The notes beneath the pieces are model-generated. The model saw nothing but the letters and a program-made list of their open reading frames with translations, searched no databases and was not told where the DNA came from. A stretch of 64,000 bases of DNA from an uncultured Cytophagales bacterium (GTDB lineage: Bacteria; Bacteroidota; Bacteroidia; Cytophagales; Cyclobacteriaceae). The translations under genes and the position numbers were made by a program. Shown here piece by piece: positions 1-64,000 of this stretch. The stretch lies in assembly GCA_913057175.1 (NCBI GenBank), contig CAJXNP010000011.1:124001-188000 (forward strand). The letters run 5' to 3'. The stretch's first letter is position 1. Every line of letters starts with the position of its first letter.

Positions 1-1917
1 TTTTGGCAATTCAAATTCTAATGGCTCCCAAAAGGCATTGACCATTACGTGCAAAATTTCCCCTGCTTCAGGGTGATATAATGTAAAGGCAAGACTATGA
101 GAATTTTTAGACCAATCAGGCCGGTTAAGTTTCGTGCCGTGCCAGGTGATGTGAGGTTTGTCTATGTCTTCCGGAGTAGCCAGCAAATTTTCAATTCTAA
201 AAATTTGCTTGCCTTGAGTGTAGTGAATGATTTCCCGGGAAAATTTTAAGATTTCCTTATTTTTTTCAACAAGGGACCAATCAAACCAAGACAATTCGTT
301 ATCCTGGCAATAAGCGTTGTTGTTTCCCCTCTGTGTTCTGGCCACCTCATCTCCCATTAATATCATGGGTGTTCCTTGAGATAAAAAAGTAAGTGTTAGA
401 AAATTTTTGATCTGCCGTGTTCTAAGTTTGACGATTTCATTGTTTTCGGTAACACCTTCCTCCCCGCAATTCCAGCTGTAATTGTCATTTGCACCATCAC
501 GATTTTCCTCACCATTGTCTTCATTATGTTTTTCATTGTACGAAACCAGATCATTGAGTGTAAATCCATCGTGACAGGTCACAAAGTGAATGCTTCGATT
601 AGGCTCCCTGTTTGGAGAGGTGTAAATATCCGGACTCCCCATAATTCTTGAAGCAAATTTTGAAAGCATTCCGGGATCTCCTTTGACAAACTTGCGAACA
701 TCGTCCCTGTATTTACCATTCCATTCAGCCCATTTATCTCCTATAAATGTACCAACCTGGTAAAGCCCCGCTGCGTCCCATGCCTCAGCAATTATTTTAG
801 TTTTGGCTAAAACCGGGTCTGATTCAGTCTCCCATAAAACCGGTGGATTCTTCAAAGGCTCTCCATTTTCATCTCTTGACAGTACCGATGCCAAATCAAA
901 CCTAAACCCATCTATGTGGTATTCTGTTACCCAATTTCGCAAGCAATCACCAATCATCCTTCTGACAATACTGTGATTAGCATTGAGAGTGTTTCCACAT
1001 CCTGTATAATTCTTGTATTTAAGTTGATTCCGTTCCAGCATGTAATAGGCCTTGTTTTCAATCCCTTTAAAGGAAATTATTGGCCCATCGTGATTTCCCT
1101 CTGCTGTATGATTAAAGACTACATCTAGGATCACCTCAATGCCAACTTTATGAAAAGCTTTGACCAATGACCGGAATTCATCACATACTTTTACAGGATC
1201 TTTCTGATTGCTAAAGCCTGCATGAGGAGCAAAAAAAGCTATCGGACTGTATCCCCAATAATTTTCCCTACCTGGCATAGCATCCTGAGGATCAAACTGC
1301 TGAACCGGCATGAATTCGACACTGGTGATACCTAGCTCCTTTAGGTACGGGATCTTCTCAATCAATCCCAGATAAGTTCCCTTGATTTCTTCACTTATTC
1401 CGGAATTTGAGTGAGCAGTCATCCCTTTGACGTGGAGCTCGTAAATAACGGATTCTGAATAGGGAATATTTATAGGTTGATCATCTTCCCAATCAAACTC
1501 CAAAGGATTGATGACGACCGATTTTAATGCATTGGCAGTATTGTCACCCGGCACTTTGGCCATCTCTCGGTCATAATTATCAAAATTGGCAACTGCTCTT
1601 GTGTAAGGGTCAAGAATTAACTTATCGCCATCAAATCTGAGCCCCTCTTCAGGAATTGAAGGACCAAAAATTTTATATCCGTATAACTGACCAGACTTCA
1701 AACCGTCGATAAAAATATGCCAATAATAGAAGCTACGATGCTTGTCGGCACTCAAAGAATAGATTCTGCTGGGACTGGCATCTTCCTCCTTATCAAACAA
1801 CCAAAGCTCAACGTGTTCTGCGTTTTTTGAAAAGATGCTGAAATTCACTCCTTGCGAATAACAAGTAGCTCCTAGCGGATAAGCATTACCATCAGGATTG
1901 TTGATTAAATCAATCAT
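1..1917 (-). CDS. glgX: Glycogen debranching enzyme (GlgX/isoamylase type), C-terminus cut by window edge
   Basis: Reading from an ATG at 1917, the frame stays open for 639 codons to the window edge, so the C-terminal end is missing (the family is usually about 650-720 residues). It is a GH13 enzyme that hydrolyses alpha-1,6 branches of glycogen in the cytosol. The N-terminus carries the CBM48 beta-sandwich (YPLGATCYSQGVNFSIFSKN). The catalytic set is visible: nucleophile Asp341 in DGFRFDLAS, acid Glu378 in IIAEAWD, and the third Asp450 in FVTCHDGF. The last residues seen (VNAFWEPLEFELPK) match the family's C-terminal domain. It lies 34 bases downstream of a sugar-phosphatase-like HAD gene on the same strand, which suggests co-transcription and a shared role in storage-sugar turnover. 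Confidence 0.93.
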   Translation of the reverse strand, partial: MIDLINNPDGNAYPLGATCYSQGVNFSIFSKNAEHVELWLFDKEEDASPSRIYSLSADKHRSFYYWHIFIDGLKSGQLYGYKIFGPSIPEEGLRFDGDKLILDPYTRAVANFDNYDREMAKVPGDNTANALKSVVINPLEFDWEDDQPINIPYSESVIYELHVKGMTAHSNSGISEEIKGTYLGLIEKIPYLKELGITSVEFMPVQQFDPQDAMPGRENYWGYSPIAFFAPHAGFSNQKDPVKVCDEFRSLVKAFHKVGIEVILDVVFNHTAEGNHDGPIISFKGIENKAYYMLERNQLKYKNYTGCGNTLNANHSIVRRMIGDCLRNWVTEYHIDGFRFDLASVLSRDENGEPLKNPPVLWETESDPVLAKTKIIAEAWDAAGLYQVGTFIGDKWAEWNGKYRDDVRKFVKGDPGMLSKFASRIMGSPDIYTSPNREPNRSIHFVTCHDGFTLNDLVSYNEKHNEDNGEENRDGANDNYSWNCGEEGVTENNEIVKLRTRQIKNFLTLTFLSQGTPMILMGDEVARTQRGNNNAYCQDNELSWFDWSLVEKNKEILKFSREIIHYTQGKQIFRIENLLATPEDIDKPHITWHGTKLNRPDWSKNSHSLAFTLYHPEAGEILHVMVNAFWEPLEFELPK

Positions 1918-1951
1918 ATTTTATTCATGGTACGAGTAAGTGACAGAATTT

Positions 1952-2530
1952 TTATAAGTACATCCTTACATCTACCGCTTTCATGCCAGCTGTAACTGCG
2001 GCCTCAATGCCGGGGTCACCATCTTCGAATACGATACAATCTTTAGGCTGAACACTCATTAAATCTGCACACATTAAAAATGTATCAGGTGATGGTTTAC
2101 CATTTAGAACATCATCCTTTGTTACGACCACATCAAAATACTTTTCCAAATCCAACAATGCCAGTATTTCCAGTGTATGAGACCTTGGACTTCCGGTTCC
2201 TATTGCCATTGGGATTTTATGGAAATTGTATTCTACAATCTCCAAAACTTGTCTGATGGGTTTCACCAAAGACATCTTCTTTTGATATGCATCTTCTTTT
2301 AGCTTACTGTGATAATCCGGAATGAAGTCTGTTCCAAATTCTTCGTTGATCAAGCTAAATATTTTTTCTGACGGAACTCCTGCATATTTATAAAATATTT
2401 CGTCCGTAAATTCAAAATTTTTGAGAGATGTGATTTCTTTCCAGGCTATTTTATGTACAGGCATGGAATCTACTAGCGTTCCATCTAAATCAAATATTAA
2501 TCCCCTGGCTTCCGGGTATTTCTTTTCCAT
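1952..2530 (-). CDS. HAD-superfamily phosphatase/beta-phosphoglucomutase-like protein
   Basis: A 192-residue HAD hydrolase, subfamily IA. Motif I is LIFDLDGTLVDS (Asp14 nucleophile, Asp16), motif II lies in GTGSPRSHT, the motif III Lys is in GKPSPDTF, and motif IV is VFEDGDPGIEAA. A small helical cap sits between motifs I and II. The family includes beta-phosphoglucomutases and sugar-phosphate phosphatases; the sequence alone does not fix the substrate. It starts at an ATG at 2530, after the rplY terminator, and is followed 34 bases later by the glycogen debranching gene. A sugar phosphate of glycogen or maltose metabolism is therefore a reasonable guess, but only an inference. Confidence 0.88.
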   Translation of the reverse strand: MEKKYPEARGLIFDLDGTLVDSMPVHKIAWKEITSLKNFEFTDEIFYKYAGVPSEKIFSLINEEFGTDFIPDYHSKLKEDAYQKKMSLVKPIRQVLEIVEYNFHKIPMAIGTGSPRSHTLEILALLDLEKYFDVVVTKDDVLNGKPSPDTFLMCADLMSVQPKDCIVFEDGDPGIEAAVTAGMKAVDVRMYL

Positions 2531-2596
2531 TTGAAGATTCTAATGTAGTTCTATTAAAATGAAGAAAGGTGAACTGTGAGCAATTATCAATAATAA

Positions 2597-2624
2597 CAAA
2601 AAAGGCCGGATTAAACCCAGCCTT
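2597..2624 (-). terminator. Rho-independent terminator after rplY
   Basis: On the minus strand AAGGCTGG and CCGGCCTT form an 8-bp stem with one G-U pair, around the loop GTTTAAT, followed by a run of T. It starts about 25 bases after the rplY stop and separates rplY from the HAD gene. Confidence 0.75.
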
Positions 2625-2649
2625 CTCATATAAATAGTCAGAATATTTT

Positions 2650-3294
2650 CTACTCTTCTGAAGAGCCTTCGCCTTCCTGAGATTCTGAAGCTCCTTCCTC
2701 TGCTGCTTCCAGATCTTCTTCCTCTTCTTCGCCAGCACCACCACCTCGCAGAGCTCTTGGGATAGCAACGGTTGCAATAGTAACAAGGTCTCCATTTAAA
2801 ACCTCATAATCACCCTTTTGTAAGCTTCCAATCTTCACTGATTTTCCAAGGTCCAATCCACTTACGTCAACTGTGATACTTTCAGGCATATTGGCGGGTA
2901 ACGCCTTTACAGAAATTTTTCTGAGTTTCTGCATCAACCTACCACCTTTGATAATACCAGGTGCTGTTCCTTGAAATTTTATTGGAATATCCATTTTGAT
3001 TTGCTTGTCATCAAATAGCTGCAGAAAATCTGCATGCAAAATCACCTCACTTACCGGGTGATACTGAATATCCTGTAAAATCGCATTATACTCTTCACCT
3101 TCGATATTAAGCTTGACAAAAGCTACATTTGGTGTGTAAACCAGATCTTTAAACAAATACATTGGTGCATGAAAATGTAATTGCTCTTTTCCTCCGTACA
3201 AAACGCATGGTGCATTACCCTCAGCTCTAAGCTGCTTCGAATAAGACTTACCGAGATTTGCTCTTTTATACCCTATAATCTCTACTGTTCTCAT
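2650..3294 (-). CDS. rplY: 50S ribosomal protein L25/general stress protein Ctc
   Basis: A 214-residue protein of the long (CTC) form of L25, which binds 5S rRNA in the large ribosomal subunit. The N-terminal half is the L25 beta-barrel (GKSYSKQLRAEGNAPCVLYG, then HADFLQLF). The C-terminal half is the TL5/CTC beta domain (APGIIKGGRLMQKLRKISV). The tail of about 30 residues is very rich in Glu, Gly and Ser (from about residue 185), as is common in Bacteroidota L25. It starts at ATG 3294, only 10 bases after the prs stop, so prs-rplY is one transcription unit ending at the 2597-2624 hairpin. Confidence 0.95.
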   Translation of the reverse strand: MRTVEIIGYKRANLGKSYSKQLRAEGNAPCVLYGGKEQLHFHAPMYLFKDLVYTPNVAFVKLNIEGEEYNAILQDIQYHPVSEVILHADFLQLFDDKQIKMDIPIKFQGTAPGIIKGGRLMQKLRKISVKALPANMPESITVDVSGLDLGKSVKIGSLQKGDYEVLNGDLVTIATVAIPRALRGGGAGEEEEEDLEAAEEGASESQEGEGSSEE

Positions 3295-3304
3295 TGTTTT
3301 AAAA

Positions 3305-4237
3305 TTAAATTTGTATAAATAATGAATTTATTGATTCGTGTTTATGGGTCTTGCGAATACACGTTGCAAACATTTGTGCAACACTAATGACTTCAATTTT
3401 ATCACTTTTCCTTTTTAATGGAATGGTATCCGTAACGACTAATTTTTCAAGTGCTGAATTTTCAATGTTGTCGTAAGCCTTTCCAGACAGAATGGGGTGC
3501 GTGCAAATGGCTCTTACAGAATTTGCCCCTTCTTTCATGATAATATCAGCTGCTTTTGACAATGTACCACCGGTATCAATTATGTCATCGATCAGGATCA
3601 CATCTTTATCCTTTACCGTCCCAATTATTCTCATATCGCCAATTTCATTCGGACGATTACGGTACTTGTCGCAAATAACCATTTCAGCTCCGAAATGGGA
3701 TGCATATGCTCTGACCCTCTTGGTACCACCTACATCAGGAGATGCAAAAAGCAAATTACCTGTATCCAACTTCTGAATGTATGGTATGAAAATATACGAT
3801 CCGTACAGGTGATCAACTGGTATGTCAAAAAAGCCCTGGATCTGTCCGGCATGTAAATCACAAGTCATTAACCTGTCTGTACCAGCTGCAGTTAGCAAAT
3901 TGGCCATTAACTTCGCAGCTATGGCAATTCTTGGCCTATCCTTTCTATCTTGTCTGGCATAGCCATAATATGGAACTACTACCGTCACATATTTAGCACT
4001 GGCTCGCTTTGCAGCGTCGATCATCAACAAAAGCTCAACAATGTTATCGGCTTCTCCGAACATCGATCCTATTAAAAATACGTCACAACCCCTGACCGAT
4101 TCCTTGAAAAATGGAACAATCTCTCCATCGCTAAATTTTTGAATGACCATGGCGCCAAGTGGTTTACCATATTCGTTCGCTATTTTTTCAGCAAGATAGA
4201 GCGATCCTGAGCTAGAAAATATTTTAACCTTTGACAT
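3305..4237 (-). CDS. prs: Ribose-phosphate pyrophosphokinase
   Basis: A 310-residue PRPP synthetase, the usual length. It transfers pyrophosphate from ATP to ribose 5-phosphate to give PRPP for nucleotide, histidine and tryptophan synthesis. Visible motifs are the flexible-loop region YYGYARQDRKDRPR, the CDLHAGQIQGFFDIPVDHL helix region, and the PRPP-binding loop VILIDDIIDTGGTL. The ATG at 4237 is the only sensible start. It lies between a tRNA-Gln gene upstream and rplY 10 bases downstream. The PRPP it makes feeds HisG, encoded further along the window. Confidence 0.97.
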   Translation of the reverse strand: MSKVKIFSSSGSLYLAEKIANEYGKPLGAMVIQKFSDGEIVPFFKESVRGCDVFLIGSMFGEADNIVELLLMIDAAKRASAKYVTVVVPYYGYARQDRKDRPRIAIAAKLMANLLTAAGTDRLMTCDLHAGQIQGFFDIPVDHLYGSYIFIPYIQKLDTGNLLFASPDVGGTKRVRAYASHFGAEMVICDKYRNRPNEIGDMRIIGTVKDKDVILIDDIIDTGGTLSKAADIIMKEGANSVRAICTHPILSGKAYDNIENSALEKLVVTDTIPLKRKSDKIEVISVAQMFATCIRKTHKHESINSLFIQI

Positions 4238-4255
4238 TTACCTATCGGAGATAAA

Positions 4256-4285
4256 ACAAAAATTCCCGAATAATTTACTCGGGAT
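4256..4285 (-). terminator. Terminator-like hairpin after tRNA-Gln
   Basis: On the minus strand ATCCCGA and TTCGGGAAT form a short GC stem around a loop of about 9 nt, followed by TTTTTGTTTT. It lies just past the tRNA 3' end and before prs, so it may end the tRNA transcript or partly attenuate read-through into prs. Confidence 0.6.
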
Positions 4286-4293
4286 TAAACAAG

Positions 4294-4366
4294 TTGCCCG
4301 ACTAGGGCTCGAACCTAGACTCTTCTGAACCAAAATCAGACGTGTTGCCAGTTACACCATCGGGCA
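4294..4366 (-). tRNA. tRNA-Gln, anticodon TTG
   Basis: The minus strand folds as a complete cloverleaf. The acceptor stem is TGCCCGA/TCGGGCA, the anticodon stem is TCTGA/TCAGA around loop TTTTGGT (anticodon TTG, reading CAA), and the T-arm is CTAGG TTCGAGC CCTAG. The discriminator base is A at 4294 and CCA is not encoded. A second tRNA-Gln, with anticodon CTG, lies at 43079-43150. Confidence 0.95.
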
Positions 4367-4489
4367 TTACAGAATTATTGCTTTTGTGATTTCACTGTGA
4401 CCTACGAAAAATCAATCTTTTACTGACCAAATTGCAGGCACATTGTACAAAGTCAATCCAAAAAATCCTCACTTGAAATTTTGGAGGTA

Positions 4490-4517
4490 CAAAGGTAGAA
4501 TTAATTTTCTATTTCAA
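4490..4517 (-). promoter_or_regulatory. Candidate Bacteroidota-type promoter upstream of tRNA-Gln/prs
   Basis: On the minus strand TTG (4517-4515), a 17-base spacer and TACCTTTG (4497-4490) fit the Bacteroidota primary-sigma pattern TTG-N17-22-TAnnTTTG. It sits about 120 bases before the tRNA. This is a sequence match only; another promoter nearer the tRNA is possible. Confidence 0.4.
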
Positions 4518-4543
4518 AAAAATTAATATTAAATATTAGTTTA

Positions 4544-6034
4544 TCAACCTTTGAATTTCGACTGGAAAAATTGTAAGGTATTGTCGATTAATGTGTTGAT
4601 ATCTGAAGAAATTTTAAAGTAGTACAATGGCACTAAAAAGAGACAGGTTGTGATCAAGCTCCTAACAAGAATATCTAAAACCAGATTTCCAAGATAAGGT
4701 ATTAAACGCAATGCAAAGAAAACCAAAATGGTAATTATGGTAATACCCAGGTATTTGAAGGTGTAAGGCTGATAACCAAATTTCATGTATAAAAAAATAT
4801 ACCTGATGAAGAAGTAGATCAGAATTGAAAATGCTGATGCCATTGCTGCCCCATTAATTCCATAAATGGGTATGAGCATCAGGTTTGTGATAACAATTGT
4901 TAATAAGTAAAATAGTATGAAGTATGTTTGATAGCGATAATATTTTGATAGCGCAATAATGTTTTCGCTTACTCCGGCAATCATTCGCATAACATTGGCA
5001 AACCCGATAATTACAATAACCCAATAGCCTATTTGATACGATTGGGGAAGAATCCGAAAGATGTTATCAATATTTACCACTAATCCTAGAAATATAAGCA
5101 GTGCGATAACTGCCTGAGTTAAGCAGCTCCTCTTATACATATCTTCCACCTTTTGAAAGTCTTTTACCTTAAACGCATCAGAAATAATAGTAGAGGCTAT
5201 TCGTGACATTCCTCTATTGGGCATTAAAATGAGAGTAGTAAAATTAAAAACTGTTACATAAACCCCAGTAGCGGCATCCCCCAAATAATCATTGATCATG
5301 ATGGTATCAATCTTAAGAGCTGCAAATCCACTTAGCCCTGTAACAAGTCCATATGCACTCCACGATACCATCTCCCTTAAATAAGTGGTTTTATATTCAC
5401 TGAATTTTGGGAGAATGTTAAAATCACCAAAGTAAATGAGGTGCATGATCAATGCAATCAGTACAATGATAAAGCCTACAAAATATACTTTAACATACCC
5501 GTCAAAATCGATGACATTGAGGATCAATAACACCAGACCGATTGTAAAAATTAATCGCAACCAAAATTCTTTCAGAGAGATGCCATAAATGGTACGATAC
5601 AGCATTGTATTATAGGTGTCAAATAAATTCCAGAAAATATGGACAAATGTTAATGGTAAGATCAGATAAATATATTGGGCAAAATCATGGGATTTCACAA
5701 CATACCTTTCTGAAAGCCAATTCTGTACAGGAAGGAAAATGGCCGACAATAAAAGAAAACCAAGGATGCCTACTGAAATAATTAGAAAAAGAAAGCCCTT
5801 GTGTTTTTCTCCTGAATTTCTGTAATAGGGAAAGAACTTTGTGATGGCACGTGTAAAACCTCCCACTCCAACCATCCCTAAAATAATTGCATAGGTCACA
5901 ATTAAATTTAAAGCCCCTATCTGTGATTCCGTTAAAAATTTAGGGTAAAGTATAGTAGTATTGACAAAACCAATGACAGCCCCTGCATAAATAAAAATTG
6001 TAGAGCTAATGGATTGTTTTATGAGAATTCCCAC
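4544..6034 (-). CDS. Polysaccharide flippase (Wzx/MATE-like membrane protein)
   Basis: A 496-residue integral membrane protein with about 12-14 hydrophobic segments throughout. It resembles the polysaccharide-biosynthesis (PST/Wzx) branch of the MOP exporters, which flip lipid-linked oligosaccharides across the inner membrane. The N-terminus KQSISSTIFIYAGAVIGFVN is typical of this family. It is the last gene of the nonulosonic-acid operon. The start is a GTG at 6034, two bases after the previous gene's TAA; no in-frame ATG occurs early, so GTG is the likely start. The likely cargo is a glycan made by the preceding genes (inference from context). Confidence 0.87.
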   Translation of the reverse strand: MGILIKQSISSTIFIYAGAVIGFVNTTILYPKFLTESQIGALNLIVTYAIILGMVGVGGFTRAITKFFPYYRNSGEKHKGFLFLIISVGILGFLLLSAIFLPVQNWLSERYVVKSHDFAQYIYLILPLTFVHIFWNLFDTYNTMLYRTIYGISLKEFWLRLIFTIGLVLLILNVIDFDGYVKVYFVGFIIVLIALIMHLIYFGDFNILPKFSEYKTTYLREMVSWSAYGLVTGLSGFAALKIDTIMINDYLGDAATGVYVTVFNFTTLILMPNRGMSRIASTIISDAFKVKDFQKVEDMYKRSCLTQAVIALLIFLGLVVNIDNIFRILPQSYQIGYWVIVIIGFANVMRMIAGVSENIIALSKYYRYQTYFILFYLLTIVITNLMLIPIYGINGAAMASAFSILIYFFIRYIFLYMKFGYQPYTFKYLGITIITILVFFALRLIPYLGNLVLDILVRSLITTCLFLVPLYYFKISSDINTLIDNTLQFFQSKFKG

Positions 6035-6036
6035 AT

Positions 6037-8067
6037 TTAAGAGCCTAAGATGTCATTAATTTTTTCCAAATTATCAAGCGTAATCCTATAAAGTTCTTCC
6101 TGTTTAACTGAAATGTATTGATCAATCAAATTCGCTTTTTCTTCATTTATTTTAAAAAAGGTTTCTGTTAAAGTATTTGACAATCTTTCCGGTTTTTCAG
6201 TTAAATCAACAAACCAGTCAACAGCATCAATATCCTCCAAAAAATACTTTAATTTATTATGAGTGCCAAGACTTATTATTCTGGTACCTACTCCAAAAGG
6301 AATCATCTGTGCATGACCACGTGCACCTAACACTATCTCCAATTTACTATAAAAATCAATTGTCTCCTTTGGCAAAGTATATTGTAAATTAACAGATTGA
6401 TACTTTATTTTAAATTTTTCGAGTACTAGCTCAAATTTTTCGTCTCCTTTCAAATGATTTATGTAATAAATTTTATACCCCTCTTTTTCTATTTCTTTCA
6501 GAAACTTTGCAAGTTCATCAAGTATTTGATATATATTTTCACCAAACCTCTTTTCATACCTATCAAAAGCAAGGTTTACTCCTACAGATTTGGGGATTTT
6601 ATTTGTATTCAGATTATAAAACTTGCTGATCACAGTAGTAGGGCATGGTTGGTAAATAACTTTATTTACCAAAGAAGGATCTATTAATTCTTTGACTTTT
6701 TGAATGCTTCCGTGATTTCTCAAACTAAAAAAGTTTGCCCTATCAATTAATCTATTTAAATTCTCAATGAACAAATCACCAGGTTTCTGTCCTTTGAAAA
6801 AGTTATACCCGATTGCATAAACTACTACAGGAACTTCAATTTCTTTAAGTTGATCTTTAGAAACAGCCCATTGCCAACCTGAAATGGTGTTCTTATTACT
6901 ATCAGGAAGTAATAATCCACCTCCTCCAATCAATAGATATTTACTTTTATTGACCTCTGAAATTACTTTTCCGGAAACCGGATTGTTAACACCTTTTAAA
7001 TTCCATCCATTGTTAAACCTGGAGTTAAAAACTTTTCTTACGCATTGAGACAGGACCGTATCTCCTGCATTTTCCCATGCCCGATAATAAGATACATGAG
7101 TTGCTTTTTTGTGAAGTGGCTTTTCCTCATTTTTTTTATATGCAATCGCCTTCAATCCAAATCCAGCTAATGTCGTATATCTTCTTAATTTTTCTTTTGT
7201 ATTACGCTGGAGAAATGGCTGGAGAACTAGTTGCCTAAACTTAGACTTTTCAAGTTTAAATAAATTAATCGCAGGAGTATAATTTATTACTTTCCTGGTA
7301 GTTTGACCTCTACTTTTATATTTCTTAAACTTGCTTTCATTAAATCTGGCCTTTTCATCCTTTACGGCATAGACATAAACTGACATACCGTAGTATCCTA
7401 GTGAAACTACATCAAATTTATTAGCCAATAAAGCATACATACTGGCAAGCGTAAAGTAATGCATATGAGGTTTCCATATTGTGAGTTTCATGTCACCATA
7501 TGAATGAAGGTCAAGAGATGGGCACTCGATTAGTAATGCTCCATTTTCATCAAGTAATTGATAACTCTTTTCTATGAACCTGTCCAAATACTGGATATGC
7601 TCGATTACATGAAATGAACATATCAGATCAAATTTTCTTTTGGGCTGAAACTCTTCAAACATTCCTGTATCCTGTTTGAAGAAATATTGCTTTTCTGAAA
7701 ATGAGGCATAAACTGGATCTGGTTCAAGTCCTGTAATACTTTTGCCTGATATTTTTAATAAATGCAGAAATGAACCAATTGAGCTTCCAACTTCTAATAC
7801 TTCATGATGCCGGGATAAAAAATCCTTATAAAATCCAATTCTTTCACCAGCCCTTTTATCAAGTTCCTTTATCTTTTCCTGAGTGGGTTCCAGACTTTTG
7901 CGTGCTTTTACACTAAATTCACCTGTTGAGTATACATCCTCATATTGATCCAAATTCTGAAAAAAATGACCACAATTTTGGCATTTATTTATCTTAAGAT
8001 TGAAATTATCTCGTGATAAAAGTTCTGTTGAAATAATTTTGGTACCATCACAAGTCGGACAATTCAT
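6037..8067 (-). CDS. Fusion protein: zinc-ribbon SAM methyltransferase plus polysaccharide pyruvyl transferase
   Basis: A 676-residue two-enzyme fusion. Residues 1-35 form a zinc ribbon (Cys3, Cys6, Cys29, Cys32). Residues about 80-240 are a class I methyltransferase of the sugar C-methyltransferase/Methyltransf_23 type (VLEVGSSIGSFLHLL, then SFHVIEHIQYLDRFIEKS). From about residue 325 comes a polysaccharide pyruvyl transferase domain (ENAGDTVLSQCVRKVF, LLIGGGGLLLP, VVVYAIGYNFFKGQKPGD, GARGHAQMIPFGVGTRIISL). Pyruvyl transferases add ketal pyruvate to sugars and in some cases mimic or modify sialic-type caps. ATG 8067 overlaps the NeuA stop by one base (TAATG), so translation is coupled. The two domains presumably modify the same glycan; the substrate cannot be read from the sequence. 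Confidence 0.85.
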   Translation of the reverse strand: MNCPTCDGTKIISTELLSRDNFNLKINKCQNCGHFFQNLDQYEDVYSTGEFSVKARKSLEPTQEKIKELDKRAGERIGFYKDFLSRHHEVLEVGSSIGSFLHLLKISGKSITGLEPDPVYASFSEKQYFFKQDTGMFEEFQPKRKFDLICSFHVIEHIQYLDRFIEKSYQLLDENGALLIECPSLDLHSYGDMKLTIWKPHMHYFTLASMYALLANKFDVVSLGYYGMSVYVYAVKDEKARFNESKFKKYKSRGQTTRKVINYTPAINLFKLEKSKFRQLVLQPFLQRNTKEKLRRYTTLAGFGLKAIAYKKNEEKPLHKKATHVSYYRAWENAGDTVLSQCVRKVFNSRFNNGWNLKGVNNPVSGKVISEVNKSKYLLIGGGGLLLPDSNKNTISGWQWAVSKDQLKEIEVPVVVYAIGYNFFKGQKPGDLFIENLNRLIDRANFFSLRNHGSIQKVKELIDPSLVNKVIYQPCPTTVISKFYNLNTNKIPKSVGVNLAFDRYEKRFGENIYQILDELAKFLKEIEKEGYKIYYINHLKGDEKFELVLEKFKIKYQSVNLQYTLPKETIDFYSKLEIVLGARGHAQMIPFGVGTRIISLGTHNKLKYFLEDIDAVDWFVDLTEKPERLSNTLTETFFKINEEKANLIDQYISVKQEELYRITLDNLEKINDILGS

Positions 8068-9224
8068 TAATTCTTTATTTTATCAAATATCAATTCAATA
8101 AACTCTCTTACAGCGCCTTCTCCTCCACTTCTCTTTAAAAGATAAATCCCAGGTATCTTTTTGACGGATTCCATTGCATTTGCCGGACAAGCAGCAATAC
8201 CGACATTCTTTAACAGCTCAAGATCATTTATATCATCACCTATATATGCTACCTCAGACAGGTCAATTTTTTCTTTGTCGCAAATTTCAATTGCTTTTTT
8301 TAATTTATCCTTCACACCCTGGTATAAAAAATCAAGCCCTAATTTTTCAGCTCTTCGGCTGTTAAGTTGTCTGTTTTCGGAAGTTAAAATACCGACCTTA
8401 ATGTTTTCCTTCTTTAAAAAACTTATCCCCATACCATCATATGTTGAAAATTTTTTAAGCTCATCTCCATTTTCTGAATAGTACATGCCCGCATCAGTTA
8501 GCACCCCATCAACATCCGTTAAAAACAGCTTTATCCGTATCAGATCATTTTCAAAATTATTGTGCTTTCTCAACAATTGTTCACCAATTAACCAATCATC
8601 CTCTTCATCAAGTTCAAAAAAAGTGTGCTCAGGCATTTCATAAACACCAATATTTCCGGAAATTCTGTTACGATTTGAAATGATATTGCTGACCTTATTA
8701 ATATAAAAGGCGCCATTCTCTACCAGGGTTCCTTTAAAATCCTGCCTTCTTGGTCTTTTGTTATAGTCATAATTTATAGGGGCACCGGTTTCATCCCAAA
8801 AAAACCTCTTAATTCTGCAGCAAGACAATAATGAGTCATGCCCGTTATCCATATAGATTTTATATGCTTTGTCAATATCTTCAGATTTTGTGAATGGAGA
8901 TGTTGCCTGGCAAAGGATAAAATCATCATCTCCTGAAAGATTTGAAAACGCCAAATACTCCAGGATAACTGATTCTGTTGAGGACTCATTATCAGCATTT
9001 TCTTTCTTACGATCGTAAATAGAAACCTTGTTAAAGTTAAATTTGCTGACGGCATCCTTTATTTCACTACAATCTGTGGCAACGATAATTTGATCAGCTG
9101 ATTTTGACTGCTGCAACGAATGCAAAATCCAATAAACAAGCGGCTTTCCACAAAAATCTTTTATGTTTTTCATCGGGATTGATTTACTACCGCATCTTAC
9201 CGGAACAAAAGCAATCAAAGACAT
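8067..9224 (-). CDS. neuA: Fusion protein: CMP-acylneuraminate cytidylyltransferase plus KdsC-like HAD phosphatase
   Basis: A 385-residue fusion. Residues 1-225 are a NeuA-type cytidylyltransferase with the nucleotide loop RCGSKSIPMKN (residues 10-20) and QATSPF; this domain activates a nonulosonic acid with CTP. Residues 230-385 are a C0-type HAD phosphatase like KdsC, with nucleophile Asp237 and Asp239 in LTDVDGVLTD, Thr281, Lys307, GDDIND at 329-334, and the KdsC tail GGEGAVREF. All HAD catalytic residues are present, so the domain looks active. An intact phosphatase suggests that the upstream synthase makes a 9-phosphate, as in the animal and KDN routes (inference). It directly abuts neuB (TAA then ATG) and overlaps the next gene by one base. 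Confidence 0.88.
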   Translation of the reverse strand: MSLIAFVPVRCGSKSIPMKNIKDFCGKPLVYWILHSLQQSKSADQIIVATDCSEIKDAVSKFNFNKVSIYDRKKENADNESSTESVILEYLAFSNLSGDDDFILCQATSPFTKSEDIDKAYKIYMDNGHDSLLSCCRIKRFFWDETGAPINYDYNKRPRRQDFKGTLVENGAFYINKVSNIISNRNRISGNIGVYEMPEHTFFELDEEDDWLIGEQLLRKHNNFENDLIRIKLFLTDVDGVLTDAGMYYSENGDELKKFSTYDGMGISFLKKENIKVGILTSENRQLNSRRAEKLGLDFLYQGVKDKLKKAIEICDKEKIDLSEVAYIGDDINDLELLKNVGIAACPANAMESVKKIPGIYLLKRSGGEGAVREFIELIFDKIKN

Positions 9225-10106
9225 TTATTTTCTGAATTTTAGTTTTTCTCTTTGGATCGACTCAATTTCTAAAATTTGCTCCTGTTTGAATGTCAAACAC
9301 TTGGAAGTTGCATTCAGGTCTCTTACTAATTTACTTAAACCAGGAGGCTCCAATGATGCAGCATGGTCCGTTCCCTTCCACGTTCGATCTTTTGTAAAAT
9401 GTCTTTCAATCCAATTTGCTCCCAGCGTATAGGCAGCATTATCAATTGCGATGCCCAAATGATGACCTGAAAAACCAAAATCCCTTACCTTATCCTTATA
9501 AGCTTCTCTCATCCTTTTGATTTCCAAAAGACAAACATCCTCAAATGGAACAGGATATCCTGATGTGCAGGAATAAATGACCAATCGATCCTTACCCTTA
9601 TTATGTTGTGAAAAAAAATCAATTATTGATTCTTCCTCGGCATGAGTGGTCATACCAAAAGATACATGTATCTCACCATGATACTGATCTCGCAATACCT
9701 CCAGCAAATCAAAATTGTTATTACATGCAGATGGAACTTTAATGAAATCAGGATTTAATGAAATAATTTCAATTGCAGAGGTTATATCCCAAACTGAGGT
9801 AGAGTATTTTATTCCAACTTCATTACAAAAGTCAAATAACTCCCTGTGCTGCTCTATGGGAAGCTCAAGTTTTTCCCTGTGCTCACCGTAGGTTTGTCCG
9901 AATGAATGCATCGGATTAGGATGAGGAGAATTATACTGATCATCAGTCAGTAATTCTTTTGGGTTCCTCTTTTGAAATTTAGCATAAGTAGCTTTGCTTT
10001 CTTTTGCCAGAAGAATTAGCTCTTTCGCTATTTCAAAATCCCCCTTATGATTGCAACCGATTTCAGCTACAATCTTTGGTTTTTGGTAATTTATACTTGT
10101 ATCCAT
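9225..10106 (-). CDS. neuB: N-acetylneuraminate/KDN (9-phosphate) synthase lacking the SAF domain
   Basis: A 293-residue NeuB-type TIM-barrel enzyme that condenses phosphoenolpyruvate with ManNAc, mannose or their 6-phosphates to give a nonulosonic acid. Recognisable blocks are VAEIGCNHKGDFEIAKELI, KVPSACNNNFDLLE, VSFGMTT, GYPVPFEDVCLLEIKRM and ERHFTKDRTWKGTDHAASLEP (active-site His near residue 235). Bacterial NeuB proteins are usually about 340 residues because of a C-terminal antifreeze-like SAF domain, which contributes to the active site across the dimer. This protein stops about 35 residues after the barrel, without SAF. It starts right after the preceding gene's stop and abuts neuA. 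Confidence 0.87.
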   Translation of the reverse strand: MDTSINYQKPKIVAEIGCNHKGDFEIAKELILLAKESKATYAKFQKRNPKELLTDDQYNSPHPNPMHSFGQTYGEHREKLELPIEQHRELFDFCNEVGIKYSTSVWDITSAIEIISLNPDFIKVPSACNNNFDLLEVLRDQYHGEIHVSFGMTTHAEEESIIDFFSQHNKGKDRLVIYSCTSGYPVPFEDVCLLEIKRMREAYKDKVRDFGFSGHHLGIAIDNAAYTLGANWIERHFTKDRTWKGTDHAASLEPPGLSKLVRDLNATSKCLTFKQEQILEIESIQREKLKFRK

Positions 10107-10994
10107 CTACACTTTTACCTTTTTCAATTGAATTCTATCAAAAGCATCAATAAACGAACCTTTGGTAGCATTTAAAATTTTCACTCCCAAATAATCTGAA
10201 TATGCCCTGACTTCAAAGTAACTTGAAAATGCTGTCATAAACTTATGCAAAAGTTCAGCTAAATTACGTTTTCCTTTCCCTCTTTTATCCAATGGCAAAC
10301 CCTTTGAAGTCTTTTCATCATAAAAATGTTTTTGATTAATCAGAACGTCATTGTTATCTGCAACAGAAATATCTTTTAACCAGTTATGATCGGTGCCTAA
10401 TAAATATATTGTTTCATATCGCTTCCACAAACTGATCATCATAGAGGGAATCATCACATTGTGAGGTCTGGGCATACCCCATTCAATGTTGAAACATAAA
10501 TTCTTAAACCATTCCCAACCTTCAACGGGAATATTATTGTAGTAATTTATTTTAATATTATTGTTTGAAACGAGCTGATTTTGCCAACGCTTATGCTTTT
10601 TTGCTTCGTAGGGTATGTAAAATTCAAGGGGCCAGTTGGTTTTCGAAGCCATATTGTCAAATAATAATTTACTTTGATTCACAAATCTTTCGTCGATCTC
10701 ATCTAGCCAGAGATCAGGAGCGGATGTTATGAATAATCCCGGTTTAATCTTCTCATACAATTCAGTGGATGGAAAGTGATTGACGCAGATGAGATCTTTA
10801 TTTTCCAAAAAATCCGGATATGAAATAATATCATTCATTAAGGATGGCCCATTCCCCAAAATCAGGCAATCATTATGTATTTTCCTTCTATTTACTTTTA
10901 ATGAAATCTTGCTCAATAGTAATAATCTAACTAATGATTCCAGAAACTGATAGAATTTCCTGAGATGCTCTTGTATGAATAGCAATATTTTCAT
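10107..10994 (-). CDS. Rossmann-fold DUF115/GT42-like protein, candidate sialyltransferase
   Basis: A 295-residue protein that I cannot assign firmly. Residues 44-52 are LILGNGPSL, followed by CVNHFP near residue 76. Further on come RPHNVMIPSMMISLWKRYET and IYLLGTDHNW. This layout (GNGPS loop, then a CN motif, then a helix ending in an IYLxGxD strand) resembles the GT42 sialyltransferases of Campylobacter (Cst-I/II) and the related DUF115 fold. A possible N-terminal hydrophobic stretch (residues 17-31) could anchor it to the membrane. It lies immediately upstream of neuB and overlaps the GT2 gene by ATGA. A role in transferring the CMP-activated sugar is an inference from fold resemblance and context; a sugar phosphotransferase is an alternative. 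Confidence 0.6.
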   Translation of the reverse strand: MKILLFIQEHLRKFYQFLESLVRLLLLSKISLKVNRRKIHNDCLILGNGPSLMNDIISYPDFLENKDLICVNHFPSTELYEKIKPGLFITSAPDLWLDEIDERFVNQSKLLFDNMASKTNWPLEFYIPYEAKKHKRWQNQLVSNNNIKINYYNNIPVEGWEWFKNLCFNIEWGMPRPHNVMIPSMMISLWKRYETIYLLGTDHNWLKDISVADNNDVLINQKHFYDEKTSKGLPLDKRGKGKRNLAELLHKFMTAFSSYFEVRAYSDYLGVKILNATKGSFIDAFDRIQLKKVKV

Positions 10995-11902
10995 CTATTG
11001 AATATTAGTCCGCGAAGTACCCAAAATCTGAATTTGACAAGCATCAACCCCTTGGAGTAGGCAAGCGAAAAAAAAAATACAACAAACAATAGAAGTGTAG
11101 CCAAGCCTTTAATTACTTCTTCAAAAATTTTTTTTGCTACTCCCAAAAAACCTTTTTCAGCTATCCGCTTTCTTTCACTTGTCCCCACGCCTATAGCTAA
11201 CCTTTTGATATAATCAATTTCAACTCTTTTTTGCGGAATGATGTGGTCGACAACCACATTTGGTACGTAGTAGATCTTTTGTCTGGTCTTTTTGAGCTTT
11301 AAAAACAATTCTTTTTCTTCCCCTCCTTCCAATTCATTTCCACGCCTGCCCAAGTCAACATTGAACATTCCAAAATTCATGAAAACCTCTGCTCTAAATG
11401 ACATGTTTGCTCCTATTGGAAATTTGTTTGGACTAAATTGCTTTATTTCAGTACCCAAATCCTGTGCAGAAACCAGTGGCATTAGATGCTTTGACAACCA
11501 ACCAGGTTTCTCACCTTCAAAAACCGGATTTATTTTACCTCCAATGGCATTAACACCTGCATACTGATTGAAGAAAGTGACAACATTTTTCGAAAAATCA
11601 GGATAAGCAAATGCGTCATCATCAATAAAACTGAGTACGCCGGCCTTTGATTCTTTTATTCCCCTGTTTCGTGCAAACGAAAGGCCCATCTGCTTTTCGA
11701 CAAAATATCTAAAATTATCAACCTGATATTCTTGTATGAAATTAAGACATATATTCTCGGTCCGATCCGTGCTATTATTATTAATAATGATTACCTCATA
11801 CTGATCTGCTGAAAGGGTCTGGTTTTTCAAATGATCCAGGCAGGTTTTCAGATATTTTTCCCTGTTATAAGTACATACAATTATGGAAATCTCAGGGTTC
11901 AT
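10991..11902 (-). CDS. Glycosyltransferase family 2
   Basis: A 303-residue GT-A glycosyltransferase. The N-terminus ISIIVCTYNREKYLKTCLDH binds the nucleotide sugar, NNNSTDRT follows, and FIDDDA is the metal-binding DXD-type motif. A hydrophobic segment at about residues 265-285 (LATLLLFVVFFFSLAYSKG) probably holds it at the inner membrane. The linker has the GANMSFRAEVF and ELEGGEEKELFLKL blocks seen in GT2 enzymes of surface-polysaccharide loci. It overlaps both neighbours by four bases (ATGA), so it is translationally coupled to the YfhO gene upstream and the GT42-like gene downstream. The donor and acceptor sugars are unknown. Confidence 0.88.
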   Translation of the reverse strand: MNPEISIIVCTYNREKYLKTCLDHLKNQTLSADQYEVIIINNNSTDRTENICLNFIQEYQVDNFRYFVEKQMGLSFARNRGIKESKAGVLSFIDDDAFAYPDFSKNVVTFFNQYAGVNAIGGKINPVFEGEKPGWLSKHLMPLVSAQDLGTEIKQFSPNKFPIGANMSFRAEVFMNFGMFNVDLGRRGNELEGGEEKELFLKLKKTRQKIYYVPNVVVDHIIPQKRVEIDYIKRLAIGVGTSERKRIAEKGFLGVAKKIFEEVIKGLATLLLFVVFFFSLAYSKGLMLVKFRFWVLRGLIFNR

Positions 11903-14337
11903 TCAGAAGGAACGGGTTTTTTAATATCCTTTAAAATGAAAAAGAACGCACCAACCACAAGAACCAGCAACAAAACATTACCCAACCAAACTAACTTGTT
12001 TCCAACATAGTACGATTTCGGTTGAAAGGTGAAAACAATTTTGTGATCTCCTGCCGGAATCTGTAACGCCCGTAAAACATAGTCTGCTCTAAGTATTTCA
12101 GCCGGTTGTCCGTCAATGGTAGCTTCCCAACCAACCGGGTAGTAGATCTCGGAAAAAACTGCCAGACCTTCTCCCTCATTACTACTCTTGTATGTCAATT
12201 CATTTGGTTTATAATCAACCAGTTCAATCGTTCCACTACCATTGTAGTTTTCCTGGCCAACTTTAAATTTGGTATTGTCAATTACAGCAATTGAGTCCAG
12301 CCCGGTATTATCCAGCGCTGCAATTTCTTCGTCAGGTGAATTGACGAGTTTTACGTCGTCAACAAACCAGGCATTTCCATTAGCAAACTGATTTCTGATC
12401 GCTGCGTTGGCACCGGTTCCGGCAATCAAGTACTTAGTATTCAATGCAGACAGCATATTAGTATTAGCTGGACTTATTTTCTGCGTCTGCATGATCCCCT
12501 GTATTTCATCAACCAGCTGATGACTAATTAAGTCAGCATATCTTTTCATCTTGGCTCCATGATATCCACCAATTGAAAAATGAAAATGTGATGTGCTGGC
12601 ATCATTAAATGGATCCCTGAGGTTTAACACTCTATAAATTGAATTGTCCTCCTGAATCTTAAGATCTGCTTCTAATGGATTAAAAAATTCCTGAGCTTCC
12701 GGCTTGATATAATTGGAAGAGTTGATGTATCTGGTATCAATTAACCAAAGATCTAGCAATATAAATCCACCTAATAAAATGGTAAATGCTAACTCGGATA
12801 ATTTATTTTTCAGATAAAAATAAATAAGTACGATCGCGATTAAAACATAAAATACAGATCGGAAAACATCATTTCTGATGATGCCTACTCTGTCTTGTTC
12901 AACAGCACTTCTTACAGCTTGTGGAATTTGCTCGCCTTCAATCGACGGAGGGTTTGCAAACACTGCAATAAGCAATAGCAATCCAATTATTGTCCCACTT
13001 GCGATAAAGAATTTTTTTAGCAATTCTTTATTACTATCCTTTTTCAATAATCTTTCTAAACCAATAAAACCGAGTAGATTAAGGGCAAATATTGAAAGAA
13101 TGATCGTCATTGATACCGATCGGAATTTGTTATACCCCGGAAAATAATCGTACATCAAGTAGTTAAAGACCTCGAAATTTTTCCCCCAGGAAAGCATTAG
13201 CCCCAGGACAAATACAGAAATTAACCATACTTTATACTTTTTGTCAGCAAAGAAAATTCCCAGGACAAACAGGAAGGCTATGATCACACTACTATATACT
13301 GGTCCGGCAACAAATGGCTGACTTCCCCAATAGCCTAAAAGACCATTTTCATACTGCTCAATTTGATTTCTCGGAACATTATTTTGTCGCAAAACCTGTG
13401 ATAACTCCGAATCCTTTCCGCCATATCGTCCACTGGCTCCTCCATACAAATGAGGCACTATCAATGTAAGGGATTCCCACGTTCCGCTACTCCACCCAAA
13501 TACATAGTCTCTGTCCAAACCAGTAACATTATCGGTTTCTGCTGAAGTCAATTCTGATTTTCCCCTTGTAGAGTACTTACCATATTCATAGGTGGTCCAA
13601 ATTTTACCAATAGTTGCCAATATGGCTATAACTACACCGATTGACAGAATACCTACAGCCTTTCCAAAATCGATTAGTTTATTCTCCCTGATATAATACC
13701 CCAGTTGAACCAGTCCATAGATGATAACAATAAGCAATAGATAGTAGGTAATTTGTAAGTGATTGGAAAGAAGTTCAAGGGTCATCCCTACTGACATCGC
13801 AAGCAAACCGACTAACCATTTCCTTCGAAACACCAGGTGAATGCCGGCCATTACCAATGGCATGTAAGCGATGGCACGGACTTTCCAGATATGACCGGCT
13901 TCAATACTGACGAGAAAAAACGTATTTAATCCATAAGCTAATGCACCTGCTATTGCCAATTGCCAACGAACCCCAAAAACTAACAGAAGAATATAAAAAG
14001 AAAGAAAAGCAATGAAGGTTTCTCTTAGTGAAGTTGGCAGATACAATGAATAAATTTTCTGAATGGTATTTGCAATCGTTTCTCCACTCCATCGTAAATT
14101 AATAAGATATGCAGGCATCCCACTAAACATGCTATTTGTCCAGAGGGCTTCTTTTCCTGTTTCTTCACGATATTCAATAATTTCAGAGGCACTTCCTACA
14201 CCCTGATTGATATCGTTTTGCTGAATTTTTTTCCCTTCAAAAATTACCGGATGAAAAAATAAAATGGTTACAACCAAAAAAATCGAAACAGCGATAATGT
14301 GAGGCAAGACTCTCTGCCTGAAAAATGTTTTATCCAT
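11899..14337 (-). CDS. YfhO-family multi-pass membrane protein
   Basis: A protein of about 812 residues, mostly transmembrane helices, with a periplasmic C-terminal region before a last helix (LVWLGNVLLLVLVVGAFFFI). It matches the YfhO family (GT-C-like membrane proteins; Bacillus YfhO acts in teichoic-acid glycosylation). Typical blocks are NDINQGVGSASEIIEYREET, WTNSMFSGMPAY and VLRALQIPAGDHKIVFTFQP. A longer frame could start at a TTG at 14358, but that codon lies inside a TAnnTTTG promoter match, so the ATG at 14337 is preferred. It heads the nonulosonic-acid operon and overlaps the GT2 gene by ATGA. It may transfer a sugar on the outer face of the inner membrane (inference). Confidence 0.85.
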   Translation of the reverse strand: MDKTFFRQRVLPHIIAVSIFLVVTILFFHPVIFEGKKIQQNDINQGVGSASEIIEYREETGKEALWTNSMFSGMPAYLINLRWSGETIANTIQKIYSLYLPTSLRETFIAFLSFYILLLVFGVRWQLAIAGALAYGLNTFFLVSIEAGHIWKVRAIAYMPLVMAGIHLVFRRKWLVGLLAMSVGMTLELLSNHLQITYYLLLIVIIYGLVQLGYYIRENKLIDFGKAVGILSIGVVIAILATIGKIWTTYEYGKYSTRGKSELTSAETDNVTGLDRDYVFGWSSGTWESLTLIVPHLYGGASGRYGGKDSELSQVLRQNNVPRNQIEQYENGLLGYWGSQPFVAGPVYSSVIIAFLFVLGIFFADKKYKVWLISVFVLGLMLSWGKNFEVFNYLMYDYFPGYNKFRSVSMTIILSIFALNLLGFIGLERLLKKDSNKELLKKFFIASGTIIGLLLLIAVFANPPSIEGEQIPQAVRSAVEQDRVGIIRNDVFRSVFYVLIAIVLIYFYLKNKLSELAFTILLGGFILLDLWLIDTRYINSSNYIKPEAQEFFNPLEADLKIQEDNSIYRVLNLRDPFNDASTSHFHFSIGGYHGAKMKRYADLISHQLVDEIQGIMQTQKISPANTNMLSALNTKYLIAGTGANAAIRNQFANGNAWFVDDVKLVNSPDEEIAALDNTGLDSIAVIDNTKFKVGQENYNGSGTIELVDYKPNELTYKSSNEGEGLAVFSEIYYPVGWEATIDGQPAEILRADYVLRALQIPAGDHKIVFTFQPKSYYVGNKLVWLGNVLLLVLVVGAFFFILKDIKKPVPSE

Positions 14338-14355
14338 TTTATCTGTGTTTATGGA

Positions 14356-14363
14356 CAAAACTA
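14356..14363 (-). promoter_or_regulatory. Candidate -7 box of the glycan operon promoter
   Basis: The minus strand reads TAGTTTTG, matching the Bacteroidota TAnnTTTG element, about 19 bases before the YfhO ATG. The expected TTG about 19 bases further upstream is only TTT. Its position argues against the alternative TTG start at 14358. Confidence 0.35.
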
Positions 14364-14491
14364 AAAGAATTTTTCGATGCTAAAAATAACCTTTTCAAGT
14401 AAAAGACTTTTTAGGGTCGAATAAAAAATGAAGTTGAAAAAATTTGAAAACTAAAGTTTAAAAAATTGGTAGCTGTTTTATAAATCTTTAT

Positions 14492-15394
14492 TTAAGCCTG
14501 CTCACTTCTCCCTCCACCAAATATTTTCTTCCTAAAGGCGGCAAACAGACCGGCAATACCGAAAAATATAAACTTGCCAAATTTCAGAAGGCCTGCGAGC
14601 AGCCCTGTTTTTGCCAGAACTTTTCCTGCAACCAGTCCACCCACTCCATAGGCGGCAACTTTATCGATTTCGGGATTAAACTCACTGTATTTGTTTCCTT
14701 CATTGAAAGAAATGCTTGTCAGAATCTTATCGGCATCTTCATTGACTAGTGGAAGGATATCGATATCGCCGATGGCATTCAAAACCAAATAACCTTTTCG
14801 GCCCAACACCCGGAAATTATAATTCAACGTATTGACTTCTGTCCCTTCAAATTTCAACTCTTTCGCCCAATGTAATTTTTTGCTTTCCGCATCGTAGTAA
14901 GGCGCCTGAGCCCATCCGATCAGTTTATAGGTTTCATAACCTTCAATTTTCCTTTGAACATTTTCCTGCTCAGTATCTTTCTGTAATTCTTCTAATAATT
15001 CTGTGTAATTAATATCCTGAGCATCCTCATCGTCGACATAGCCATCTTCGGAATATGAAATTTCAATTGCATAGGTAAAGTTATCACTCAATGGTGAAAT
15101 GCTATCTGGAAAAAGCATTCCCAGAACATCCGAGGGCGGATTTCCCCACAATTCCGTCAAAACATAGTTGCTTTGTTCAGCATTCAAATATTTAAATCCT
15201 TTCGGAATTATGATGGTCGCCAGATCATCTCCAAGCACCACTTTTCCCTGTTGATACTCCAGTGTTTGTTCCACGCTATCAATATAGGCCAGGTAATCCA
15301 GGTATGCATTTATGTTTACTTCTGTTGTATCTTCGGCTTGTACGGCCAGGTTGAAAAAATTCAACAATGTCATCAAAATAAAAAATCGTTTCAT
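14492..15394 (-). CDS. DUF2167 membrane protein
   Basis: A 300-residue protein with an N-terminal signal peptide (cleavage probably after VQA, near residue 20). It has a periplasmic DUF2167 region (GDDLATIIIPKGFKYLNAEQ, LWGNPP, LGMLFPDSISPLS, ISYSEDGYVDDEDAQDINY, GWAQAPYYDAESKKLHWAKE) and a C-terminal hydrophobic segment with a basic tail (FIFFGIAGLFAAFRKKIFGG). DUF2167 proteins are widespread but have no settled function. The ATG at 15394 is a good start. It is a single gene, separated from the Atl gene by 151 bases and from the glycan operon by about 150 bases. Confidence 0.85.
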   Translation of the reverse strand: MKRFFILMTLLNFFNLAVQAEDTTEVNINAYLDYLAYIDSVEQTLEYQQGKVVLGDDLATIIIPKGFKYLNAEQSNYVLTELWGNPPSDVLGMLFPDSISPLSDNFTYAIEISYSEDGYVDDEDAQDINYTELLEELQKDTEQENVQRKIEGYETYKLIGWAQAPYYDAESKKLHWAKELKFEGTEVNTLNYNFRVLGRKGYLVLNAIGDIDILPLVNEDADKILTSISFNEGNKYSEFNPEIDKVAAYGVGGLVAGKVLAKTGLLAGLLKFGKFIFFGIAGLFAAFRKKIFGGGRSEQA

Positions 15395-15545
15395 GTCTTA
15401 GGTTTTAAAAATTGAGCTTCGAAATAAAAAAATTAAATAACGGGATGTTGGATTATTTCAAATATTTATTACATAAATACAATAAATGTAAATATTTAAA
15501 CTAATGTCAGGAATTGGTAGGTATCGTGATTTTGTTGAGAAACCA

Positions 15546-15881
15546 TCAAAGCTTTAACTCATTCATAGGATCCCAAAAATGCTTATCAAAGGAGAGAACC
15601 TTGTCATATTCAACCTTTATTCCTTCTTTTTCCAGTAGTTCCTGCATCCTGGTAGGAGTTGAAAAATGGATTTTTCCCGTCAGCATTCCATTTCGATTGA
15701 CCACACGATGAGCGGGAACATCGTGTTGAAGCGCTGAGCTATTAAGCGCCCATCCCACCATTCTTGCAGACATTTTGGTTCCCAGGTAATTGGCAATGGC
15801 GCCATAACTTGTCACTCTTCCAGGTGGGATCAACTTTGCTACTTCCCAAACATCTTCAAAAAAGGAATTTTCAGTTTTCAT
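15546..15881 (-). CDS. Alkyltransferase-like (Atl) DNA-binding protein, MGMT family without the catalytic Cys
   Basis: A protein of about 111 residues equal to the C-terminal DNA-binding domain of O6-methylguanine-DNA methyltransferase. Conserved blocks are [28 protein letters not shown], and [13 protein letters not shown]. The methyl-accepting Cys of PCHRV is Ala here (PAHRV), so the protein cannot take up alkyl groups itself. Atl proteins bind O6-alkylguanine, flip it out and hand it to nucleotide excision repair. The longer frame begins at TTG 15890; the ATG at 15881 is preferred ([14 protein letters not shown]). It is divergent from pth. Confidence 0.85.
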
Positions 15882-15895
15882 TTTTGTCAAACTTC

Positions 15896-15924
15896 TTGTT
15901 ACCTAAAAATAAAAATTATTTTTG
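15896..15924 (+). promoter_or_regulatory. Promoter of pth
   Basis: TTG (15896-15898), an 18-base spacer and TATTTTTG (15917-15924) match the Bacteroidota primary-sigma promoter; transcription would start near 15931, about 17 bases before the pth ATG. Confidence 0.6.
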
Positions 15925-15947
15925 CCACTCATATAAAGAGAATACAA

Positions 15948-16508
15948 ATGAAATATTTGATAACCGGATTGGGAAACATTGGGGCGGAATATGAATTGAC
16001 AAGGCACAATATTGGTTTCTTAACACTAGACAGATTGGCCGATAAAGAAGGTCTGACTTTTACCTCAGACAGGCAAGCAACTGTTGCTGAATATAAATTT
16101 AAAGGACGGAATTTGGTTTTAATCAAACCTACCACTTACATGAACTTGAGTGGTAAGGCTGTCAATTACTGGCTACAACATTTAAAAATACCTAACGAAA
16201 ATTTATTGATTTTGACGGATGATATTGCACTGCCCTACGGAAAATTAAGAATGCGGAAAAAGGGTTCTGATGCCGGGCACAATGGCTTAAAAAATATTGA
16301 ACAGACGTTGGGGACATCAGTTTATCCCCGGTTGAGAATGGGTATTGGGGATGATTTTCACAAAGGTCAACAGATTGACTATGTGCTTGGAAAATTTAGC
16401 CAGGAAGAATTTGATATGTTACCCGAAATAATGGATAGAGCAATCGAAATGATCAAAGGATTTTGCACAATAGGAATTGAACGAACAATGAATCAGTTTA
16501 ATAATTGA
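15948..16508 (+). CDS. pth: Peptidyl-tRNA hydrolase
   Basis: A 186-residue monomeric hydrolase that releases peptides from peptidyl-tRNA that has dropped off the ribosome. Motifs are [18 protein letters not shown] with catalytic His20, [13 protein letters not shown], and [27 protein letters not shown]. The length is standard. ATG 15948 is preceded by a good promoter match. It is a single-gene unit that converges on ribE; the 106 bases between them hold an inverted GTTGC-rich repeat. Confidence 0.96.
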
Positions 16509-16514
16509 AGAGTT

Positions 16515-16588
16515 GCCAATTGCGCATACGGGTTGCCAGTTGCCGGTTCGGCTTTGACTCGAAACCCGCAACTCGCAACAATTCTATT
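16515..16588. repeat. Degenerate GTTGC-type intergenic repeat, copy 1
   Basis: The arm GTTGCCAGTTGCCGGTTCG is followed, after a loop of about 9 nt, by a near-perfect inverse (reverse complement GTTGCGAGTTGCGGGTTTCG). It lies between the convergent pth and ribE genes. Related units with the pattern GTTGCnGGTTnC occur at 18304-18352 and 35584-35660. Confidence 0.55.
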
Positions 16589-16614
16589 TGAAATTTTCTA
16601 CCTGATAATCAGAA

Positions 16615-17238
16615 CTATTCCCGCATTTTGTCCTTCAAATAATCCATATACCCATTTTCTACCATTTTCCGGATGTATTTACCAACAATATCAAATTCAA
16701 GATTTACGGTTGTTCCTTCTTTGATTTGCTTAAAATTTGTGTGTTCAAAAGTATATGGAATAATCGTGACCCGAAAGCTATTTTTAGTGCAGTTAAACAC
16801 TGTGAGGCTGACTCCATTAATACAAACTGAACCTTTCTCCACCACAAAATTTCCTGATTTCCCAAAATCAAATTCAAAGTCAAACAACCAGCTTCCCTCC
16901 AATTCCTGCACGTTAGTGCAAACACCAGTCTGATCTACATGACCCTGAACAATATGACCATCAAAACGATGGTTTGCAGGCATGCTCCTTTCCAGATTCA
17001 CGAGATCCCCAACTTCCAGTAATCCCAAATTCGATTTTTTCAATGTTTCATCTACTGCTGTAACCGTGTAGTTATTTCCATCTAGTTCAACAACCGTAAG
17101 ACAAACTCCGTTGTGCGAGAGGCTTTGGTCAATCTTTAATTCATTTGAAATATTGCTGGACAAAACAAAAGTCTTATTAGTTCCTTCCTTCCGTATCTCT
17201 TCAACTTTTGCGGTAGCTTCAACAATTCCCGTGAACAT
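16615..17238 (-). CDS. ribE: Riboflavin synthase, alpha subunit
   Basis: A 207-residue enzyme that dismutates two molecules of 6,7-dimethyl-8-ribityllumazine into riboflavin and a pyrimidinedione. It shows the usual two tandem lumazine-binding barrels. The first begins MFTGIVEATAKVEEI and contains SHNGVCLTV; the second contains GHIVQGHVDQTG and CINGVSLTV. The two NGV(C/S)LTV blocks mark the internal repeat. It starts at ATG 17238, three bases after the stop of the kinase-like gene. It is therefore the last gene of the ACP-glycosyltransferase-kinase-ribE unit, an unusual partnership for a vitamin gene. Confidence 0.96.
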   Translation of the reverse strand: MFTGIVEATAKVEEIRKEGTNKTFVLSSNISNELKIDQSLSHNGVCLTVVELDGNNYTVTAVDETLKKSNLGLLEVGDLVNLERSMPANHRFDGHIVQGHVDQTGVCTNVQELEGSWLFDFEFDFGKSGNFVVEKGSVCINGVSLTVFNCTKNSFRVTIIPYTFEHTNFKQIKEGTTVNLEFDIVGKYIRKMVENGYMDYLKDKMRE

Positions 17239-17241
17239 ATG

Positions 17242-18303
17242 CTAAATTTTTATAGATGAGTATTTTTTTCTAATGGGTTTCCTGATCGTCAATTTCAGGC
17301 TATGAGTCAATATCTCCCCCATACTATGGCATTTTAAGAACACATCGTCCTCATAGACTTTTGTCAGATCTTCCCTGAGTGATACAACTTTTTCATACGG
17401 AGCAATTTCATCTTCCATCATCGCTACCAACAAATTTTTGATAGCGGGACCGGATGATTTGGATCGCAACCGGGTAGCAATCAACGACCTCTCCTCCCTT
17501 TGATACTGAACTTCCAGCTCATGAGCCATTCTTTTAAGTCCTAAATTGATAATCGGATTGTTTTGTTTATAATATTGAGGCATGTAAATAGCCGCTCTAC
17601 CTTCAAAACACTGCTGATCAAAATCAATCGCCCGGATCCGGTAGTGGATCTCGTCAAAGTCCGGTATGACCTCAATGACAAAATTGCTGGAATGCATATC
17701 GCCAAGTAATCTTACCAAACACCTTTCATTGAACTTAACAAATTCCTTTGCCAAACGCATTTCATTTAAGGACTTATCGTTAAGGTGATTTTTGATAAAA
17801 TCATCACCTGGAATTCCCTGAATATGTTCTTCAACTAAAGTATCACCATGAACAAGAAAATTGATCTTATTAGGCGAAATGAGGTGTTCCAGTTCAAGTC
17901 CATAAATACGGCTTGCATCCGCAATTTTAATGTAGAAATAATCAAACAGGTCATTTATCTTATTGACAATCCGAACACGGAATGGCTTGGTATTTCCATA
18001 AACACATAGGTCAATCCGGTCGATATACAAGTGCTCGATGACCGAGACATCACCCGCAGATTTTAATAAAGCATAGATCTTTTTAAGATTATGATGAATG
18101 GATGACATATCAGACTGTGCATACAAAACAGTTTCCCACAAAGTATCTCTCCCGGTCTTATCTATAAGTGCAATGGAAGTATTAAACCGATGAAGATCCT
18201 CGTAGCTAATTGGCAAATCCATATCCCTGTTCTGGTTCTTCAGGTATTTTCTCAGCGGCGGAGCTATCGAGTATATTTTCTTCTTTTTGCTAATTATTGC
18301 CAT
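17242..18303 (-). CDS. Protein kinase/APH-fold protein of unknown substrate
   Basis: A 353-residue protein that I recognise only by fold. It has a degenerate kinase layout: Lys126 in YIKIADASR, Glu138 as a possible helix-C Glu, a hinge-like VEEHIQGIPGDDF (from 157), a catalytic-loop-like GDMHSSNF (201-208, compare HGDLHxxN of aminoglycoside phosphotransferases), and a DFG-equivalent AIDFDQ (225-230). No clear glycine-rich loop is visible. The very basic C-terminus (KLTIRKPIRKKYSSIKI) might bind membrane or nucleic acid. It lies 76 bases after the glycosyltransferase and three bases before ribE. Small-molecule, lipid or sugar phosphorylation is plausible but unproven. Confidence 0.65.
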   Translation of the reverse strand: MAIISKKKKIYSIAPPLRKYLKNQNRDMDLPISYEDLHRFNTSIALIDKTGRDTLWETVLYAQSDMSSIHHNLKKIYALLKSAGDVSVIEHLYIDRIDLCVYGNTKPFRVRIVNKINDLFDYFYIKIADASRIYGLELEHLISPNKINFLVHGDTLVEEHIQGIPGDDFIKNHLNDKSLNEMRLAKEFVKFNERCLVRLLGDMHSSNFVIEVIPDFDEIHYRIRAIDFDQQCFEGRAAIYMPQYYKQNNPIINLGLKRMAHELEVQYQREERSLIATRLRSKSSGPAIKNLLVAMMEDEIAPYEKVVSLREDLTKVYEDDVFLKCHSMGEILTHSLKLTIRKPIRKKYSSIKI

Positions 18304-18352
18304 TCTGGTTGCTGGTTACAGGGTGCCGGTTACTGGTTGCTAACAACAACTT
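18304..18352. repeat. Degenerate GTTGC-type intergenic repeat, copy 2
   Basis: Tandem, imperfect units of CTGGTTGCTGGTTAC / GTGCCGGTTACTGGTTGC fill the gap between the glycosyltransferase and the kinase-like gene. They are similar in wording to the repeats at 16515-16588 and 35584-35660. Confidence 0.5.
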
Positions 18353-18379
18353 TTTACCAAAAATAACATTTCACTTGCT

Positions 18380-19483
18380 TTACCGGGATTTAACCCTGGA
18401 AATTTCTTCCAGTATGCGTTCTTCTGCGCTTGCTACCCATTCCTTAAACCATTCATTTTCAACCTTATGATGGGGTATATAATCAATTAATTTTTGGATG
18501 TCAAATTGATGGTTGGAGATTCCGGCTCCTGCTTTTTCCGCATCGATCGCGTTGCAGGCTTGTTCAAACTGTCCATCCACCGGAATCATTAAAACAGGTT
18601 TTTTCAGATACATTGCTTCGCAAATCGATTCAAATCCGGCGGTAGAAACATATGCCTTGCACGTCCTCATTTTTTCCATAAAAAGCTCGCCACTAAGTTG
18701 GTGAAACCTCAGATTTTCATGAGGTGTATAAGGATTATCGACTTCTTTTCTATCCCAGAAACATTCAATTTTCACATCACGGTTCTTTTCATGCCATTTG
18801 ATGATATCATCTCCATATCCGTCATTTACCATGTATCCGAGCATGAAATCTTTTTTTTCAGGTTTCAGATTTTTAATCTCATCTCTCATAAGAGGAGGTA
18901 CAACGACCGTATTGTTGTGCCTTTTTTGCTGGTAGGGTCGGAAAGATAATGCGAGTTTTAATGTATTCCCCTGGCTGGTAAGCCAATTATTGGTTTGAAA
19001 TAATTTTCTTTCTATAAAGCGATTCGGAGCAAAAGGAAATTCAGGCATGTCTGCAAGGAATTGATGTCCTATACAAACGTGTTTGACCTTCGGTCTGAAA
19101 AACTGAAAATAAAACCCTCCCAAAAAGTCATAAAAATTGATCAGGATGTCTGGATTGGTTTCTTTGATCTTCTGATCAATCAACTTCATACTTTTCTGAT
19201 ATTTACCCAGAAATCTTGCATTATAAATTAAAGTCCCAGCAATATTGATGGATTTATTATCCTTATCGGTTACAAAGTTTGGGCTATCGAGTTCTATGAC
19301 CGGTGAATGGATATTCTCTTTAAAAAAATCAGGGAGTTGCCTTCGTTTGCTTTTCCCAATGAAAGTGCAGATTAACTCATGACCATTTTTTCTAAGAATA
19401 TTAGAGAGGGAAATTGCCTGGGTCATGTGGCCCCGCCCTTCGGCCTGTACTAAAAAAATAATCCGAAGTTTGGTTTTTCTCAT
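18380..19483 (-). CDS. MurG/GT28-like glycosyltransferase
   Basis: A 367-residue GT-B glycosyltransferase. The N-terminus IIFLVQAEGRGHMTQAISLS has the glycine-rich loop and the GHxTxA motif of the MJ1255/VC2487-type family. The C-terminal domain has CKAYVSTAGFESICEAMYLKKPVLMIPV, the nucleotide-sugar binding region of GT28/MurG relatives. Such enzymes use UDP-sugars and often glycosylate lipids at the membrane. It follows an acyl carrier protein gene by 17 bases, which suggests a glycolipid or acylated product (inference). The start is ATG 19483. Confidence 0.82.
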   Translation of the reverse strand: MRKTKLRIIFLVQAEGRGHMTQAISLSNILRKNGHELICTFIGKSKRRQLPDFFKENIHSPVIELDSPNFVTDKDNKSINIAGTLIYNARFLGKYQKSMKLIDQKIKETNPDILINFYDFLGGFYFQFFRPKVKHVCIGHQFLADMPEFPFAPNRFIERKLFQTNNWLTSQGNTLKLALSFRPYQQKRHNNTVVVPPLMRDEIKNLKPEKKDFMLGYMVNDGYGDDIIKWHEKNRDVKIECFWDRKEVDNPYTPHENLRFHQLSGELFMEKMRTCKAYVSTAGFESICEAMYLKKPVLMIPVDGQFEQACNAIDAEKAGAGISNHQFDIQKLIDYIPHHKVENEWFKEWVASAEERILEEISRVKSR

Positions 19484-19500
19484 GGAAGAGGTTCAGATAG

Positions 19501-19749
19501 TTAGCTGGTTGACCCGTTTCTTTTTTCTGATATGTATTTTACAGCATCGCCAATTGTAATGAGTTTTTCTGAATCAGTATCCGGAATGCGAATATTAAAA
19601 ACCTGCTCGAACTCCATTACGAGTTCCGCGTAATCCAGGGAATCAATTCCTAAATCTTTGATTAAATTTGCATCGGCGGTTACTTCAGTTTCTTTTATTC
19701 CTAATTTATCTACCAGTATCTGGGTAATTTTTTCCTGGATATCTTCCAT
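19501..19749 (-). CDS. Acyl carrier protein
   Basis: An 82-residue acyl carrier protein. The phosphopantetheine site is Ser37 in IKDLGIDSLDYAEL, within a normal four-helix ACP pattern (QEKITQILVDKLGI, then VMEFEQVFNIRIPDTD). A slightly longer frame begins at TTG 19755; the ATG at 19749 (MEDIQEK) is preferred. It is not in a fatty-acid synthesis cluster. Instead it heads an operon with a glycosyltransferase, a kinase-like protein and ribE, so it is probably a specialised ACP for a lipid or polyketide-like product rather than the housekeeping AcpP (inference). Confidence 0.9.
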   Translation of the reverse strand: MEDIQEKITQILVDKLGIKETEVTADANLIKDLGIDSLDYAELVMEFEQVFNIRIPDTDSEKLITIGDAVKYISEKRNGSTS

Positions 19750-19827
19750 TATCAACTCATTTGAAAGCTGCTAAACTAAGTAAAGATTTGTTTTTTGAAA
19801 ATAGAAATAATTTAAATCAATAAAAAA

Positions 19828-21183
19828 TTAAAACTTAAGCATAAATTCTGTCCCCTCATTCACCACAGATTTTACACTGATACTGCCCTTATGTTGCCTC
19901 ATGATCTGACGCGACAAACTTAAACCAATGCCCGAACCTTTCTTTTTGGTAGTGAAAAAAGGAATGAAAATTTTGCTTTGTGCTTCTTCATCTATTCCGC
20001 TTCCATTGTCTCTGACCGTAATCACCACACGATTTTTTTCATCTTGAAATGCTCTCATTTCAATTTTTTTGGCTTCAATTTCTTCCAGTGCCTGAATAGC
20101 GTTTTTTATCAGATTAATGAGTACCTGTTGAATTAATTCCGGGTCTATATTAGCAGCCATATTGTTAGGATCAACATTAGCAGAAAACTTAACTTTATTT
20201 TCATTCAGATCATTCTGCATCAGCAATGATATCTGATTAAAAAGCTGGGCTATGCTAACCAATTCAAATTTAGGTTGTGGGGTATGGGTGAGACTTCGAA
20301 AATCACTAACAAACCTGATCAAACCTTCACTTCGCCTTTGAATGGTTTGCAATGCCAAATGAATATCTTCAAGATCTTCTTTCTCAATCTCACACTTCTC
20401 TTCTGACTGATCCAAACGATTGATGATATCTGACTCCACAGTAGTGGCGAGTGACGAAATCGGTGTAACAGAATTCATGATCTCGTGTGTCAAAACCCTG
20501 ACCAGCTTTTGCCAGGCTTCCATTTCATTCTCTTCCAACTCAGACTGAATATTCTGAAGAGAAATCAGTTTAAAGTGTTCACTCCCTAACGATAATTCGA
20601 TGGCATAAACAGATAATTGCCTGATGTCGCCTCCCAAATCTACCCTCAGCAATTCACTTCCCCCTGTTTTTAACTTTCTGAAAACCTCAACCAACGGTTC
20701 ATTGATTTCTTTGAGAGTATTGATGTTTTTGATATTCTCAACTTTTAGCAACCGTTTAGCCGCAATATTCATGATCTGAATATCCCCGTTTTGATTGAAG
20801 GTAATCAGCCCGATACCAGCATGCTGAACGATGGTAGTGAGATAGTGATATCGTTCGTCTCTTGCCAGTTTGGTTTTCTTAAGCTTACTGATGACAAAAA
20901 GAAATTGATCCCTCAAATACTTATTGTAAGTCCCCTCCTCTTTCATCTCATAAGGATCCGAGAAATCATTGTTTTTAATGGCTTCGAAAAAGTCGTGTAT
21001 ATCTTGGTTGGTTTTATTCAGGTATTTGATCAAAGAAGCTACCTGAACAGCTGCAAGAATAAAAATCAATAACACGGTCAGACCAAAAGCTCCGCTATAC
21101 GATAGATGGAACATCAACAATAAGGTCAGGGCGATGGCAACAACCCTGATAATCGTCTGAATCTTCAGATTACTAAAGTCCAT
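19828..21183 (-). CDS. PAS-domain sensor histidine kinase (NtrB/NtrY-like)
   Basis: A 451-residue membrane kinase. Two transmembrane helices lie in residues 10-50 with almost no periplasmic loop, so it probably senses an internal or membrane signal. A PAS domain follows (about 110-220; GIGLITFNQNGDIQIMN). Next comes the dimerisation domain with phospho-acceptor His233 in VLTHEIMNSVTPISSLA. The HATPase_c domain has the N box QVLINLIKNAIQALEE, the G1 box VRDNGSGIDEEA and the G2 box TTKKKGSGIGLSLSRQIM. It is encoded downstream of, and overlapping by 11 bases, its cognate NtrC-type regulator. Confidence 0.93.
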   Translation of the reverse strand: MDFSNLKIQTIIRVVAIALTLLLMFHLSYSGAFGLTVLLIFILAAVQVASLIKYLNKTNQDIHDFFEAIKNNDFSDPYEMKEEGTYNKYLRDQFLFVISKLKKTKLARDERYHYLTTIVQHAGIGLITFNQNGDIQIMNIAAKRLLKVENIKNINTLKEINEPLVEVFRKLKTGGSELLRVDLGGDIRQLSVYAIELSLGSEHFKLISLQNIQSELEENEMEAWQKLVRVLTHEIMNSVTPISSLATTVESDIINRLDQSEEKCEIEKEDLEDIHLALQTIQRRSEGLIRFVSDFRSLTHTPQPKFELVSIAQLFNQISLLMQNDLNENKVKFSANVDPNNMAANIDPELIQQVLINLIKNAIQALEEIEAKKIEMRAFQDEKNRVVITVRDNGSGIDEEAQSKIFIPFFTTKKKGSGIGLSLSRQIMRQHKGSISVKSVVNEGTEFMLKF

Positions 21184-22549
21184 GTTTTTCCAATCTGCGA
21201 TAAAGCGATGCCCTCGTCAAACCCAATTCCTTTGCCGCTTTTGAAATATTGCCTTGATATTTATTGATGGCTTTTTGAATAATTGACTTTTCTATATCAT
21301 CCAGGTTAAAATTATCAGATTGGATATCATTGTCCTGTGGCCCACTCATTAGAAAGAAAAAGTCATCAGGATTGAGTGTATCATTATCACTCATAATAAC
21401 CGCTCGTTCAATGGCGTGCTGCAATTCCCGTATATTTCCCGGCCAACGATATTTCTGAAGCCGCTTATGTGCATTGGGAGAAATAGTCATCTCTTTTTTC
21501 CTGTATTTTTGACAATACATCTTTATGAAATGGTCAGCCAAAAGTATGATATCCTCCTGCCTTTCCCTCAATGGTGGTAAATGAATCTCCACTGTATTTA
21601 TCCGATAAAGAAGATCCTGTCTGAATTTGTTTTCCTTAACCATTTCATAGATCGGCATGTTGGTCGCACATACCAACCGGATGTCAAAAGAGATAGGTTT
21701 ATTGGTTCCAATCCGTGTAACCTGGCGATTTTGTAAAACGGTCAAAAGCTTAGACTGTAGTGGCAAGCTCAGGTTACCGATTTCATCAAGGAACAAGGTT
21801 CCGCCATTAGCTACCTCAAACCTCCCTGCGCGGTCTTCCTTGGCATCTGTAAACGAACCTTTCTTATGTCCGAATAACTCACTTTCAAATAGGGACTCAG
21901 TAATTGCACCCATATCAACCCCAATAAATACATTATCTTTTCGGAGTGATCGTTGATGAAGTGCTCTTGCCACAAGTTCCTTACCTGTTCCGTTTTCTCC
22001 AAGGATCAGTACATTTGCGTCGGTCTGCGCAACTTTTTCAATGATTTGAAAAACGTCGTAGATTGCCTTACTCTTACCAATAATCTCCTTAAAAGGCTGA
22101 TTGCTGTCTTCCTGAAGTTGTTTTCTTGTATTCTTTAATTTGTCAACCTCTTTATAAGACTGCTTCAATTTAAGAGCGGCTGAAATAGTGGCGATAAGTT
22201 TTTCATTTTGCCAGGGCTTTAACACAAAATCCGTTGCACCCTCTTTTAAAGCCCTAACCGCCATCTCTACATCTCCAAATGCAGTAATCATAATAACAAC
22301 AGCAGTTGGATCTTTTTCAACAATTTGGCCTAACCAATAAAAGCCTTCCTTTCCACTGGTGGTATCCTGACTGAAGTTCATGTCCAGCAGGATCACGTCA
22401 TAACTATCATTATTTAAAAGGAAGGGTATTTTGTTTGGGTTCTTTTCAATGATGACTTCGTGAGCGTGCTTTTTTAAAAGCATTTTTGCCGCTAATAAAA
22501 CATCCTCATCATCGTCGATAATAAGGATTTTTCCAATTTCTTTATCCAC
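21173..22549 (-). CDS. Sigma-54-dependent response regulator (NtrC family)
   Basis: A 458-residue enhancer-binding protein. It has a receiver domain with Asp56 (VILLDMNFS), an AAA+ domain with Walker A GENGTGKE (184-191) and LFLDEIGNLSLPLQSKLL, and a Fis-type helix-turn-helix at the end (NISKAAKELGLTRASLYRRL). The loop that contacts sigma-54 reads GSFTDA (231-236) instead of GAFTGA. The start is a GTG at 22549: an in-frame stop lies just upstream and no ATG is available. It is the first gene of a two-gene unit with its histidine kinase. The upstream region carries a 14-bp palindrome and a sigma-54-like promoter. Confidence 0.93.
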   Translation of the reverse strand: MDKEIGKILIIDDDEDVLLAAKMLLKKHAHEVIIEKNPNKIPFLLNNDSYDVILLDMNFSQDTTSGKEGFYWLGQIVEKDPTAVVIMITAFGDVEMAVRALKEGATDFVLKPWQNEKLIATISAALKLKQSYKEVDKLKNTRKQLQEDSNQPFKEIIGKSKAIYDVFQIIEKVAQTDANVLILGENGTGKELVARALHQRSLRKDNVFIGVDMGAITESLFESELFGHKKGSFTDAKEDRAGRFEVANGGTLFLDEIGNLSLPLQSKLLTVLQNRQVTRIGTNKPISFDIRLVCATNMPIYEMVKENKFRQDLLYRINTVEIHLPPLRERQEDIILLADHFIKMYCQKYRKKEMTISPNAHKRLQKYRWPGNIRELQHAIERAVIMSDNDTLNPDDFFFLMSGPQDNDIQSDNFNLDDIEKSIIQKAINKYQGNISKAAKELGLTRASLYRRLEKHGL

Positions 22550-22588
22550 AAGCTAGAATATTTAGATTAAAAAAACTTCATTATTTAA

Positions 22589-22605
22589 ACCAATTACATT
22601 GCCAA
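22589..22605 (-). promoter_or_regulatory. Sigma-54-like promoter before the NtrC-family regulator
   Basis: On the minus strand TTGGCAATGTAATTGGT has GG at -24 and a TTGG where TTGC is expected at -12, with ten bases between GG and the -12 pair. One mismatch from consensus. It is about 40 bases before the GTG start and would allow self-activation. Confidence 0.4.
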
Positions 22606-22669
22606 ACGCGAAAGGAATCCAATTTCGAACATTCACCTACGAATGACGTCCGGTCTGATACACAATTGC

Positions 22670-22683
22670 GTCCGAATTCGGAC
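22670..22683. promoter_or_regulatory. 14-bp perfect palindrome, candidate enhancer site
   Basis: GTCCGAATTCGGAC is a perfect palindrome, and with one mismatch extends to TTGcGTCCGAATTCGGACaCAA. It sits about 120 bases upstream of the regulator start and 65-80 bases above the sigma-54-like promoter, the usual place for an enhancer-binding site. A degenerate GTCCG half-site lies at 22648-22652. The rest of the 22550-22897 gap holds nothing I recognise. Confidence 0.5.
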
Positions 22684-22897
22684 ACAAATTACTCAAATTA
22701 TATTATAAAACAGCTGTGAGCGGTAAAAAATTGGTATTTATAAATTTTGAAATTAAGGCCTGCTTAAAACCAGAAAGTTTTAAATTTTCAAAAATTATTG
22801 AGCTCAAAAGTGGATTTATTAAAATTATTTTCTATATTCAATCGTTGTTTTTGTGGATTTTATCATTTATCCAAACCGTAAAAAGTTTTTGACCAAT

Positions 22898-22925
22898 AAA
22901 AAGCCCCGGAATTCCGGGGCTTTTT
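22898..22925 (-). terminator. Perfectly symmetric GC-rich terminator
   Basis: AAAAAGCCCCGGAATTCCGGGGCTTTTT is a perfect inverted repeat with A and T flanks, so it can work in both directions. It overlaps the stop codon of the 22924-23760 gene, for which it serves as terminator. Confidence 0.85.
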
Positions 22926-23760
22926 AGTTTATACGATAGAAATAAACCGATTCACCTTCTAATAAATAAATCCCCATTGAATTTCTGACTACCTGGTTCG
23001 GAGTTCGATTTTTCGGCAAATCAATATTGTAGCTACCTGAAGAGTACAAATTTTTAAATATTAGTCTGCCATTTTCTAAATAATACAGGTAGTTCTCGAA
23101 AAAACTTATGGAAGCAGATGTTTTTAACTTTTCATTTGAAATAAAATTCCCAAGGTTATCAAAAATGAAAATCCCATTTTGTTTGTCAATAAGATAGATC
23201 CTGTTTTGGTACTCCCTGAATAAGATTATTTCACTAAATGGTTTTTGAAAAGTAAGATCAAGAGGTTTGGTAAATTCAATGCTGTTACTGCTAATATTAT
23301 ACTTCAATAAGCTCATGGAAGGTTGATCCAAAATCCATAGATTATTATCAAAGGAAGTCGTTGCAGCTACAGCAAATTGGATTTCAGGCAGATCGAATAA
23401 ATAATTTTCAGAGGAGTTCAAAAACCTGTTCAACAATGCAAACTCCTGAATATCCCTGTAAAAACAAAAAATTCTTAACCCCTGCCAGGTCTCCAGAAAA
23501 GTGATTTTTGCTGGTTTATCGGGGGAATATACCAGTGGTTTGTTGAGATTTGATCCAAACTTGTAAACATTTCCTTTTACATCGCTGATGTAAATATTAT
23601 CCGACTGATCAATCGAAATTAAATCAGGAGAATTGACAGTTGCAGAATCAACAAGAGTTAAGCTTTGTGAACCAGCACAGTAACTCATTGAAATCAAAGA
23701 AATGAACAGGCTAATTCTCAAACTTTGCCATTTGGAAAACTTTGCCATCAAAAACGCCAT
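22924..23760 (-). CDS. Secreted propeller-like protein of unknown function
   Basis: A 278-residue (or 274 from ATG 23748) protein with a signal peptide (SLRISLFISLISMSYCAGSQS). Repeating strands of the type SPDLISIDQSDNIYISDVKGNVYKF, NLWILDQPSMSLLKYN and NRIYLIDKQNGIFIFDNLGN (given here in parts) suggest a beta-propeller of the NHL or quinoprotein-like kind. I know no family function for it. The gene overlaps the end of lpxH by 50 bases in another frame, so it is likely co-transcribed with lpxH, and it ends at a strong terminator. Confidence 0.7.
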   Translation of the reverse strand: MAFLMAKFSKWQSLRISLFISLISMSYCAGSQSLTLVDSATVNSPDLISIDQSDNIYISDVKGNVYKFGSNLNKPLVYSPDKPAKITFLETWQGLRIFCFYRDIQEFALLNRFLNSSENYLFDLPEIQFAVAATTSFDNNLWILDQPSMSLLKYNISSNSIEFTKPLDLTFQKPFSEIILFREYQNRIYLIDKQNGIFIFDNLGNFISNEKLKTSASISFFENYLYYLENGRLIFKNLYSSGSYNIDLPKNRTPNQVVRNSMGIYLLEGESVYFYRIN

Positions 23761-24478
23761 AGGTAAAGTAATTGATCCATTCCCCTAAATTATAATATTT
23801 GCTGTTTTCATTGATGTCAAATTCCATTGGTAAGTGCCGGTGTCCAAAAAGGTAATAATCGCGGTGCCCGGTCTTTTCCTGCTCCAGGCAATACTGATAA
23901 AGCATTTCTTTTTCACCTAAATGAACCCGGTCCTTGTCATTGTACAACCGGCTATGGCCAGACCAGGAATTGGCAATCCAAAATGAAAAATTTGGATGGA
24001 ACCGGGTAAATATCCACTGAGCCCAACCGCTTCTGAATACCTTCCTGAGCAATTTATAGGTTGAATCTCCAGGCCCCAGACCATCTCCATGTCCGATTTG
24101 AAAAGTTGTATCATTTATTTCCAATTCAAGGACATCATCTAAAATTTCGATATTCAACTCCTCTACCAGGTAATTTCTCATCCACATATCGTGGTTTCCT
24201 TTGAAGAATGTCACGGGAATACCTGAATCGATTATCTCAGATATTTTACCCAGAAACCTGATGAAACCTCTGGGAACTACGGTTTTATATTCATACCAAA
24301 AATCGAATACATCGCCGAGTATGAATATTTCCTGTGCATCAGTTTTTATTTCATTTAACCATTGAATTATTTTAATTTCTCTCTCGCGACTTTTTTTATG
24401 GTTTGGAGCTCCGAGATGGAAATCTGATGCAAAATATATTTTTTTACCTGGTAGTAAATCGATTGTCCTTTTTTTCAT
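23711..24478 (-). CDS. lpxH: UDP-2,3-diacylglucosamine diphosphatase
   Basis: A 255-residue calcineurin-like phosphoesterase that cleaves UDP-2,3-diacyl-GlcN to lipid X in lipid A synthesis, at the inner face of the cytoplasmic membrane. The metal-binding set is visible: ASDFHLG (Asp19, His21), GDVFDFW, GNHDMW, GHGDG and FGHRH. The length fits LpxH of Bacteroidota. The start is ATG 24478, directly after the ftsH terminator. Its 3' end overlaps the following secreted-protein gene. Confidence 0.9.
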   Translation of the reverse strand: MKKRTIDLLPGKKIYFASDFHLGAPNHKKSREREIKIIQWLNEIKTDAQEIFILGDVFDFWYEYKTVVPRGFIRFLGKISEIIDSGIPVTFFKGNHDMWMRNYLVEELNIEILDDVLELEINDTTFQIGHGDGLGPGDSTYKLLRKVFRSGWAQWIFTRFHPNFSFWIANSWSGHSRLYNDKDRVHLGEKEMLYQYCLEQEKTGHRDYYLFGHRHLPMEFDINENSKYYNLGEWINYFTYGVFDGKVFQMAKFEN

Positions 24479-24483
24479 TTATG

Positions 24484-24521
24484 CAAAAAAATAAAGCCGG
24501 ACTGTGTGAAAGACCGGCTTT
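24484..24521 (-). terminator. Rho-independent terminator after ftsH
   Basis: On the minus strand AAAGCCGG and CCGGCTTT form an 8-bp stem with a further AGT/CT-rich inner part, followed by ATTTTTTT. It lies 23 bases after the ftsH stop and just before the lpxH start. Confidence 0.8.
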
Positions 24522-24543
24522 AAATATCTTAATTATTTTCTTA

Positions 24544-26676
24544 TTATTTCGATTCTTCAGTCTTTTCAGCTTTTGAGGCTTTTTCCTTTTTATCGGATGC
24601 TGATTGCGTTTTAGCCTTTGAAGCTGTATTGCTATCTTTTGCCGCTACCTTTTCATCTACAACTTTATCTTCGGATTCTTCCTCTTTTTCTTTTGCTTTC
24701 TTCTCTTCTTCCGCTTTTCCATTTGTGAAAGCCTCGTAAGTTGTCGGTTTGGAAAAAGGTCTTTTACCAATCAATCTCTCAAGGTCTGATTGGAAAATAA
24801 TCTCTTTCTTCAGCAATTCCTGTGCGACAACCTCAAGTTCACTCCGCTTTGATAAAAGTAGCTTTTTAGATCGCGCAAATTGTGACTCCACTATCTCCCT
24901 TACCTCGCTATCAATGGTTTCAGCTGTTGCTTCGGAATATGGCTTTGTGAAGTTATAATCCGATTGCTTGGAATCATAAAATGAAAGGTTTCCGATCTTC
25001 TGGTTCATTCCATAAATGGTCACAATACTGTAAGCCATTTTTGTTACTCTTTCCAAATCGCTAAGCGCTCCGGTGGACACTTTACCAAAGATAATTTCCT
25101 CAGCAGCCCTGCCGCCTAACGTCATGCACATTTCATCAAGCAATTGCTCCGTCTGATACAAGAACTGTTCCTTAGGCAAGTATTGGGCATATCCTAAAGC
25201 CGCTACTCCCCGGGGAACAATGCTCACCTTCACCAACGGATCTGCATGCTCCAAAAACCACCCACAAACAGCATGACCCGCTTCGTGGTGCGCCACAATA
25301 TTTTTCTCTTCCGGAGAAATGATCTTGTTTTTCTTTTCCAAACCACCTATCACCCTGTCAATGGCATCGTGGAAATCGGACATATCAACCGATTTTTTAT
25401 TTTTTCGAGCAGCAATTAAAGCTGCTTCATTACAAACATTGGCAATTTCAGCCCCGGCAAAACCAGGAGTTGAAGCAGCCAGCTTTTTAGCATCGATTTC
25501 TTTGCTAAGTTTTAATGGTTTGATATGTACCTTAAATATTGCTTCCCGTCCAACTATATCCGGCTTATCCACACTTATCTGTCGGTCGAACCTTCCTGGC
25601 CTCAATAAAGCTGCATCCAAAACATCCGGACGGTTACTTGCTGCTAAGATAATTACTCCTGAGTCTGTAGAGAATCCATCCATTTCGACAAGCAGGGAGT
25701 TTAATGTATTTTCCCTTTCATCATTGGAACCAGGCATCTGTCCTTTTCCTCTCGACCGCCCGATTGCATCGATCTCATCTATAAAAACAATACAGGGCGC
25801 TTTTTCCTTAGCTTGTTTAAATAAATCTCTCACCCGAGCAGCTCCAACCCCTACAAACATCTCCACGAAATCGGATCCTGATAGCGAAAAGAATGGAACA
25901 GCAGCTTCACCCGCCACTGCTTTTGCCAGTAAGGTCTTACCTGTTCCCGGAGGGCCGACAAGCAATGCTCCCTTAGGTATTTTACCTCCCAATTTTGTGA
26001 ATTTGGATGGGTCCTTCAAGAATTCTACAATCTCTTTGACCTCTTCTTTCGCTTCATCAAGGCCTGCTACATCAGCAAACGTCACCTTTACCTTATTTTC
26101 TGCATCAAACAGCGCAGCACGTGATTTTCCAATATTAAATATCTGACCGCCAGGTCCCCCACCAGTCATTCTTCTCATTAATACCCAGAAAATGACTAAG
26201 ATAAAAATGAGAAATCCCCAATTGAGGAATATTTGTGTGAAACTAGGTCTTTCTTCAACTGTATAAGGTGCTTTTGCTACGCCCTCAGGTAATTCTTTGT
26301 TAAGGTCCTTGAGTTGAGTTTCAAAAGCTCCCGGGTCTGAGATTTTCACAACAAAATGTGGGCTTGGCGAAAATGACCACAAATCTTTGTCCACTTCAAC
26401 ATTGGAATATTTCCCGCTTTTTATTGCTTCTTCCGTTAGACGTATTTCGACAATTTTCTGCCCTGTCTCGATGGTGATATTTTTGATATCACCACTTTTG
26501 TACATTTCTTCAAACTTATATAATGTAATTTCTTTAGCTGAGTTATTGTCTTGTAGCCAAAAAAAAGATAGAAATAGTAAGACTAAAGAAATGATAATCC
26601 AAATCTGATAATTCGGTTTCGAATTCGGATTTTTTTGCATTAAGTTTTTCTTTTTATTGTTCTGGTTCTCCGCCAT
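24544..26676 (-). CDS. ftsH: ATP-dependent zinc metalloprotease FtsH
   Basis: A 710-residue membrane AAA+ protease that degrades unstable membrane and cytosolic proteins. Transmembrane helices are at about 24-41 and 150-168 with a periplasmic domain between. The AAA+ domain has Walker A GPPGTGKT (241-248), Walker B IVFIDEID (297-303) and the second region of homology. The zinc site is HEAGH (His464, Glu465, His468). The C-terminal 60 residues are a charged, Lys/Glu-rich tail. It starts at ATG 26676, 39 bases after rsfS, so the two form an operon. Confidence 0.97.
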
Positions 26677-26715
26677 CCTCTAAAATTTAACAAGTCTCTA
26701 CCTACTAGACTTTAT

Positions 26716-27105
26716 TTATAATGTTTTTGTTTTATATTCTTCAATTTCGGTTAAGGTAGCATCACCCCAAAGTTCTTCGATTCCGTAATATTCTCTGGTT
26801 TCCTTCTTAAAGATGTGTATGACAACGTCTACATAATCCAATAGTACCCATTCTTTGCTGTGCTTTCCTTCTTTTTTCCATGGATCCTGATTGCAATTAA
26901 TGTAAACCTCTTTTTCGATGGAATCTGCAATGGCGTCAATCTGTGTATCTGAGTTTCCGGTGCATACTACAAAAAAATCTGCTACCGCATTTCCTATTTT
27001 CTTTAAGTCTATAACTACGATGTCTGATCCTTTCTTCTCTTGTATTCCTTTTACTGAAAACTCAACGATTTTTTGTGAAGTTACAGTATCTTTGCCTTTT
27101 ATCAT
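26716..27105 (-). CDS. rsfS: Ribosome silencing factor
   Basis: A 129-residue RsfS/Iojap protein that binds ribosomal protein L14 and blocks subunit joining when nutrients are scarce. Conserved blocks are DIVVIDLKKIGNAVADFFVV, CTGNSDTQIDAIADSIE and EWVLLDYVDVVIHIF, followed by EYYGIEELWGDA. The start is ATG 27105. It is divergent from birA with a 40-base gap and is followed by ftsH, an arrangement common in Bacteroidota. Confidence 0.95.
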   Translation of the reverse strand: MIKGKDTVTSQKIVEFSVKGIQEKKGSDIVVIDLKKIGNAVADFFVVCTGNSDTQIDAIADSIEKEVYINCNQDPWKKEGKHSKEWVLLDYVDVVIHIFKKETREYYGIEELWGDATLTEIEEYKTKTL

Positions 27106-27145
27106 TCGCTATAGTTAAACTAAGTTGTAAAGCTACAAAAAATAG

Positions 27146-27904
27146 TTGCACAAAATCTTTACTAATACATTATTTATAGGGAAAAAACTCAAATTCCTGC
27201 CAAGCTGTCATTCAACCAACACAATTGCGTCCGAAATGGTGATGAGCGGCGAAGCGACAAATGGACATATTGTCATTACTGATTTTCAGGAAAAGGGACG
27301 AGGACAAAGGGGAAATAGGTGGGAATCCGAACCCTCACAAAACCTTTTATTTTCTATCATTCTGGACGCTGCATTTCTTGATCCCTCGGAGTGTTTTTAC
27401 TTAAACATCATCACTTCACTCGCTCTTATTGATGTGCTGAATGAATATACAGGTGATCAAATGAAAGTAAAATGGCCTAACGATATCTACTATGAGAATA
27501 AAAAGGTATCGGGAATGCTTATTGAAAATTTTATTAAAAAAAATAGTATTGGCTATTCTATCATCGGAATTGGGTTGAATGTCAATCAGGAAAAATTTGC
27601 AAATGAAATTGCTACCTCACTGGCCTTGATTTGTCATCAGAAATTTGACAAACAGGACCTGTTAGAGTACATTCTGATCCGTTTGGAGCAAAGATTTCTG
27701 GCACTTAAAAAAAGTCAGCTGAGCGATTTAAAATCGGAGTATTTTCACAATATGTATTGGAAAGATGAAATCCATGTCTTCAAAGACAAAGATGGATTAT
27801 TTAATGGCAGAATTGTGGGTGTGGAAGATGGTGGAAAAATTTTATTGGAATTGGAAGAGGGGTACAGACTGTATGATTTCAAGCAAATTGAATTCATAAA
27901 ATAA
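27146..27904 (+). CDS. birA: Biotin-[acetyl-CoA-carboxylase] ligase, TTG start
   Basis: A 252-residue biotin protein ligase that joins biotin to the carboxyl carrier protein via biotinyl-AMP. Motifs are LPSCHSTNTIA, the biotinyl-AMP loop EKGRGQRGNRWES, MKVKWPNDIYYENKKVSGML and GIGLNVNQE. It has no N-terminal helix-turn-helix, so it is an enzyme only, not a repressor. No ATG occurs before the conserved PSCHSTN block, which leaves TTG 27146 as the start. It is divergent from rsfS. Confidence 0.93.
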   Translation: MHKIFTNTLFIGKKLKFLPSCHSTNTIASEMVMSGEATNGHIVITDFQEKGRGQRGNRWESEPSQNLLFSIILDAAFLDPSECFYLNIITSLALIDVLNEYTGDQMKVKWPNDIYYENKKVSGMLIENFIKKNSIGYSIIGIGLNVNQEKFANEIATSLALICHQKFDKQDLLEYILIRLEQRFLALKKSQLSDLKSEYFHNMYWKDEIHVFKDKDGLFNGRIVGVEDGGKILLELEEGYRLYDFKQIEFIK

Positions 27905-27923
27905 GAAGAGATGGGTTATTTTT

Positions 27924-27953
27924 TTGATCTTATAAAGCACTTTGGTACTTTTG
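27924..27953 (+). promoter_or_regulatory. Promoter of ahcY
   Basis: TTG (27924-27926), a 19-base spacer and TACTTTTG (27946-27953) are an exact match to the Bacteroidota primary-sigma pattern. Transcription would begin near 27960, about 25 bases before the ahcY ATG. Confidence 0.7.
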
Positions 27954-27984
27954 AAGTTCTTATCTAAATAAATTCAAATCTAAA

Positions 27985-29289
27985 ATGATAGACACGAAAA
28001 ATTACAAGGTAAAGGATATTAATCTTGCCGCATGGGGAAGAAAAGAAATTAAACTTGCCGAAGCTGAAATGCCAGGACTTATGGCTATCAGGGAAGAATT
28101 TGGCAAGGAAAAACCCCTGAAAGGCGCAAGGATTGCAGGATGTCTTCACATGACTATCCAAACAGCTGTCTTGATTGAAACCCTTATTGAATTAGGAGCC
28201 GAGGTTTCCTGGTCCTCATGCAATATTTTCTCCACCCAGGACCATGCAGCTGCTGCTATTGCGGAAGCCGGAATTCCCGTTTTTGCATGGAAAGGCATGA
28301 ATGAAGAAGAATACGAATGGTGCATTAACCAAACTTTACATGCATTCGAAGGTGGAAAACCTCTTAACATGATCCTGGATGACGGAGGTGATTTGACAAA
28401 TCTGGTTTTAGACAATCATCCTGAATTGGTCAATGAAATAAAAGGTATCAGTGAAGAAACCACAACCGGTGTTCTGAGACTTTACGACCGAATGAAAAAA
28501 GGAACTTTGCCCGTTCCTGCCATCAACGTCAACGATTCAGTGACCAAGTCAAAATTTGATAACAAGTACGGATGCCGCGAATCACTGGTTGACTCGATCA
28601 GACGGGCAACCGATGTCATGCTTGCTGGCAAAGTAGCTGTAGTAGCAGGATATGGTGATGTAGGAAAAGGTTCTGCTCAATCGTTGAGAGGCGCTGGAGT
28701 TCGGGTGATCGTTACTGAGATTGACCCAATCTGTGCGTTACAAGCTGCTATGGATGGCTTTGAAGTGAAGAAAATGTCCAATGCCATTCCTCGCGCTAAT
28801 ATCGTCGTTACTGCAACTGGTAACAAAGACATCATCACGGAAAAAGATTTCCGATTGATGAATGACAAAACCATCGTTTGTAATATTGGTCACTTTGATA
28901 ATGAAATTGATATGGCCTGGCTAAATAAGAATTACGGTTCTACGAAAGACAATATTAAGCCTCAGGTTGATCTATTTAATATAGATGGTAAAGAAATTAT
29001 CGTTCTGGCAGAAGGAAGGTTGGTAAACCTTGGATGTGCAACCGGTCACCCTTCTTTTGTTATGTCTAACTCATTTACCAACCAAACATTGGCACAAATC
29101 GAGCTATGGCAATATGCAGATAAGTATGACAAAGCCGTTTATACGCTACCAAAACACCTTGATGAGAAAGTTGCAAACTTGCATCTTGCCAAAATCGGTG
29201 TAGAACTGGAAGAGCTGACGCAGGATCAGGCGGATTATATTGGTGTACCTCAGGAAGGACCATTCAAGCCAGATTATTACAGATATTAA
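27985..29289 (+). CDS. ahcY: Adenosylhomocysteinase (S-adenosylhomocysteine hydrolase)
   Basis: A 434-residue NAD-dependent enzyme that splits S-adenosylhomocysteine into adenosine and homocysteine, keeping methylation reactions going. Blocks seen are [33 protein letters not shown], the NAD loop [25 protein letters not shown], and the C-terminal FKPDYYRY. The length and the C-terminal lysine/tyrosine tail match the family. It is a single gene with its own clear promoter and a strong terminator. Confidence 0.98.
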
Positions 29290-29316
29290 TAAGCTATCTT
29301 CAGGTAGCGATTATAA

Positions 29317-29356
29317 AAATCCGTTCCGGTATGCTTTGTCGGAACGGATTTTTTTT
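29317..29356 (+). terminator. Terminator of ahcY
   Basis: ATCCGTTCCG and CGGAACGGAT form a perfect 10-bp stem around an 11-nt loop, followed by eight T. It lies 28 bases after the ahcY stop. Confidence 0.9.
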
Positions 29357-29885
29357 GACTTTTATCATTTAATCTTTAAGTCAAAGTAACTACATTCGCA
29401 TGTTTTATAATGAACAAGACCTGCCACAATACCAACCCTATCAAACGCTTCAGGTTCAAAAACTGGAGCAGAAGGTCTTTTGCTGCATTTAATTCACTGC
29501 ATATTCAGGTGAGTATTGGTAGGTTGGCCACTCACATTAGTGATCGGATTGGAAAAAAAATCACAACTCTTCAAAGAGTAATATCTCAATTTAACAGAAG
29601 GGACCTGAATGCCGATGAAGAGCAAGAGGCGTTTTTTGATCAAAGAGCCATTTCATCTCATTTTCAGCTATTAATCTCCATTCTATTCCTTTCTATTTCC
29701 TCACTTAATAGTTCAACTGCCGGATCGGGCAGGAAAAATCTTTTTCATTATACATTACATCCTTCCCCATACCTTGCACTGATTTTTTCACCTTTCCCAG
29801 CATTTTACTTAGTCCAAACATTTCATAAATCAGATTTTCATTCTGATCATTTTCAACAATTAATAAGTCAAAAACTTTTACTAAC
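29357..29885. other. Gap of about 530 bases before the TonB-receptor gene, no convincing gene
   Basis: An open frame (29410-29889, plus) covers most of this gap, but its second half is Ser/Phe/Leu-rich, ends inside the next gene's start and looks like nothing known. A shorter frame from ATG 29403 encodes about 30 residues (starts MFYNEQDLPQYQPYQTLQ). It might be a decayed or frameshifted gene. I see no cobalamin, TPP or other riboswitch consensus here. Confidence 0.3.
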
Positions 29886-31769
29886 ATGATAAAAAGATTA
29901 TCAGGTCTGATATTTTTTATTTTTACGATCACCTATTCAGTGTACGCTCAAAATAATGATACAAATATCGAAAGCGATACCATTCTTTTAAATGACGTCA
30001 TCATCGAGGAAAACAGGTTTAGTTATTCGTTTTCTGAAGCATCGAGAAATGTTGGTATTATCGAGAAGACAGAAATAGAGAACAGCCCGGTTCAAAGTTT
30101 TCAGGAAATGTTAACTTACCAGCCCGCAGTCGATATTCGGCAGCGTGGCCCCGTAGGTGTTCAGGCAGATATTGGAATTCGTGGAGGTACATTTGAACAA
30201 ACATTGATTTTATTAAATGGAGTAAAGCTAACCGATCCTCAAACAGGCCACCATTTGCTAAACGTTCCAATTGGCCTTGACAACATAGAAAGAATAGAAG
30301 TCTTAAAGGGTCCCGCAGCCAGGATTTTTGGCCAAAATGCTTATGCCGGATCGGTGAATTTTATTACAAAAGTCCCGGATGAAAATTCTATTCATTTTAG
30401 AGGTTACGGAGGAAGCTTTGGTTCCTGGGGAGGTAATTTAAGCGCTTCCCTTCGAAATGAAAAAAGCGGACATTACATATCCCTCTCGAATGATCAATCG
30501 GACGGTTACCGTTATAATACTGACTACAAAATTCTTAATGGGTTTTATCAGAACACGTTTGAGATAAATAATCGGAGTAAAATTGATTTTATTGCCGGAA
30601 TCACGCAGAGGAAATTTGGCGCTAATGGCTTTTATGCTAGTCCCGATTTTGTTGATCAATATGAAGAAGTGAGAACAGGTATGGCAAGCCTTTCTTATAC
30701 CTATCAAAATGAAAATTTCAAAATCGTCCCACGGATTTCCTGGAGAAATAACAGAGACAAGTATGATTTTGTAAGGGACAATCCTGAAGTATACGAAAAT
30801 TTACATTTTACAAATACGTATAGCGCCGAAGTTAATTCCTCGCTGAAAAGCAAATTTGGGATAACAGGAGTTGGAATCGAATTTCGCTACGAAGAAATAA
30901 AAGGTGACTGGCTAAGAGGTGGTACTGCCTCTAAAAGTAACCTGGATGGCTTTTCAAGAGATAATTTCGGAACATACCTCGAACACAAAATCATTTCTGC
31001 GGACAGAAAATTTGACATAACCCCAGGTGTTTATTTTGGGTGGTATTCAGATTTTGGAGGTCAGTTCTTCCCCGGAGTTGATGCCGGTTACAACATCACC
31101 AATTTTCTAAGAATTTATGGCAATGTTGGTAAATCTTACAGGATACCAACATTTTATGACCAATATTATGAAAGCCCCGTAGAGGTCGGCAATCCCGATC
31201 TTAAACCCGAAAAAGCATGGAACTACGAAATTGGCTTGCGATATATTCAGAACGGATTCACTATTGAAGGAAATGTATTTTACAGGGACAATCAAAACCT
31301 GATTGACTGGGTTTTTGATCCGACTGACACCATCTGGATGTCTGAGAATTTCACTTCTGTCAGTACAGTAGGTTTGGAATTGTTTGCATCCTATGATCTT
31401 CCCATTTCCCTAGTCGATAATCACTTCTTCATTAGTCGGCTTTCTGCATCCCTGAATAAAATTGATCAGAACAAAGATTTTACAGATGAACAATCAAGAT
31501 ATGCCCTGGAGCACCTGGCTGATCAGGTCATCGTTTCTGCTGAAATAAACATATATGACAACCTGAAAATGAGTTGGTCATTTCGTCACATCATCAGGTA
31601 CCAGCAAGATGCCTATAATTTACTGGATGGGAGGATTTTCTGGCAAAGTGAGAAGTATAATCTCTTTGCAGAGGTTACGAATTTAACAGATACACAATAT
31701 ACAGAAGTTATGACACCTATGCCTGGAAGATGGTTTAGAGGTGGGTTGACATTGAATTTTGTTTACTAA
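29886..31769 (+). CDS. TonB-dependent outer-membrane receptor (BtuB/FepA-like)
   Basis: A 627-residue outer-membrane receptor with a signal peptide (cleavage near VYAQ, residue 22). It has a plug domain (LNDVIIEENRF as a possible TonB box region, then SFQEMLTYQPAVDIRQRGP, IRGGTFEQTLILLNGVKLTD, GPAARIFGQNAYAGSVNF) and a 22-strand-type barrel ending in an aromatic residue (RGGLTLNFVY). It lacks the carboxypeptidase-regulatory-like extension of SusC proteins and has no SusD partner, so it is a siderophore, cobalamin or metal receptor type. The substrate is unknown. It stands alone, followed by a terminator. Confidence 0.92.
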   Translation: MIKRLSGLIFFIFTITYSVYAQNNDTNIESDTILLNDVIIEENRFSYSFSEASRNVGIIEKTEIENSPVQSFQEMLTYQPAVDIRQRGPVGVQADIGIRGGTFEQTLILLNGVKLTDPQTGHHLLNVPIGLDNIERIEVLKGPAARIFGQNAYAGSVNFITKVPDENSIHFRGYGGSFGSWGGNLSASLRNEKSGHYISLSNDQSDGYRYNTDYKILNGFYQNTFEINNRSKIDFIAGITQRKFGANGFYASPDFVDQYEEVRTGMASLSYTYQNENFKIVPRISWRNNRDKYDFVRDNPEVYENLHFTNTYSAEVNSSLKSKFGITGVGIEFRYEEIKGDWLRGGTASKSNLDGFSRDNFGTYLEHKIISADRKFDITPGVYFGWYSDFGGQFFPGVDAGYNITNFLRIYGNVGKSYRIPTFYDQYYESPVEVGNPDLKPEKAWNYEIGLRYIQNGFTIEGNVFYRDNQNLIDWVFDPTDTIWMSENFTSVSTVGLELFASYDLPISLVDNHFFISRLSASLNKIDQNKDFTDEQSRYALEHLADQVIVSAEINIYDNLKMSWSFRHIIRYQQDAYNLLDGRIFWQSEKYNLFAEVTNLTDTQYTEVMTPMPGRWFRGGLTLNFVY

Positions 31770-31822
31770 CCACAATTATGAGTCTATTTTTTCAACTATA
31801 AAAGGAGTTAATTTTTTAATGT

Positions 31823-31853
31823 GAGGCAGAGTTTATTCTCTGCCTCTTTTTTT
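31823..31853 (+). terminator. Terminator after the TonB-dependent receptor
   Basis: GAGGCAGAG and CTCTGCCTC form a perfect 9-bp stem with the loop TTTATT, followed by seven T. It lies 54 bases after the receptor stop. Confidence 0.9.
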
Positions 31854-31867
31854 ATTTTAACCCAAAA

Positions 31868-32110
31868 TTGCTATTAGAAAATCCCTGTCAGCTGACAGGC
31901 TGGTATTCCGAGCATAATTCACTTCCTGCCTTCCATAGGGTGCGGCGGGCAGGCCCTCCTGCGGCGGACAGGCTAATCAGTCACTTCGTTAAGTTTTTCT
32001 CAATCACAATAGCGGAGCGGTGCTATGCTTCATTCGTAAAACTTCCTGATTTACCCCGAAGAGATGCCTTTGGCATTAAGAATTCCACTCTCATCACGAA
32101 GTTCTGATAC
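31868..32110. repeat. GC-rich palindromic intergenic element
   Basis: About 240 bases that differ in base composition from their surroundings. They contain a perfect 16-bp palindrome CCTGTCAGCTGACAGG (31884-31899), a GCGGCGGGCAGG/CCTGCGGCGGACAGG pair (about 31941-31973), and a small hairpin ATGCC-TTT-GGCAT (about 32066-32078). An open frame crosses it but is built from these repeats. It looks like a dispersed, non-coding repeat of the genome (inference; only one copy is in the window). Confidence 0.5.
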
Positions 32111-32120
32111 AAATTTGGGT

Positions 32121-33887
32121 TTAAAATTCAATGTTCAGTTCATAAGGAATTCGAGCTTGTATCCCCGATCTTTCTTTCATTTCAAGAAAAGTGGAAATAT
32201 AAGGGGCTAATTCCGGTGCATTTTCTTTCACTATTTTTGCTTCCTGACTTGCACCTAGTTCTGTGATTATTTGTTCGATAAAAGGCTTCGGTCTTGGGTA
32301 GTATTTTACTTTGTAATCTTCTCCTAAACCAGCCTTTTCGGAAGCTATTTTAATGGCGTCTTCCAAATCTCCCGAAACATCAACCAGGTTTATCGCCATA
32401 GCATCTTCTCCCGTCCAGACACGCCCCTGGGCAATCTCATCCATTTCTTCAAATTCCATGGTTCTGTCACCTGCCGCTTTTGAAACAAAAGCCTGATAGG
32501 ATTCATCAATCATCTTTTGAACGATAAGCACATCTTCTTTTTTAACGGGGCGAGTTACGTTAAGAAAATCCGAATACCTACCGGTTTGATAATTGTCGGA
32601 AGTAATCCCCAATTTGTCATTTAGCAATTCATTGAAATTGAAATACATTCCAATTACACCGATCGAACCTGTTATCGTTGTTGGCAGTGCCACAATGGTA
32701 TCTGCAGCCATTGAAATATAATATCCGCCTGAAGCCGCCACATCCGACATTGACGCAATAACAGGTTTTTCTTTTGCGGTAAGCTTTACTTCCCTCCAAA
32801 TCAAATCAGAATCCAGGGCAGATCCCCCGGGAGAATTTACCCTTAAAACAATGGCTTTTACCCTGTCATTATCCCGAAGCTTTCTTAATTCGTCAATAAA
32901 ATCTGCTGAAGCTATGTTGTCCAATGTGCCTTTACCTGAGACAATATTTCCCTTTCCTATTAAAACTGCCACTGTGTTTTTGGATGAATAATCGTCCGTA
33001 AAGGATTTATTGTAATCCGAATGTGGCATGAAAGGAATTTTTTTATCAGGATCGATACCTATTTTCTCTTTGATCAATTTGATTACTTCATCTTTATACA
33101 AAAGTCCGTCAATTAATTTGTATTCAACAGCATCATTCTCATTTCTCACACTCATTTCGTCTGCAATGTATCTCAGATCTTCCAGAGCGATACCCCTGGA
33201 TTCTGAAATTTCGCTCAGAATGTTGTTGTACATAGAATTGATGTAGGCTTCTACCTGGATCTTTTCTGTCTCACTCATTTCCGATGAAACAAAAGATTCG
33301 GCAGCATTTTTAAATTTTCCTGCCCTGAAAATGACCGGCTCCACTCCTATTTTGTCAAGGGTACCTTTGAAGAATATTTTTTCGCTGTTCATTCCATTGA
33401 ATTCCAACAGACTAAAGACAGGAGCCATATAAATCTCATCCGCAACAGAAGCTACATAGTACCCACCTTCAGTAAAGATATCCCCATAAGCAATAATGAA
33501 TTTTCCGGATTCTTTAAAATCAGTCAGCATTTTGCGAGCTTCCATAGCTGAAGAAACCCCAGACTGTAAATAAGGAACTTCCAGAAAAATCCCCTTTACA
33601 CTTTCATCATTCTTAGCATGCTCCAGGGCTCTTCTCAATTCAACCAATCCAACACTTTTTTCCTTTCCCGGACCTGCTAGTAATTCAGCAATCGGATCTT
33701 CTATTTCCCTCTCATCAATAGGTCTGAACAGCTGAAGGTGTAAAATAGTATTGTCATCGACATCCACTTTCTGGTCTTCTGATGCTGAAATAATGATCAT
33801 TCCAAAAAATACGACCACCATTGTTGAAATGGCAGAAAAAATAAATAAGCCAACAATGACAGCGAATACGGTTTTGAAAAATTTCAT
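32121..33887 (-). CDS. sppA: Signal peptide peptidase SppA, 67K type
   Basis: A 588-residue membrane serine protease that degrades cleaved signal peptides. It has an N-terminal transmembrane anchor (FAVIVGLFIFSAISTMVVVF) and two tandem S49 domains. The first contributes the catalytic lysine region (VIFRAGKFKNAAESFVSSEM) and the second the nucleophile Ser in SDVAASGGYYISMAADTIVA, followed by TTITGSIGVIG. A longer frame begins at a TTG (33938), but ATG 33887 directly precedes the natural anchor and is preferred. It is divergent from folK. Confidence 0.93.
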   Translation of the reverse strand: MKFFKTVFAVIVGLFIFSAISTMVVVFFGMIIISASEDQKVDVDDNTILHLQLFRPIDEREIEDPIAELLAGPGKEKSVGLVELRRALEHAKNDESVKGIFLEVPYLQSGVSSAMEARKMLTDFKESGKFIIAYGDIFTEGGYYVASVADEIYMAPVFSLLEFNGMNSEKIFFKGTLDKIGVEPVIFRAGKFKNAAESFVSSEMSETEKIQVEAYINSMYNNILSEISESRGIALEDLRYIADEMSVRNENDAVEYKLIDGLLYKDEVIKLIKEKIGIDPDKKIPFMPHSDYNKSFTDDYSSKNTVAVLIGKGNIVSGKGTLDNIASADFIDELRKLRDNDRVKAIVLRVNSPGGSALDSDLIWREVKLTAKEKPVIASMSDVAASGGYYISMAADTIVALPTTITGSIGVIGMYFNFNELLNDKLGITSDNYQTGRYSDFLNVTRPVKKEDVLIVQKMIDESYQAFVSKAAGDRTMEFEEMDEIAQGRVWTGEDAMAINLVDVSGDLEDAIKIASEKAGLGEDYKVKYYPRPKPFIEQIITELGASQEAKIVKENAPELAPYISTFLEMKERSGIQARIPYELNIEF

Positions 33888-34048
33888 GGTATTAGTTTCT
33901 CTTATATAACAAGTTATGAATATGTCTGGTTGATTCAATGCGGGCTAAATATACTATTTAGTATCCCATTAATTCGTAATAACTATAATAAATTACTCTT
34001 TATAAAATAATATTGAAAGAGTATTTCTATTTTTGAATAATCGGAAAG

Positions 34049-34528
34049 ATGAAAGGGATATTTTTATTGTTAGGCACAAATCTGGGTGACAGGAAACAAA
34101 ACCTGAGAAACGCAAAAAAAGCCATTGATAAGGAAATAGGGCAGATTATTTCTTCTTCAAAAATATATGAAACCGAAGCGTGGGGTGAAGAGGAACAACC
34201 AAAATACCTCAACCAGGTCATAGAAATAAAAACAAAAAAATCCCCATTCGATATTCTTCATAAAACATTGGAAATAGAAACCCAGCTTGGCCGAAAGCGA
34301 TTCCAAAAATGGGAATCGAGAATAATTGATATCGATATTTTATTTTATCATGATGAGTTTATCCATACTCCTGAGCTAACCATTCCTCATCCGCAAATTA
34401 AAAACAGGCTTTTTACCCTTATTCCGCTCAATGATCTGGTAGGTGATCTTCATTTTCCAGGTGAAAATGAAACCGTTTCAGCTGTTCTCAAAAAATGTCC
34501 CGACTCGCTGGTAGTAACGGAATATTAA
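34049..34528 (+). CDS. folK: 2-amino-4-hydroxy-6-hydroxymethyldihydropteridine pyrophosphokinase (HPPK)
   Basis: A 159-residue folate-pathway kinase that transfers pyrophosphate from ATP to 6-hydroxymethyl-7,8-dihydropterin. It shows LLLGTNLGDRKQNLRNA, YETEAWGEEEQPKYLNQVIE, the substrate loop GRKRFQKWESRIIDIDILFY and IPHPQIKNRLFTLIPL. A TAnnTTTG match (34028-34035) lies 13 bases before the ATG. It is a single gene, divergent from sppA, and faces the following lipoprotein gene. Confidence 0.95.
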   Translation: MKGIFLLLGTNLGDRKQNLRNAKKAIDKEIGQIISSSKIYETEAWGEEEQPKYLNQVIEIKTKKSPFDILHKTLEIETQLGRKRFQKWESRIIDIDILFYHDEFIHTPELTIPHPQIKNRLFTLIPLNDLVGDLHFPGENETVSAVLKKCPDSLVVTEY

Positions 34529-34584
34529 AAAAACCGACTGTATTATTGCCGGTTCTTTCAAATCCTACCCAATTCTTCCTTCTA

Positions 34585-35442
34585 TTATTCTGTTTGGTGA
34601 CGTTGAAATCTTCTTCTTAACTCAGTTTCCTGTGAAAAACCATCAGTTGTGACTGTCACAAACCTGTCGCACTCACCATTCCCATAGTCAATGATTTTTT
34701 CCCTGTCTCCATGACTAATTACTTTAACTCCCTGAACCGGTATGAAGACATAAAATGGCCCGCAAGACCTTTTGAAAACAATAGTTTCTGTGATATCTAC
34801 ATTATAATCAACTCCATTTCTTGTAGTGCCTGAAGCGCTTCCATTTACATGCTTTTCGTCATTTATTGGATTGGACGCCCGAATTCTTTCCACTACCCAA
34901 TGGGCCCTTCTCGTGCCTACAGTTTCATCCGGCCATGTAAATTCCCCTTCAAATGTGATGTCAAACAATAGGTTATCCTCCAGTGATTCCGAGATATTGG
35001 TGATAATTCTTTTTCCATCAATTTTCACCCCTCTGAAATAGAAGTTTTCAAATGTGATGGTCAAAATAGCGCCAGGAACAAACAGGTGATCGGTATAATT
35101 TATGATGACCTTCCCTTGCCTATGTCTCCCACGCCAATCGTTACATCCATCTCCAAAATCTATTATGATAGTTTTATTTTCCTCATCGAAGGTTCGGATA
35201 GCACAAAAAACCGGGTTTTGCTCGTCCATTCCGGCTGCAGTTCTTCCATTATCAAAAAAAGCCGCTGAACCGAAATAGGTTATCTCATCAATCTCATCGG
35301 TAAGTTCTTCAATTGCAGCTTCATTTTCTGCTGCTTCGATTGCCTCATCATTCAGTTGTTTGGTATTTTCCTGACCATCCTCACAGGAAATTAAAAAAGT
35401 GGTGGCCAAAATCGCCATGAAGTAATTTTTTATCCTTTTCAT
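34585..35442 (-). CDS. Lipoprotein of unknown function
   Basis: A 285-residue lipoprotein with the lipobox FLISC (Cys20) after a short signal peptide, then a Glu/Asp-rich linker of about 35 residues. The mature part is rich in beta strands with paired motifs around FGDGCNDWRGRHRQGKVIIN and DYGNGECDRFVTV. These contain the repeated pattern DYGxGxCDR/DFGDGCNDW and suggest two related halves. I do not recognise a family with known function. A longer frame starts at TTG 35451; ATG 35442 is preferred. Confidence 0.75.
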   Translation of the reverse strand: MKRIKNYFMAILATTFLISCEDGQENTKQLNDEAIEAAENEAAIEELTDEIDEITYFGSAAFFDNGRTAAGMDEQNPVFCAIRTFDEENKTIIIDFGDGCNDWRGRHRQGKVIINYTDHLFVPGAILTITFENFYFRGVKIDGKRIITNISESLEDNLLFDITFEGEFTWPDETVGTRRAHWVVERIRASNPINDEKHVNGSASGTTRNGVDYNVDITETIVFKRSCGPFYVFIPVQGVKVISHGDREKIIDYGNGECDRFVTVTTDGFSQETELRRRFQRHQTE

Positions 35443-35583
35443 TTCTAACAAATTTTGTTTTAAGACTTTCTGGATCTTAGATGTCGGATAAACGAAAAGG
35501 TTTAATTGGGTAAGATTATTAACTGAGGAGAGATAAAAACTGGTGAAGATTTAAGTGGATGTTGTGCTGGCGGTTTTTGAATT

Positions 35584-35660
35584 AAAGGTTGCGAGTTACG
35601 GGTTGCTGGTTGTCACAACCAGTTACCAGCGTCCAGAAACAAGAAACCAACAACTTATAT
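35584..35660. repeat. Degenerate GTTGC-type intergenic repeat, copy 3
   Basis: GGTTGCGAGTTACGGGTTGC and then GGTTGCTGGTTGT facing ACAACCAGTTACC (near-perfect inverted repeat, 1-nt loop). It is similar to the elements at 16515 and 18304 and lies in the gap between the lipoprotein gene and ppa. Confidence 0.55.
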
Positions 35661-35698
35661 TTGCCAAGTCAGTTTCATACGAAACCCAATACGTACTG

Positions 35699-36235
35699 CT
35701 AATACTCGTTCAGAAATTTCTTTTTATAATCGTCAATACTTTTTAGGATGATTTCCAGGGCTACCTGTTTATTTTGAAATTCCTCCACAACAACTTCCTT
35801 ATTTTCAAGTTTGGTGTAATCCTCAAAAAAGCTTTGAAGCTCTTTAAAAAAGTGATCCGACAACTGATTGATATCTTCCATGTGATTCACACTCATATCC
35901 TTAGAAGCTACAGCAATAATTTTATCATCAGCTTCGCCCCTGTCGAGCATTCGCATGGCACCAATCACCCTGGCCGGAACTATACACAATGGTACAATTT
36001 CCATTTGCGAGAGAATCACAATATCCAGCGGGTCATTATCATCACAATAAGTCTGAGGAATAAATCCATAGTTAGCAGGATAATAAACGGAAGAGTAGAG
36101 TACCCTGTCAAGTTTTAACATTCCACTTACTTTGTCTAATTCATATTTTGCACGGGTATTTTTAGGAATTTCAATTATCCCATTCACAAATTCAGGTGCA
36201 TCTTTCCCAATAGGTACACTATGCCATGGATTCAT
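35699..36235 (-). CDS. ppa: Inorganic pyrophosphatase, family I
   Basis: A 178-residue soluble pyrophosphatase that pulls biosynthetic reactions forward by removing pyrophosphate. Conserved residues are in [47 protein letters not shown] and [16 protein letters not shown] longer frame runs to 36313, but its extra N-terminus is non-homologous and contains a promoter match, so ATG 36235 ([10 protein letters not shown]) is preferred, giving the usual length. It is a single gene, with the his operon and TSUP gene upstream across a 650-base gap. Confidence 0.95.
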
Positions 36236-36280
36236 ACTGCTCGTTTTAAAAATTATTCTGCGAATTAAGTCAATTCGATG

Positions 36281-36313
36281 CAAAAGTAGCACTAAAAACC
36301 ATTTTTTGTACAA
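36281..36313 (-). promoter_or_regulatory. Candidate promoter of ppa
   Basis: On the minus strand TTG (36313-36311), a 22-base spacer and TACTTTTG (36288-36281) match the Bacteroidota promoter pattern, placing the transcript start about 40 bases before the ppa ATG. Confidence 0.5.
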
Positions 36314-36858
36314 TTCTTAGAAAAAATATAATTGTCGATTCTCCCAAATTGGGAATATTTTATCATAGAGGGAATTGATACACAGACAACAAATATTAAA
36401 CATCCTGAAAATCAACATGTTAAAAAAATAGCACAGTTTTGGCATATTGGCATACCGAACTTAGTTACCAAAAACTCGGTAGCAAATCTGACAAGAAGTG
36501 TTGGAGGTTGAGCAGGTTGAACAAGTGAAGTTGAAGTTGAGTTTTGACGTGATGATGAATTGTGTTGGTCAGAATTGATACTAGAGTTTGAGGACTAATG
36601 ATTAATTGGTTTTGGGGTATTGATTGGCGGTAGTGTTGTTGATTAGAGGGACGAGCCGCCACTTTTTCAACTTTAAAACCTAAATACTTGGTTGGTTTGG
36701 TGAATATAAAAGTATTTAGATTTTTTAAGCTTAAAAGGTGCCTTTCGCTGGGAGTTGATTTCGATCTTTCTCGTAACAGAAAGGCACCTTTTTAAAGCTG
36801 ACTAAAGATTTGATACAATATAAAAGGTTTTCATAGTGCGGTTGGTAGTTAAATGATT
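36314..36858. other. Gene-free stretch with strong strand asymmetry and a long hairpin
   Basis: No credible gene. From about 36481 to 36650 the plus strand has roughly 57 G but only about 10 C, by my count; the only open frame (36465-36662, minus, GTG start) has a Gln/His/Leu-rich product with no resemblance to a protein family. A motif TTTTTCAACTTTAAAA lies at 36663-36678, followed by the hairpin at 36728-36799. A plus-strand transcript ending at the terminator 36859-36886 would explain the layout. Confidence 0.4.
36728..36799. other. Large inverted repeat (about 19-bp arms, 32-nt loop)
   Basis: AGCTTAAAAGGTGCCTTTC (36728-36746) pairs with GAAAGGCACCTTTTTAAAGCT (36779-36799) with only a small bulge; the loop is 32 nt. 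T-runs on both sides let it act as a terminator in either direction, but the long loop is unusual for that and would also suit a structured RNA. Confidence 0.6.
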
Positions 36859-36886
36859 AGGCGGGTTTTCCCGCCTTTTCTTTTTT
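36859..36886 (+). terminator. Plus-strand terminator overlapping the TSUP stop codon
   Basis: GGCGGG-TTTT-CCCGCC followed by TTTTCTTTTTT, oriented for plus-strand transcription, although both flanking genes are on the minus strand. It implies a plus-strand transcript from the gene-free stretch upstream. Confidence 0.7.
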
Positions 36887-37643
36887 ATACGAATAGCTTT
36901 ACAGCCGCAAATACAATTGAAATGATAATAAATATCCTGTAGGGCCGCTCAGGGATCAATCTGACAATAAATATTCCCACTACAGCTCCAAGTATAATCA
37001 CTGGCAATAAGCTCAAATCAAATAAAAATGTCCTGGTTGTAATAGTTTCCCAATTCAGAATGTGAAATGGTACTTTGAAAACATTGACCAATAAAAAGAA
37101 CCAGGCTGAAGTGCCTATGAAATTATTCTTTTTGAGATTCATCGACAAAAAGTAGATAGTCATGACCGGACCGGCTGCATTCCCTATCATGGTAGTAAAT
37201 CCACCCAGCAATCCTGCAAACGACGCGAAAAACCAATTATGAGGAATGGCTTTTGCAGCGTTTTTTCTTTCATTCCACACCATTATGACTACCCCTGATA
37301 AAATGATCACTGCAAGAAGTGTTCTGAACTGATCACTATTAATTAAATCTCCCACATAAACACCGATGAGGATCCCGACAACTGTGGCAGGAGCTAGTTT
37401 TAACAATAATTTGAGATCAGCGTGACGATGGTAATAAACCACGCCCATGATATCTCCCATGATGAGCATGGGCAATAAAATTCCTGTAGAAGGCTTTGCT
37501 CCAAACACAGATGCCAGGACCGGCACAATGAACATCCCCAGTCCGGACAAGCCTACCTTTCCCATCCCTACGCACAAGGCACAAAGAATTATCCAAAACC
37601 AGTCGTTTCCTGATAAATGAAAGGATTGAAAAAATTCGAGCAA
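36885..37643 (-). CDS. TSUP (TauE/SafE) family sulfite/anion transporter, TTG start
   Basis: A 252-residue membrane protein with about eight hydrophobic segments and the two similar halves of the TSUP family (LCVGMGKVGLSGLGMFIVPVLA in the first, FAGLLGGFTTMIGNAAGPVMTIYFL in the second). Members export sulfite, sulfonates or other organic anions; the substrate is unknown here. No ATG is available before the first helix, so translation probably begins at TTG 37643, 15 bases after the hisB stop. It is therefore likely in the same transcript as hisGDCB. Confidence 0.87.
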   Translation of the reverse strand: MLEFFQSFHLSGNDWFWIILCALCVGMGKVGLSGLGMFIVPVLASVFGAKPSTGILLPMLIMGDIMGVVYYHRHADLKLLLKLAPATVVGILIGVYVGDLINSDQFRTLLAVIILSGVVIMVWNERKNAAKAIPHNWFFASFAGLLGGFTTMIGNAAGPVMTIYFLSMNLKKNNFIGTSAWFFLLVNVFKVPFHILNWETITTRTFLFDLSLLPVIILGAVVGIFIVRLIPERPYRIFIIISIVFAAVKLFV

Positions 37644-37658
37644 AATATTCAGGTTAAA

Positions 37659-38756
37659 TTACAGAACCCCCTTTGTACTGGGAAGATCGTCAATTTCATT
37701 TAAATTTCTTTGTATGGCCATTTTGATCGCCCTTGCCCAGGCTTTGAAGATAGCCTCAATTTTATGATGTTCATTGGTTCCTTCTGCTTTGATGTTCAGA
37801 TTGCATTTAGATGTATCTGAGAAAGATTTAAAAAAATGCATAAACATTTCAGTCGGCATCTCGCCAATTTTCTCCCGATTAAACTCGGCATCCCAGACCA
37901 GCCAGGGTCTGCCTCCAAAATCAATGGCAACCTGTGCCAGGCAATCATCCATTGGCAATAGGAAACCATATCTTGAAATTCCTTTTTTATCTCCGAGAGC
38001 TCCTAAAAAAGCTTCCCCCAAAGCTAATGCCGTATCTTCTATGGTGTGATGCTCATCGATCTCCAGATCCCCATCAACTTTAATACTAAGATCAATTTTA
38101 CCATGCTTTCCCAGCTGATCCAGCATGTGGTCAAAAAAGGCTATCCCAGTCGATATATTGGTTTTTCCGGTACCATCCAGGTTAACTCTAATTTTAATTT
38201 TGGTTTCACTTGTATTGCGCTCAACTTCAAATTCCCGATTTGGGACTTTTAAAAACCGGTAAACCTCATCCCAATCCGTGGTAATCAGATCACTATAATC
38301 ATTTTCCTTTTCCGATAGAAAAATTGCTTTGCATCCCAGGTTTTGGGCAAGTTGAACATCAGTCAATCGATCACCTATGACATAAGAATTTTTTAAATCG
38401 TAATCGCCCTCCAAATATTTGGCCAGCAAGCCTGTACCAGGTTTTCGTCCGGGTGAATTTTCGTGATCAAAGGATCGGTCGATCAAAATGTCATTAAAAA
38501 CAATTCCTTCGCCTTCCAATGTTTTTAACATTTTATTGTGAGCCGGCCAAAAAGTATTTTCCGGAAAGGATTCCGTACCCAGGCCATCCTGGTTGGAAAC
38601 CATTACCAACTCATAATCAAGTTCTTCTGCTATTTTACGCAAATTAGAAATAGCTTTTGGAACGAATTCCAGCTTCTCCAGCGAATCGATCTGATAATCC
38701 TCAGGTTCAACAATGATCGTTTGATCCCTGTCTATGAATAATACTTTTTTACTCAT
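37659..38756 (-). CDS. hisB: Bifunctional histidinol-phosphatase/imidazoleglycerol-phosphate dehydratase
   Basis: A 365-residue fusion that performs steps six and eight of histidine synthesis. Residues 1-165 are a HAD phosphatase (LFIDRDQTI with the nucleophile Asp, [35 protein letters not shown]). Residues 170-365 are the dehydratase ([51 protein letters not shown]). The phosphatase lacks the zinc-binding cysteines found in E. coli HisB; its loop reads [11 protein letters not shown]. It overlaps hisC by 8 bases. Confidence 0.96.
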
Positions 38757-39798
38757 CCTTTATTGATTTTAGCGCCTCAAGTAATCGTCTGTTTTCGTCA
38801 GACGTTCCAACGGTGATTCTAAGGCAGTCATCACACAAAATTACTTTGGATCGATCCCTGACAATAATCCTTTGGTCAATTAAAGATTGAAATATCCTTC
38901 CGGCCTCATCCATTTTTACCAGTAAAAAATTTGCATCTGTTGGAAAAACTTTGATCACACCACTTAATTGAACCAGTTCATTTTTCAGGATCTCTCTTTG
39001 GCTTAGAATTTCCCTGACGTGATTGTCTTTCCAGGAAACATTATTCAAAGCTTCCAGAGCCAGTTTTTGCGTTGCACCATTTATATTGTAAGGAGGCTTG
39101 ATCTTATCCAGAATGTTCACAATTTCCTTATCCGCAAAGGCCATTCCCAATCTCAAAGCTGCCAATCCCCATGCCTTGCTCAAGGTCTGCAATATGAAGA
39201 GATTTTTATATTTTCCCAATTTGGGAATAAAACCATCAAATTCGCTAAAATCGATGTAAGCCTCATCCAAAACAACCAAACCATTGAAATTCTGAATAAT
39301 GGACTCAATATCTTCTTCATTCATTCGGTTTCCAGTCGGATTATTAGGAGAACATAAAAAAATTAATTTAGTTCTCTCATCTGTTGAATCCAGAATATTG
39401 TTTACATCCAATTGAAAATCTGTTGTTAAAGGAACTTTTTTGATTTGAATGTTATTGATCTGCGCACTAACTTCATACATGCCGTAAGTTGGTGGCGTAA
39501 GAATGAGATTGTCCACTCCGGGTTCACAAAATGCACGAATGATCAGGTCGATGGGCTCGTCACTTCCGTTGCCAAGAAAAACCTTTTCCACATCAACTCC
39601 TTTAATCTCTGAAACCCTGTTTTTTAAGATCTTTTGATGTGGGTCAGGGTACCGGTTAAAAGATTCACTGGTGGCCGAACCAAACGGGTTTTCATTGGCA
39701 TCAAGAAATACACCTTCTCTGCCTGTATATTCATCTCTGGCTGAAGAATAGGGTTTGATATTTCGCAAATGCGGTCGAAGTAATTCCAGGATATTCAT
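38749..39798 (-). CDS. hisC: Histidinol-phosphate aminotransferase
   Basis: A 349-residue class II PLP aminotransferase that makes L-histidinol phosphate. Blocks seen are [52 protein letters not shown], and the PLP-lysine region [16 protein letters not shown]. The length matches the family. It lies between hisD (43 bases upstream) and hisB (overlap of 8 bases) in the order hisG-D-C-B, typical for Bacteroidota. The start is ATG 39798. Confidence 0.96.
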
Positions 39799-39841
39799 TT
39801 ATCTGATAAAATAATCCTCTACAGGACTGTTTCTAAAAATC

Positions 39842-41131
39842 TTAATTCTTTTCCAAATATTTAAGTCTGAGCGTCACAGCATTTTTATGTCCTACAAGAT
39901 GTTCTTCTTCCGCCATCACCTCCACGATCGGACCCAGGGTTTTTATTCCCCTTTCAGTTAATTTCTGATAAGTAATTTTCTTGACAAAGCTATCAACAGA
40001 AACCCCACTGAAGGCAAGCGCTGCTTTATTTGTTGGTAAGGTATGATTCGTTCCCGATGCGTAGTCGCCAACAGATTCCGGCGAAAGATTACCTAAAAAT
40101 ACTGAGCCCGCATTAATGATCTGGTCAGCGACCTTCTCAGGTTCCTTTACAGAGAGGATCAGGTGCTCTGCAGCATATTGATTTAATAGCTTTATGGCTT
40201 CCTCCTGGGAATTCATTACCACCAAAGAACTCTTTGCCAACGACTGTTCTGCTATGCGCTTTCTCGGCAATTTATCTAATTGTTTATCGATCTCCAGCTT
40301 ACATTTTTTTAGTATATCCACGTTACTCGTTACCAAAAGTACCTGGCTGTCGATGCCGTGTTCCGCCTGTGATAAAAGATCTGCCGCCACAAACTGTGGA
40401 ATTGCGGTTTCATCTGCATAAACTGCTACCTCAGACGGGCCGGCTGGCATGTCAATCGCCATACCTTTCTGGCTGACATATTGCTTAGCGGCTGTTACAT
40501 ACTGATTGCCCGGGCCAAATATTTTATACACTTTAGGGACGGATTCGGTGCCATAGGTCATAGCCGCAATAGCCTGTGCTCCACCAACTTTTATCACTTT
40601 ATGAATACCAACTAAATTAGCTGCATATAAAATAGCCGGGTGAATTCTCCCTTCCTTGGTTGGAGGAGTACATAGAACAATCTCCCTGCACCCTGCAATT
40701 TTTGCCGGTATTCCCAGCATCAAGACCGTGCTAAACAATGGTGCTGTACCACCAGGAACATATAAACCTACTTTTTCGATGGGTACAGATCTTCTCATAC
40801 AACTTACCCCACGCATTGTTTCGATTTTCAGTTCACTCTGTACCTGCGCCTGGTGAAATTTTTCAATATTGGCAACTGCTTTATTAATCGCCGATTTCAG
40901 CTCAGGATTGACTTTGGTAATTGCTGCCTGAATTTCCCTTTCAGTAACTAAAACATCCTTTATTTCGGCATGATCATACTCAAATGCAAAGCGGATCAGG
41001 GCTTTATCTCCTCTACGCCTCACACTCTTAAAAATTGGCTTGATAACCTTTTTCAAGCTTTTGAGCTTGATTACAGGTCGTGTTGTTATTTGCTTGATCT
41101 CATCTTTACCAGGGTTGACAAAAGTTTTCAC
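39842..41131 (-). CDS. hisD: Histidinol dehydrogenase, GTG start
   Basis: A 429-residue zinc enzyme that oxidises histidinol to histidine with two NAD+. It shows SVPIEKVGLYVPGGTAPLFS, ALTYG-like AAMTYGTESVPKVYKIFGPG, DMPAGPSEVAVYAD, DLLSQAEHGIDSQVLLV with the metal/catalytic residues, and SVGDYASGTNHTLPTN. An in-frame stop lies just upstream and no ATG is available, so GTG 41131 (KTFVNPGKDE follows) is the start. It is 18 bases downstream of hisG. Confidence 0.96.
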   Translation of the reverse strand: MKTFVNPGKDEIKQITTRPVIKLKSLKKVIKPIFKSVRRRGDKALIRFAFEYDHAEIKDVLVTEREIQAAITKVNPELKSAINKAVANIEKFHQAQVQSELKIETMRGVSCMRRSVPIEKVGLYVPGGTAPLFSTVLMLGIPAKIAGCREIVLCTPPTKEGRIHPAILYAANLVGIHKVIKVGGAQAIAAMTYGTESVPKVYKIFGPGNQYVTAAKQYVSQKGMAIDMPAGPSEVAVYADETAIPQFVAADLLSQAEHGIDSQVLLVTSNVDILKKCKLEIDKQLDKLPRKRIAEQSLAKSSLVVMNSQEEAIKLLNQYAAEHLILSVKEPEKVADQIINAGSVFLGNLSPESVGDYASGTNHTLPTNKAALAFSGVSVDSFVKKITYQKLTERGIKTLGPIVEVMAEEEHLVGHKNAVTLRLKYLEKN

Positions 41132-41149
41132 AGCTTACGGTTATTATAT

Positions 41150-42010
41150 TTACAATATCATCTTTTCAATCGGTACAACCAAAATTCCCTGGGCACCTGC
41201 TTTTTTAAGTTTTTCAATTCTTTCCCAAAACTCATCTTCCTTGATTGCTGAATGGATAGAGCTCCAGCCTTCCTGCGCTAAAGGAAGGACGGTTGGGCTT
41301 TTCATGCCGGGAAGTATTTTTATGATCTCATCGATGGCTTCGTTTGGAGCGTTCAACAAGATATACTTATTAATTTTCCCATTTTGCACGGATTCAATTC
41401 TGAAAATCAATTGATCAAGAATGGCTTTTTTAGCTGAGCTAATATCCTGATATCCAATCATCACCGCTTCGGATTTGAAAATTACTTCTACCTCCTTCAA
41501 CCCATTGCTGATCAACGTACTGCCTGAACTTACGATATCGCATATTCCATCAGCTAAACCTATACCCGGGGCTATTTCAACAGATCCGGAAATCTCATGG
41601 ATTTCTGCGTTAATACTTTCTGAATTCAGATAATCCGATAGTATTTTAGGATAGGATGTGGCTATTTTTTTCCCGTCAAAATATTTCGAACTTTTGTACT
41701 CAACACTTTTCGGTACAGCCAGACTCAGTCTGCATTTACTGAACCCCAGCTTTTTAATGTAGTCGATATTCTTCCCTTTTTCAACCGCTACATTCTCTCC
41801 AACAATACCAATATCAGCCACACCATCTGCCACATAATCGGGGATATCATCATCCCTAAGAAAGAGCAATTCTATCGGAAAATTATATGAACTAGAGGTC
41901 AATTTGCTTACACCGTTGTTCATTTTAATCCCGCATTCCTTGATGATCTGAATGGAATCCTCACTTAGTCTACCCTTGCTCTGAATGGCCAAACGCAAAA
42001 CTTCGCTCAT
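41150..42010 (-). CDS. hisG: ATP phosphoribosyltransferase, long form
   Basis: A 286-residue HisG_L enzyme, the first and feedback-controlled step of histidine synthesis, joining ATP and PRPP. The catalytic part has AIQSKGRLSEDS, VADGVADIGIVGENV and the PRPP loop ADGICDIVSSGSTLISNGL. The last 75 residues are the ACT-like regulatory domain that binds histidine (PGMKSPTVLPLAQEGWSSIH). It heads the hisGDCB(-TSUP) operon. A histidine-rich leader peptide with potential RNA switching lies 85 bases upstream. hisHAFI are not in this window. Confidence 0.96.
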   Translation of the reverse strand: MSEVLRLAIQSKGRLSEDSIQIIKECGIKMNNGVSKLTSSSYNFPIELLFLRDDDIPDYVADGVADIGIVGENVAVEKGKNIDYIKKLGFSKCRLSLAVPKSVEYKSSKYFDGKKIATSYPKILSDYLNSESINAEIHEISGSVEIAPGIGLADGICDIVSSGSTLISNGLKEVEVIFKSEAVMIGYQDISSAKKAILDQLIFRIESVQNGKINKYILLNAPNEAIDEIIKILPGMKSPTVLPLAQEGWSSIHSAIKEDEFWERIEKLKKAGAQGILVVPIEKMIL

Positions 42011-42088
42011 GAGATTTATTATTTAATATTTTGAAATTTGAATAATTGGAAATGGTTATATGTCAATTGATTGTGATAGAAGCGCTTT

Positions 42089-42105
42089 TTCCTCTCTACG
42101 AGGAA
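42089..42105 (-). promoter_or_regulatory. Hairpin over the his leader stop codon
   Basis: TTCCTC and GAGGAA form a perfect 6-bp stem with a 5-nt loop; the TAG stop of the leader peptide lies in the loop region (42098-42096). In addition GCGCTT (42167-42162), before the leader start, can pair with AAGCGC (42087-42082), after the leader stop. Alternative pairings that depend on ribosome position are thus possible. No T-run follows, so it is not a classical intrinsic attenuator. Confidence 0.5.
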
Positions 42106-42146
42106 TGGTGATGAAGATGATGATATGGATAACATCTGAAAAGCAT
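42096..42146 (-). CDS. hisL: Histidine operon leader peptide (hisL-like)
   Basis: A 16-residue frame from ATG 42146 to TAG, encoding MLFRCYPYHHLHHHSS. Five of six consecutive codons (CAT CAT CTT CAT CAC CAT) specify histidine, as in his leader peptides of other bacteria, where a ribosome stalling for lack of charged tRNA-His changes downstream RNA folding. It lies directly upstream of hisG on the same strand and about 20 bases after a promoter-like TATTTTTG. Such a cluster of histidine codons in the exact place expected makes chance unlikely. The mechanism is open, since I see no U-rich terminator. Confidence 0.8.
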   Translation of the reverse strand: MLFRCYPYHHLHHHSS

Positions 42147-42166
42147 AATTGACAAATATGTAAGCG

Positions 42167-42174
42167 CAAAAATA
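42167..42174 (-). promoter_or_regulatory. Candidate promoter -7 box of the his operon
   Basis: The minus strand reads TATTTTTG, an exact TAnnTTTG match, about 20 bases before the leader-peptide ATG. No TTG is found at the right distance upstream (TTA instead). Confidence 0.45.
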
Positions 42175-42254
42175 GAGATAAAATTATTTAATAAAAATTT
42201 ACCTGTGTTTTAGTAAAAAAACAATTGTGGTTTAAATGAAATGTTCGAGCACTA

Positions 42255-42911
42255 CTAAATCACAAATTGACCCATCAATCGTGCACCGGCAAAATTTTCA
42301 AACAAAGAAATACAAAGCTCGGATGAACTACTAAAATTATCGGCCTTTAAAAAATTATAGAAAATGAGAAGGAATTTTGTTGTTTCAGGGGTGATCATTG
42401 TTCTCATTGAGTCACTGGTTGGTGTGCCAAAAGGACCAAGGTTATCGTAAAGTGTTGGAAGGAACTCAATGTTGAGGTTTCCTCGTCCAATAGCTTCGTA
42501 TGGTGATTGATCCCCTACGGACAATCGAGCGTTACCAGCTATTTTGCTTGCATCAAAACCACCTATTGAAAACCCGGTCAAAACCGATACCAGGTTGAGA
42601 CAGTCTACGAGGTTATTCACTTTGTATAACCCCTTACCATTTACAACTCGCCTGAGCAAAGCCTCAGCAGAAGGTCGGTACCTTGACGGGTCCTTTCCCA
42701 ATTTTTTATAAGCTTCCCTCGTGGTGTGATTAGAAGGGATTTGAGAAATTTCTTCCAGGTTTAATTTCTCGGAAATTTCATCCAACTTTTTATTGGCTTC
42801 CTTCCAAAAAGCATCCGAGCTATCCGTAACCGTCACCTCAAATTCAAATACATGCAGAGTGGTATCCGGCAAGACTTTCTCAAAATCCGGGTCGATAGAG
42901 ATTTTTATCAT
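42255..42911 (-). CDS. B3/B4 tRNA-binding domain protein
   Basis: A 218-residue protein that consists of the B3/B4 domain otherwise found in the beta chain of phenylalanyl-tRNA synthetase, where it edits mischarged tRNA. Blocks include HTTREAYKKLGKDPSRYRPS, EALLRRVVNGKGLYKVNNLV, DCLNLVSVLTGFSIGGFD and RLSVGDQSPYEAIGRG. Free-standing members are thought to act in trans on aminoacyl-tRNA or on free amino acids, but this is not settled. The ATG at 42911 fits. It is a single gene upstream of the his leader, on the same strand. Confidence 0.85.
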   Translation of the reverse strand: MIKISIDPDFEKVLPDTTLHVFEFEVTVTDSSDAFWKEANKKLDEISEKLNLEEISQIPSNHTTREAYKKLGKDPSRYRPSAEALLRRVVNGKGLYKVNNLVDCLNLVSVLTGFSIGGFDASKIAGNARLSVGDQSPYEAIGRGNLNIEFLPTLYDNLGPFGTPTSDSMRTMITPETTKFLLIFYNFLKADNFSSSSELCISLFENFAGARLMGQFVI

Positions 42912-43078
42912 GACACAAAAAAGTAAAATCTACCATTATTTAAAAACTTCTCATTTAACAAAACCAATAAATTTTACGATTTTTTCAATAAGAAATCTAT
43001 CTGTTGATAAAAAATTAAAATATAACCAGGTATGTTGAGAATATAGTTTAAAAATACTTTATTTGTTGAAATAATATC

Positions 43079-43150
43079 TGCCGGATCGTCTAATTGGTAG
43101 GATATGGGATTCTGGCTCCCACGGTCTAGGTTCGAATCCTAGTCCGGCAG
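43079..43150 (+). tRNA. tRNA-Gln, anticodon CTG
   Basis: A full cloverleaf: acceptor stem TGCCGGA/TCCGGCA, anticodon stem TGGGA/TCCCA around loop TTCTGGC (anticodon CTG, reading CAG), and T-arm CTAGG TTCGAAT CCTAG. The discriminator is G and CCA is not encoded. It differs at many positions from the TTG isoacceptor at 4294-4366. Confidence 0.95.
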
Positions 43151-43419
43151 CAATTTTAAGTTCACGGTTGACAAAATGCCATTGGCAAATAATCCTATTG
43201 CACCTTGAATATCTCCGTTTCGATAACCGATTTTCATTCACACCAAGTTAGATAAACTTCAATTTTTTCCAATCAATTATTTTCAATGACAAGATGTTTC
43301 GAATCCTGATTCCCGGAGGAAGGATCGATTTCAGGATACCTTGAATAAGTAATAAAACAAAATCATAATCCGGATTTAAATACCCTTTATATGGCATAAA
43401 ATTTACCCTTTAAAGGTCA

Positions 43420-43451
43420 TTGATTTTTAAGTACCAATTAAGTTATCTTTG
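43420..43451 (+). promoter_or_regulatory. Promoter of the 43568-44096 gene pair
   Basis: TTG (43420-43422), a 21-base spacer and TATCTTTG (43444-43451) match the Bacteroidota promoter pattern. Transcription near 43458 would give a 5' leader of about 110 nt that contains the paired element at 43487-43552. The remainder of the 43151-43567 gap holds nothing I recognise. Confidence 0.55.
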
Positions 43452-43486
43452 AATGTATTTAGAATTAATCTAAATAAAAATAAAGT

Positions 43487-43552
43487 CCTTGGTCTCCTTG
43501 CCAGGTATTTTAAAGCACGGTAAGTTTTTTCATTTGGCAAGGGCTCCCAAGG
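43487..43552 (+). ncRNA. Structured 5' leader element, possible cis-regulatory RNA
   Basis: CCTTGG (43487-43492) pairs with CCAAGG (43547-43552), and after an internal loop CCTTGCCA (43496-43503) pairs with TGGCAAGG (43535-43542). This gives 14 strong base pairs in two helices around an AT-rich terminal region of 31 nt. It lies 15 bases before ATG 43568, downstream of a good promoter, and has no T-run, so it is not a terminator. I do not recognise a known riboswitch class. Confidence 0.5.
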
Positions 43553-43567
43553 TACAAACCGAATGAC

Positions 43568-43768
43568 ATGATTGGTCACAAGTATGAATCTGTATTAAAT
43601 CAGCTGGAGCAGGAACTTTTCTGTAACCATGTTGATATTCAAAGTTTAAGTGAATTGGCACAACAAAGCAACTGTCCTTATTTACAACATCTGATCCAAT
43701 CATTTCAACAGGAAGTTTATAATACAAACGAAGCATACATTATTCAACAACTTAAAAAATCATTGTAA
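43568..43768 (+). CDS. Small protein of unknown function
   Basis: A 66-residue, helix-rich, Gln- and Leu-rich protein (QLEQELFCNHVDIQSLSELA, then LIQSFQQEVYNTNEAYIIQQ). It has two cysteines (residues 18 and 36) and no signal peptide or membrane segment. It starts at ATG 43568 after a structured leader and a matching promoter, and ends one base before the next gene, so the two are co-transcribed and probably translationally coupled. I do not recognise its family. Confidence 0.65.
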   Translation: MIGHKYESVLNQLEQELFCNHVDIQSLSELAQQSNCPYLQHLIQSFQQEVYNTNEAYIIQQLKKSL

Positions 43769-43769
43769 G

Positions 43770-44096
43770 ATGAATTGCAAACCAAAAGTCCTGGTCGAAG
43801 GAGATCATTTTTACATCTCTCAATGCAAAAACTGTAAAAGAATAGGATTGTATTTTAATAATTTAATGGCTGGCTTCAGTAAAGATGAATTTATTCAATT
43901 TTCTTCTGCCATTCTTCAATTGGAATTTAATGATGGTCAGATTATTTTCCCCGACCGACAAGAAAGAATAGTCATTCAGACTTGTCATCTAAACATCCAC
44001 TTTACCTTCGCAGAGGAAGAATTCGAAACATTAAAGGAAAACATTGCTCAAGCAAAATTGCTGATAGAGGTTGGTGATGTGATCAGCATCAAATGA
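43770..44096 (+). CDS. Small Bacteroidota protein (probably DUF6686)
   Basis: A 108-residue protein with a CxxC pair in CKNCKRIGLYFNNLMAGFSK and a later Cys, which may bind zinc. I believe this is the Bacteroidota-restricted family DUF6686, whose function is unknown. The rest alternates strands and helices (FIQFSSAILQLEFNDGQIIF, LNIHFTFAEEEFETLKENIA). It starts one base after the previous small gene's stop. Both are expressed from the 43420-43451 promoter. Confidence 0.72.
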   Translation: MNCKPKVLVEGDHFYISQCKNCKRIGLYFNNLMAGFSKDEFIQFSSAILQLEFNDGQIIFPDRQERIVIQTCHLNIHFTFAEEEFETLKENIAQAKLLIEVGDVISIK

Positions 44097-44285
44097 TAAT
44101 TATTTTTTTGGCAATCAAACTCAGATCGATTAATTGCCCCTGCAAATTAAGATTTCGCTTATTTGAATCTCTGTTTTAATCCTAAGTATTATCCATCATA
44201 TTTCTTTTTAGTTCGGCTATATTTATTTAAATTTAACTAACCCTCTACCCTACTTTCTACCCTCTTAAACCTAAAATTTCCGGCT

Positions 44286-45296
44286 ATGAATACATATATC
44301 CTTAGTATTCTGTTATGTTTCCTCGTGCTGATTGGTTGTGGAAAAAAAGACAACATTAAAGTAGGCATTTGTGTAGGTCCCAATCAGGAGCGTTGGCAAA
44401 AAGACCGTGACTTTTTAACTCAATATCTTGAGTTGCAGAAAGCAAAGGTATTTGTAAAAGAAGCCAATGCCAATGAAAAATTACAAGCTCAGCATGCCCA
44501 GGATCTTATTGATAAGAATCAAGTGGATGTCCTGATCATTATCCCTGTCAATAGTGAAACTGCAGGTAATATTGTAAACTATGCAAAATCAAAAGGGGTG
44601 GGAGTCATCGCATACGATAGGATTGTACGTAACTGTGATCTTGATTTTTATATCTCATTTGATAACGTACGTGTGGGTGAGATCCAGGCCGAATATCTTA
44701 CCAAAATAAAACCTGAAGGGAAATATGCTCTTCTTGGTGGTGATGCAAATGATAATAACTCAGCTTTGCTTCAAATAGGGCAGATGAATATCCTTCAGCC
44801 GTATGTCTTAAAGGGCGATATTGACATCGTTCTCAATCGAAATGTGAAAAACTGGAATGCCGACAATGCCTACAAGATCATTAATGATTATCTGAATGAA
44901 AATAACGAATTGGATGCTATTGTTTCTTCCAGTGATGTGCTATCCGAAGGAGCGGCAAAAGCCTTGGAAGAACACAATTTGACAGGAGAAGTTTTACTTT
45001 CCGGCCAGGATGCAGAAACTGATGCCTGCAGAAGGATCGTGCAGGGAAAACAAACAATGACCGTTTACAAGGTAATCGAATCACTCGCCTCCTCAACAGC
45101 GAATATAGCTATGTCGCTGGCGCGTGAGGAAGAAATCCCCAATTCTCAAATGACGATCAGCAACGGAGAAAAAATGGTGCCTGCCATATTGCTTTCATCC
45201 GTTATGCCGGTAGCAAAGGAAAATTTAAGGATGACGGTCATTGCAGATGGATATATTGATGAAAATGCTGTTTTTGTACCGGTAAATAATAATTAG
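44286..45296 (+). CDS. XylF-like sugar-binding lipoprotein, without transporter partners
   Basis: A 336-residue periplasmic-binding protein of the xylose/ribose type (Peripla_BP_4). It is a lipoprotein: lipobox LIGC with Cys18. Blocks such as KVGICVGPNQERWQKDRDFL, KANAN-like KEANANEKLQAQ, GVGVIAYDRIVRNCDLDFYI and GKYALLGGDANDNNS closely resemble D-xylose-binding XylF. No ABC permease or ATPase gene lies nearby, so it may serve a distant transporter or act as a ligand sensor. It stands alone between the small-protein pair and an acetyltransferase. Confidence 0.87.
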   Translation: MNTYILSILLCFLVLIGCGKKDNIKVGICVGPNQERWQKDRDFLTQYLELQKAKVFVKEANANEKLQAQHAQDLIDKNQVDVLIIIPVNSETAGNIVNYAKSKGVGVIAYDRIVRNCDLDFYISFDNVRVGEIQAEYLTKIKPEGKYALLGGDANDNNSALLQIGQMNILQPYVLKGDIDIVLNRNVKNWNADNAYKIINDYLNENNELDAIVSSSDVLSEGAAKALEEHNLTGEVLLSGQDAETDACRRIVQGKQTMTVYKVIESLASSTANIAMSLAREEEIPNSQMTISNGEKMVPAILLSSVMPVAKENLRMTVIADGYIDENAVFVPVNNN

Positions 45297-45404
45297 TAAT
45301 AGATCCGCCAAAAAATATTTCTTTACTATTATTAGTCATAGGCCTATTTTTGAATAGCTAATTCTTCATGATTATTATTTTTTGTTTAAAAATATTTTCC
45401 GTCA

Positions 45405-45908
45405 ATGATCCAAATAGTTAAAGGCTCAAATGAGGATTTTCCAACCATCCAAAAAATAGCTCATCTTACCTGGCCAGGCACGTTTAAAAATATTTTGTCA
45501 GAAGATCAGATCTCTTATATGTTGGAAATGATGTATAGTCTGTCTTCTCTGACAGAGCAAATTGAAAAGAAAAAGCACAAATTTTTCCTTGCAAAAGAAA
45601 ACGGAAAATATCTTGGTTTTGCGTCATGTGAAATCAATTATTCAAACTCTCCAAAAACAAAAATTCATAAGATATATATCCTTCCGGAAGCGCAGGGAAT
45701 GGGAGTAGGAAAAGCTTTAATTGCTAAAATCACGGAAACAGCGATCAACTATCACAATCAACTTCTTATCCTGAATGTTAACCGATACAATCCTTCAATA
45801 AAAGTTTATGAGAAATGGGGATTTGCCATTGTTAAAGAAGAGAATATCCCCATTGGGAATGGCTATTTGATGGAAGATTTTGTAATGGAGAAAGAAATTA
45901 AAAAATAA
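45405..45908 (+). CDS. GNAT-family N-acetyltransferase
   Basis: A 167-residue GNAT acetyltransferase. The acetyl-CoA loop is ILPEAQGMGVGKALIAKI (motif A), followed by LLILNVNRYNPSIKVYEKWGF, the C-terminal motif B. Its N-terminal region (AHLTWPGTFKNILSEDQISYML) resembles GNATs that act on small molecules or protein N-termini. A TATTTTTG match lies about 55 bases upstream. The substrate is unknown. Confidence 0.9.
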   Translation: MIQIVKGSNEDFPTIQKIAHLTWPGTFKNILSEDQISYMLEMMYSLSSLTEQIEKKKHKFFLAKENGKYLGFASCEINYSNSPKTKIHKIYILPEAQGMGVGKALIAKITETAINYHNQLLILNVNRYNPSIKVYEKWGFAIVKEENIPIGNGYLMEDFVMEKEIKK

Positions 45909-45951
45909 GCTACTGGAACAATAACTAAGTCCAAATTTGCAAAATTCAATT

Positions 45952-47325
45952 TTAGTTTAGTTTAAGATAATAGCTCTCATTGTAAAACATATCACATCTA
46001 TCTGTTGAATCACTTTTTGCCAGATATCCAAAACTTAAATGAAAATCATTACTTGACAACTCTTGACTTGGGATGATTAAAAATTGATAGAGCGATTCCT
46101 TTTTACCTGAAATCATCTTACCTCCAAAGAGCATAACATTTGAGAGTATATCCTCATTCTGATGTGAAATTGGATCAAAAACCAAAATCAAATTACCATT
46201 TTTATCTTTGAATGGTTCACGAAAGAATAAATGGTGTCCCGACTTGGAAAATTTGAAGCATTTCATCCCATCCTCATGACGAGCTTCAGTATCTTTGTTG
46301 ACCAATTTGGAATCAAATCTTCTTTCTTTTTCTTCGAAGGATTTCTTCCAATAACTGTCATAATCCTTGACTACAACATTTTCATTTAAATATTTTCGAA
46401 GCATGTAGAAACCATCACCTGATGATGAAAGTGGTGATTCAATTCTCACTCTGTAAAAATTATTATTAAAACCGGTGGCAATCCATCTATCACTTGTTGT
46501 CCTCCTGTTTAAGCTATCGTGATAAAGTAAATGGTAATTCCATACATCCTTACTTTCCTCAAAATGTGAAATAAATACTGAATCATCATTAGCTAATTTC
46601 TCTATCCCTTTTTTAAAATCATCTTTACTTGTTCCAAAATTTTGAATAATAACTAAGCTAAAAATCATTTCATATTTCATATCAAAATAACTCCGAAATG
46701 ATCCATTTTGGGTAGCCTGCGTTCCAAAATCAGGTTCTCCAAATGATTTAAATTGAACATCAGCCAACTGATCTTCATATGAATTATCAACACTATCATA
46801 AGAATTTAACAATGTATCAATCCTGAATTGCCATAAATTTTGTTGATCCCAATTAAGAGAATGATTAGTCTCATTGTCATATTCCTCCTGCATCCTGTCT
46901 AATTCTTTTAGAGTAATCGAGAGTCGTCCATTTAATCTTTTTAGACTAGCATCTGGATTTTGATCAATAAACTCATTCATTTTGCGTGCATGGTATTCGG
47001 AGATATTAAAATGGTATTGCTCATGAATTAATCCAACACTGTCTAATACACGTTTCCATGACCGCATATTATTTTGACCTGCATATGCGAAATATTTAAC
47101 ATTCGATGTATCGTAATCCAAATAAACCTGACTATGTATACCTGCACCAAAACCAGTAAATGGAGGAGGAATTCCTTTAAAATCATCAAATGTTAACAAT
47201 TTTTCTTCATCCCATTTTTTTATATTAGGTGTTGTATAAAAATTAGTTTTAAGCATTGGTACAATTCCTATTATTATAAATGAACCGATAAGAAGGGTAC
47301 GCTTTGTTTTTACCAGAGATGCCAT
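45952..47325 (-). CDS. Putative secreted metalloprotease-like protein with HEQYH motif
   Basis: A 457-residue protein with an N-terminal membrane anchor or signal (LIGSFIIIGIVPML, residues 11-24). Residues 37-130 resemble DUF922-type putative zinc proteases: WDEEKLLTFDDFKGIPPP, then HEQYHFNISEYHARKM with an HExxH motif at 101-105, and ELDRMQEEYDNETNHSLN. The C-terminal 250 residues show no recognisable domain. It overlaps the upstream membrane-protein gene by 16 bases, so the two are expressed together. The protease function is an inference from the motif. Confidence 0.65.
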   Translation of the reverse strand: MASLVKTKRTLLIGSFIIIGIVPMLKTNFYTTPNIKKWDEEKLLTFDDFKGIPPPFTGFGAGIHSQVYLDYDTSNVKYFAYAGQNNMRSWKRVLDSVGLIHEQYHFNISEYHARKMNEFIDQNPDASLKRLNGRLSITLKELDRMQEEYDNETNHSLNWDQQNLWQFRIDTLLNSYDSVDNSYEDQLADVQFKSFGEPDFGTQATQNGSFRSYFDMKYEMIFSLVIIQNFGTSKDDFKKGIEKLANDDSVFISHFEESKDVWNYHLLYHDSLNRRTTSDRWIATGFNNNFYRVRIESPLSSSGDGFYMLRKYLNENVVVKDYDSYWKKSFEEKERRFDSKLVNKDTEARHEDGMKCFKFSKSGHHLFFREPFKDKNGNLILVFDPISHQNEDILSNVMLFGGKMISGKKESLYQFLIIPSQELSSNDFHLSFGYLAKSDSTDRCDMFYNESYYLKLN

Positions 47326-47963
47326 TTCAATACTCTAAAAAATCGATTAATAAATGAGATTATTATTTCGAGAAAAAATATAGATAAGGATAATGCAATC
47401 AATGTTACTATTGCATCTCCTAACCCGATTACCCAAAAACTATTTGTCAAAGAACTATTTAACCAAAAAAATAGGATAAACAGATAAACGAACAAAAGCC
47501 CTTGTAAAAATCTTCCAGTAAACACATTTCTCCGCTTATGTTCAATTTTATAAATCACGTGATTAAATATGTACATCACCCCAAAGCATATTAAGAAAAA
47601 TTCAAATGAAATACCTTTAAGCCATGCCTCATCTTGATAAAACATTATTATTTCGTACAAGGCTAGAGATAAAAAAGAAAGCATTATTGCAGTAAAAATC
47701 TCTCTTTTTGAAAGGGTTCGAAAGTAAGAGTCTCCAGAAAAATCTAAACTGTTAGCAAATTCATCTAGAAAAAAATTCTTTTGGGGTTTCTCCAAATTGT
47801 TAAGAGTTTCATTTTCCCTGGTTACTTCTTTTGTTCTTCTTTGTTGCAAAATAAATTCGGCTGCGCTTACCGCCTTAGCATCATACCCTGAAGAGTTTTC
47901 AAGAATGCTTTCCAGATCTTCACTTTTCTTATTCCGAAACCTGTGATAAAAATAATTGTCCAT
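47310..47963 (-). CDS. Four-helix membrane protein of unknown function
   Basis: A 217-residue protein. The first 90 residues are soluble and begin with a helical pattern (RFRNKKSEDLESILENSSGY, AVSAAEFILQQRR) that recurs in small Bacteroidota membrane proteins. About four hydrophobic segments follow (FTAIMLSFLSLALYEIIMF, FEFFLICFGVMYIFNHVIY, FLQGLLFVYLFILFFWL, VTLIALSLSIFFLEIIISFI). It overlaps the HEQYH protein gene by 16 bases. No family function is known to me. The upstream gap of 274 bases holds no clear gene. Confidence 0.65.
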   Translation of the reverse strand: MDNYFYHRFRNKKSEDLESILENSSGYDAKAVSAAEFILQQRRTKEVTRENETLNNLEKPQKNFFLDEFANSLDFSGDSYFRTLSKREIFTAIMLSFLSLALYEIIMFYQDEAWLKGISFEFFLICFGVMYIFNHVIYKIEHKRRNVFTGRFLQGLLFVYLFILFFWLNSSLTNSFWVIGLGDAIVTLIALSLSIFFLEIIISFINRFFRVLKWHLW

Positions 47964-48237
47964 GAAAAAAAATGTGATACAACTAATTTCAAAAAATAAT
48001 ACTAATTCAAATTAAAATGAATAAATGAAAAATTTTTGAAATAGTTAATTAATAATTCAAATAAAATCTAATTTTTAACCAGTCAAATTAATTTTTATAT
48101 ACTTCCCTGTACTTTCTACAAAGCCAGCTTAATAATATTTTTATTCTAAACCTAGAATATTCAACACCTTCTGGTATTCCAATTATTCATTAATTATAGC
48201 TAAATTGTAAGATTTAGAATCTTGATTTTTCTCTCCT

Positions 48238-50268
48238 ATGAGAAGATTGTCCGCAATTATGTTTACCGATATGGTTGGGTACAGCAAGCTGGCTCAGGAA
48301 AATGAAGCGCTTTCACTCGACCTGCTTGATGAACATCGGAAAATATTGCGGCCCATTTTTGAACAGTACAATGGCAGGGAAATTGACACCGCAGGAGACT
48401 CCTTTTTTATTGAATTCCAAAGCGCTGTAGAAGCAGCAAATTGTGCGATTTTTATTCAAAAAACCTTATTTGATCGGAATAAAAGTATTGCAGCTGGCCG
48501 GGAAATCAATCTTCGGATTGGCCTTCATATCGGGGATGTGGTCTTCATGGGGCAAAATGTTCATGGTGATGGCGTAAACATTGCTGCCCGACTCGAGCCC
48601 ATTGCAAAACCCGGTGGAATTTGTATTTCTGAAGACGTCGCAAGACAGATCAGGAATAAAATTGGATATCCGGTAATGAAATTGGGCAAAAGCAGGCTAA
48701 AAAATATATCCATGCCCATGCAGATATACTGCATCGTTTTGCCCTGGTTAAAGCAGACCAAACCTACAAAAAGGTCCTTCCCCGTAAAAAAAGCAATCGT
48801 TGCTGTGCTTACTTTTTTGCTTATTACTACTGCTACCTTTTTGTTTTTCAGAAGCGAAAAAATAAGAGATATAGAGAATTCTTTCTCTCACCACCGCCTG
48901 GCGGTATTGCCCCTTGTTAATATTAGTCATAACACGGAAGATGATTATTTTGCAGACGGATTGACTGAGGAATTGATCTCAACCTTGTCCCAAATTGGTG
49001 GCCTGAAAGTTATTGCAAGAACATCGGTCATGCAATACAAAGATGTGGATAAAAACATATCGGAAATAGGTAAGGAATTGACAGTGGGAACCATCCTTGA
49101 GGGAAGCGTGAGAAAATATCAAAATCAGGCCAGGATAACGGTGCAACTAATTGATGTTGAAACACAGGAGCACATCTGGTCGAAAGACTTTGACCGGGAG
49201 CTGGAAGATATTTTTACCGTACAAAGCGAAATTGCTCAAAATATCGCCAATGAATTGAAAGTCAGGCTAATTGATTCTGAAAAGGAACAAATTGATAAAA
49301 TCCATACCAATAACCCACAGGCTTTTCAGGAATATCTCATCGGCAAGCACCTTCTCAACAGTAGAAATTCTTCCGGTATTCAATCGTCCCTGGAGCACTT
49401 TAAAAACGCCATTGATCACGATCCCGAATTTTCACTTCCTTATTCCAGCCTGGCTTACGCCTACACCCTTATCGCTGCAGCGGGATATGGAAATATTCCT
49501 AAAGAGGATGCCAGCCAAAAAGCAAAGGTTTACGTTCAAAGGGCCCTGGAAATTGATTCGACGCTCGCCGAAGCTCATGCCGCACTCGGATATATCCGTT
49601 TTAGAATTGACTGGAATTGGAAGGGAGCGGAGAAAGAGTTTAAAAGGGCCATTGAACTAAAACCCAATTATTCAACAGCTCATGAGTGGTACGCTTTGTT
49701 TCTCGGCGTTCACGCACGGTTAGATGAAGCTTTGGTTGAAATGAACAAAGCGTATGAACTTGACCCGATGTCGCCAAGTGTGAGTACAGGTATGGCCAGA
49801 ACCTATTACTGGAGAGGTGAATATGAAAAAGCTATTGTACAATGCGAAAAAACTTTACAAATGGAGCCAACGTATGCCGAGGCTTATTTAGCACTGGGAA
49901 TTACCTACAATGCCACAAACCAATATGAAAAGTCTATTTTTAACCTGAAAAAAGCAGTTGAACTTTCCAACAGACGGCCAATTATTTTAGGTGTTTTAGG
50001 AAATATATATGGCAAGTCGGGGAATATAGAAGAAGCCAATAAATTACTGGCGGAGCTCGAGTCTTCCCCTGTCAACAATGATAAAATTTATGCTTCGGCA
50101 TTCGTCAAAATCGGTCTGGGGCAAGTGGATGAAGCACTGTACACACTGACAGATCTGTTAGATCAAAAATACGGGATATTCATTTACATGAAAGTTGAGA
50201 ACAACATCCTTCCTCTCAAAGGCCACCCCCAATTTGATGCTATTCTGAAAAAAATGGACCTCGAATAG
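48238..50268 (+). CDS. Class III nucleotide cyclase fused to TolB-like and TPR domains
   Basis: A 676-residue protein. Residues 1-160 are a class III cyclase catalytic domain with metal-binding Asp11 (FTDMVGYS) and Asp54 (DTAGDSFF) and the Asn114/Arg118 pair (VNIAARL). The usual adenine-specifying Lys is replaced by Asp50 (IDTAGD), so ATP or GTP preference cannot be read. One transmembrane helix (183-203) follows. Residues 215-330 form a TolB/FlgO-like domain (LAVLPLVNISHNTEDDYFAD). About seven TPR units fill 345-676. The TPR side is probably outside the membrane. A cyclic-nucleotide signalling role is an inference. Confidence 0.87.
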   Translation: MRRLSAIMFTDMVGYSKLAQENEALSLDLLDEHRKILRPIFEQYNGREIDTAGDSFFIEFQSAVEAANCAIFIQKTLFDRNKSIAAGREINLRIGLHIGDVVFMGQNVHGDGVNIAARLEPIAKPGGICISEDVARQIRNKIGYPVMKLGKSRLKNISMPMQIYCIVLPWLKQTKPTKRSFPVKKAIVAVLTFLLITTATFLFFRSEKIRDIENSFSHHRLAVLPLVNISHNTEDDYFADGLTEELISTLSQIGGLKVIARTSVMQYKDVDKNISEIGKELTVGTILEGSVRKYQNQARITVQLIDVETQEHIWSKDFDRELEDIFTVQSEIAQNIANELKVRLIDSEKEQIDKIHTNNPQAFQEYLIGKHLLNSRNSSGIQSSLEHFKNAIDHDPEFSLPYSSLAYAYTLIAAAGYGNIPKEDASQKAKVYVQRALEIDSTLAEAHAALGYIRFRIDWNWKGAEKEFKRAIELKPNYSTAHEWYALFLGVHARLDEALVEMNKAYELDPMSPSVSTGMARTYYWRGEYEKAIVQCEKTLQMEPTYAEAYLALGITYNATNQYEKSIFNLKKAVELSNRRPIILGVLGNIYGKSGNIEEANKLLAELESSPVNNDKIYASAFVKIGLGQVDEALYTLTDLLDQKYGIFIYMKVENNILPLKGHPQFDAILKKMDLE

Positions 50269-50347
50269 CAAGGTTCGGGAATTTTTACCCTTCATTTTTG
50301 GTTGATTATTCTGATCGCCATTCTGATAAAACCACAATCTATTTGCC

Positions 50348-50800
50348 ATGAAGCCATTTTGTTTAATCATTTGTATTGCTGCTCTGCTATTTTCACCCTT
50401 TCTTTATGCACAATCAGGTAGCGCCATAAAGACAAATATCAAATTGCCTGCTGAGTTTGACACAATTGCCGAAGAATGGAGAAAAGCTTATAACAGTGGC
50501 GATGCTCCAAGGCTACAACTTCTCTATGCAGAAAATGCCAGGTACGTTTCTTCCCATGTTCCCGGTCTGGAAGCAAACGGAAGAGATGCCCTGATTGCCA
50601 ATTTTAAGAATGGGATAACTGCTGGTGGCCATGTAGATTTCATAAAAATCTTAAACACGGAAATTTCAAAAGAACTTGCTATGCTATTTTGCCTCTACCA
50701 GGCGACCAACAATGGACAGACCGTACAGGGAAGAAATTTGCTTATACTTAGAAAAATAGAGGGGAAATGGCTGATTGTGATGCACATGACTGTTGAGTGA
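50348..50800 (+). CDS. Secreted SnoaL/DUF4440-like protein
   Basis: A 150-residue protein with a signal peptide (IICIAALLFSPFLYAQ, cut near residue 21) and one SnoaL-like cone domain (TIAEEWRKAYNSGDAPRLQL, YAENARYVSSH, ANGRDALIANFK, GRNLLILRKIEGKWLIVMHM). Such domains occur in ketosteroid-isomerase-like enzymes and binding proteins; without known catalytic residues the role is open. It lies 79 bases after the cyclase-TPR gene on the same strand and could be co-transcribed with it. Confidence 0.82.
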   Translation: MKPFCLIICIAALLFSPFLYAQSGSAIKTNIKLPAEFDTIAEEWRKAYNSGDAPRLQLLYAENARYVSSHVPGLEANGRDALIANFKNGITAGGHVDFIKILNTEISKELAMLFCLYQATNNGQTVQGRNLLILRKIEGKWLIVMHMTVE

Positions 50801-50819
50801 GAATGTCCGCTTATTATTA

Positions 50820-51596
50820 TCAATACTCTTCATTCATTTTAATTATATAGTTGTTTTCTTTATGCACCAATAAATTTTCATCTTTACCTTTAAGTGTCAT
50901 TTCATTTAAATAATCCTGATAATTCCCCCTAAAACTATCCTCAATTTTATCTGTGAAAGCAAGCCCCGGATCATAAGGACTATGTCCTTTATTGTGCTTG
51001 TTAATGATTTGTGAATGGTTGTTCACATAAAAATCCGCGTACTCACTCAAATTGGGAACAATATAAAGCACATGAGCAAACTCATGTGCCAGGGCAAAAT
51101 TCACATTGCATCCTTTTCGAATTACAATTGATACCGAATAGGCACCATATTTCGATTTACAAGCATTGGGGTTTCTTTCCCATTGACCAACAGTGGTATA
51201 AGCAGATGCCTTAAAATGTGAACTGGATAAATACTTATATTCCTTATCCTGGACATCAACTAAGCTAACGTACACATGATTAACCGTTCCTTCAGCATCC
51301 GTAACTTTCGAAACACGATCGTATAGTTTTGGATCTATCCTGTAAAATTCCAACAACAACTGATTTGTTTCTTCAAACTTTTGACTGATTGTCTCATACT
51401 TTTTGCCTAATAACTTCAATTTTCTATCGTATCTCCTGAGTTCATTTTTTTCAAGGATTGAATTAGAAATTTTCAATAAATCATTTATCTCTCTTTCCAA
51501 CTTTACTTTTTCATGTAAAAAACCATTGATGATTTTAGCTGAAACAGGTTGGTAAAAGCATAATAAGACAATTAAGGAAATGGTATAGGATTTCAT
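50820..51596 (-). CDS. Secreted protein with HEFAH motif, putative metallopeptidase
   Basis: A 258-residue protein with a signal peptide (SLIVLLCFYQPVSA, cut near residue 20), then a coiled-coil-like helical segment (residues 28-90), then a compact domain with HEFAH at 171-175 in FALAHEFAHVLYIVP. A downstream Asp/Glu-rich segment (YDPGLAFTDKIEDSFRGNY) may supply the third metal ligand. The HExxH pattern and secretion suggest a zinc peptidase, but I recognise no named family. A single gene, convergent with the SnoaL-like gene. Confidence 0.62.
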   Translation of the reverse strand: MKSYTISLIVLLCFYQPVSAKIINGFLHEKVKLEREINDLLKISNSILEKNELRRYDRKLKLLGKKYETISQKFEETNQLLLEFYRIDPKLYDRVSKVTDAEGTVNHVYVSLVDVQDKEYKYLSSSHFKASAYTTVGQWERNPNACKSKYGAYSVSIVIRKGCNVNFALAHEFAHVLYIVPNLSEYADFYVNNHSQIINKHNKGHSPYDPGLAFTDKIEDSFRGNYQDYLNEMTLKGKDENLLVHKENNYIIKMNEEY

Positions 51597-52057
51597 GGTT
51601 TCCAGCTTTTTGGTGTTTAATTGAATTTTTTTCCTTAAAGAAAAATTCAGTAGATGGGCCCACCATAGCTGAATACATTAACAAATTAACTATGGCTAAA
51701 CTAGCTAATAGAATGATAAGATAAGTTTGAAATGGTTGCAGATCATTTAAAGCATGTTGCCGGCGGTTGCATATAATTTAACTTATGTTGCAAAATGCTT
51801 TTTTACCTGATTTTGACTCCGAATACTGCCCCTACTTTAATCAACAGAGTATTTTTTTTTGATAAGAATGTAAAAACCCATGTAACACCCTCCTTCTAAT
51901 TGAGCATTTCACCACTCATCTTTGATCCTAAAAGGCTTTTGCTACTTATTGATCTGGCCATACCAACTTACTTACCCTATTATTTAAGAATGAACTAGTA
52001 TCATTAAAAATTTTGAGTTGAAAATTTGCTCAACCTTATTGATTAAATATTAAAATC
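51597..52057. other. Gap of about 460 bases without recognisable features
   Basis: Both strands lack a frame with gene-like properties. The stretch is AT-rich with scattered GTTGC words (around 51760-51795) but no paired repeat, tRNA, or clear TAnnTTTG promoter. The promoter of the 52058 lipoprotein gene must lie near its end. Confidence 0.4.
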
Positions 52058-52591
52058 ATGAAAACAACAACATTTATTCTAATTTCACTTTTAACAATTT
52101 TTATGGGTTGTGACACCGTTGAAAAGCTGACCCAATTCAACATGAATTACGATGAGTCTGTCGTGATACCTTCCAATACGGTCATTGATCTTCCCTTCCA
52201 AATTTCAACACCGGAAGTTGAAACCAATTCCGAATCGAAATTTGCCATCAACAATACTAGGAAGGACATGATTGAGAAAATCATCCTGATAAAAATGTCC
52301 CTTACCCTTACCTCTCCTGATGGCGAAGATTTTAGTTTTCTTGAATCCATTAATATTTACATCCATGCAGAAGGCTTGGATGAGGTTAAAATAGCCTGGA
52401 AAGATGAAATATCATCCAATACAGAAGATGTACTCGATTTGGAAACTACGGGAACAGATATTCAGGAATATATTAAAAAGGATAAGTTTTCCCTGCGTAT
52501 ACATACCACCACAGACGAAGTGTTGACCAACGACCACCATATAGATGTTAAATCTACATACTTTGTAGATGCTAAGATATTAGGTCTTTAA
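52058..52591 (+). CDS. Lipoprotein of unknown function
   Basis: A 177-residue lipoprotein with lipobox FMGC (Cys18) and a mature part of mostly beta strands (SVVIPSNTVIDLPFQISTPE, KIILIKMSLTLTSPDGEDFS, SINIYIHAEGLDEVKIAWKD). The layout resembles small immunoglobulin-like periplasmic proteins, but I know no family function. It is a single-gene unit, closed by a strong terminator. Confidence 0.75.
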   Translation: MKTTTFILISLLTIFMGCDTVEKLTQFNMNYDESVVIPSNTVIDLPFQISTPEVETNSESKFAINNTRKDMIEKIILIKMSLTLTSPDGEDFSFLESINIYIHAEGLDEVKIAWKDEISSNTEDVLDLETTGTDIQEYIKKDKFSLRIHTTTDEVLTNDHHIDVKSTYFVDAKILGL

Positions 52592-52611
52592 AAAGCGATC
52601 TACTTTTTCAA

Positions 52612-52648
52612 CCAGGCACTTATATTCATTGACAAGTGCCTGGTTTTT
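52612..52648 (+). terminator. Terminator after the 52058 lipoprotein gene
   Basis: CCAGGCACTT and AAGTGCCTGG form a perfect 10-bp stem with a 12-nt loop, followed by five T and then A. It also sits just downstream of the convergent mgtE and may serve both genes. Confidence 0.85.
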
Positions 52649-52666
52649 AAAAACCTGACAGTAGAG

Positions 52667-53980
52667 TTAGCTTATTCCCAAAACTGAAGCAAGTGCCGTT
52701 GCTAATCCAAGGAAACTCAAAAAACCTACAATATCTGTTACAGTCGTCAGGACAATTGAGGATGATTGTGCAGGATCCTGACCAAACGATTTTAGAATGA
52801 TAGGAATAACTGCTCCTGAAAAACCAGCGATTGCCATGGAAATGATCATTGATATCGCTATTACAATGGAAAGACCAAAAGATGACGCCCAAAAATAAAC
52901 GATCAGGGATGTGGTGATCGCCACCGCAATGCCATTTAAAAATCCAACCATAAGCTCCTTGCGAGCTACCCTGAACCACTGTGTTGTCCGGATCTCACGA
53001 AGAGCCAGTCCTCGCATAATCACCGCCAAAGCCTGCGAGCCGGTATTCCCAGATTGTCCGGCAACAACTGGAAGAAATACTGCCAAAATCGTGATTTTAG
53101 CTATTGTATCTTCAAAAGCACCTACCACAAAAGACGCCAGAAATGCTGTTGCCAGATTGATATGCAGCCAAGGCAATCTTTTTTTGACAGCAAAGGAAAC
53201 CTTTGAAAGCGCCCGCTCTTCCCTTCCCGCACCAAACATCGCTTGTAAATCTTCCGTAGCATCCTGGACTGAGGCATTTAACAATTCCTCGTTGCGTATG
53301 ACCCCCAAAAGAATATTGTCAAAATCTACTACCGGTAAGCCGAGCAGTTTCTTTTCTTCCAATAATTCTACAATTTCTTCCCTATCGGCCATCGCGTGAA
53401 TGGTTGCAGGTGGAGTCTGGAGAATATTTTTCAGCAATTCCCCGGGACTTGATATAGCCACCACCTGCAGTGGGACTATCCCTTCCAGTCGTCCCTGATT
53501 ATCAACCACATAGATATTTACAATCCTCCTATCTTTTATGGCTCTCAACTTTTTTAATACCTCTTTAACCGTGTGCGTTCCATGAAAAGTAACAACACGA
53601 CTGTCCATCATAAAGCCTGCTGAATTGGGAGGATATTTCATCAAATCACCAATATCCTTTGCCGATCCGGAAGAAAGCTTCGATAACTTAACCTGCACCT
53701 CTTTAGCTTCCAATCTGGACAACAACCTTGCGGCCAGATATGGATCCAGCTTTGAATACAATTCAATAAAATATTCATCATCCATCAGTTCCAAAACCTC
53801 TGTGGCACTTTCGGGATTGAGGTGAGCATAGAGCCTGACGGCGGAAGAAATAGATTGTTTCTTAAGATAATCAAGTATTTCTCCTGCCTCAAACGTTTCC
53901 AGCAACTGGGCTCCTTCATCGGGAAACTGCCTGAAATACCCCGATATTAGGTCCGATGTAATGGTTTGACTTTCTGACAT
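52667..53980 (-). CDS. mgtE: Magnesium transporter MgtE
   Basis: A 437-residue Mg2+ channel. It has the helical N domain (GAQLLETFEAGEILDYLKKQ, then LELMDDEYFIELYSKLDPYL), two CBS motifs (FMMDSRVVTFHGTHTVKEVL and LPVVDFDNILLGVIRNEELL), the connecting plug helix, and five transmembrane helices with the pore signature VAGQSGNTGSQALAVIMRGL. The cytosolic domains sense Mg2+ and close the pore when it is high. It is last in an operon behind an MscS-type channel and a soluble MgtE-like protein, 53 bases after the latter. Confidence 0.95.
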   Translation of the reverse strand: MSESQTITSDLISGYFRQFPDEGAQLLETFEAGEILDYLKKQSISSAVRLYAHLNPESATEVLELMDDEYFIELYSKLDPYLAARLLSRLEAKEVQVKLSKLSSGSAKDIGDLMKYPPNSAGFMMDSRVVTFHGTHTVKEVLKKLRAIKDRRIVNIYVVDNQGRLEGIVPLQVVAISSPGELLKNILQTPPATIHAMADREEIVELLEEKKLLGLPVVDFDNILLGVIRNEELLNASVQDATEDLQAMFGAGREERALSKVSFAVKKRLPWLHINLATAFLASFVVGAFEDTIAKITILAVFLPVVAGQSGNTGSQALAVIMRGLALREIRTTQWFRVARKELMVGFLNGIAVAITTSLIVYFWASSFGLSIVIAISMIISMAIAGFSGAVIPIILKSFGQDPAQSSSIVLTTVTDIVGFLSFLGLATALASVLGIS

Positions 53981-54033
53981 AACTTTTTAAGTATCTTTCG
54001 TCCTACCTTTTTTCAACAATTTTGTTTTCCAAA

Positions 54034-54870
54034 TCAATCGCTTTCTTCCCTCCAACCTTCATCTACCAACCTGAAAAAGCTCCCTAATCCGATTTTATAG
54101 AGATCACCCAAAGCGCTACTTGCCATTCTCGCCTGCCTGACAAACCTTTCCTTTTCCATGTCTCCTTTGTCGACAATATTTTCCAGAAGAATGGTGCCCA
54201 GAAAAATATCTTCGTGGTTAACTACCGGGAGTGCTTTATAATTCAACCAACCTTCATGCTCGAGCACAGATTGTACATTCAACTGATCAAAGATCCTGGG
54301 AACATCTTTCACAACACAATTCTCCAGCCTGTCATTCGCTTCTGTCATGATCAAGGTCCTGAATTCGGCAATTCCTGCCAACGTCTCATCCTGATTCAAT
54401 ACAAAGACGTATGGAAGCATGGTACTCTTACTTTTTTTGATCCTCTTGAGGGCTTCTCTTGCGGATATTGAAATGGGAATTGTAAAAACCCGGGTATTCA
54501 TGTTTGCCCCAACAGTTTCTTTCGGATAACTCAGGGTTTGGCGAAGCGTTTCTGCTAACTCGGGCTTAGTTGCATTCAGGATGTTTTCTCGTACCTCTTC
54601 ATCCAGATTTCTCAATAACACATCCGCTTTCAAAGGGCTTATTTTTTCTATTATTCTTTTTGCCTGATTGATATTTGTCAGTTGGACACATGCAGCCGCC
54701 TTGCTACGGCTTAGTAAACCAATGATTTCAGCTGAAATTTCAAGAGGTAACTTTTCCATGAAAACAGCTATTTCCTTGCTACTTCTTCCCTCCAGGTAAC
54801 CGGCTACCAGGCCTCCATGTCTTTGGATGTACTTTTCAAGAATGATCAGATCAGAGTTCTTTTCTTTCAT
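54034..54870 (-). CDS. Soluble MgtE-N/CBS protein without transmembrane part
   Basis: A 278-residue protein that contains only the sensing half of MgtE: a helical N domain (AVFMEKLPLEISAEIIGLLS, IEKISPLKADVLLRNLDEEV), the linker SYPKETVGANMNTRVFTIPI, and two CBS motifs (EALKRIKKSKSTMLPYVFVL and YKALPVVNHEDIFLGTILLE). No hydrophobic segment follows. It lies between an MscS-type channel (ATGA overlap) and mgtE. It could form mixed complexes with MgtE or gate the channel in response to Mg2+ or nucleotides; this is an inference. Confidence 0.82.
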   Translation of the reverse strand: MKEKNSDLIILEKYIQRHGGLVAGYLEGRSSKEIAVFMEKLPLEISAEIIGLLSRSKAAACVQLTNINQAKRIIEKISPLKADVLLRNLDEEVRENILNATKPELAETLRQTLSYPKETVGANMNTRVFTIPISISAREALKRIKKSKSTMLPYVFVLNQDETLAGIAEFRTLIMTEANDRLENCVVKDVPRIFDQLNVQSVLEHEGWLNYKALPVVNHEDIFLGTILLENIVDKGDMEKERFVRQARMASSALGDLYKIGLGSFFRLVDEGWREESD

Positions 54871-55688
54871 GAGTCCTTTTTGACGATGACAATTCGGGTT
54901 TCGCTAAATTCCTTTGCCGGAATGATGACATGACCATCATTTGCTGCAATAATGACTGATGTAACAGTTATCTTAACTATTTTACCCTCCTGGTCTCCTA
55001 TTCTTATGGTATCTCCCTCTCTGAACATCTTCTGTATATAATAAGAAGCCAGAATATTGCTGACAGATGTCCTGGCTCCCAGACCAAATGCCAGGCAGGC
55101 ACCAAATAAAATAGCCGCCAGTACAATGCTCACCAGGTTGATCAAGAAGCCGATATCAATTCCTACCTGATCGATAGCAATAACAATCGAGATCAACAAT
55201 ACAGCATAGCGGGTAACTTTTCCTAATATATCTCCATAGGCCAGTCCTGTCCGGGCAGCTGCGGCTGAAAATATATCAGCCAATAACCTTCCCAATATTA
55301 TTCCCGCGATAACGATCACAATCGCCGCAAGTATATTCGGCATGTATTGCACGAGCTCGCCCAACCATGTTGTAATGACAGGAAGGCCAACTATTTCTGT
55401 GAAAAGGGTGAAAAAAAAGATGAGAACAATCCAATAGATGGTCTTGGATACAAAAGTTTCAGATCCTTCCAGATCGATCTTCAGATATTTTGACTTCAAT
55501 TTTTCATTAATCACTTTATTGACATAGCGAATGAGCCTTTTAATCAAAAACTGAATAACACGAGCCAATAAGAAACCAAGGAGGAGGACGAAAATTCCAA
55601 ATACCAGCTTTGGAAGAATTTCTATCAGATTGTGAATAAAATTCTGAAGAAGATCAAAAAACTGATCAACAGGTTTTCTTTCATCCAT
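54867..55688 (-). CDS. Small-conductance mechanosensitive channel (MscS family)
   Basis: A 273-residue membrane protein of the MscS family. It begins with several hydrophobic helices (LVFGIFVLLLGFLLARVIQF, ILAAIVIVIAGIILGRLLAD), then a glycine/alanine-rich pore helix (AAILFGACLAFGLGARTSVS) and the beta domain (REGDTIRIGDQEGKIVKITV, VIIPAKEFSETR). The large C-terminal cage domain of E. coli MscS is missing, so it is a short form. It is first in the operon and overlaps the MgtE-like gene by ATGA. It may release solutes on hypo-osmotic shock; the link to Mg2+ proteins hints at another role. Confidence 0.9.
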   Translation of the reverse strand: MDERKPVDQFFDLLQNFIHNLIEILPKLVFGIFVLLLGFLLARVIQFLIKRLIRYVNKVINEKLKSKYLKIDLEGSETFVSKTIYWIVLIFFFTLFTEIVGLPVITTWLGELVQYMPNILAAIVIVIAGIILGRLLADIFSAAAARTGLAYGDILGKVTRYAVLLISIVIAIDQVGIDIGFLINLVSIVLAAILFGACLAFGLGARTSVSNILASYYIQKMFREGDTIRIGDQEGKIVKITVTSVIIAANDGHVIIPAKEFSETRIVIVKKDS

Positions 55689-56096
55689 ACAAGTTGATAT
55701 TGAGATTTATCTAATAACACAGAATAATGAATATAATCAAATTATAGCGGAAACTATTATCAATTTCAGGGCATTTTATCTGGCCATAGTGAAATAAAAA
55801 GCAAGAATATTCCAATTAAAAGTGTTTGAAGTCATACTATATCAACTGATTTTTAGGAACATCTTCGACAAAAATCAATCATAAAGATCAATTTTATTTG
55901 AATATAGTAACATTATATTGAGCTAAAAGCCGGGTTTATCGATTCATTAAAGCCTTTCATAGAAGCGTGTTAATTTATCACCTAAAAAACGTTATGTGTA
56001 CTAAAAGATAAAAATATTACAATTTTATTCGGGAATAATTATACAAAATTGCGGCGTAGTTAAATTTTTCAACTTTATAACTAATTTATTTTAACC
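55689..56096. other. Gap of about 400 bases between divergent genes
   Basis: No gene-like frame on either strand. It must hold the promoters for the MscS operon and the outer-membrane protein gene, but no exact TAnnTTTG with a spaced TTG is seen. A motif TTTTTCAACTTTATAA (56065-56080), shared with three other intergenic sites, lies 17-32 bases before the 56097 ATG and may be part of that gene's promoter. Confidence 0.4.
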
Positions 56097-56654
56097 ATGA
56101 AGAAATCAATTTTTATCGCAATTTTTTCACTTTTAGTGATGGGTGCAGCTAATGCACAGGAGTTTAAGCCATTCCAGCTTTATTTAGGTTTAGGTTATGC
56201 TATGCCTGCTGATGGTGGGGGAGGAATCCTTGTTGATGTAGAACCGGCATACAGAATTTCAGATCAGATCGCTGTTGGTTTGAGACTTGAATCTGCTGCT
56301 ATGGCCAAAGTTGTAGGAGATTATGAAGCAAGTGTTAAAGGTGTCGGATCTTATACGGTTAACGGTAAGTATTATTTCAGCAATAACAATTTCAGGCCTT
56401 ATGCTGGTGTTGGTTTAGGACTATATGCTCTTGGAAGCTCAACTGCTGGTCCTAACGGAGGCAGTATTGAAGCAGGAACTACTTTTGGTTTCTATCCAAG
56501 AATCGGTTTTGATGCCGGTCACTTCAACTTTAATATTGATTATAATATCGTTAGTTCAACACAAGTTGACACTACTGTTGGAGATATTGATGACATTAAA
56601 AACAGCTATATTGGTTTCCGTGTAGGTGCCTTTATTTTTGGTGGCAGAAGATAA
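56097..56654 (+). CDS. Outer-membrane beta-barrel protein (OmpA/OmpW-type fold)
   Basis: A 185-residue protein with a signal peptide cut after NAQ (near residue 20), then eight predicted amphipathic strands (PFQLYLGLGYAMPADGGGGI, IAVGLRLESAAMAK, RPYAGVGLGLYALGSS, SYIGFRVGAFIFGGRR). The glycine- and aromatic-rich pattern fits small outer-membrane barrels of the PF13505 kind. The function is structural or porin-like and not determined. It is a single gene with a terminator after it. Confidence 0.85.
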   Translation: MKKSIFIAIFSLLVMGAANAQEFKPFQLYLGLGYAMPADGGGGILVDVEPAYRISDQIAVGLRLESAAMAKVVGDYEASVKGVGSYTVNGKYYFSNNNFRPYAGVGLGLYALGSSTAGPNGGSIEAGTTFGFYPRIGFDAGHFNFNIDYNIVSSTQVDTTVGDIDDIKNSYIGFRVGAFIFGGRR

Positions 56655-56693
56655 TTTTCTGCAACTTTTCTTCGAAATTCAATATGAAACATA

Positions 56694-56727
56694 AAAAAAG
56701 CCTGGTCGGACGATCAGGCTTTTTTTG
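56694..56727 (+). terminator. Terminator after the outer-membrane barrel gene
   Basis: AAAAAGCCTG and CAGGCTTTTT form a long A-T flanked stem with a 10-nt loop, followed by further T, 40 bases after the stop codon. Confidence 0.85.
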
Positions 56728-56846
56728 TTTATCTCTTGTAAATAGTAGTCTTTATTTACCACATTCACCCAAAACAAATTCAGCGACTATTTTCAATCTA
56801 CTTTTTCATCCTTATTTTTGACTGAATCACCATTGTTTTTTGCGGG

Positions 56847-59129
56847 ATGAAATACATGAATCGCCAACCTCATTTTTTTGCCTTGTTATTTTTTGTTCTG
56901 GTAAGTTGCCAACCTGCCAAAGAAGCCAGGGAAATCCCTAAAACCCTATTTACCGATGTCGCAGATGAAGAAGGTGTCACAGCGCGGCAAATACGACTTG
57001 GAGATATTCAACGGGTTTCTTCCGGAGCGGCATGGATAGACTTTGAGAATGATGGCGACCTGGACTTGTATGTATCAAATGTAAACGGGCCAAATCAACT
57101 GTACAGAAATAACCGGATCGGATCCGGAGAGAATAATTTTACAGAAATTGCAGATGATGTAGCCAAAGCTCTTAATAGCCATAGCGCCGGAGTTACAGTT
57201 GCGGATTATGACAATGATGGTGATAATGATATTTACCTGACCAATCTGAATGAGGATGTATTGCTTCAAAATGATGGAAAAGGAAATTTTAAGAATGTAA
57301 CATCCGAAGCTTTCAAAACCAGTAAACAGTTTCTCTTTGAATTTGGTGCATCCGCGGCCTGGGGCGATATCAACAACGATGGCTGGTTGGATCTATATGT
57401 CGCCAATAATGCACCGGATAATAAAACCACAGCTTTCAGCAGGGATTATCTTTTTGTCAATGATGGGGGAAACCCGGTAACATTCACTGATCGAACAGAT
57501 CTACTTGCTGGTGACTTTGATCAGGATGGCATTGAAGATCTTGATGCCATCGGTTTTATGGGAATGTTTACTGATTATAACCTGGATGGCCATTTAGACA
57601 TTTATGTAATCAATGACTGCCCTTATGGCCCTGAGGACAACAAACTATGGCGAAATAATGGAGACATGACGTTTACAGAGGTTAGCCACCAAACCGGTCC
57701 GTTTTCAAGAGGTAAATTTTTAGGTGGTAAAGCTATTAATGATTGTCACAATGCCATGGGTATCACCTGTGGAGACCCGAACCACGATGGCTGGCCTGAT
57801 TATCACTTTACAAATGTTCATTATGAACAACAAAATACAGTTTTACTCCTCAATACAGGGAATTATCTTTTAAACGCCTCCGCTGAAGCCGGCCTGGATG
57901 CGATCGAGTTTAATTCCAGAGTTGGTATGTACTATACCTGGGGAACGGTATTCATAGATTATGACCTGGATACCTGGCAAGACCTTGCATTAGCAACTGG
58001 ATCCTTATTTGGAAGAAACGACCAGCCCAACATGCTTTTTCATAATGATGGAACTGATATCGGCGGATATCCGAAACTAAAGAAAGTCAGCGACAGTCAA
58101 TCAGGAATTGCCAACCTGGCTCAATCCAGAACCCTCATTCAAGGTGATTACGACATGGATGGAGACCCGGATCTTTTCTTAGTGAATTTTGATAGTGTTG
58201 CATCGATATATCGAAACAACAATCACAATAGTAATAACTGGCTAATAGTAGAAGCTGGGGGAGCCGGACCTCCGCTGAGCAACCTCAATGGAATTGGTGC
58301 AAAAGTCTACATCACCACTCCCGATCATTTACGACAATTTTTTGAAATTAGAAGTGGCTCTACCCTCGGAGGTGGTGATGATATTGCCGCTTATTTTGGA
58401 TTGGGCGATCACAAAAGCTCCCAAATTGAAATATTGTGGCCTTCGGGGATCAGGCAGGTAATAGACAAAGTCCCTTCCAATCAACGATTAAAAATTTCAG
58501 AACCCATTTTGGGAATAACTTTTCCAAAAGGAGGAGAATTCTTTACAAAAGGTGAAACTGTTGACCTCACATGGAAATCTGTATCAGATGAGAGTGTTGA
58601 TGTGATTTTGCAAAAGCAAAATTCAGATGAAGTAATAATTGCAAATGGGATAGCTAACAAAGGAAGCTTCAATTGGCAAATAAATGAGAGCATTCCTGAA
58701 AGCCAGGATTATCGGCTCATTTTGAAAGACTCGAAGAATGGTTCTGTATTAGGCAAATCGAATGCTACTTTTACTATCCTTCATTCAACAATGGCCTTTT
58801 GTCAACTTATCTATCCGAATGGTAGTGAATTGTTGTCCCAGGGGAGCAGCTGTGAGATCAAATGGAATACCAATTTCATGGAAGAAAAATTGGATATCAA
58901 TCTACTGATTGGAGGTGAAACGATCTTAGAAATTGCCCGGCAGACAGAAAACGATGGAACTTTTGAGTGGATTGTTCCTGAAGGTTTGGAAGGCAATACT
59001 TTTTCAATGGAAATTGTTTGTTCTTCATCAGGAATGAGAGATCGAAGCGATCGCCCTTTTGTCCTGGTCAAGCAGCTTATCGAACCCAAAATCCCTCAAT
59101 CAGAACTACTGAAAAGAACCTCAAAATAA
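56847..59129 (+). CDS. Lipoprotein with FG-GAP/VCBS propeller, UnbV domain and C-terminal Ig-like repeats
   Basis: A 760-residue outer-membrane-type lipoprotein (lipobox LVSC, Cys21). Residues 35-450 contain at least seven calcium-binding FG-GAP/VCBS loops (DFENDGDLDLYVSN, DYDNDGDNDIYLTN, DINNDGWLDLYVAN, DYNLDGHLDIYVIN, DPNHDGWPDYHFTN, DYDMDGDPDLFLVN). A UnbV/ASPIC domain follows at about 460-540 (GIGAKVYITTPDHLRQFFEI, SSQIEILWPSG). The last 200 residues are two Kre9-type Ig-like repeats (FPKGGEFFTKGETVDLTWKS and YPNGSELLSQGSSCEIKWN). It is probably a cell-surface adhesin or binding protein. A TATTTTTG promoter match is at 56813-56820. Confidence 0.85.
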   Translation: MKYMNRQPHFFALLFFVLVSCQPAKEAREIPKTLFTDVADEEGVTARQIRLGDIQRVSSGAAWIDFENDGDLDLYVSNVNGPNQLYRNNRIGSGENNFTEIADDVAKALNSHSAGVTVADYDNDGDNDIYLTNLNEDVLLQNDGKGNFKNVTSEAFKTSKQFLFEFGASAAWGDINNDGWLDLYVANNAPDNKTTAFSRDYLFVNDGGNPVTFTDRTDLLAGDFDQDGIEDLDAIGFMGMFTDYNLDGHLDIYVINDCPYGPEDNKLWRNNGDMTFTEVSHQTGPFSRGKFLGGKAINDCHNAMGITCGDPNHDGWPDYHFTNVHYEQQNTVLLLNTGNYLLNASAEAGLDAIEFNSRVGMYYTWGTVFIDYDLDTWQDLALATGSLFGRNDQPNMLFHNDGTDIGGYPKLKKVSDSQSGIANLAQSRTLIQGDYDMDGDPDLFLVNFDSVASIYRNNNHNSNNWLIVEAGGAGPPLSNLNGIGAKVYITTPDHLRQFFEIRSGSTLGGGDDIAAYFGLGDHKSSQIEILWPSGIRQVIDKVPSNQRLKISEPILGITFPKGGEFFTKGETVDLTWKSVSDESVDVILQKQNSDEVIIANGIANKGSFNWQINESIPESQDYRLILKDSKNGSVLGKSNATFTILHSTMAFCQLIYPNGSELLSQGSSCEIKWNTNFMEEKLDINLLIGGETILEIARQTENDGTFEWIVPEGLEGNTFSMEIVCSSSGMRDRSDRPFVLVKQLIEPKIPQSELLKRTSK

Positions 59130-59204
59130 TTTTCAATTTCTTTATTCAACTTTCCACTTCTACGTATAAACTTCTCGTAACGGACCTTTTCAACTCACAA
59201 TTCC

Positions 59205-59960
59205 ATGAAAATAAATGCTCAACAGTACCTGGATAGAATAAATTACCAGGGTGGATTAACAGCTACAATCCAGACGCTTCAAAACCTTCAACTCGCACAT
59301 CTGTCACATGTTCCATTCGAAAATTTGGATATTCATTACAACACTCCCATAAAGCTCGATGTCAAAAAAATGTATGATAAAGTTGTGTTAAACAACCGTG
59401 GTGGATTTTGCTATGAGCTGAATGAACTTTTCCTTCAATTGCTGATAAACATAGGTTTTGAAGCAAAAAGGATTTCTGCAAGGCCGTACGGAAAAAATGG
59501 AGAGTTCGGCCCGGAATACGACCATTTAGCTATTTGGGTGACGATCGATAACAATCACTTCCTCTCTGATGTGGGTTTTGGCGATTTTGCCTACCTGCCA
59601 CTAAAAATAGAAAATGAATTAATACAACATGATCCAAATGGAAAGTATCAGGTTGACCGATATGAGAATGATTATTGGATCGTAAACAAACTTCATTCGG
59701 GGGAAAAACAACCTCAATATATCTTCCAACTAATAAACAGAGAGTTGCAAGAATTTGCCGGAATGTGTCATTACCAACAAACCAATCCAAAGTCTCATTT
59801 TACACAACAAAAACTGATCACAAAAGTCAGGACAGATGGCAGGATTACACTTACCTCCAATCGCTTAAAAACGACGAAAAATGGAAATGTGTCTGAAAAG
59901 CATATAAACGACGGTGAATTCGAAAGCTATTTGTGGAAATATTTTCAGATAAAAATTTAA
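59205..59960 (+). CDS. Arylamine N-acetyltransferase
   Basis: A 251-residue NAT enzyme that moves acetyl groups from acetyl-CoA to arylamines or hydrazines. The catalytic triad is visible: Cys69 in RGGFCYELN, His107 in DHLAIWV, and Asp122 in SDVGFGD. The N-terminal helical part (LAHLSHVPFENLDIHYNTPI) is standard. The length is slightly short of the usual 270-280. It starts at ATG 59205, 75 bases after the UnbV lipoprotein gene on the same strand. The natural substrate in such bacteria is unclear. Confidence 0.92.
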   Translation: MKINAQQYLDRINYQGGLTATIQTLQNLQLAHLSHVPFENLDIHYNTPIKLDVKKMYDKVVLNNRGGFCYELNELFLQLLINIGFEAKRISARPYGKNGEFGPEYDHLAIWVTIDNNHFLSDVGFGDFAYLPLKIENELIQHDPNGKYQVDRYENDYWIVNKLHSGEKQPQYIFQLINRELQEFAGMCHYQQTNPKSHFTQQKLITKVRTDGRITLTSNRLKTTKNGNVSEKHINDGEFESYLWKYFQIKI

Positions 59961-59976
59961 CAATAACATTTTTTGA

Positions 59977-60047
59977 AATATTCACCTGATCGTCTTTCAC
60001 GTATAAAATTAGAAATAATATTACCTGATCGTTAAAATATTTTAACG
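59977..60047. promoter_or_regulatory. Candidate operator: paired direct repeats and an 18-bp palindrome
   Basis: ACCTGATCGT occurs twice (59984-59993 and 60023-60032), 39 bases apart and each time preceded by AATATT. The second copy runs into a perfect 18-bp palindrome CGTTAAAATATTTTAACG (60030-60047). The element sits 66-130 bases before the 60114 gene, a likely promoter region. Confidence 0.5.
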
Positions 60048-60113
60048 AGAGGCTGAATATTATTGCAATTAATATATATTTATCGCCCCGATTAATTATA
60101 GCATTTTTGGAAC

Positions 60114-60539
60114 ATGAAAGAGTTTTATTCTGATAGCACTGCGAAGGTTTATTATGATCCGGAATTGGATACCCTGTTTTTGGAATATATTGGAAAAGTC
60201 CAGAACGATCAACAATTTATTACGATCAATACTGCCGTTCTTGAAGCATTTAAATCTTTGAATACCCAGAAAATGGTAGCCGATATCAGGAAAATGGGGA
60301 TCATTAGTGTGAATTCCCAGAAATGGGTGGTCGACCACTTACTTCCCGGAATGATCAAACATTTGAATGGAAAAAGGTTATTTCATGCACAGCTCCTCGA
60401 TCCTTCTGAAATATTCTCCAAAGTATCTGCATCCCATATCAAAAATAATTCAAAAAAAGTGGATGAAGGCTTTGATGTCATGCAGTTTTCAGATGAGAAT
60501 GAATTGAAAACATATTTGAGGGAGTTGGAGGAACAATAA
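60114..60539 (+). CDS. Small protein of unknown function, STAS/SpoIIAA-like in outline
   Basis: A 141-residue cytosolic protein. The layout (AKVYYDPELDTLFLEYIGKV, TAVLEAFKSLNTQKMVADIR, KWVVDHLLPGMIKHLNGKR, then a final helix DENELKTYLRELEEQ) resembles SpoIIAA-like/STAS-fold proteins common in Bacteroidota, in which a strand carrying the change of state (MVADIRKMG) is followed by a helix. No phosphorylatable Ser is obvious. The preceding region carries a palindrome and direct repeats. I do not know its role. Confidence 0.65.
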   Translation: MKEFYSDSTAKVYYDPELDTLFLEYIGKVQNDQQFITINTAVLEAFKSLNTQKMVADIRKMGIISVNSQKWVVDHLLPGMIKHLNGKRLFHAQLLDPSEIFSKVSASHIKNNSKKVDEGFDVMQFSDENELKTYLRELEEQ

Positions 60540-60583
60540 ATATTAAAATATGCACCGCCTAATTTTTCTTCCAGATATAAAAA

Positions 60584-60907
60584 CTAGTCATCCAAATTAA
60601 AAATCTTCTTTAAATTTTGATTGATCAATTTAATAACTTCCAAGTCAACAACTCCCAACCTACCTAATGCAAGGTCCTTATCAATCGTTGCCAACTTTGA
60701 AAGTCTTAATAGGGATTCTTTTTTTAGACCATTTTTCGAAGATGGGTTTAAGACTAAATCCGTGGCTTCCTTCCATTTTAATTGAGTGGATATGAAAGCT
60801 ACCGTGACATCTAAATCACCACTAGCTAATATAAGTGCAGGTCTGTTTTTATTCCCTGATAGATCCGTAAAGGGAAATGGAATTAGGATTATATCCCCTT
60901 TTTTCAT
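60584..60907 (-). CDS. PemK/MazF-type endoribonuclease toxin
   Basis: A 107-residue protein of the PemK/MazF fold. The N-terminus MKKGDIILIPFPFTDLSGNK leads to NRPALILASGD, then VAFISTQ, and SLLRLSKLATIDKDLALGRL, all typical of this toxin family, which cleaves mRNA at short sequences. Its ATG overlaps the upstream antitoxin gene by four bases (ATGA). Toxicity and cleavage site are inferred from the family only. Confidence 0.88.
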   Translation of the reverse strand: MKKGDIILIPFPFTDLSGNKNRPALILASGDLDVTVAFISTQLKWKEATDLVLNPSSKNGLKKESLLRLSKLATIDKDLALGRLGVVDLEVIKLINQNLKKIFNLDD

Positions 60908-61131
60908 TTATACTTTTCTTTCAGGTCATCTGAGGAATAGAGGTCTTCATCCTCATTCAAAAAATCAAAGGCTTTGGAATCACTCACTAATTTTTCTACT
61001 CCCCTCTGCAAAATTTCTTCATCATATTTTTTTAATATAAAATCTGCAAAGTCATGAACTTCTTTGATCTTATCCTGAGGAAGTTGAGAAAGTGTTTCTA
61101 TAGTTTTATTTATTAAAGCTTTTTTAGTCAT
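60904..61131 (-). CDS. Antitoxin of the MazF-type pair (DUF2281-like)
   Basis: A 75-residue acidic, helical protein (LINKTIETLSQLPQDKIKEV, HDFADFILKKYDEEILQRGV) that ends in an acidic stretch (FLNEDEDLYSSDDLKEKYK). The N-terminal helix pair around PQDKIKEVHDFADFIL is common to DUF2281-like antitoxins paired with MazF toxins; the C-terminal tail would wrap the toxin. An upstream in-frame ATG (61149) is possible, but ATG 61131 (MTKKALINK) fits the family better. Confidence 0.78.
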   Translation of the reverse strand: MTKKALINKTIETLSQLPQDKIKEVHDFADFILKKYDEEILQRGVEKLVSDSKAFDFLNEDEDLYSSDDLKEKYK

Positions 61132-61303
61132 AGAACAAGTCTTTTGCATAAATATACGAATTTTTGAAAGTTTGATTTTTCATCAATTCATCACTTATCT
61201 TTAAATAGAGGCCCTTAAATTCTTTTCACAAATGGTGAAATGAAATAAATTTTAAAACCTCATAAAATCCATTAGTTTAGTGATATATCATCAAACTAAA
61301 CCT

Positions 61304-62050
61304 ATGGAAGAGATTAAGCTGAGCGAAATATCTGCCAAATCCCCCAAATCGGTTGACAAATCTGAGGCAAAAACCAAAAAAAAATACAACCGAAATGCCA
61401 TACGGGAATTGCAAACTAAACTGTTCGCACAGAAAAAGTACAGCCTACTTGTTGTTTTACAAGGAATGGATGCAGCAGGGAAAGACGGGGCCGTTCGTGA
61501 GACTTTCAAAGAAATTTCACCCTCTGGAATTTGTGTCACATCTTTTAAGAAACCAACAGAAGTAGAAATGGGTCACGATTTTCTCTGGAGAGTTCACAAA
61601 CATGTCCCCGCAAAAGGAATGATAAGCGTATTTAACCGCTCGCATTACGAGGACGTACTGATCCAACGTGTGCATAAATGGATCGATATGGAAACCGTTC
61701 ATCAGCGGTATGAGCATATCAATAACTTCGAGAAATTACTTCAGGACAATGGAACCATAATCATCAAGTGTTTTTTGCATAAATCCAAAGAAGAGCAACT
61801 CATTCAATTGAATGAGCGAAAAACAGAACTGAGCAAGCATTGGAAACACAATCCGAATGACTATAAGGAACGTGAACATTGGGATGAATACATGGAAGCC
61901 TATGAGGATGTTTTTAAATACTGCGGTCCTGAAATTCCCTGGAACATCATTCCTTCCGACGAAAACTGGTACAAGGAATATTTGTTATCCGAGATTGTTC
62001 GTGAAAAACTGGAGTCTCTGGACCTGGAGTACCCACCCTTAAAAGAATAA
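61304..62050 (+). CDS. ppk2: Polyphosphate kinase 2 family protein
   Basis: A 248-residue PPK2 enzyme, which moves phosphate between polyphosphate and nucleotides (AMP, ADP or GDP depending on class). Motifs are Walker A GMDAAGKDG (54-62), Walker B VFNRSHYEDVL, and the lid region NERKTELSKHWKHNPNDYKE. The single-domain length fits class I or III members; the class cannot be decided by eye. A longer frame starts at GTG 61280, but ATG 61304 is preferred. It is followed seven bases later by a metallophosphoesterase gene, so the two are co-transcribed. Confidence 0.92.
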   Translation: MEEIKLSEISAKSPKSVDKSEAKTKKKYNRNAIRELQTKLFAQKKYSLLVVLQGMDAAGKDGAVRETFKEISPSGICVTSFKKPTEVEMGHDFLWRVHKHVPAKGMISVFNRSHYEDVLIQRVHKWIDMETVHQRYEHINNFEKLLQDNGTIIIKCFLHKSKEEQLIQLNERKTELSKHWKHNPNDYKEREHWDEYMEAYEDVFKYCGPEIPWNIIPSDENWYKEYLLSEIVREKLESLDLEYPPLKE

Positions 62051-62057
62051 AAACTTT

Positions 62058-62660
62058 ATGAAATTATTGCTATTCAGCGATCTGCACATCAATAAAAGAT
62101 TAGCATCAGAACTTGTCGAAAAGTCCAAAGATGTTGACGTCATTATAGGAGCAGGTGATTTTGCGACCGTTCACAGGGGATTGCCGGAAATGGTTGGGAT
62201 TTTGAAAGAGATCGATAAACCTTCCATTGTTGTGCCGGGAAACGGCGAAACATTTGAAGAATTGAAAACGGGATTCAAGGAGTGGAAAAGTTGTGTTGTT
62301 CTTCATGGAAACGGAGTGAACGTTCAAGGATTGGAATTTTATGGAATTGGAGGCGGGATTCCTGTCACGCCATTCGGTTCCTGGAGCTATGACTTCACGG
62401 AAAATGAAGCAAAAGACTTGTTAAAAAATTGTCCTGAAAATGCCGTTCTGGTCAGTCATTCCCCACCAAAAGGAATTTTGGATCAATCATCTTCCGGCCA
62501 AAGCCTGGGCAGTACTACGGTTCGTGAATGGATCGATAAAAAAAGACCGAAACTTGTGGTTTGCGGGCATATCCATGAAAGTGCTGGTAATCAAAAGCGG
62601 GTAGGTCAAACGCTCGTTGTCAATGCCGGGCCACATGGAATGATAGTTGAAATAGACTAA
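62058..62660 (+). CDS. Calcineurin-like metallophosphoesterase
   Basis: A 200-residue phosphoesterase. Metal-binding motifs are FSDLHINKRL (Asp8, His10), GAGDFA, PGNGETFEEL (the usual GNHE is GNGE here), VSHSPPKG and GHIHESAGNQ. It looks like the small archaeal/bacterial YfcE-related type, including the Icc-like group. It lies seven bases after the PPK2 gene, and a link to nucleotide or phosphate metabolism is possible but not shown. The substrate is unknown. Confidence 0.88.
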   Translation: MKLLLFSDLHINKRLASELVEKSKDVDVIIGAGDFATVHRGLPEMVGILKEIDKPSIVVPGNGETFEELKTGFKEWKSCVVLHGNGVNVQGLEFYGIGGGIPVTPFGSWSYDFTENEAKDLLKNCPENAVLVSHSPPKGILDQSSSGQSLGSTTVREWIDKKRPKLVVCGHIHESAGNQKRVGQTLVVNAGPHGMIVEID

Positions 62661-62703
62661 ATAGCTGTAAATCAACAGATACATTAATAAAATTGAACCC
62701 TTA

Positions 62704-62745
62704 TAAACAGAATCAACCGCTCAAAGAGTCTTTTCTGTTTTTTCT
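62704..62745 (+). terminator. Likely terminator after the PPK2-phosphoesterase unit
   Basis: AAACAGAA (62705-62712) and TTCTGTTT (62733-62740) pair around an inner CTCAAAGAG hairpin, followed by TTTTTC. It lies about 45 bases after the phosphoesterase stop. Confidence 0.5.
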
Positions 62746-62803
62746 ACTTATTAATGATAATATTCATTGTGTATTCGATTTAAAAATTTAACACCCAGGT
62801 ATT

Positions 62804-63889
62804 ATGAAAAAATTCTATTTACTATCAACACTTATCTGTGCAGCATTATTTATAGCTGCCGAAAGCTTTGCTCAAAACATTACCACACCTCGAACGCCTA
62901 GTCCGGCTGCGAAAGTTGTTCAGACCATTGGCATTTCAACCGTGACTGTAAAATATTCACGCCCATCCGTCCGTGACCGGGAGGTTTGGGGAGTTTTGGT
63001 TCCTTACGGTTGGAACAAAGAAGGTTTTGGTTCGGGAAATGATGCGCCCTGGAGGTCGGGCGCCAATGAAAACACGGTGATCAAATTCAGTGATGAGGCG
63101 ACGATCCAGGGTAAAAAAGTCCCTGCAGGTGTTTATGGACTATTTTTCGTGATTAATGAAGATAACACTGGCGAAGTTATCATATCAAAAGATCATCATG
63201 CATGGGGAAACTACTGGTATGATCCGGCAAATGATGTCATGCGGGCTGATATTCAGCTTCGTGAAATCCCCATGACTGAAATGCTTACTTATGATTTTAT
63301 CAATGCCGATAAAAACTCCGCAGAGTTGGTGCTAAACTGGGAGAAAAAGCAATTCCCCGTAAAGATTGAATTTGCTGTTGATGAAATCGTAATGGCCAAT
63401 GCAAAAGATGAATTAAAAGGCGTAACAGGATTTAGCTGGCAGGGATACGCCAGTGCGGCAAATTATTCACTTCAAAATAACATTAACCTGGAACAGGGAC
63501 TGGTATGGGCAGATCAGGCAGTTGCAATGAACCAAAATTTTAATACCCTTAATGTAAAAGCCGGTATTCTCACTGCTATGGGTAAAACGGAAGAGGCCGA
63601 TAAAATAATAGCAGAAGCTCTGCCAAATGCTACAGAAGGAGAACTCAATATTTATGGCTATCAATTGCTTGGACAGCAGAAATTTGACAAAGCGATAGAA
63701 ATATTTGAAATGAATACTAAAAAACATCCGGAAAGCGCCAATGCCTGGGATAGCCTTGGAGAAGCTTATGCCTTGAAAGGAGATAAAAAGAATGCCATTA
63801 AAAACTTCAAGAAATCACTATCGATGGATCCTCCTGCGAATGTCAGGGCAAATTCAGAGAAATACTTGAAGCAGTTGGGAGAGATGTAG
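62804..63889 (+). CDS. Secreted DUF2911 protein with C-terminal TPR repeats
   Basis: A 361-residue protein with a signal peptide cut after SFAQ (near residue 24). Residues 30-175 are a DUF2911 domain (TPRTPSPAAKVVQTIGISTV, VKYSRPSVRDREVWGVLVP, VPAGVYGLFFVINEDNTG, WYDPANDVMRADIQ), a common Bacteroidota unit without known function. Residues 210-361 hold about four TPR-like helix pairs ending in YALKGDKKNAIKNFKKSLSM. It probably acts in the periplasm. It is a single gene with a strong terminator. Confidence 0.87.
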   Translation: MKKFYLLSTLICAALFIAAESFAQNITTPRTPSPAAKVVQTIGISTVTVKYSRPSVRDREVWGVLVPYGWNKEGFGSGNDAPWRSGANENTVIKFSDEATIQGKKVPAGVYGLFFVINEDNTGEVIISKDHHAWGNYWYDPANDVMRADIQLREIPMTEMLTYDFINADKNSAELVLNWEKKQFPVKIEFAVDEIVMANAKDELKGVTGFSWQGYASAANYSLQNNINLEQGLVWADQAVAMNQNFNTLNVKAGILTAMGKTEEADKIIAEALPNATEGELNIYGYQLLGQQKFDKAIEIFEMNTKKHPESANAWDSLGEAYALKGDKKNAIKNFKKSLSMDPPANVRANSEKYLKQLGEM

Positions 63890-63914
63890 CGTCATCAATA
63901 AATAAAAGATTCAG

Positions 63915-63951
63915 AGTCCGACCCAATTAACAATTTAGGTCGGACTTTTTA
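63915..63951 (+). terminator. Terminator after the DUF2911 gene
   Basis: GTCCGACC and GGTCGGAC form a perfect 8-bp stem around a 14-nt loop (63916-63945), followed by five T and AT-rich sequence, 26 bases after the stop. Confidence 0.88.
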
Positions 63952-64000
63952 TTTGGTTGATCTGGTGGATGCACTTTTCCAACTATAAAAGAGCTAATTG

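Follow-up and report, generated by a model that had tools for sequence, protein, structure and literature searches.

A conserved histidine-rich leader frame upstream of hisG in Bacteroidota and its form without a detected intrinsic terminator

The window, which is the whole stretch of 64,000 nucleotides that was analysed, carries a short histidine-rich frame upstream of hisG, and this frame is not due to chance. Comparison with relatives exhibits the frame and its conservation, the lack of an intrinsic terminator after it, a hairpin over its stop codon, the composition of the spacer leading to hisG, and a contrast with the trp and ilv leaders. The leader is very probably a ribosome-stalling histidine sensor, as far as the His-sensing part alone is concerned. 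We tentatively propose that the output element of this sensor was exchanged in the window's clade and that the output is Rho-dependent termination governed by ribosome occupancy. The features of the locus are listed below.

42096 to 42146, minus strand: leader peptide frame MLFRCYPYHHLHHHSS, 16 codons, with its stop codon 85 nt before hisG
42105 to 42122, minus strand: His codon run CATCATCTTCATCACCAT, five His in six codons, ending two codons before the stop codon
42089 to 42105, minus strand: stop-codon hairpin TTCCTC-GTAGA-GAGGAA, 6 bp, with TAG inside the loop
42011 to 42095, minus strand: leader-hisG spacer, 85 nt, 15 C and 6 G, without an intrinsic terminator by scan
42167 to 42174, minus strand: TATTTTTG, a perfect TAnnTTTG, 20 nt upstream of the leader ATG
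42153 to 42160, minus strand: CATATTTG, TAnnTTTG with one mismatch, 6 nt upstream of the leader ATG
42162 to 42167 and 42082 to 42087: GCGCTT and AAGCGC, the bracket pair flanking the leader frame
41150 to 42010, minus strand: hisG (TIGR00070, NCBIfam cut-off passed)
39842 to 41131, minus strand: hisD (TIGR00069, NCBIfam cut-off passed)
38749 to 39798, minus strand: hisC (TIGR01141, NCBIfam cut-off passed)
37659 to 38756, minus strand: hisB, bifunctional (NF003937, NCBIfam cut-off passed)

The initial annotation had described a 16-residue frame with five His in six codons at 85 nt from hisG, a TAnnTTTG match upstream of it, and a 6-bp hairpin over its stop codon. The frame was confirmed at 42096-42146 (minus), and the hairpin is present at 42089-42105 with TAG in its loop. 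TAnnTTTG, which we take to be the promoter consensus, was used to find candidate promoter matches of the leader. The match reported earlier is the perfect one at 42167-42174, and a second match with one mismatch at 42153-42160 lies closer to the ATG. The 6 nt between CATATTTG and the ATG is a spacing common in relatives (4-10 nt). The sequence directly 3' of the stop-codon hairpin is AAAGCGC, which has no T. There is no U-tract between the window's frame and hisG, and the best candidate of the terminator scan in the window is weaker than -5 kcal/mol. GCGCTT and AAGCGC, said earlier to bracket the frame, are both present; their pairing is unsupported and was rejected as a structure, as the fold of the whole leader is no better than that of shuffles (z -1.42, with 19 of 200 shuffles as good). 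The Rfam search of the window at the gathering threshold matched tRNAs only, namely tRNA genes at 43079-43150 (+) and 4294-4366 (-), and RF00514 His_leader was unmatched. An ORF of 218 aa at 42255-42911 (minus) ends upstream of the leader and is without an NCBIfam match.

Of the 54 ORF starts in the window (ORFs of at least 150 aa), hisG alone is preceded within 260 nt by an ATG frame that reaches 4 His in 8 codons, and one other ORF start reaches 3 His in 8 codons. At the same threshold, such a frame occurs in 206 of 268 real hisG upstream regions, some of them from near relatives and a few of them duplicates, versus 4 of 2,260 shuffles of the relatives' upstream regions. Ser is the next-ranking residue, with 18 of the 268 regions. 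The hisG search found the gene in 138 of 148 genomes of the window's family, and upstream regions were examined for 137 family loci. The hisG search of the class gave 87 of 197 genomes, six of them in the window's family, so 81 loci of other families were examined. The hisG search of the phylum sample gave 103 of 118 genomes, with 11 loci examined. The conservation of the His codons upstream of hisG in relatives, on which the initial annotation had made its reading depend, is strong. With the laxer threshold of at least 3 His in 8 codons, the leader was identified in 125/137 loci of the window's family (11 loci are without a leader, and L360, which has no hisG start, was left out) and in 69/81 loci from other families of the class. 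Outside the class, the leader was identified in 3 of the 6 loci examined.

Among the 80 named loci, 77 were judged after leaving out L163 and L182 (too short) and L190 (no start). At least 4 His are present in 69 of them, 3 His in three, and fewer in five, which are Emticicia, a Jiulongibacter MAG, and three other MAGs. The loci L118, L119, L121, L122, and L126 (Emticicia, the Jiulongibacter MAG, and others) exhibit no His-rich leader, so the leader was lost or moved in some lineages. The Runella frames (L123-L125) have a GTG or TTG start and are doubtful. Most Flavobacterium loci have a near-fixed form of the frame, for example MFTNQLHHHHFHYCSQAMC followed by a stop codon. One locus on a contig labelled as a Deltaproteobacteria MAG (L174) has a Bacteroidota-like hisG, a six-His leader, and a strong terminator.

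The leaders are of two kinds. The scan scored a terminator where a hairpin of 16-45 nt at -11 kcal/mol came with 5 or more T in 8 nt. Outside the window's family, 56 of the 69 leaders from the class have a U-tract terminator after them, and at least one locus with a terminator was identified in 22 of 30 families. In the window's family, a U-tract terminator follows 37 of the 125 leaders, and none was detected in the remaining 88, the window included. The His leader control in the phylum therefore looks mostly classical, with intrinsic terminators after 56/69 leaders of other families and 37/125 leaders of the family. The loci L001-L088, of which L001-L085 are ordered by the similarity ranking from the family hisG search, consist of 83 terminator-less loci, 5 loci without a leader, and no terminator-bearing locus. 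Only 5 of the 88 terminator-less family loci have a candidate at -7 kcal/mol or better, and in all five it is the stop-codon hairpin. L387 (f76) was scored terminator-less with a hairpin of -9.1 kcal/mol and TTTTTGTTTT, just under the cut, and this hairpin and U-tract are probably a real terminator. The earlier view that the missing U-tract may mean a translational or Rho-based output applies to all 88 terminator-less family loci, the window being one of them, but it is not general.

The terminator-less family loci also differ from the terminator-bearing family loci in other characteristics, in a comparison of 88 versus 37 loci that counts related genomes as independent. TAnnTTTG is matched perfectly no more than 45 nt from the start codon in 77/88 versus 8/37 loci. 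In 66/88 versus 1/37 loci, the match lies 4-10 nt from the start codon, which was chosen as the in-frame ATG with a promoter spacing nearest 7, a rule that somewhat favours short spacings. The last His is within 3 codons of the stop codon in 77/88 versus 3/37 loci, and the stop-codon hairpin is present in 66/88 versus 13/37 loci. The spacers, computed with the terminator letters removed, have a C minus G of 0.091 in terminator-less loci (n=87) versus 0.030 in terminator-bearing loci (n=37), and YC steps per nt of 0.132 versus 0.063.

Two sets of 88 loci were used. The family sample underlies the terminator counts and the comparison of 88 with 37, and a slightly different set that includes named loci underlies the promoter match against random positions, the hairpin shuffles, the medians from His to stop, and the complementarity between leader and spacer. 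In this second set, the promoter match is present in 77/88 loci versus 17.8 at random positions, a count that omits the duplicates L113, L114, L191, L204, and L211 and the loci with less than 300 nt upstream or with an ATG frame of fewer than 3 His. The number of codons from the His run to the stop codon has a median of 2 in the window's clade versus medians of 8, 7, and 6.5 in three terminator-bearing groups.

The stop-codon hairpin was assessed by shuffle tests and arm-swap tests. It is present in 65 of 88 terminator-less loci versus 14.3 expected after shuffling both flanks. When one locus per distinct 5' arm was sampled, which reduces relatedness, it is present in 20 of 37 loci versus a mean of 6.8 and a maximum of 12 in 300 swaps of the 3' flanks. 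The pairing is kept across different arms, namely ATTCCTC/GAGGAAT, ATCTCTC/GAGAGAT (Roseivirga), ATTGCT/AGCAAT, and CATTGCT/AGTAATG, while the last leader residues vary (Ser-Ser, Leu-Ser, Cys, and Cys-Phe). Among terminator-bearing groups, the hairpin is present in 1/60 Flavobacterium loci (13.2 expected), in 8/50 loci of a second group (11.4 expected), and, by the shuffle test, in 8/19 family loci (4.2 expected). The hairpin is thus enriched in terminator-less loci and not exclusive to them, as it also occurs in some terminator-bearing groups.

The consensus fold of 26 core loci recovered the stop-codon hairpin alone, with a two-sided change in one of its 7 pairs, and no alternative hairpin partner emerged from this core alignment (A1). 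Because the hairpin hardly varies among these loci, the evidence for it comes from the shuffle and arm-swap tests. The 26 loci were drawn from 40 loci preselected for a ATATCGCC-like motif, so the invariance of the core is partly by choice. Another alignment (A2), in which the hairpin loop is ungapped, was not used for pair counts. Directly after the stop-codon hairpin, loci of alignment A1 (e.g. L003, L012, and L014) have ACATATCGCCC, which is conserved beyond the selection motif and is absent from the window. ACATATC, which resembles ACATATCGCCC, lies inside many leader frames of this alignment at about 7 codons from the start. A search by eye found no pairing partner of ACATATCGCCC.

In the terminator-less group, C makes up 0.221 and G 0.132 of the spacers, and C outnumbers G in 81 of 87 of them. 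For comparison, the values ahead of the window's other ORFs are 0.160 for C and 0.150 for G. At the same loci, C minus G is -0.012 upstream of the promoter versus 0.089 in the spacer. The terminator-bearing Flavobacterium spacers show the bias as well: C outnumbers G in 57 of 60 of them, with lower YC (0.079), and the excess is larger than in the upstream regions of these loci. The low G just before the hisG start codon is also present in Flavobacterium. Part of the spacer bias may therefore serve hisG translation, since Flavobacterium shares both the C over G and the low G while having terminators.

The trp and ilv leaders of the same genomes served as a cleaner control. Upstream of trpE in relatives, a Trp-rich frame was identified by its own rule in 21 of 24 loci, and an intrinsic terminator follows it in 20 of 21. 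The trp frame of G002 has no terminator and is probably no true leader. Upstream of ilvD, a branched-chain frame was identified by a strict rule in 9 of 22 loci, with a terminator in 9/9. The window's genome itself has a trpE leader with a Trp run (L284, MKKFYNYINLYWWWLYEITSR and stop codon) and an ilvD leader with a branched-chain frame (L326, MRLISLLLVSVVVIVDNPC and stop codon), both followed by a U-tract terminator. In 10 genomes that have a terminator-less his leader, 15 of 15 comparisons place the his spacer above the trp or ilv spacer, both for C over G and for YC. The loss of the terminator hence concerns his and not the whole genome, because the trp and ilv leaders in the same genomes keep their terminators. 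The rho gene is present in the window's genome.

The initial annotation had read the locus as ribosome-dependent attenuation of hisGDCB. This reading is partly supported: the conserved His codons agree with it, the bracket pair is unsupported, and the regulation of hisGDCB by the leader remains the interpretation that these sequences suggest. Transcription of hisGDCB would start at or just before the leader frame. The promoter spacing of 4-10 nt in 66/88 loci may reflect a leaderless transcript, and the window itself has both the perfect match at 20 nt and the one-mismatch match at 6 nt. Under a shortage of charged tRNA-His, the translating ribosome would stall on the His codons of the leader, and it would cover the 5' arm of the hairpin, as that arm starts directly after the last His codon. 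A well-fed ribosome would reach the stop codon and leave, so that the end of the frame, which is rich in pyrimidines, and the spacer with its high C and low G would lie bare. Rho would then load on the bare leader RNA and halt transcription before or within hisG, and a parked ribosome would prevent this loading. In terminator-bearing relatives, about 7 codons separate the His run from the stop codon, so ribosomes at these two sites would cover different RNA. The window's clade has the two sites almost on top of each other (median of 2 codons), and the difference would then be the presence or absence of a ribosome, which points to an attenuator read by ribosome occupancy and not by a choice between two hairpins.

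Rho-dependent termination may be the most economical output given the C-rich, G-poor spacer and the rho gene. The stalling, the action of Rho, the role of the hairpin, and the direction of control are all predicted from sequence. Several points speak against Rho, among them the spacer bias shared with Flavobacterium and the occurrence of the hairpin in terminator-bearing loci. A ribosome on the His codons leaves most of the spacer uncovered, so the geometry alone is insufficient to exclude Rho from it, and the stop-codon hairpin would hide part of the pyrimidine-rich stretch.

It is rather unlikely that the attenuation is translational, where the leader ribosome, through its position, would reshape the RNA near the hisG start and thereby make the translation of hisG sensitive to histidine. 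The missing terminator fits such an output, and so does the complementarity between leader and spacer near hisG in a few loci, with 15 of 87 terminator-less loci below z -2. However, this excess was rejected as a specific signal, as 13 of 60 Flavobacterium loci, which have terminators, are also below z -2. The modelled ribosome positions gave means of 0.577-0.581 for the accessibility of the hisG start versus 0.581 for the free RNA, with no consistent direction; this modelling is weak either way, since its positive control (the terminator probability) moved little too.

It is less probable that the stop-codon hairpin acts as a weak intrinsic terminator or pausing hairpin that a stalled ribosome blocks from forming. 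Its 5' arm directly follows the last His codon, and in L020, L024, L050, L053, and L070 the hairpin (-7 to -9.6 kcal/mol) is followed by a T-rich stretch. However, this stretch is not general across the 26-locus alignment, and the window's hairpin is followed by AAAGCGC, which is without T. Control of mRNA stability, with ribosome occupancy shielding the leader from RNase cleavage, is improbable. It would use the same occupancy geometry and make a terminator unnecessary, but the leader has no known cleavage site, and a C-rich spacer specific to his would not be expected from such control.

It is very improbable that the leader is a classical attenuator with an intrinsic terminator that escaped the scan. 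L387 (-9.1) falls just below the cut of the scan, but the same scan detected 37 family and 56 other his terminators, 20/21 trp terminators, and 9/9 ilv terminators, while the window's best candidate does not reach -5 and only 5/88 loci reach -7. A His frame that is untranslated or non-regulatory is hardly credible, as His and no other residue is conserved at the place of the leader across the class.

Of the 77 rows of the HisG tree, 34 terminator-less ones cluster together (support 99/97). This group also holds Emticicia, which has no leader, and a Runella row scored terminator-bearing, and one of its 34 terminator-less rows is the other, doubtful Runella row. The terminator-less rows elsewhere on the tree are two of family f3 and two of family f36. 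L387 (f76) carries the terminator-less label on this tree despite its near-cut hairpin and U-tract. The starred branches force at least 4 label changes, a count inflated by the Runella rows. Family f36 (L262-L268) is far from the window's clade, and 7/7 of its loci are terminator-less by scan. Their folds exhibit a hairpin at the stop codon or just before it, although the automatic score found it in only 1/9 loci of the mixed group that holds them. L264, L266, and L268 of this family share TGTATGTTTCTACGCGAAATAACAACC 3' of the hairpin. The terminator-less rows on the f3 and f36 branches suggest that the exchange of the terminator may have occurred more than once. It is conceivable, short of probable, that in one large lineage his alone swapped its intrinsic terminator for a ribosome-occupancy attenuator, with Rho or another factor acting on the C-rich spacer. 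The same guarded reading of this lineage includes a near-leaderless frame, a His run abutting the stop-codon hairpin, and trp and ilv leaders that stayed classical.

Leader-peptide attenuation is a classical mode of control. The His leader of Enterobacteria (RF00514) shares with the window a run of His codons in a short frame before hisG and the presumed sensing of charged tRNA-His. The window's leader differs from it in having no intrinsic terminator and in a His run that abuts the stop codon. RF00514 was unmatched in L001 at E up to 1, and the terminator-bearing relative L105 matched it below threshold (30.2 of 49 bits, E 0.36). Weak sub-threshold matches to Rfam leader models were found in L091, L102, and L105. 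The Flavobacterium His leaders identified in this work have the same place and the same His run, with TAnnTTTG upstream in 59/60 loci. They differ from the window's leader in the U-tract terminator, in a stop codon at least 7 codons past the His run, in a promoter that mostly lies 17-41 nt ahead of the start codon, and in the stop-codon hairpin (1/60). In E. coli tnaC and Salmonella mgtL/corL, the position of the ribosome on the leader frame decides the action of Rho. Their signals are different from that of the window's leader, where the role of Rho is a proposal.

Our literature search found no account of his leader control in Bacteroidota and no description of the terminator-less His leader form. 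Vitreschak et al. 2004 (FEMS Microbiol Lett) reportedly predicted attenuators in Bacteroidetes/Chlorobi, so the priority for the classical His leader form may lie there. In its passages on leader genes, PMC4833913 treats them in general and covers hisG for other groups only. The trp-linked Bacteroid-trp motif (RF01692) is listed for Bacteroidetes in PMC2864571. RF01692 and the Trp_leader RF00513 are likewise amino-acid leader RNAs, but they concern trp and not his. In the six trp and ilv loci scanned, Trp leaders of relatives among them, RF01692 was unmatched and RF00513 gave sub-threshold matches in two only. In mycobacteria, leaderless polycysteine frames attenuate downstream genes (Canestrari et al. 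2020, as given in PMC9031893 and cited in PMC9094748). As far as these sources describe them, the mycobacterial frames share with the window's leader a very short 5' end, a run of one codon, and the attenuation of downstream genes. They differ in using cysteine and in acting on translation (PMC9031893), whereas the window's frame has histidine and a leaderless start that is predicted.

The Rho-dependent, translational, pausing, and decay models differ in their predictions. Leader frames rich in His occur widely across the class, yet no Rfam family matched the window. Both kinds of leader stand side by side in one genome, where his is without and trp and ilv are with an intrinsic terminator. 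The His leaders of these bacteria are thus a natural experiment in attenuator evolution, with one His-codon sensor and two kinds of output among related lineages.
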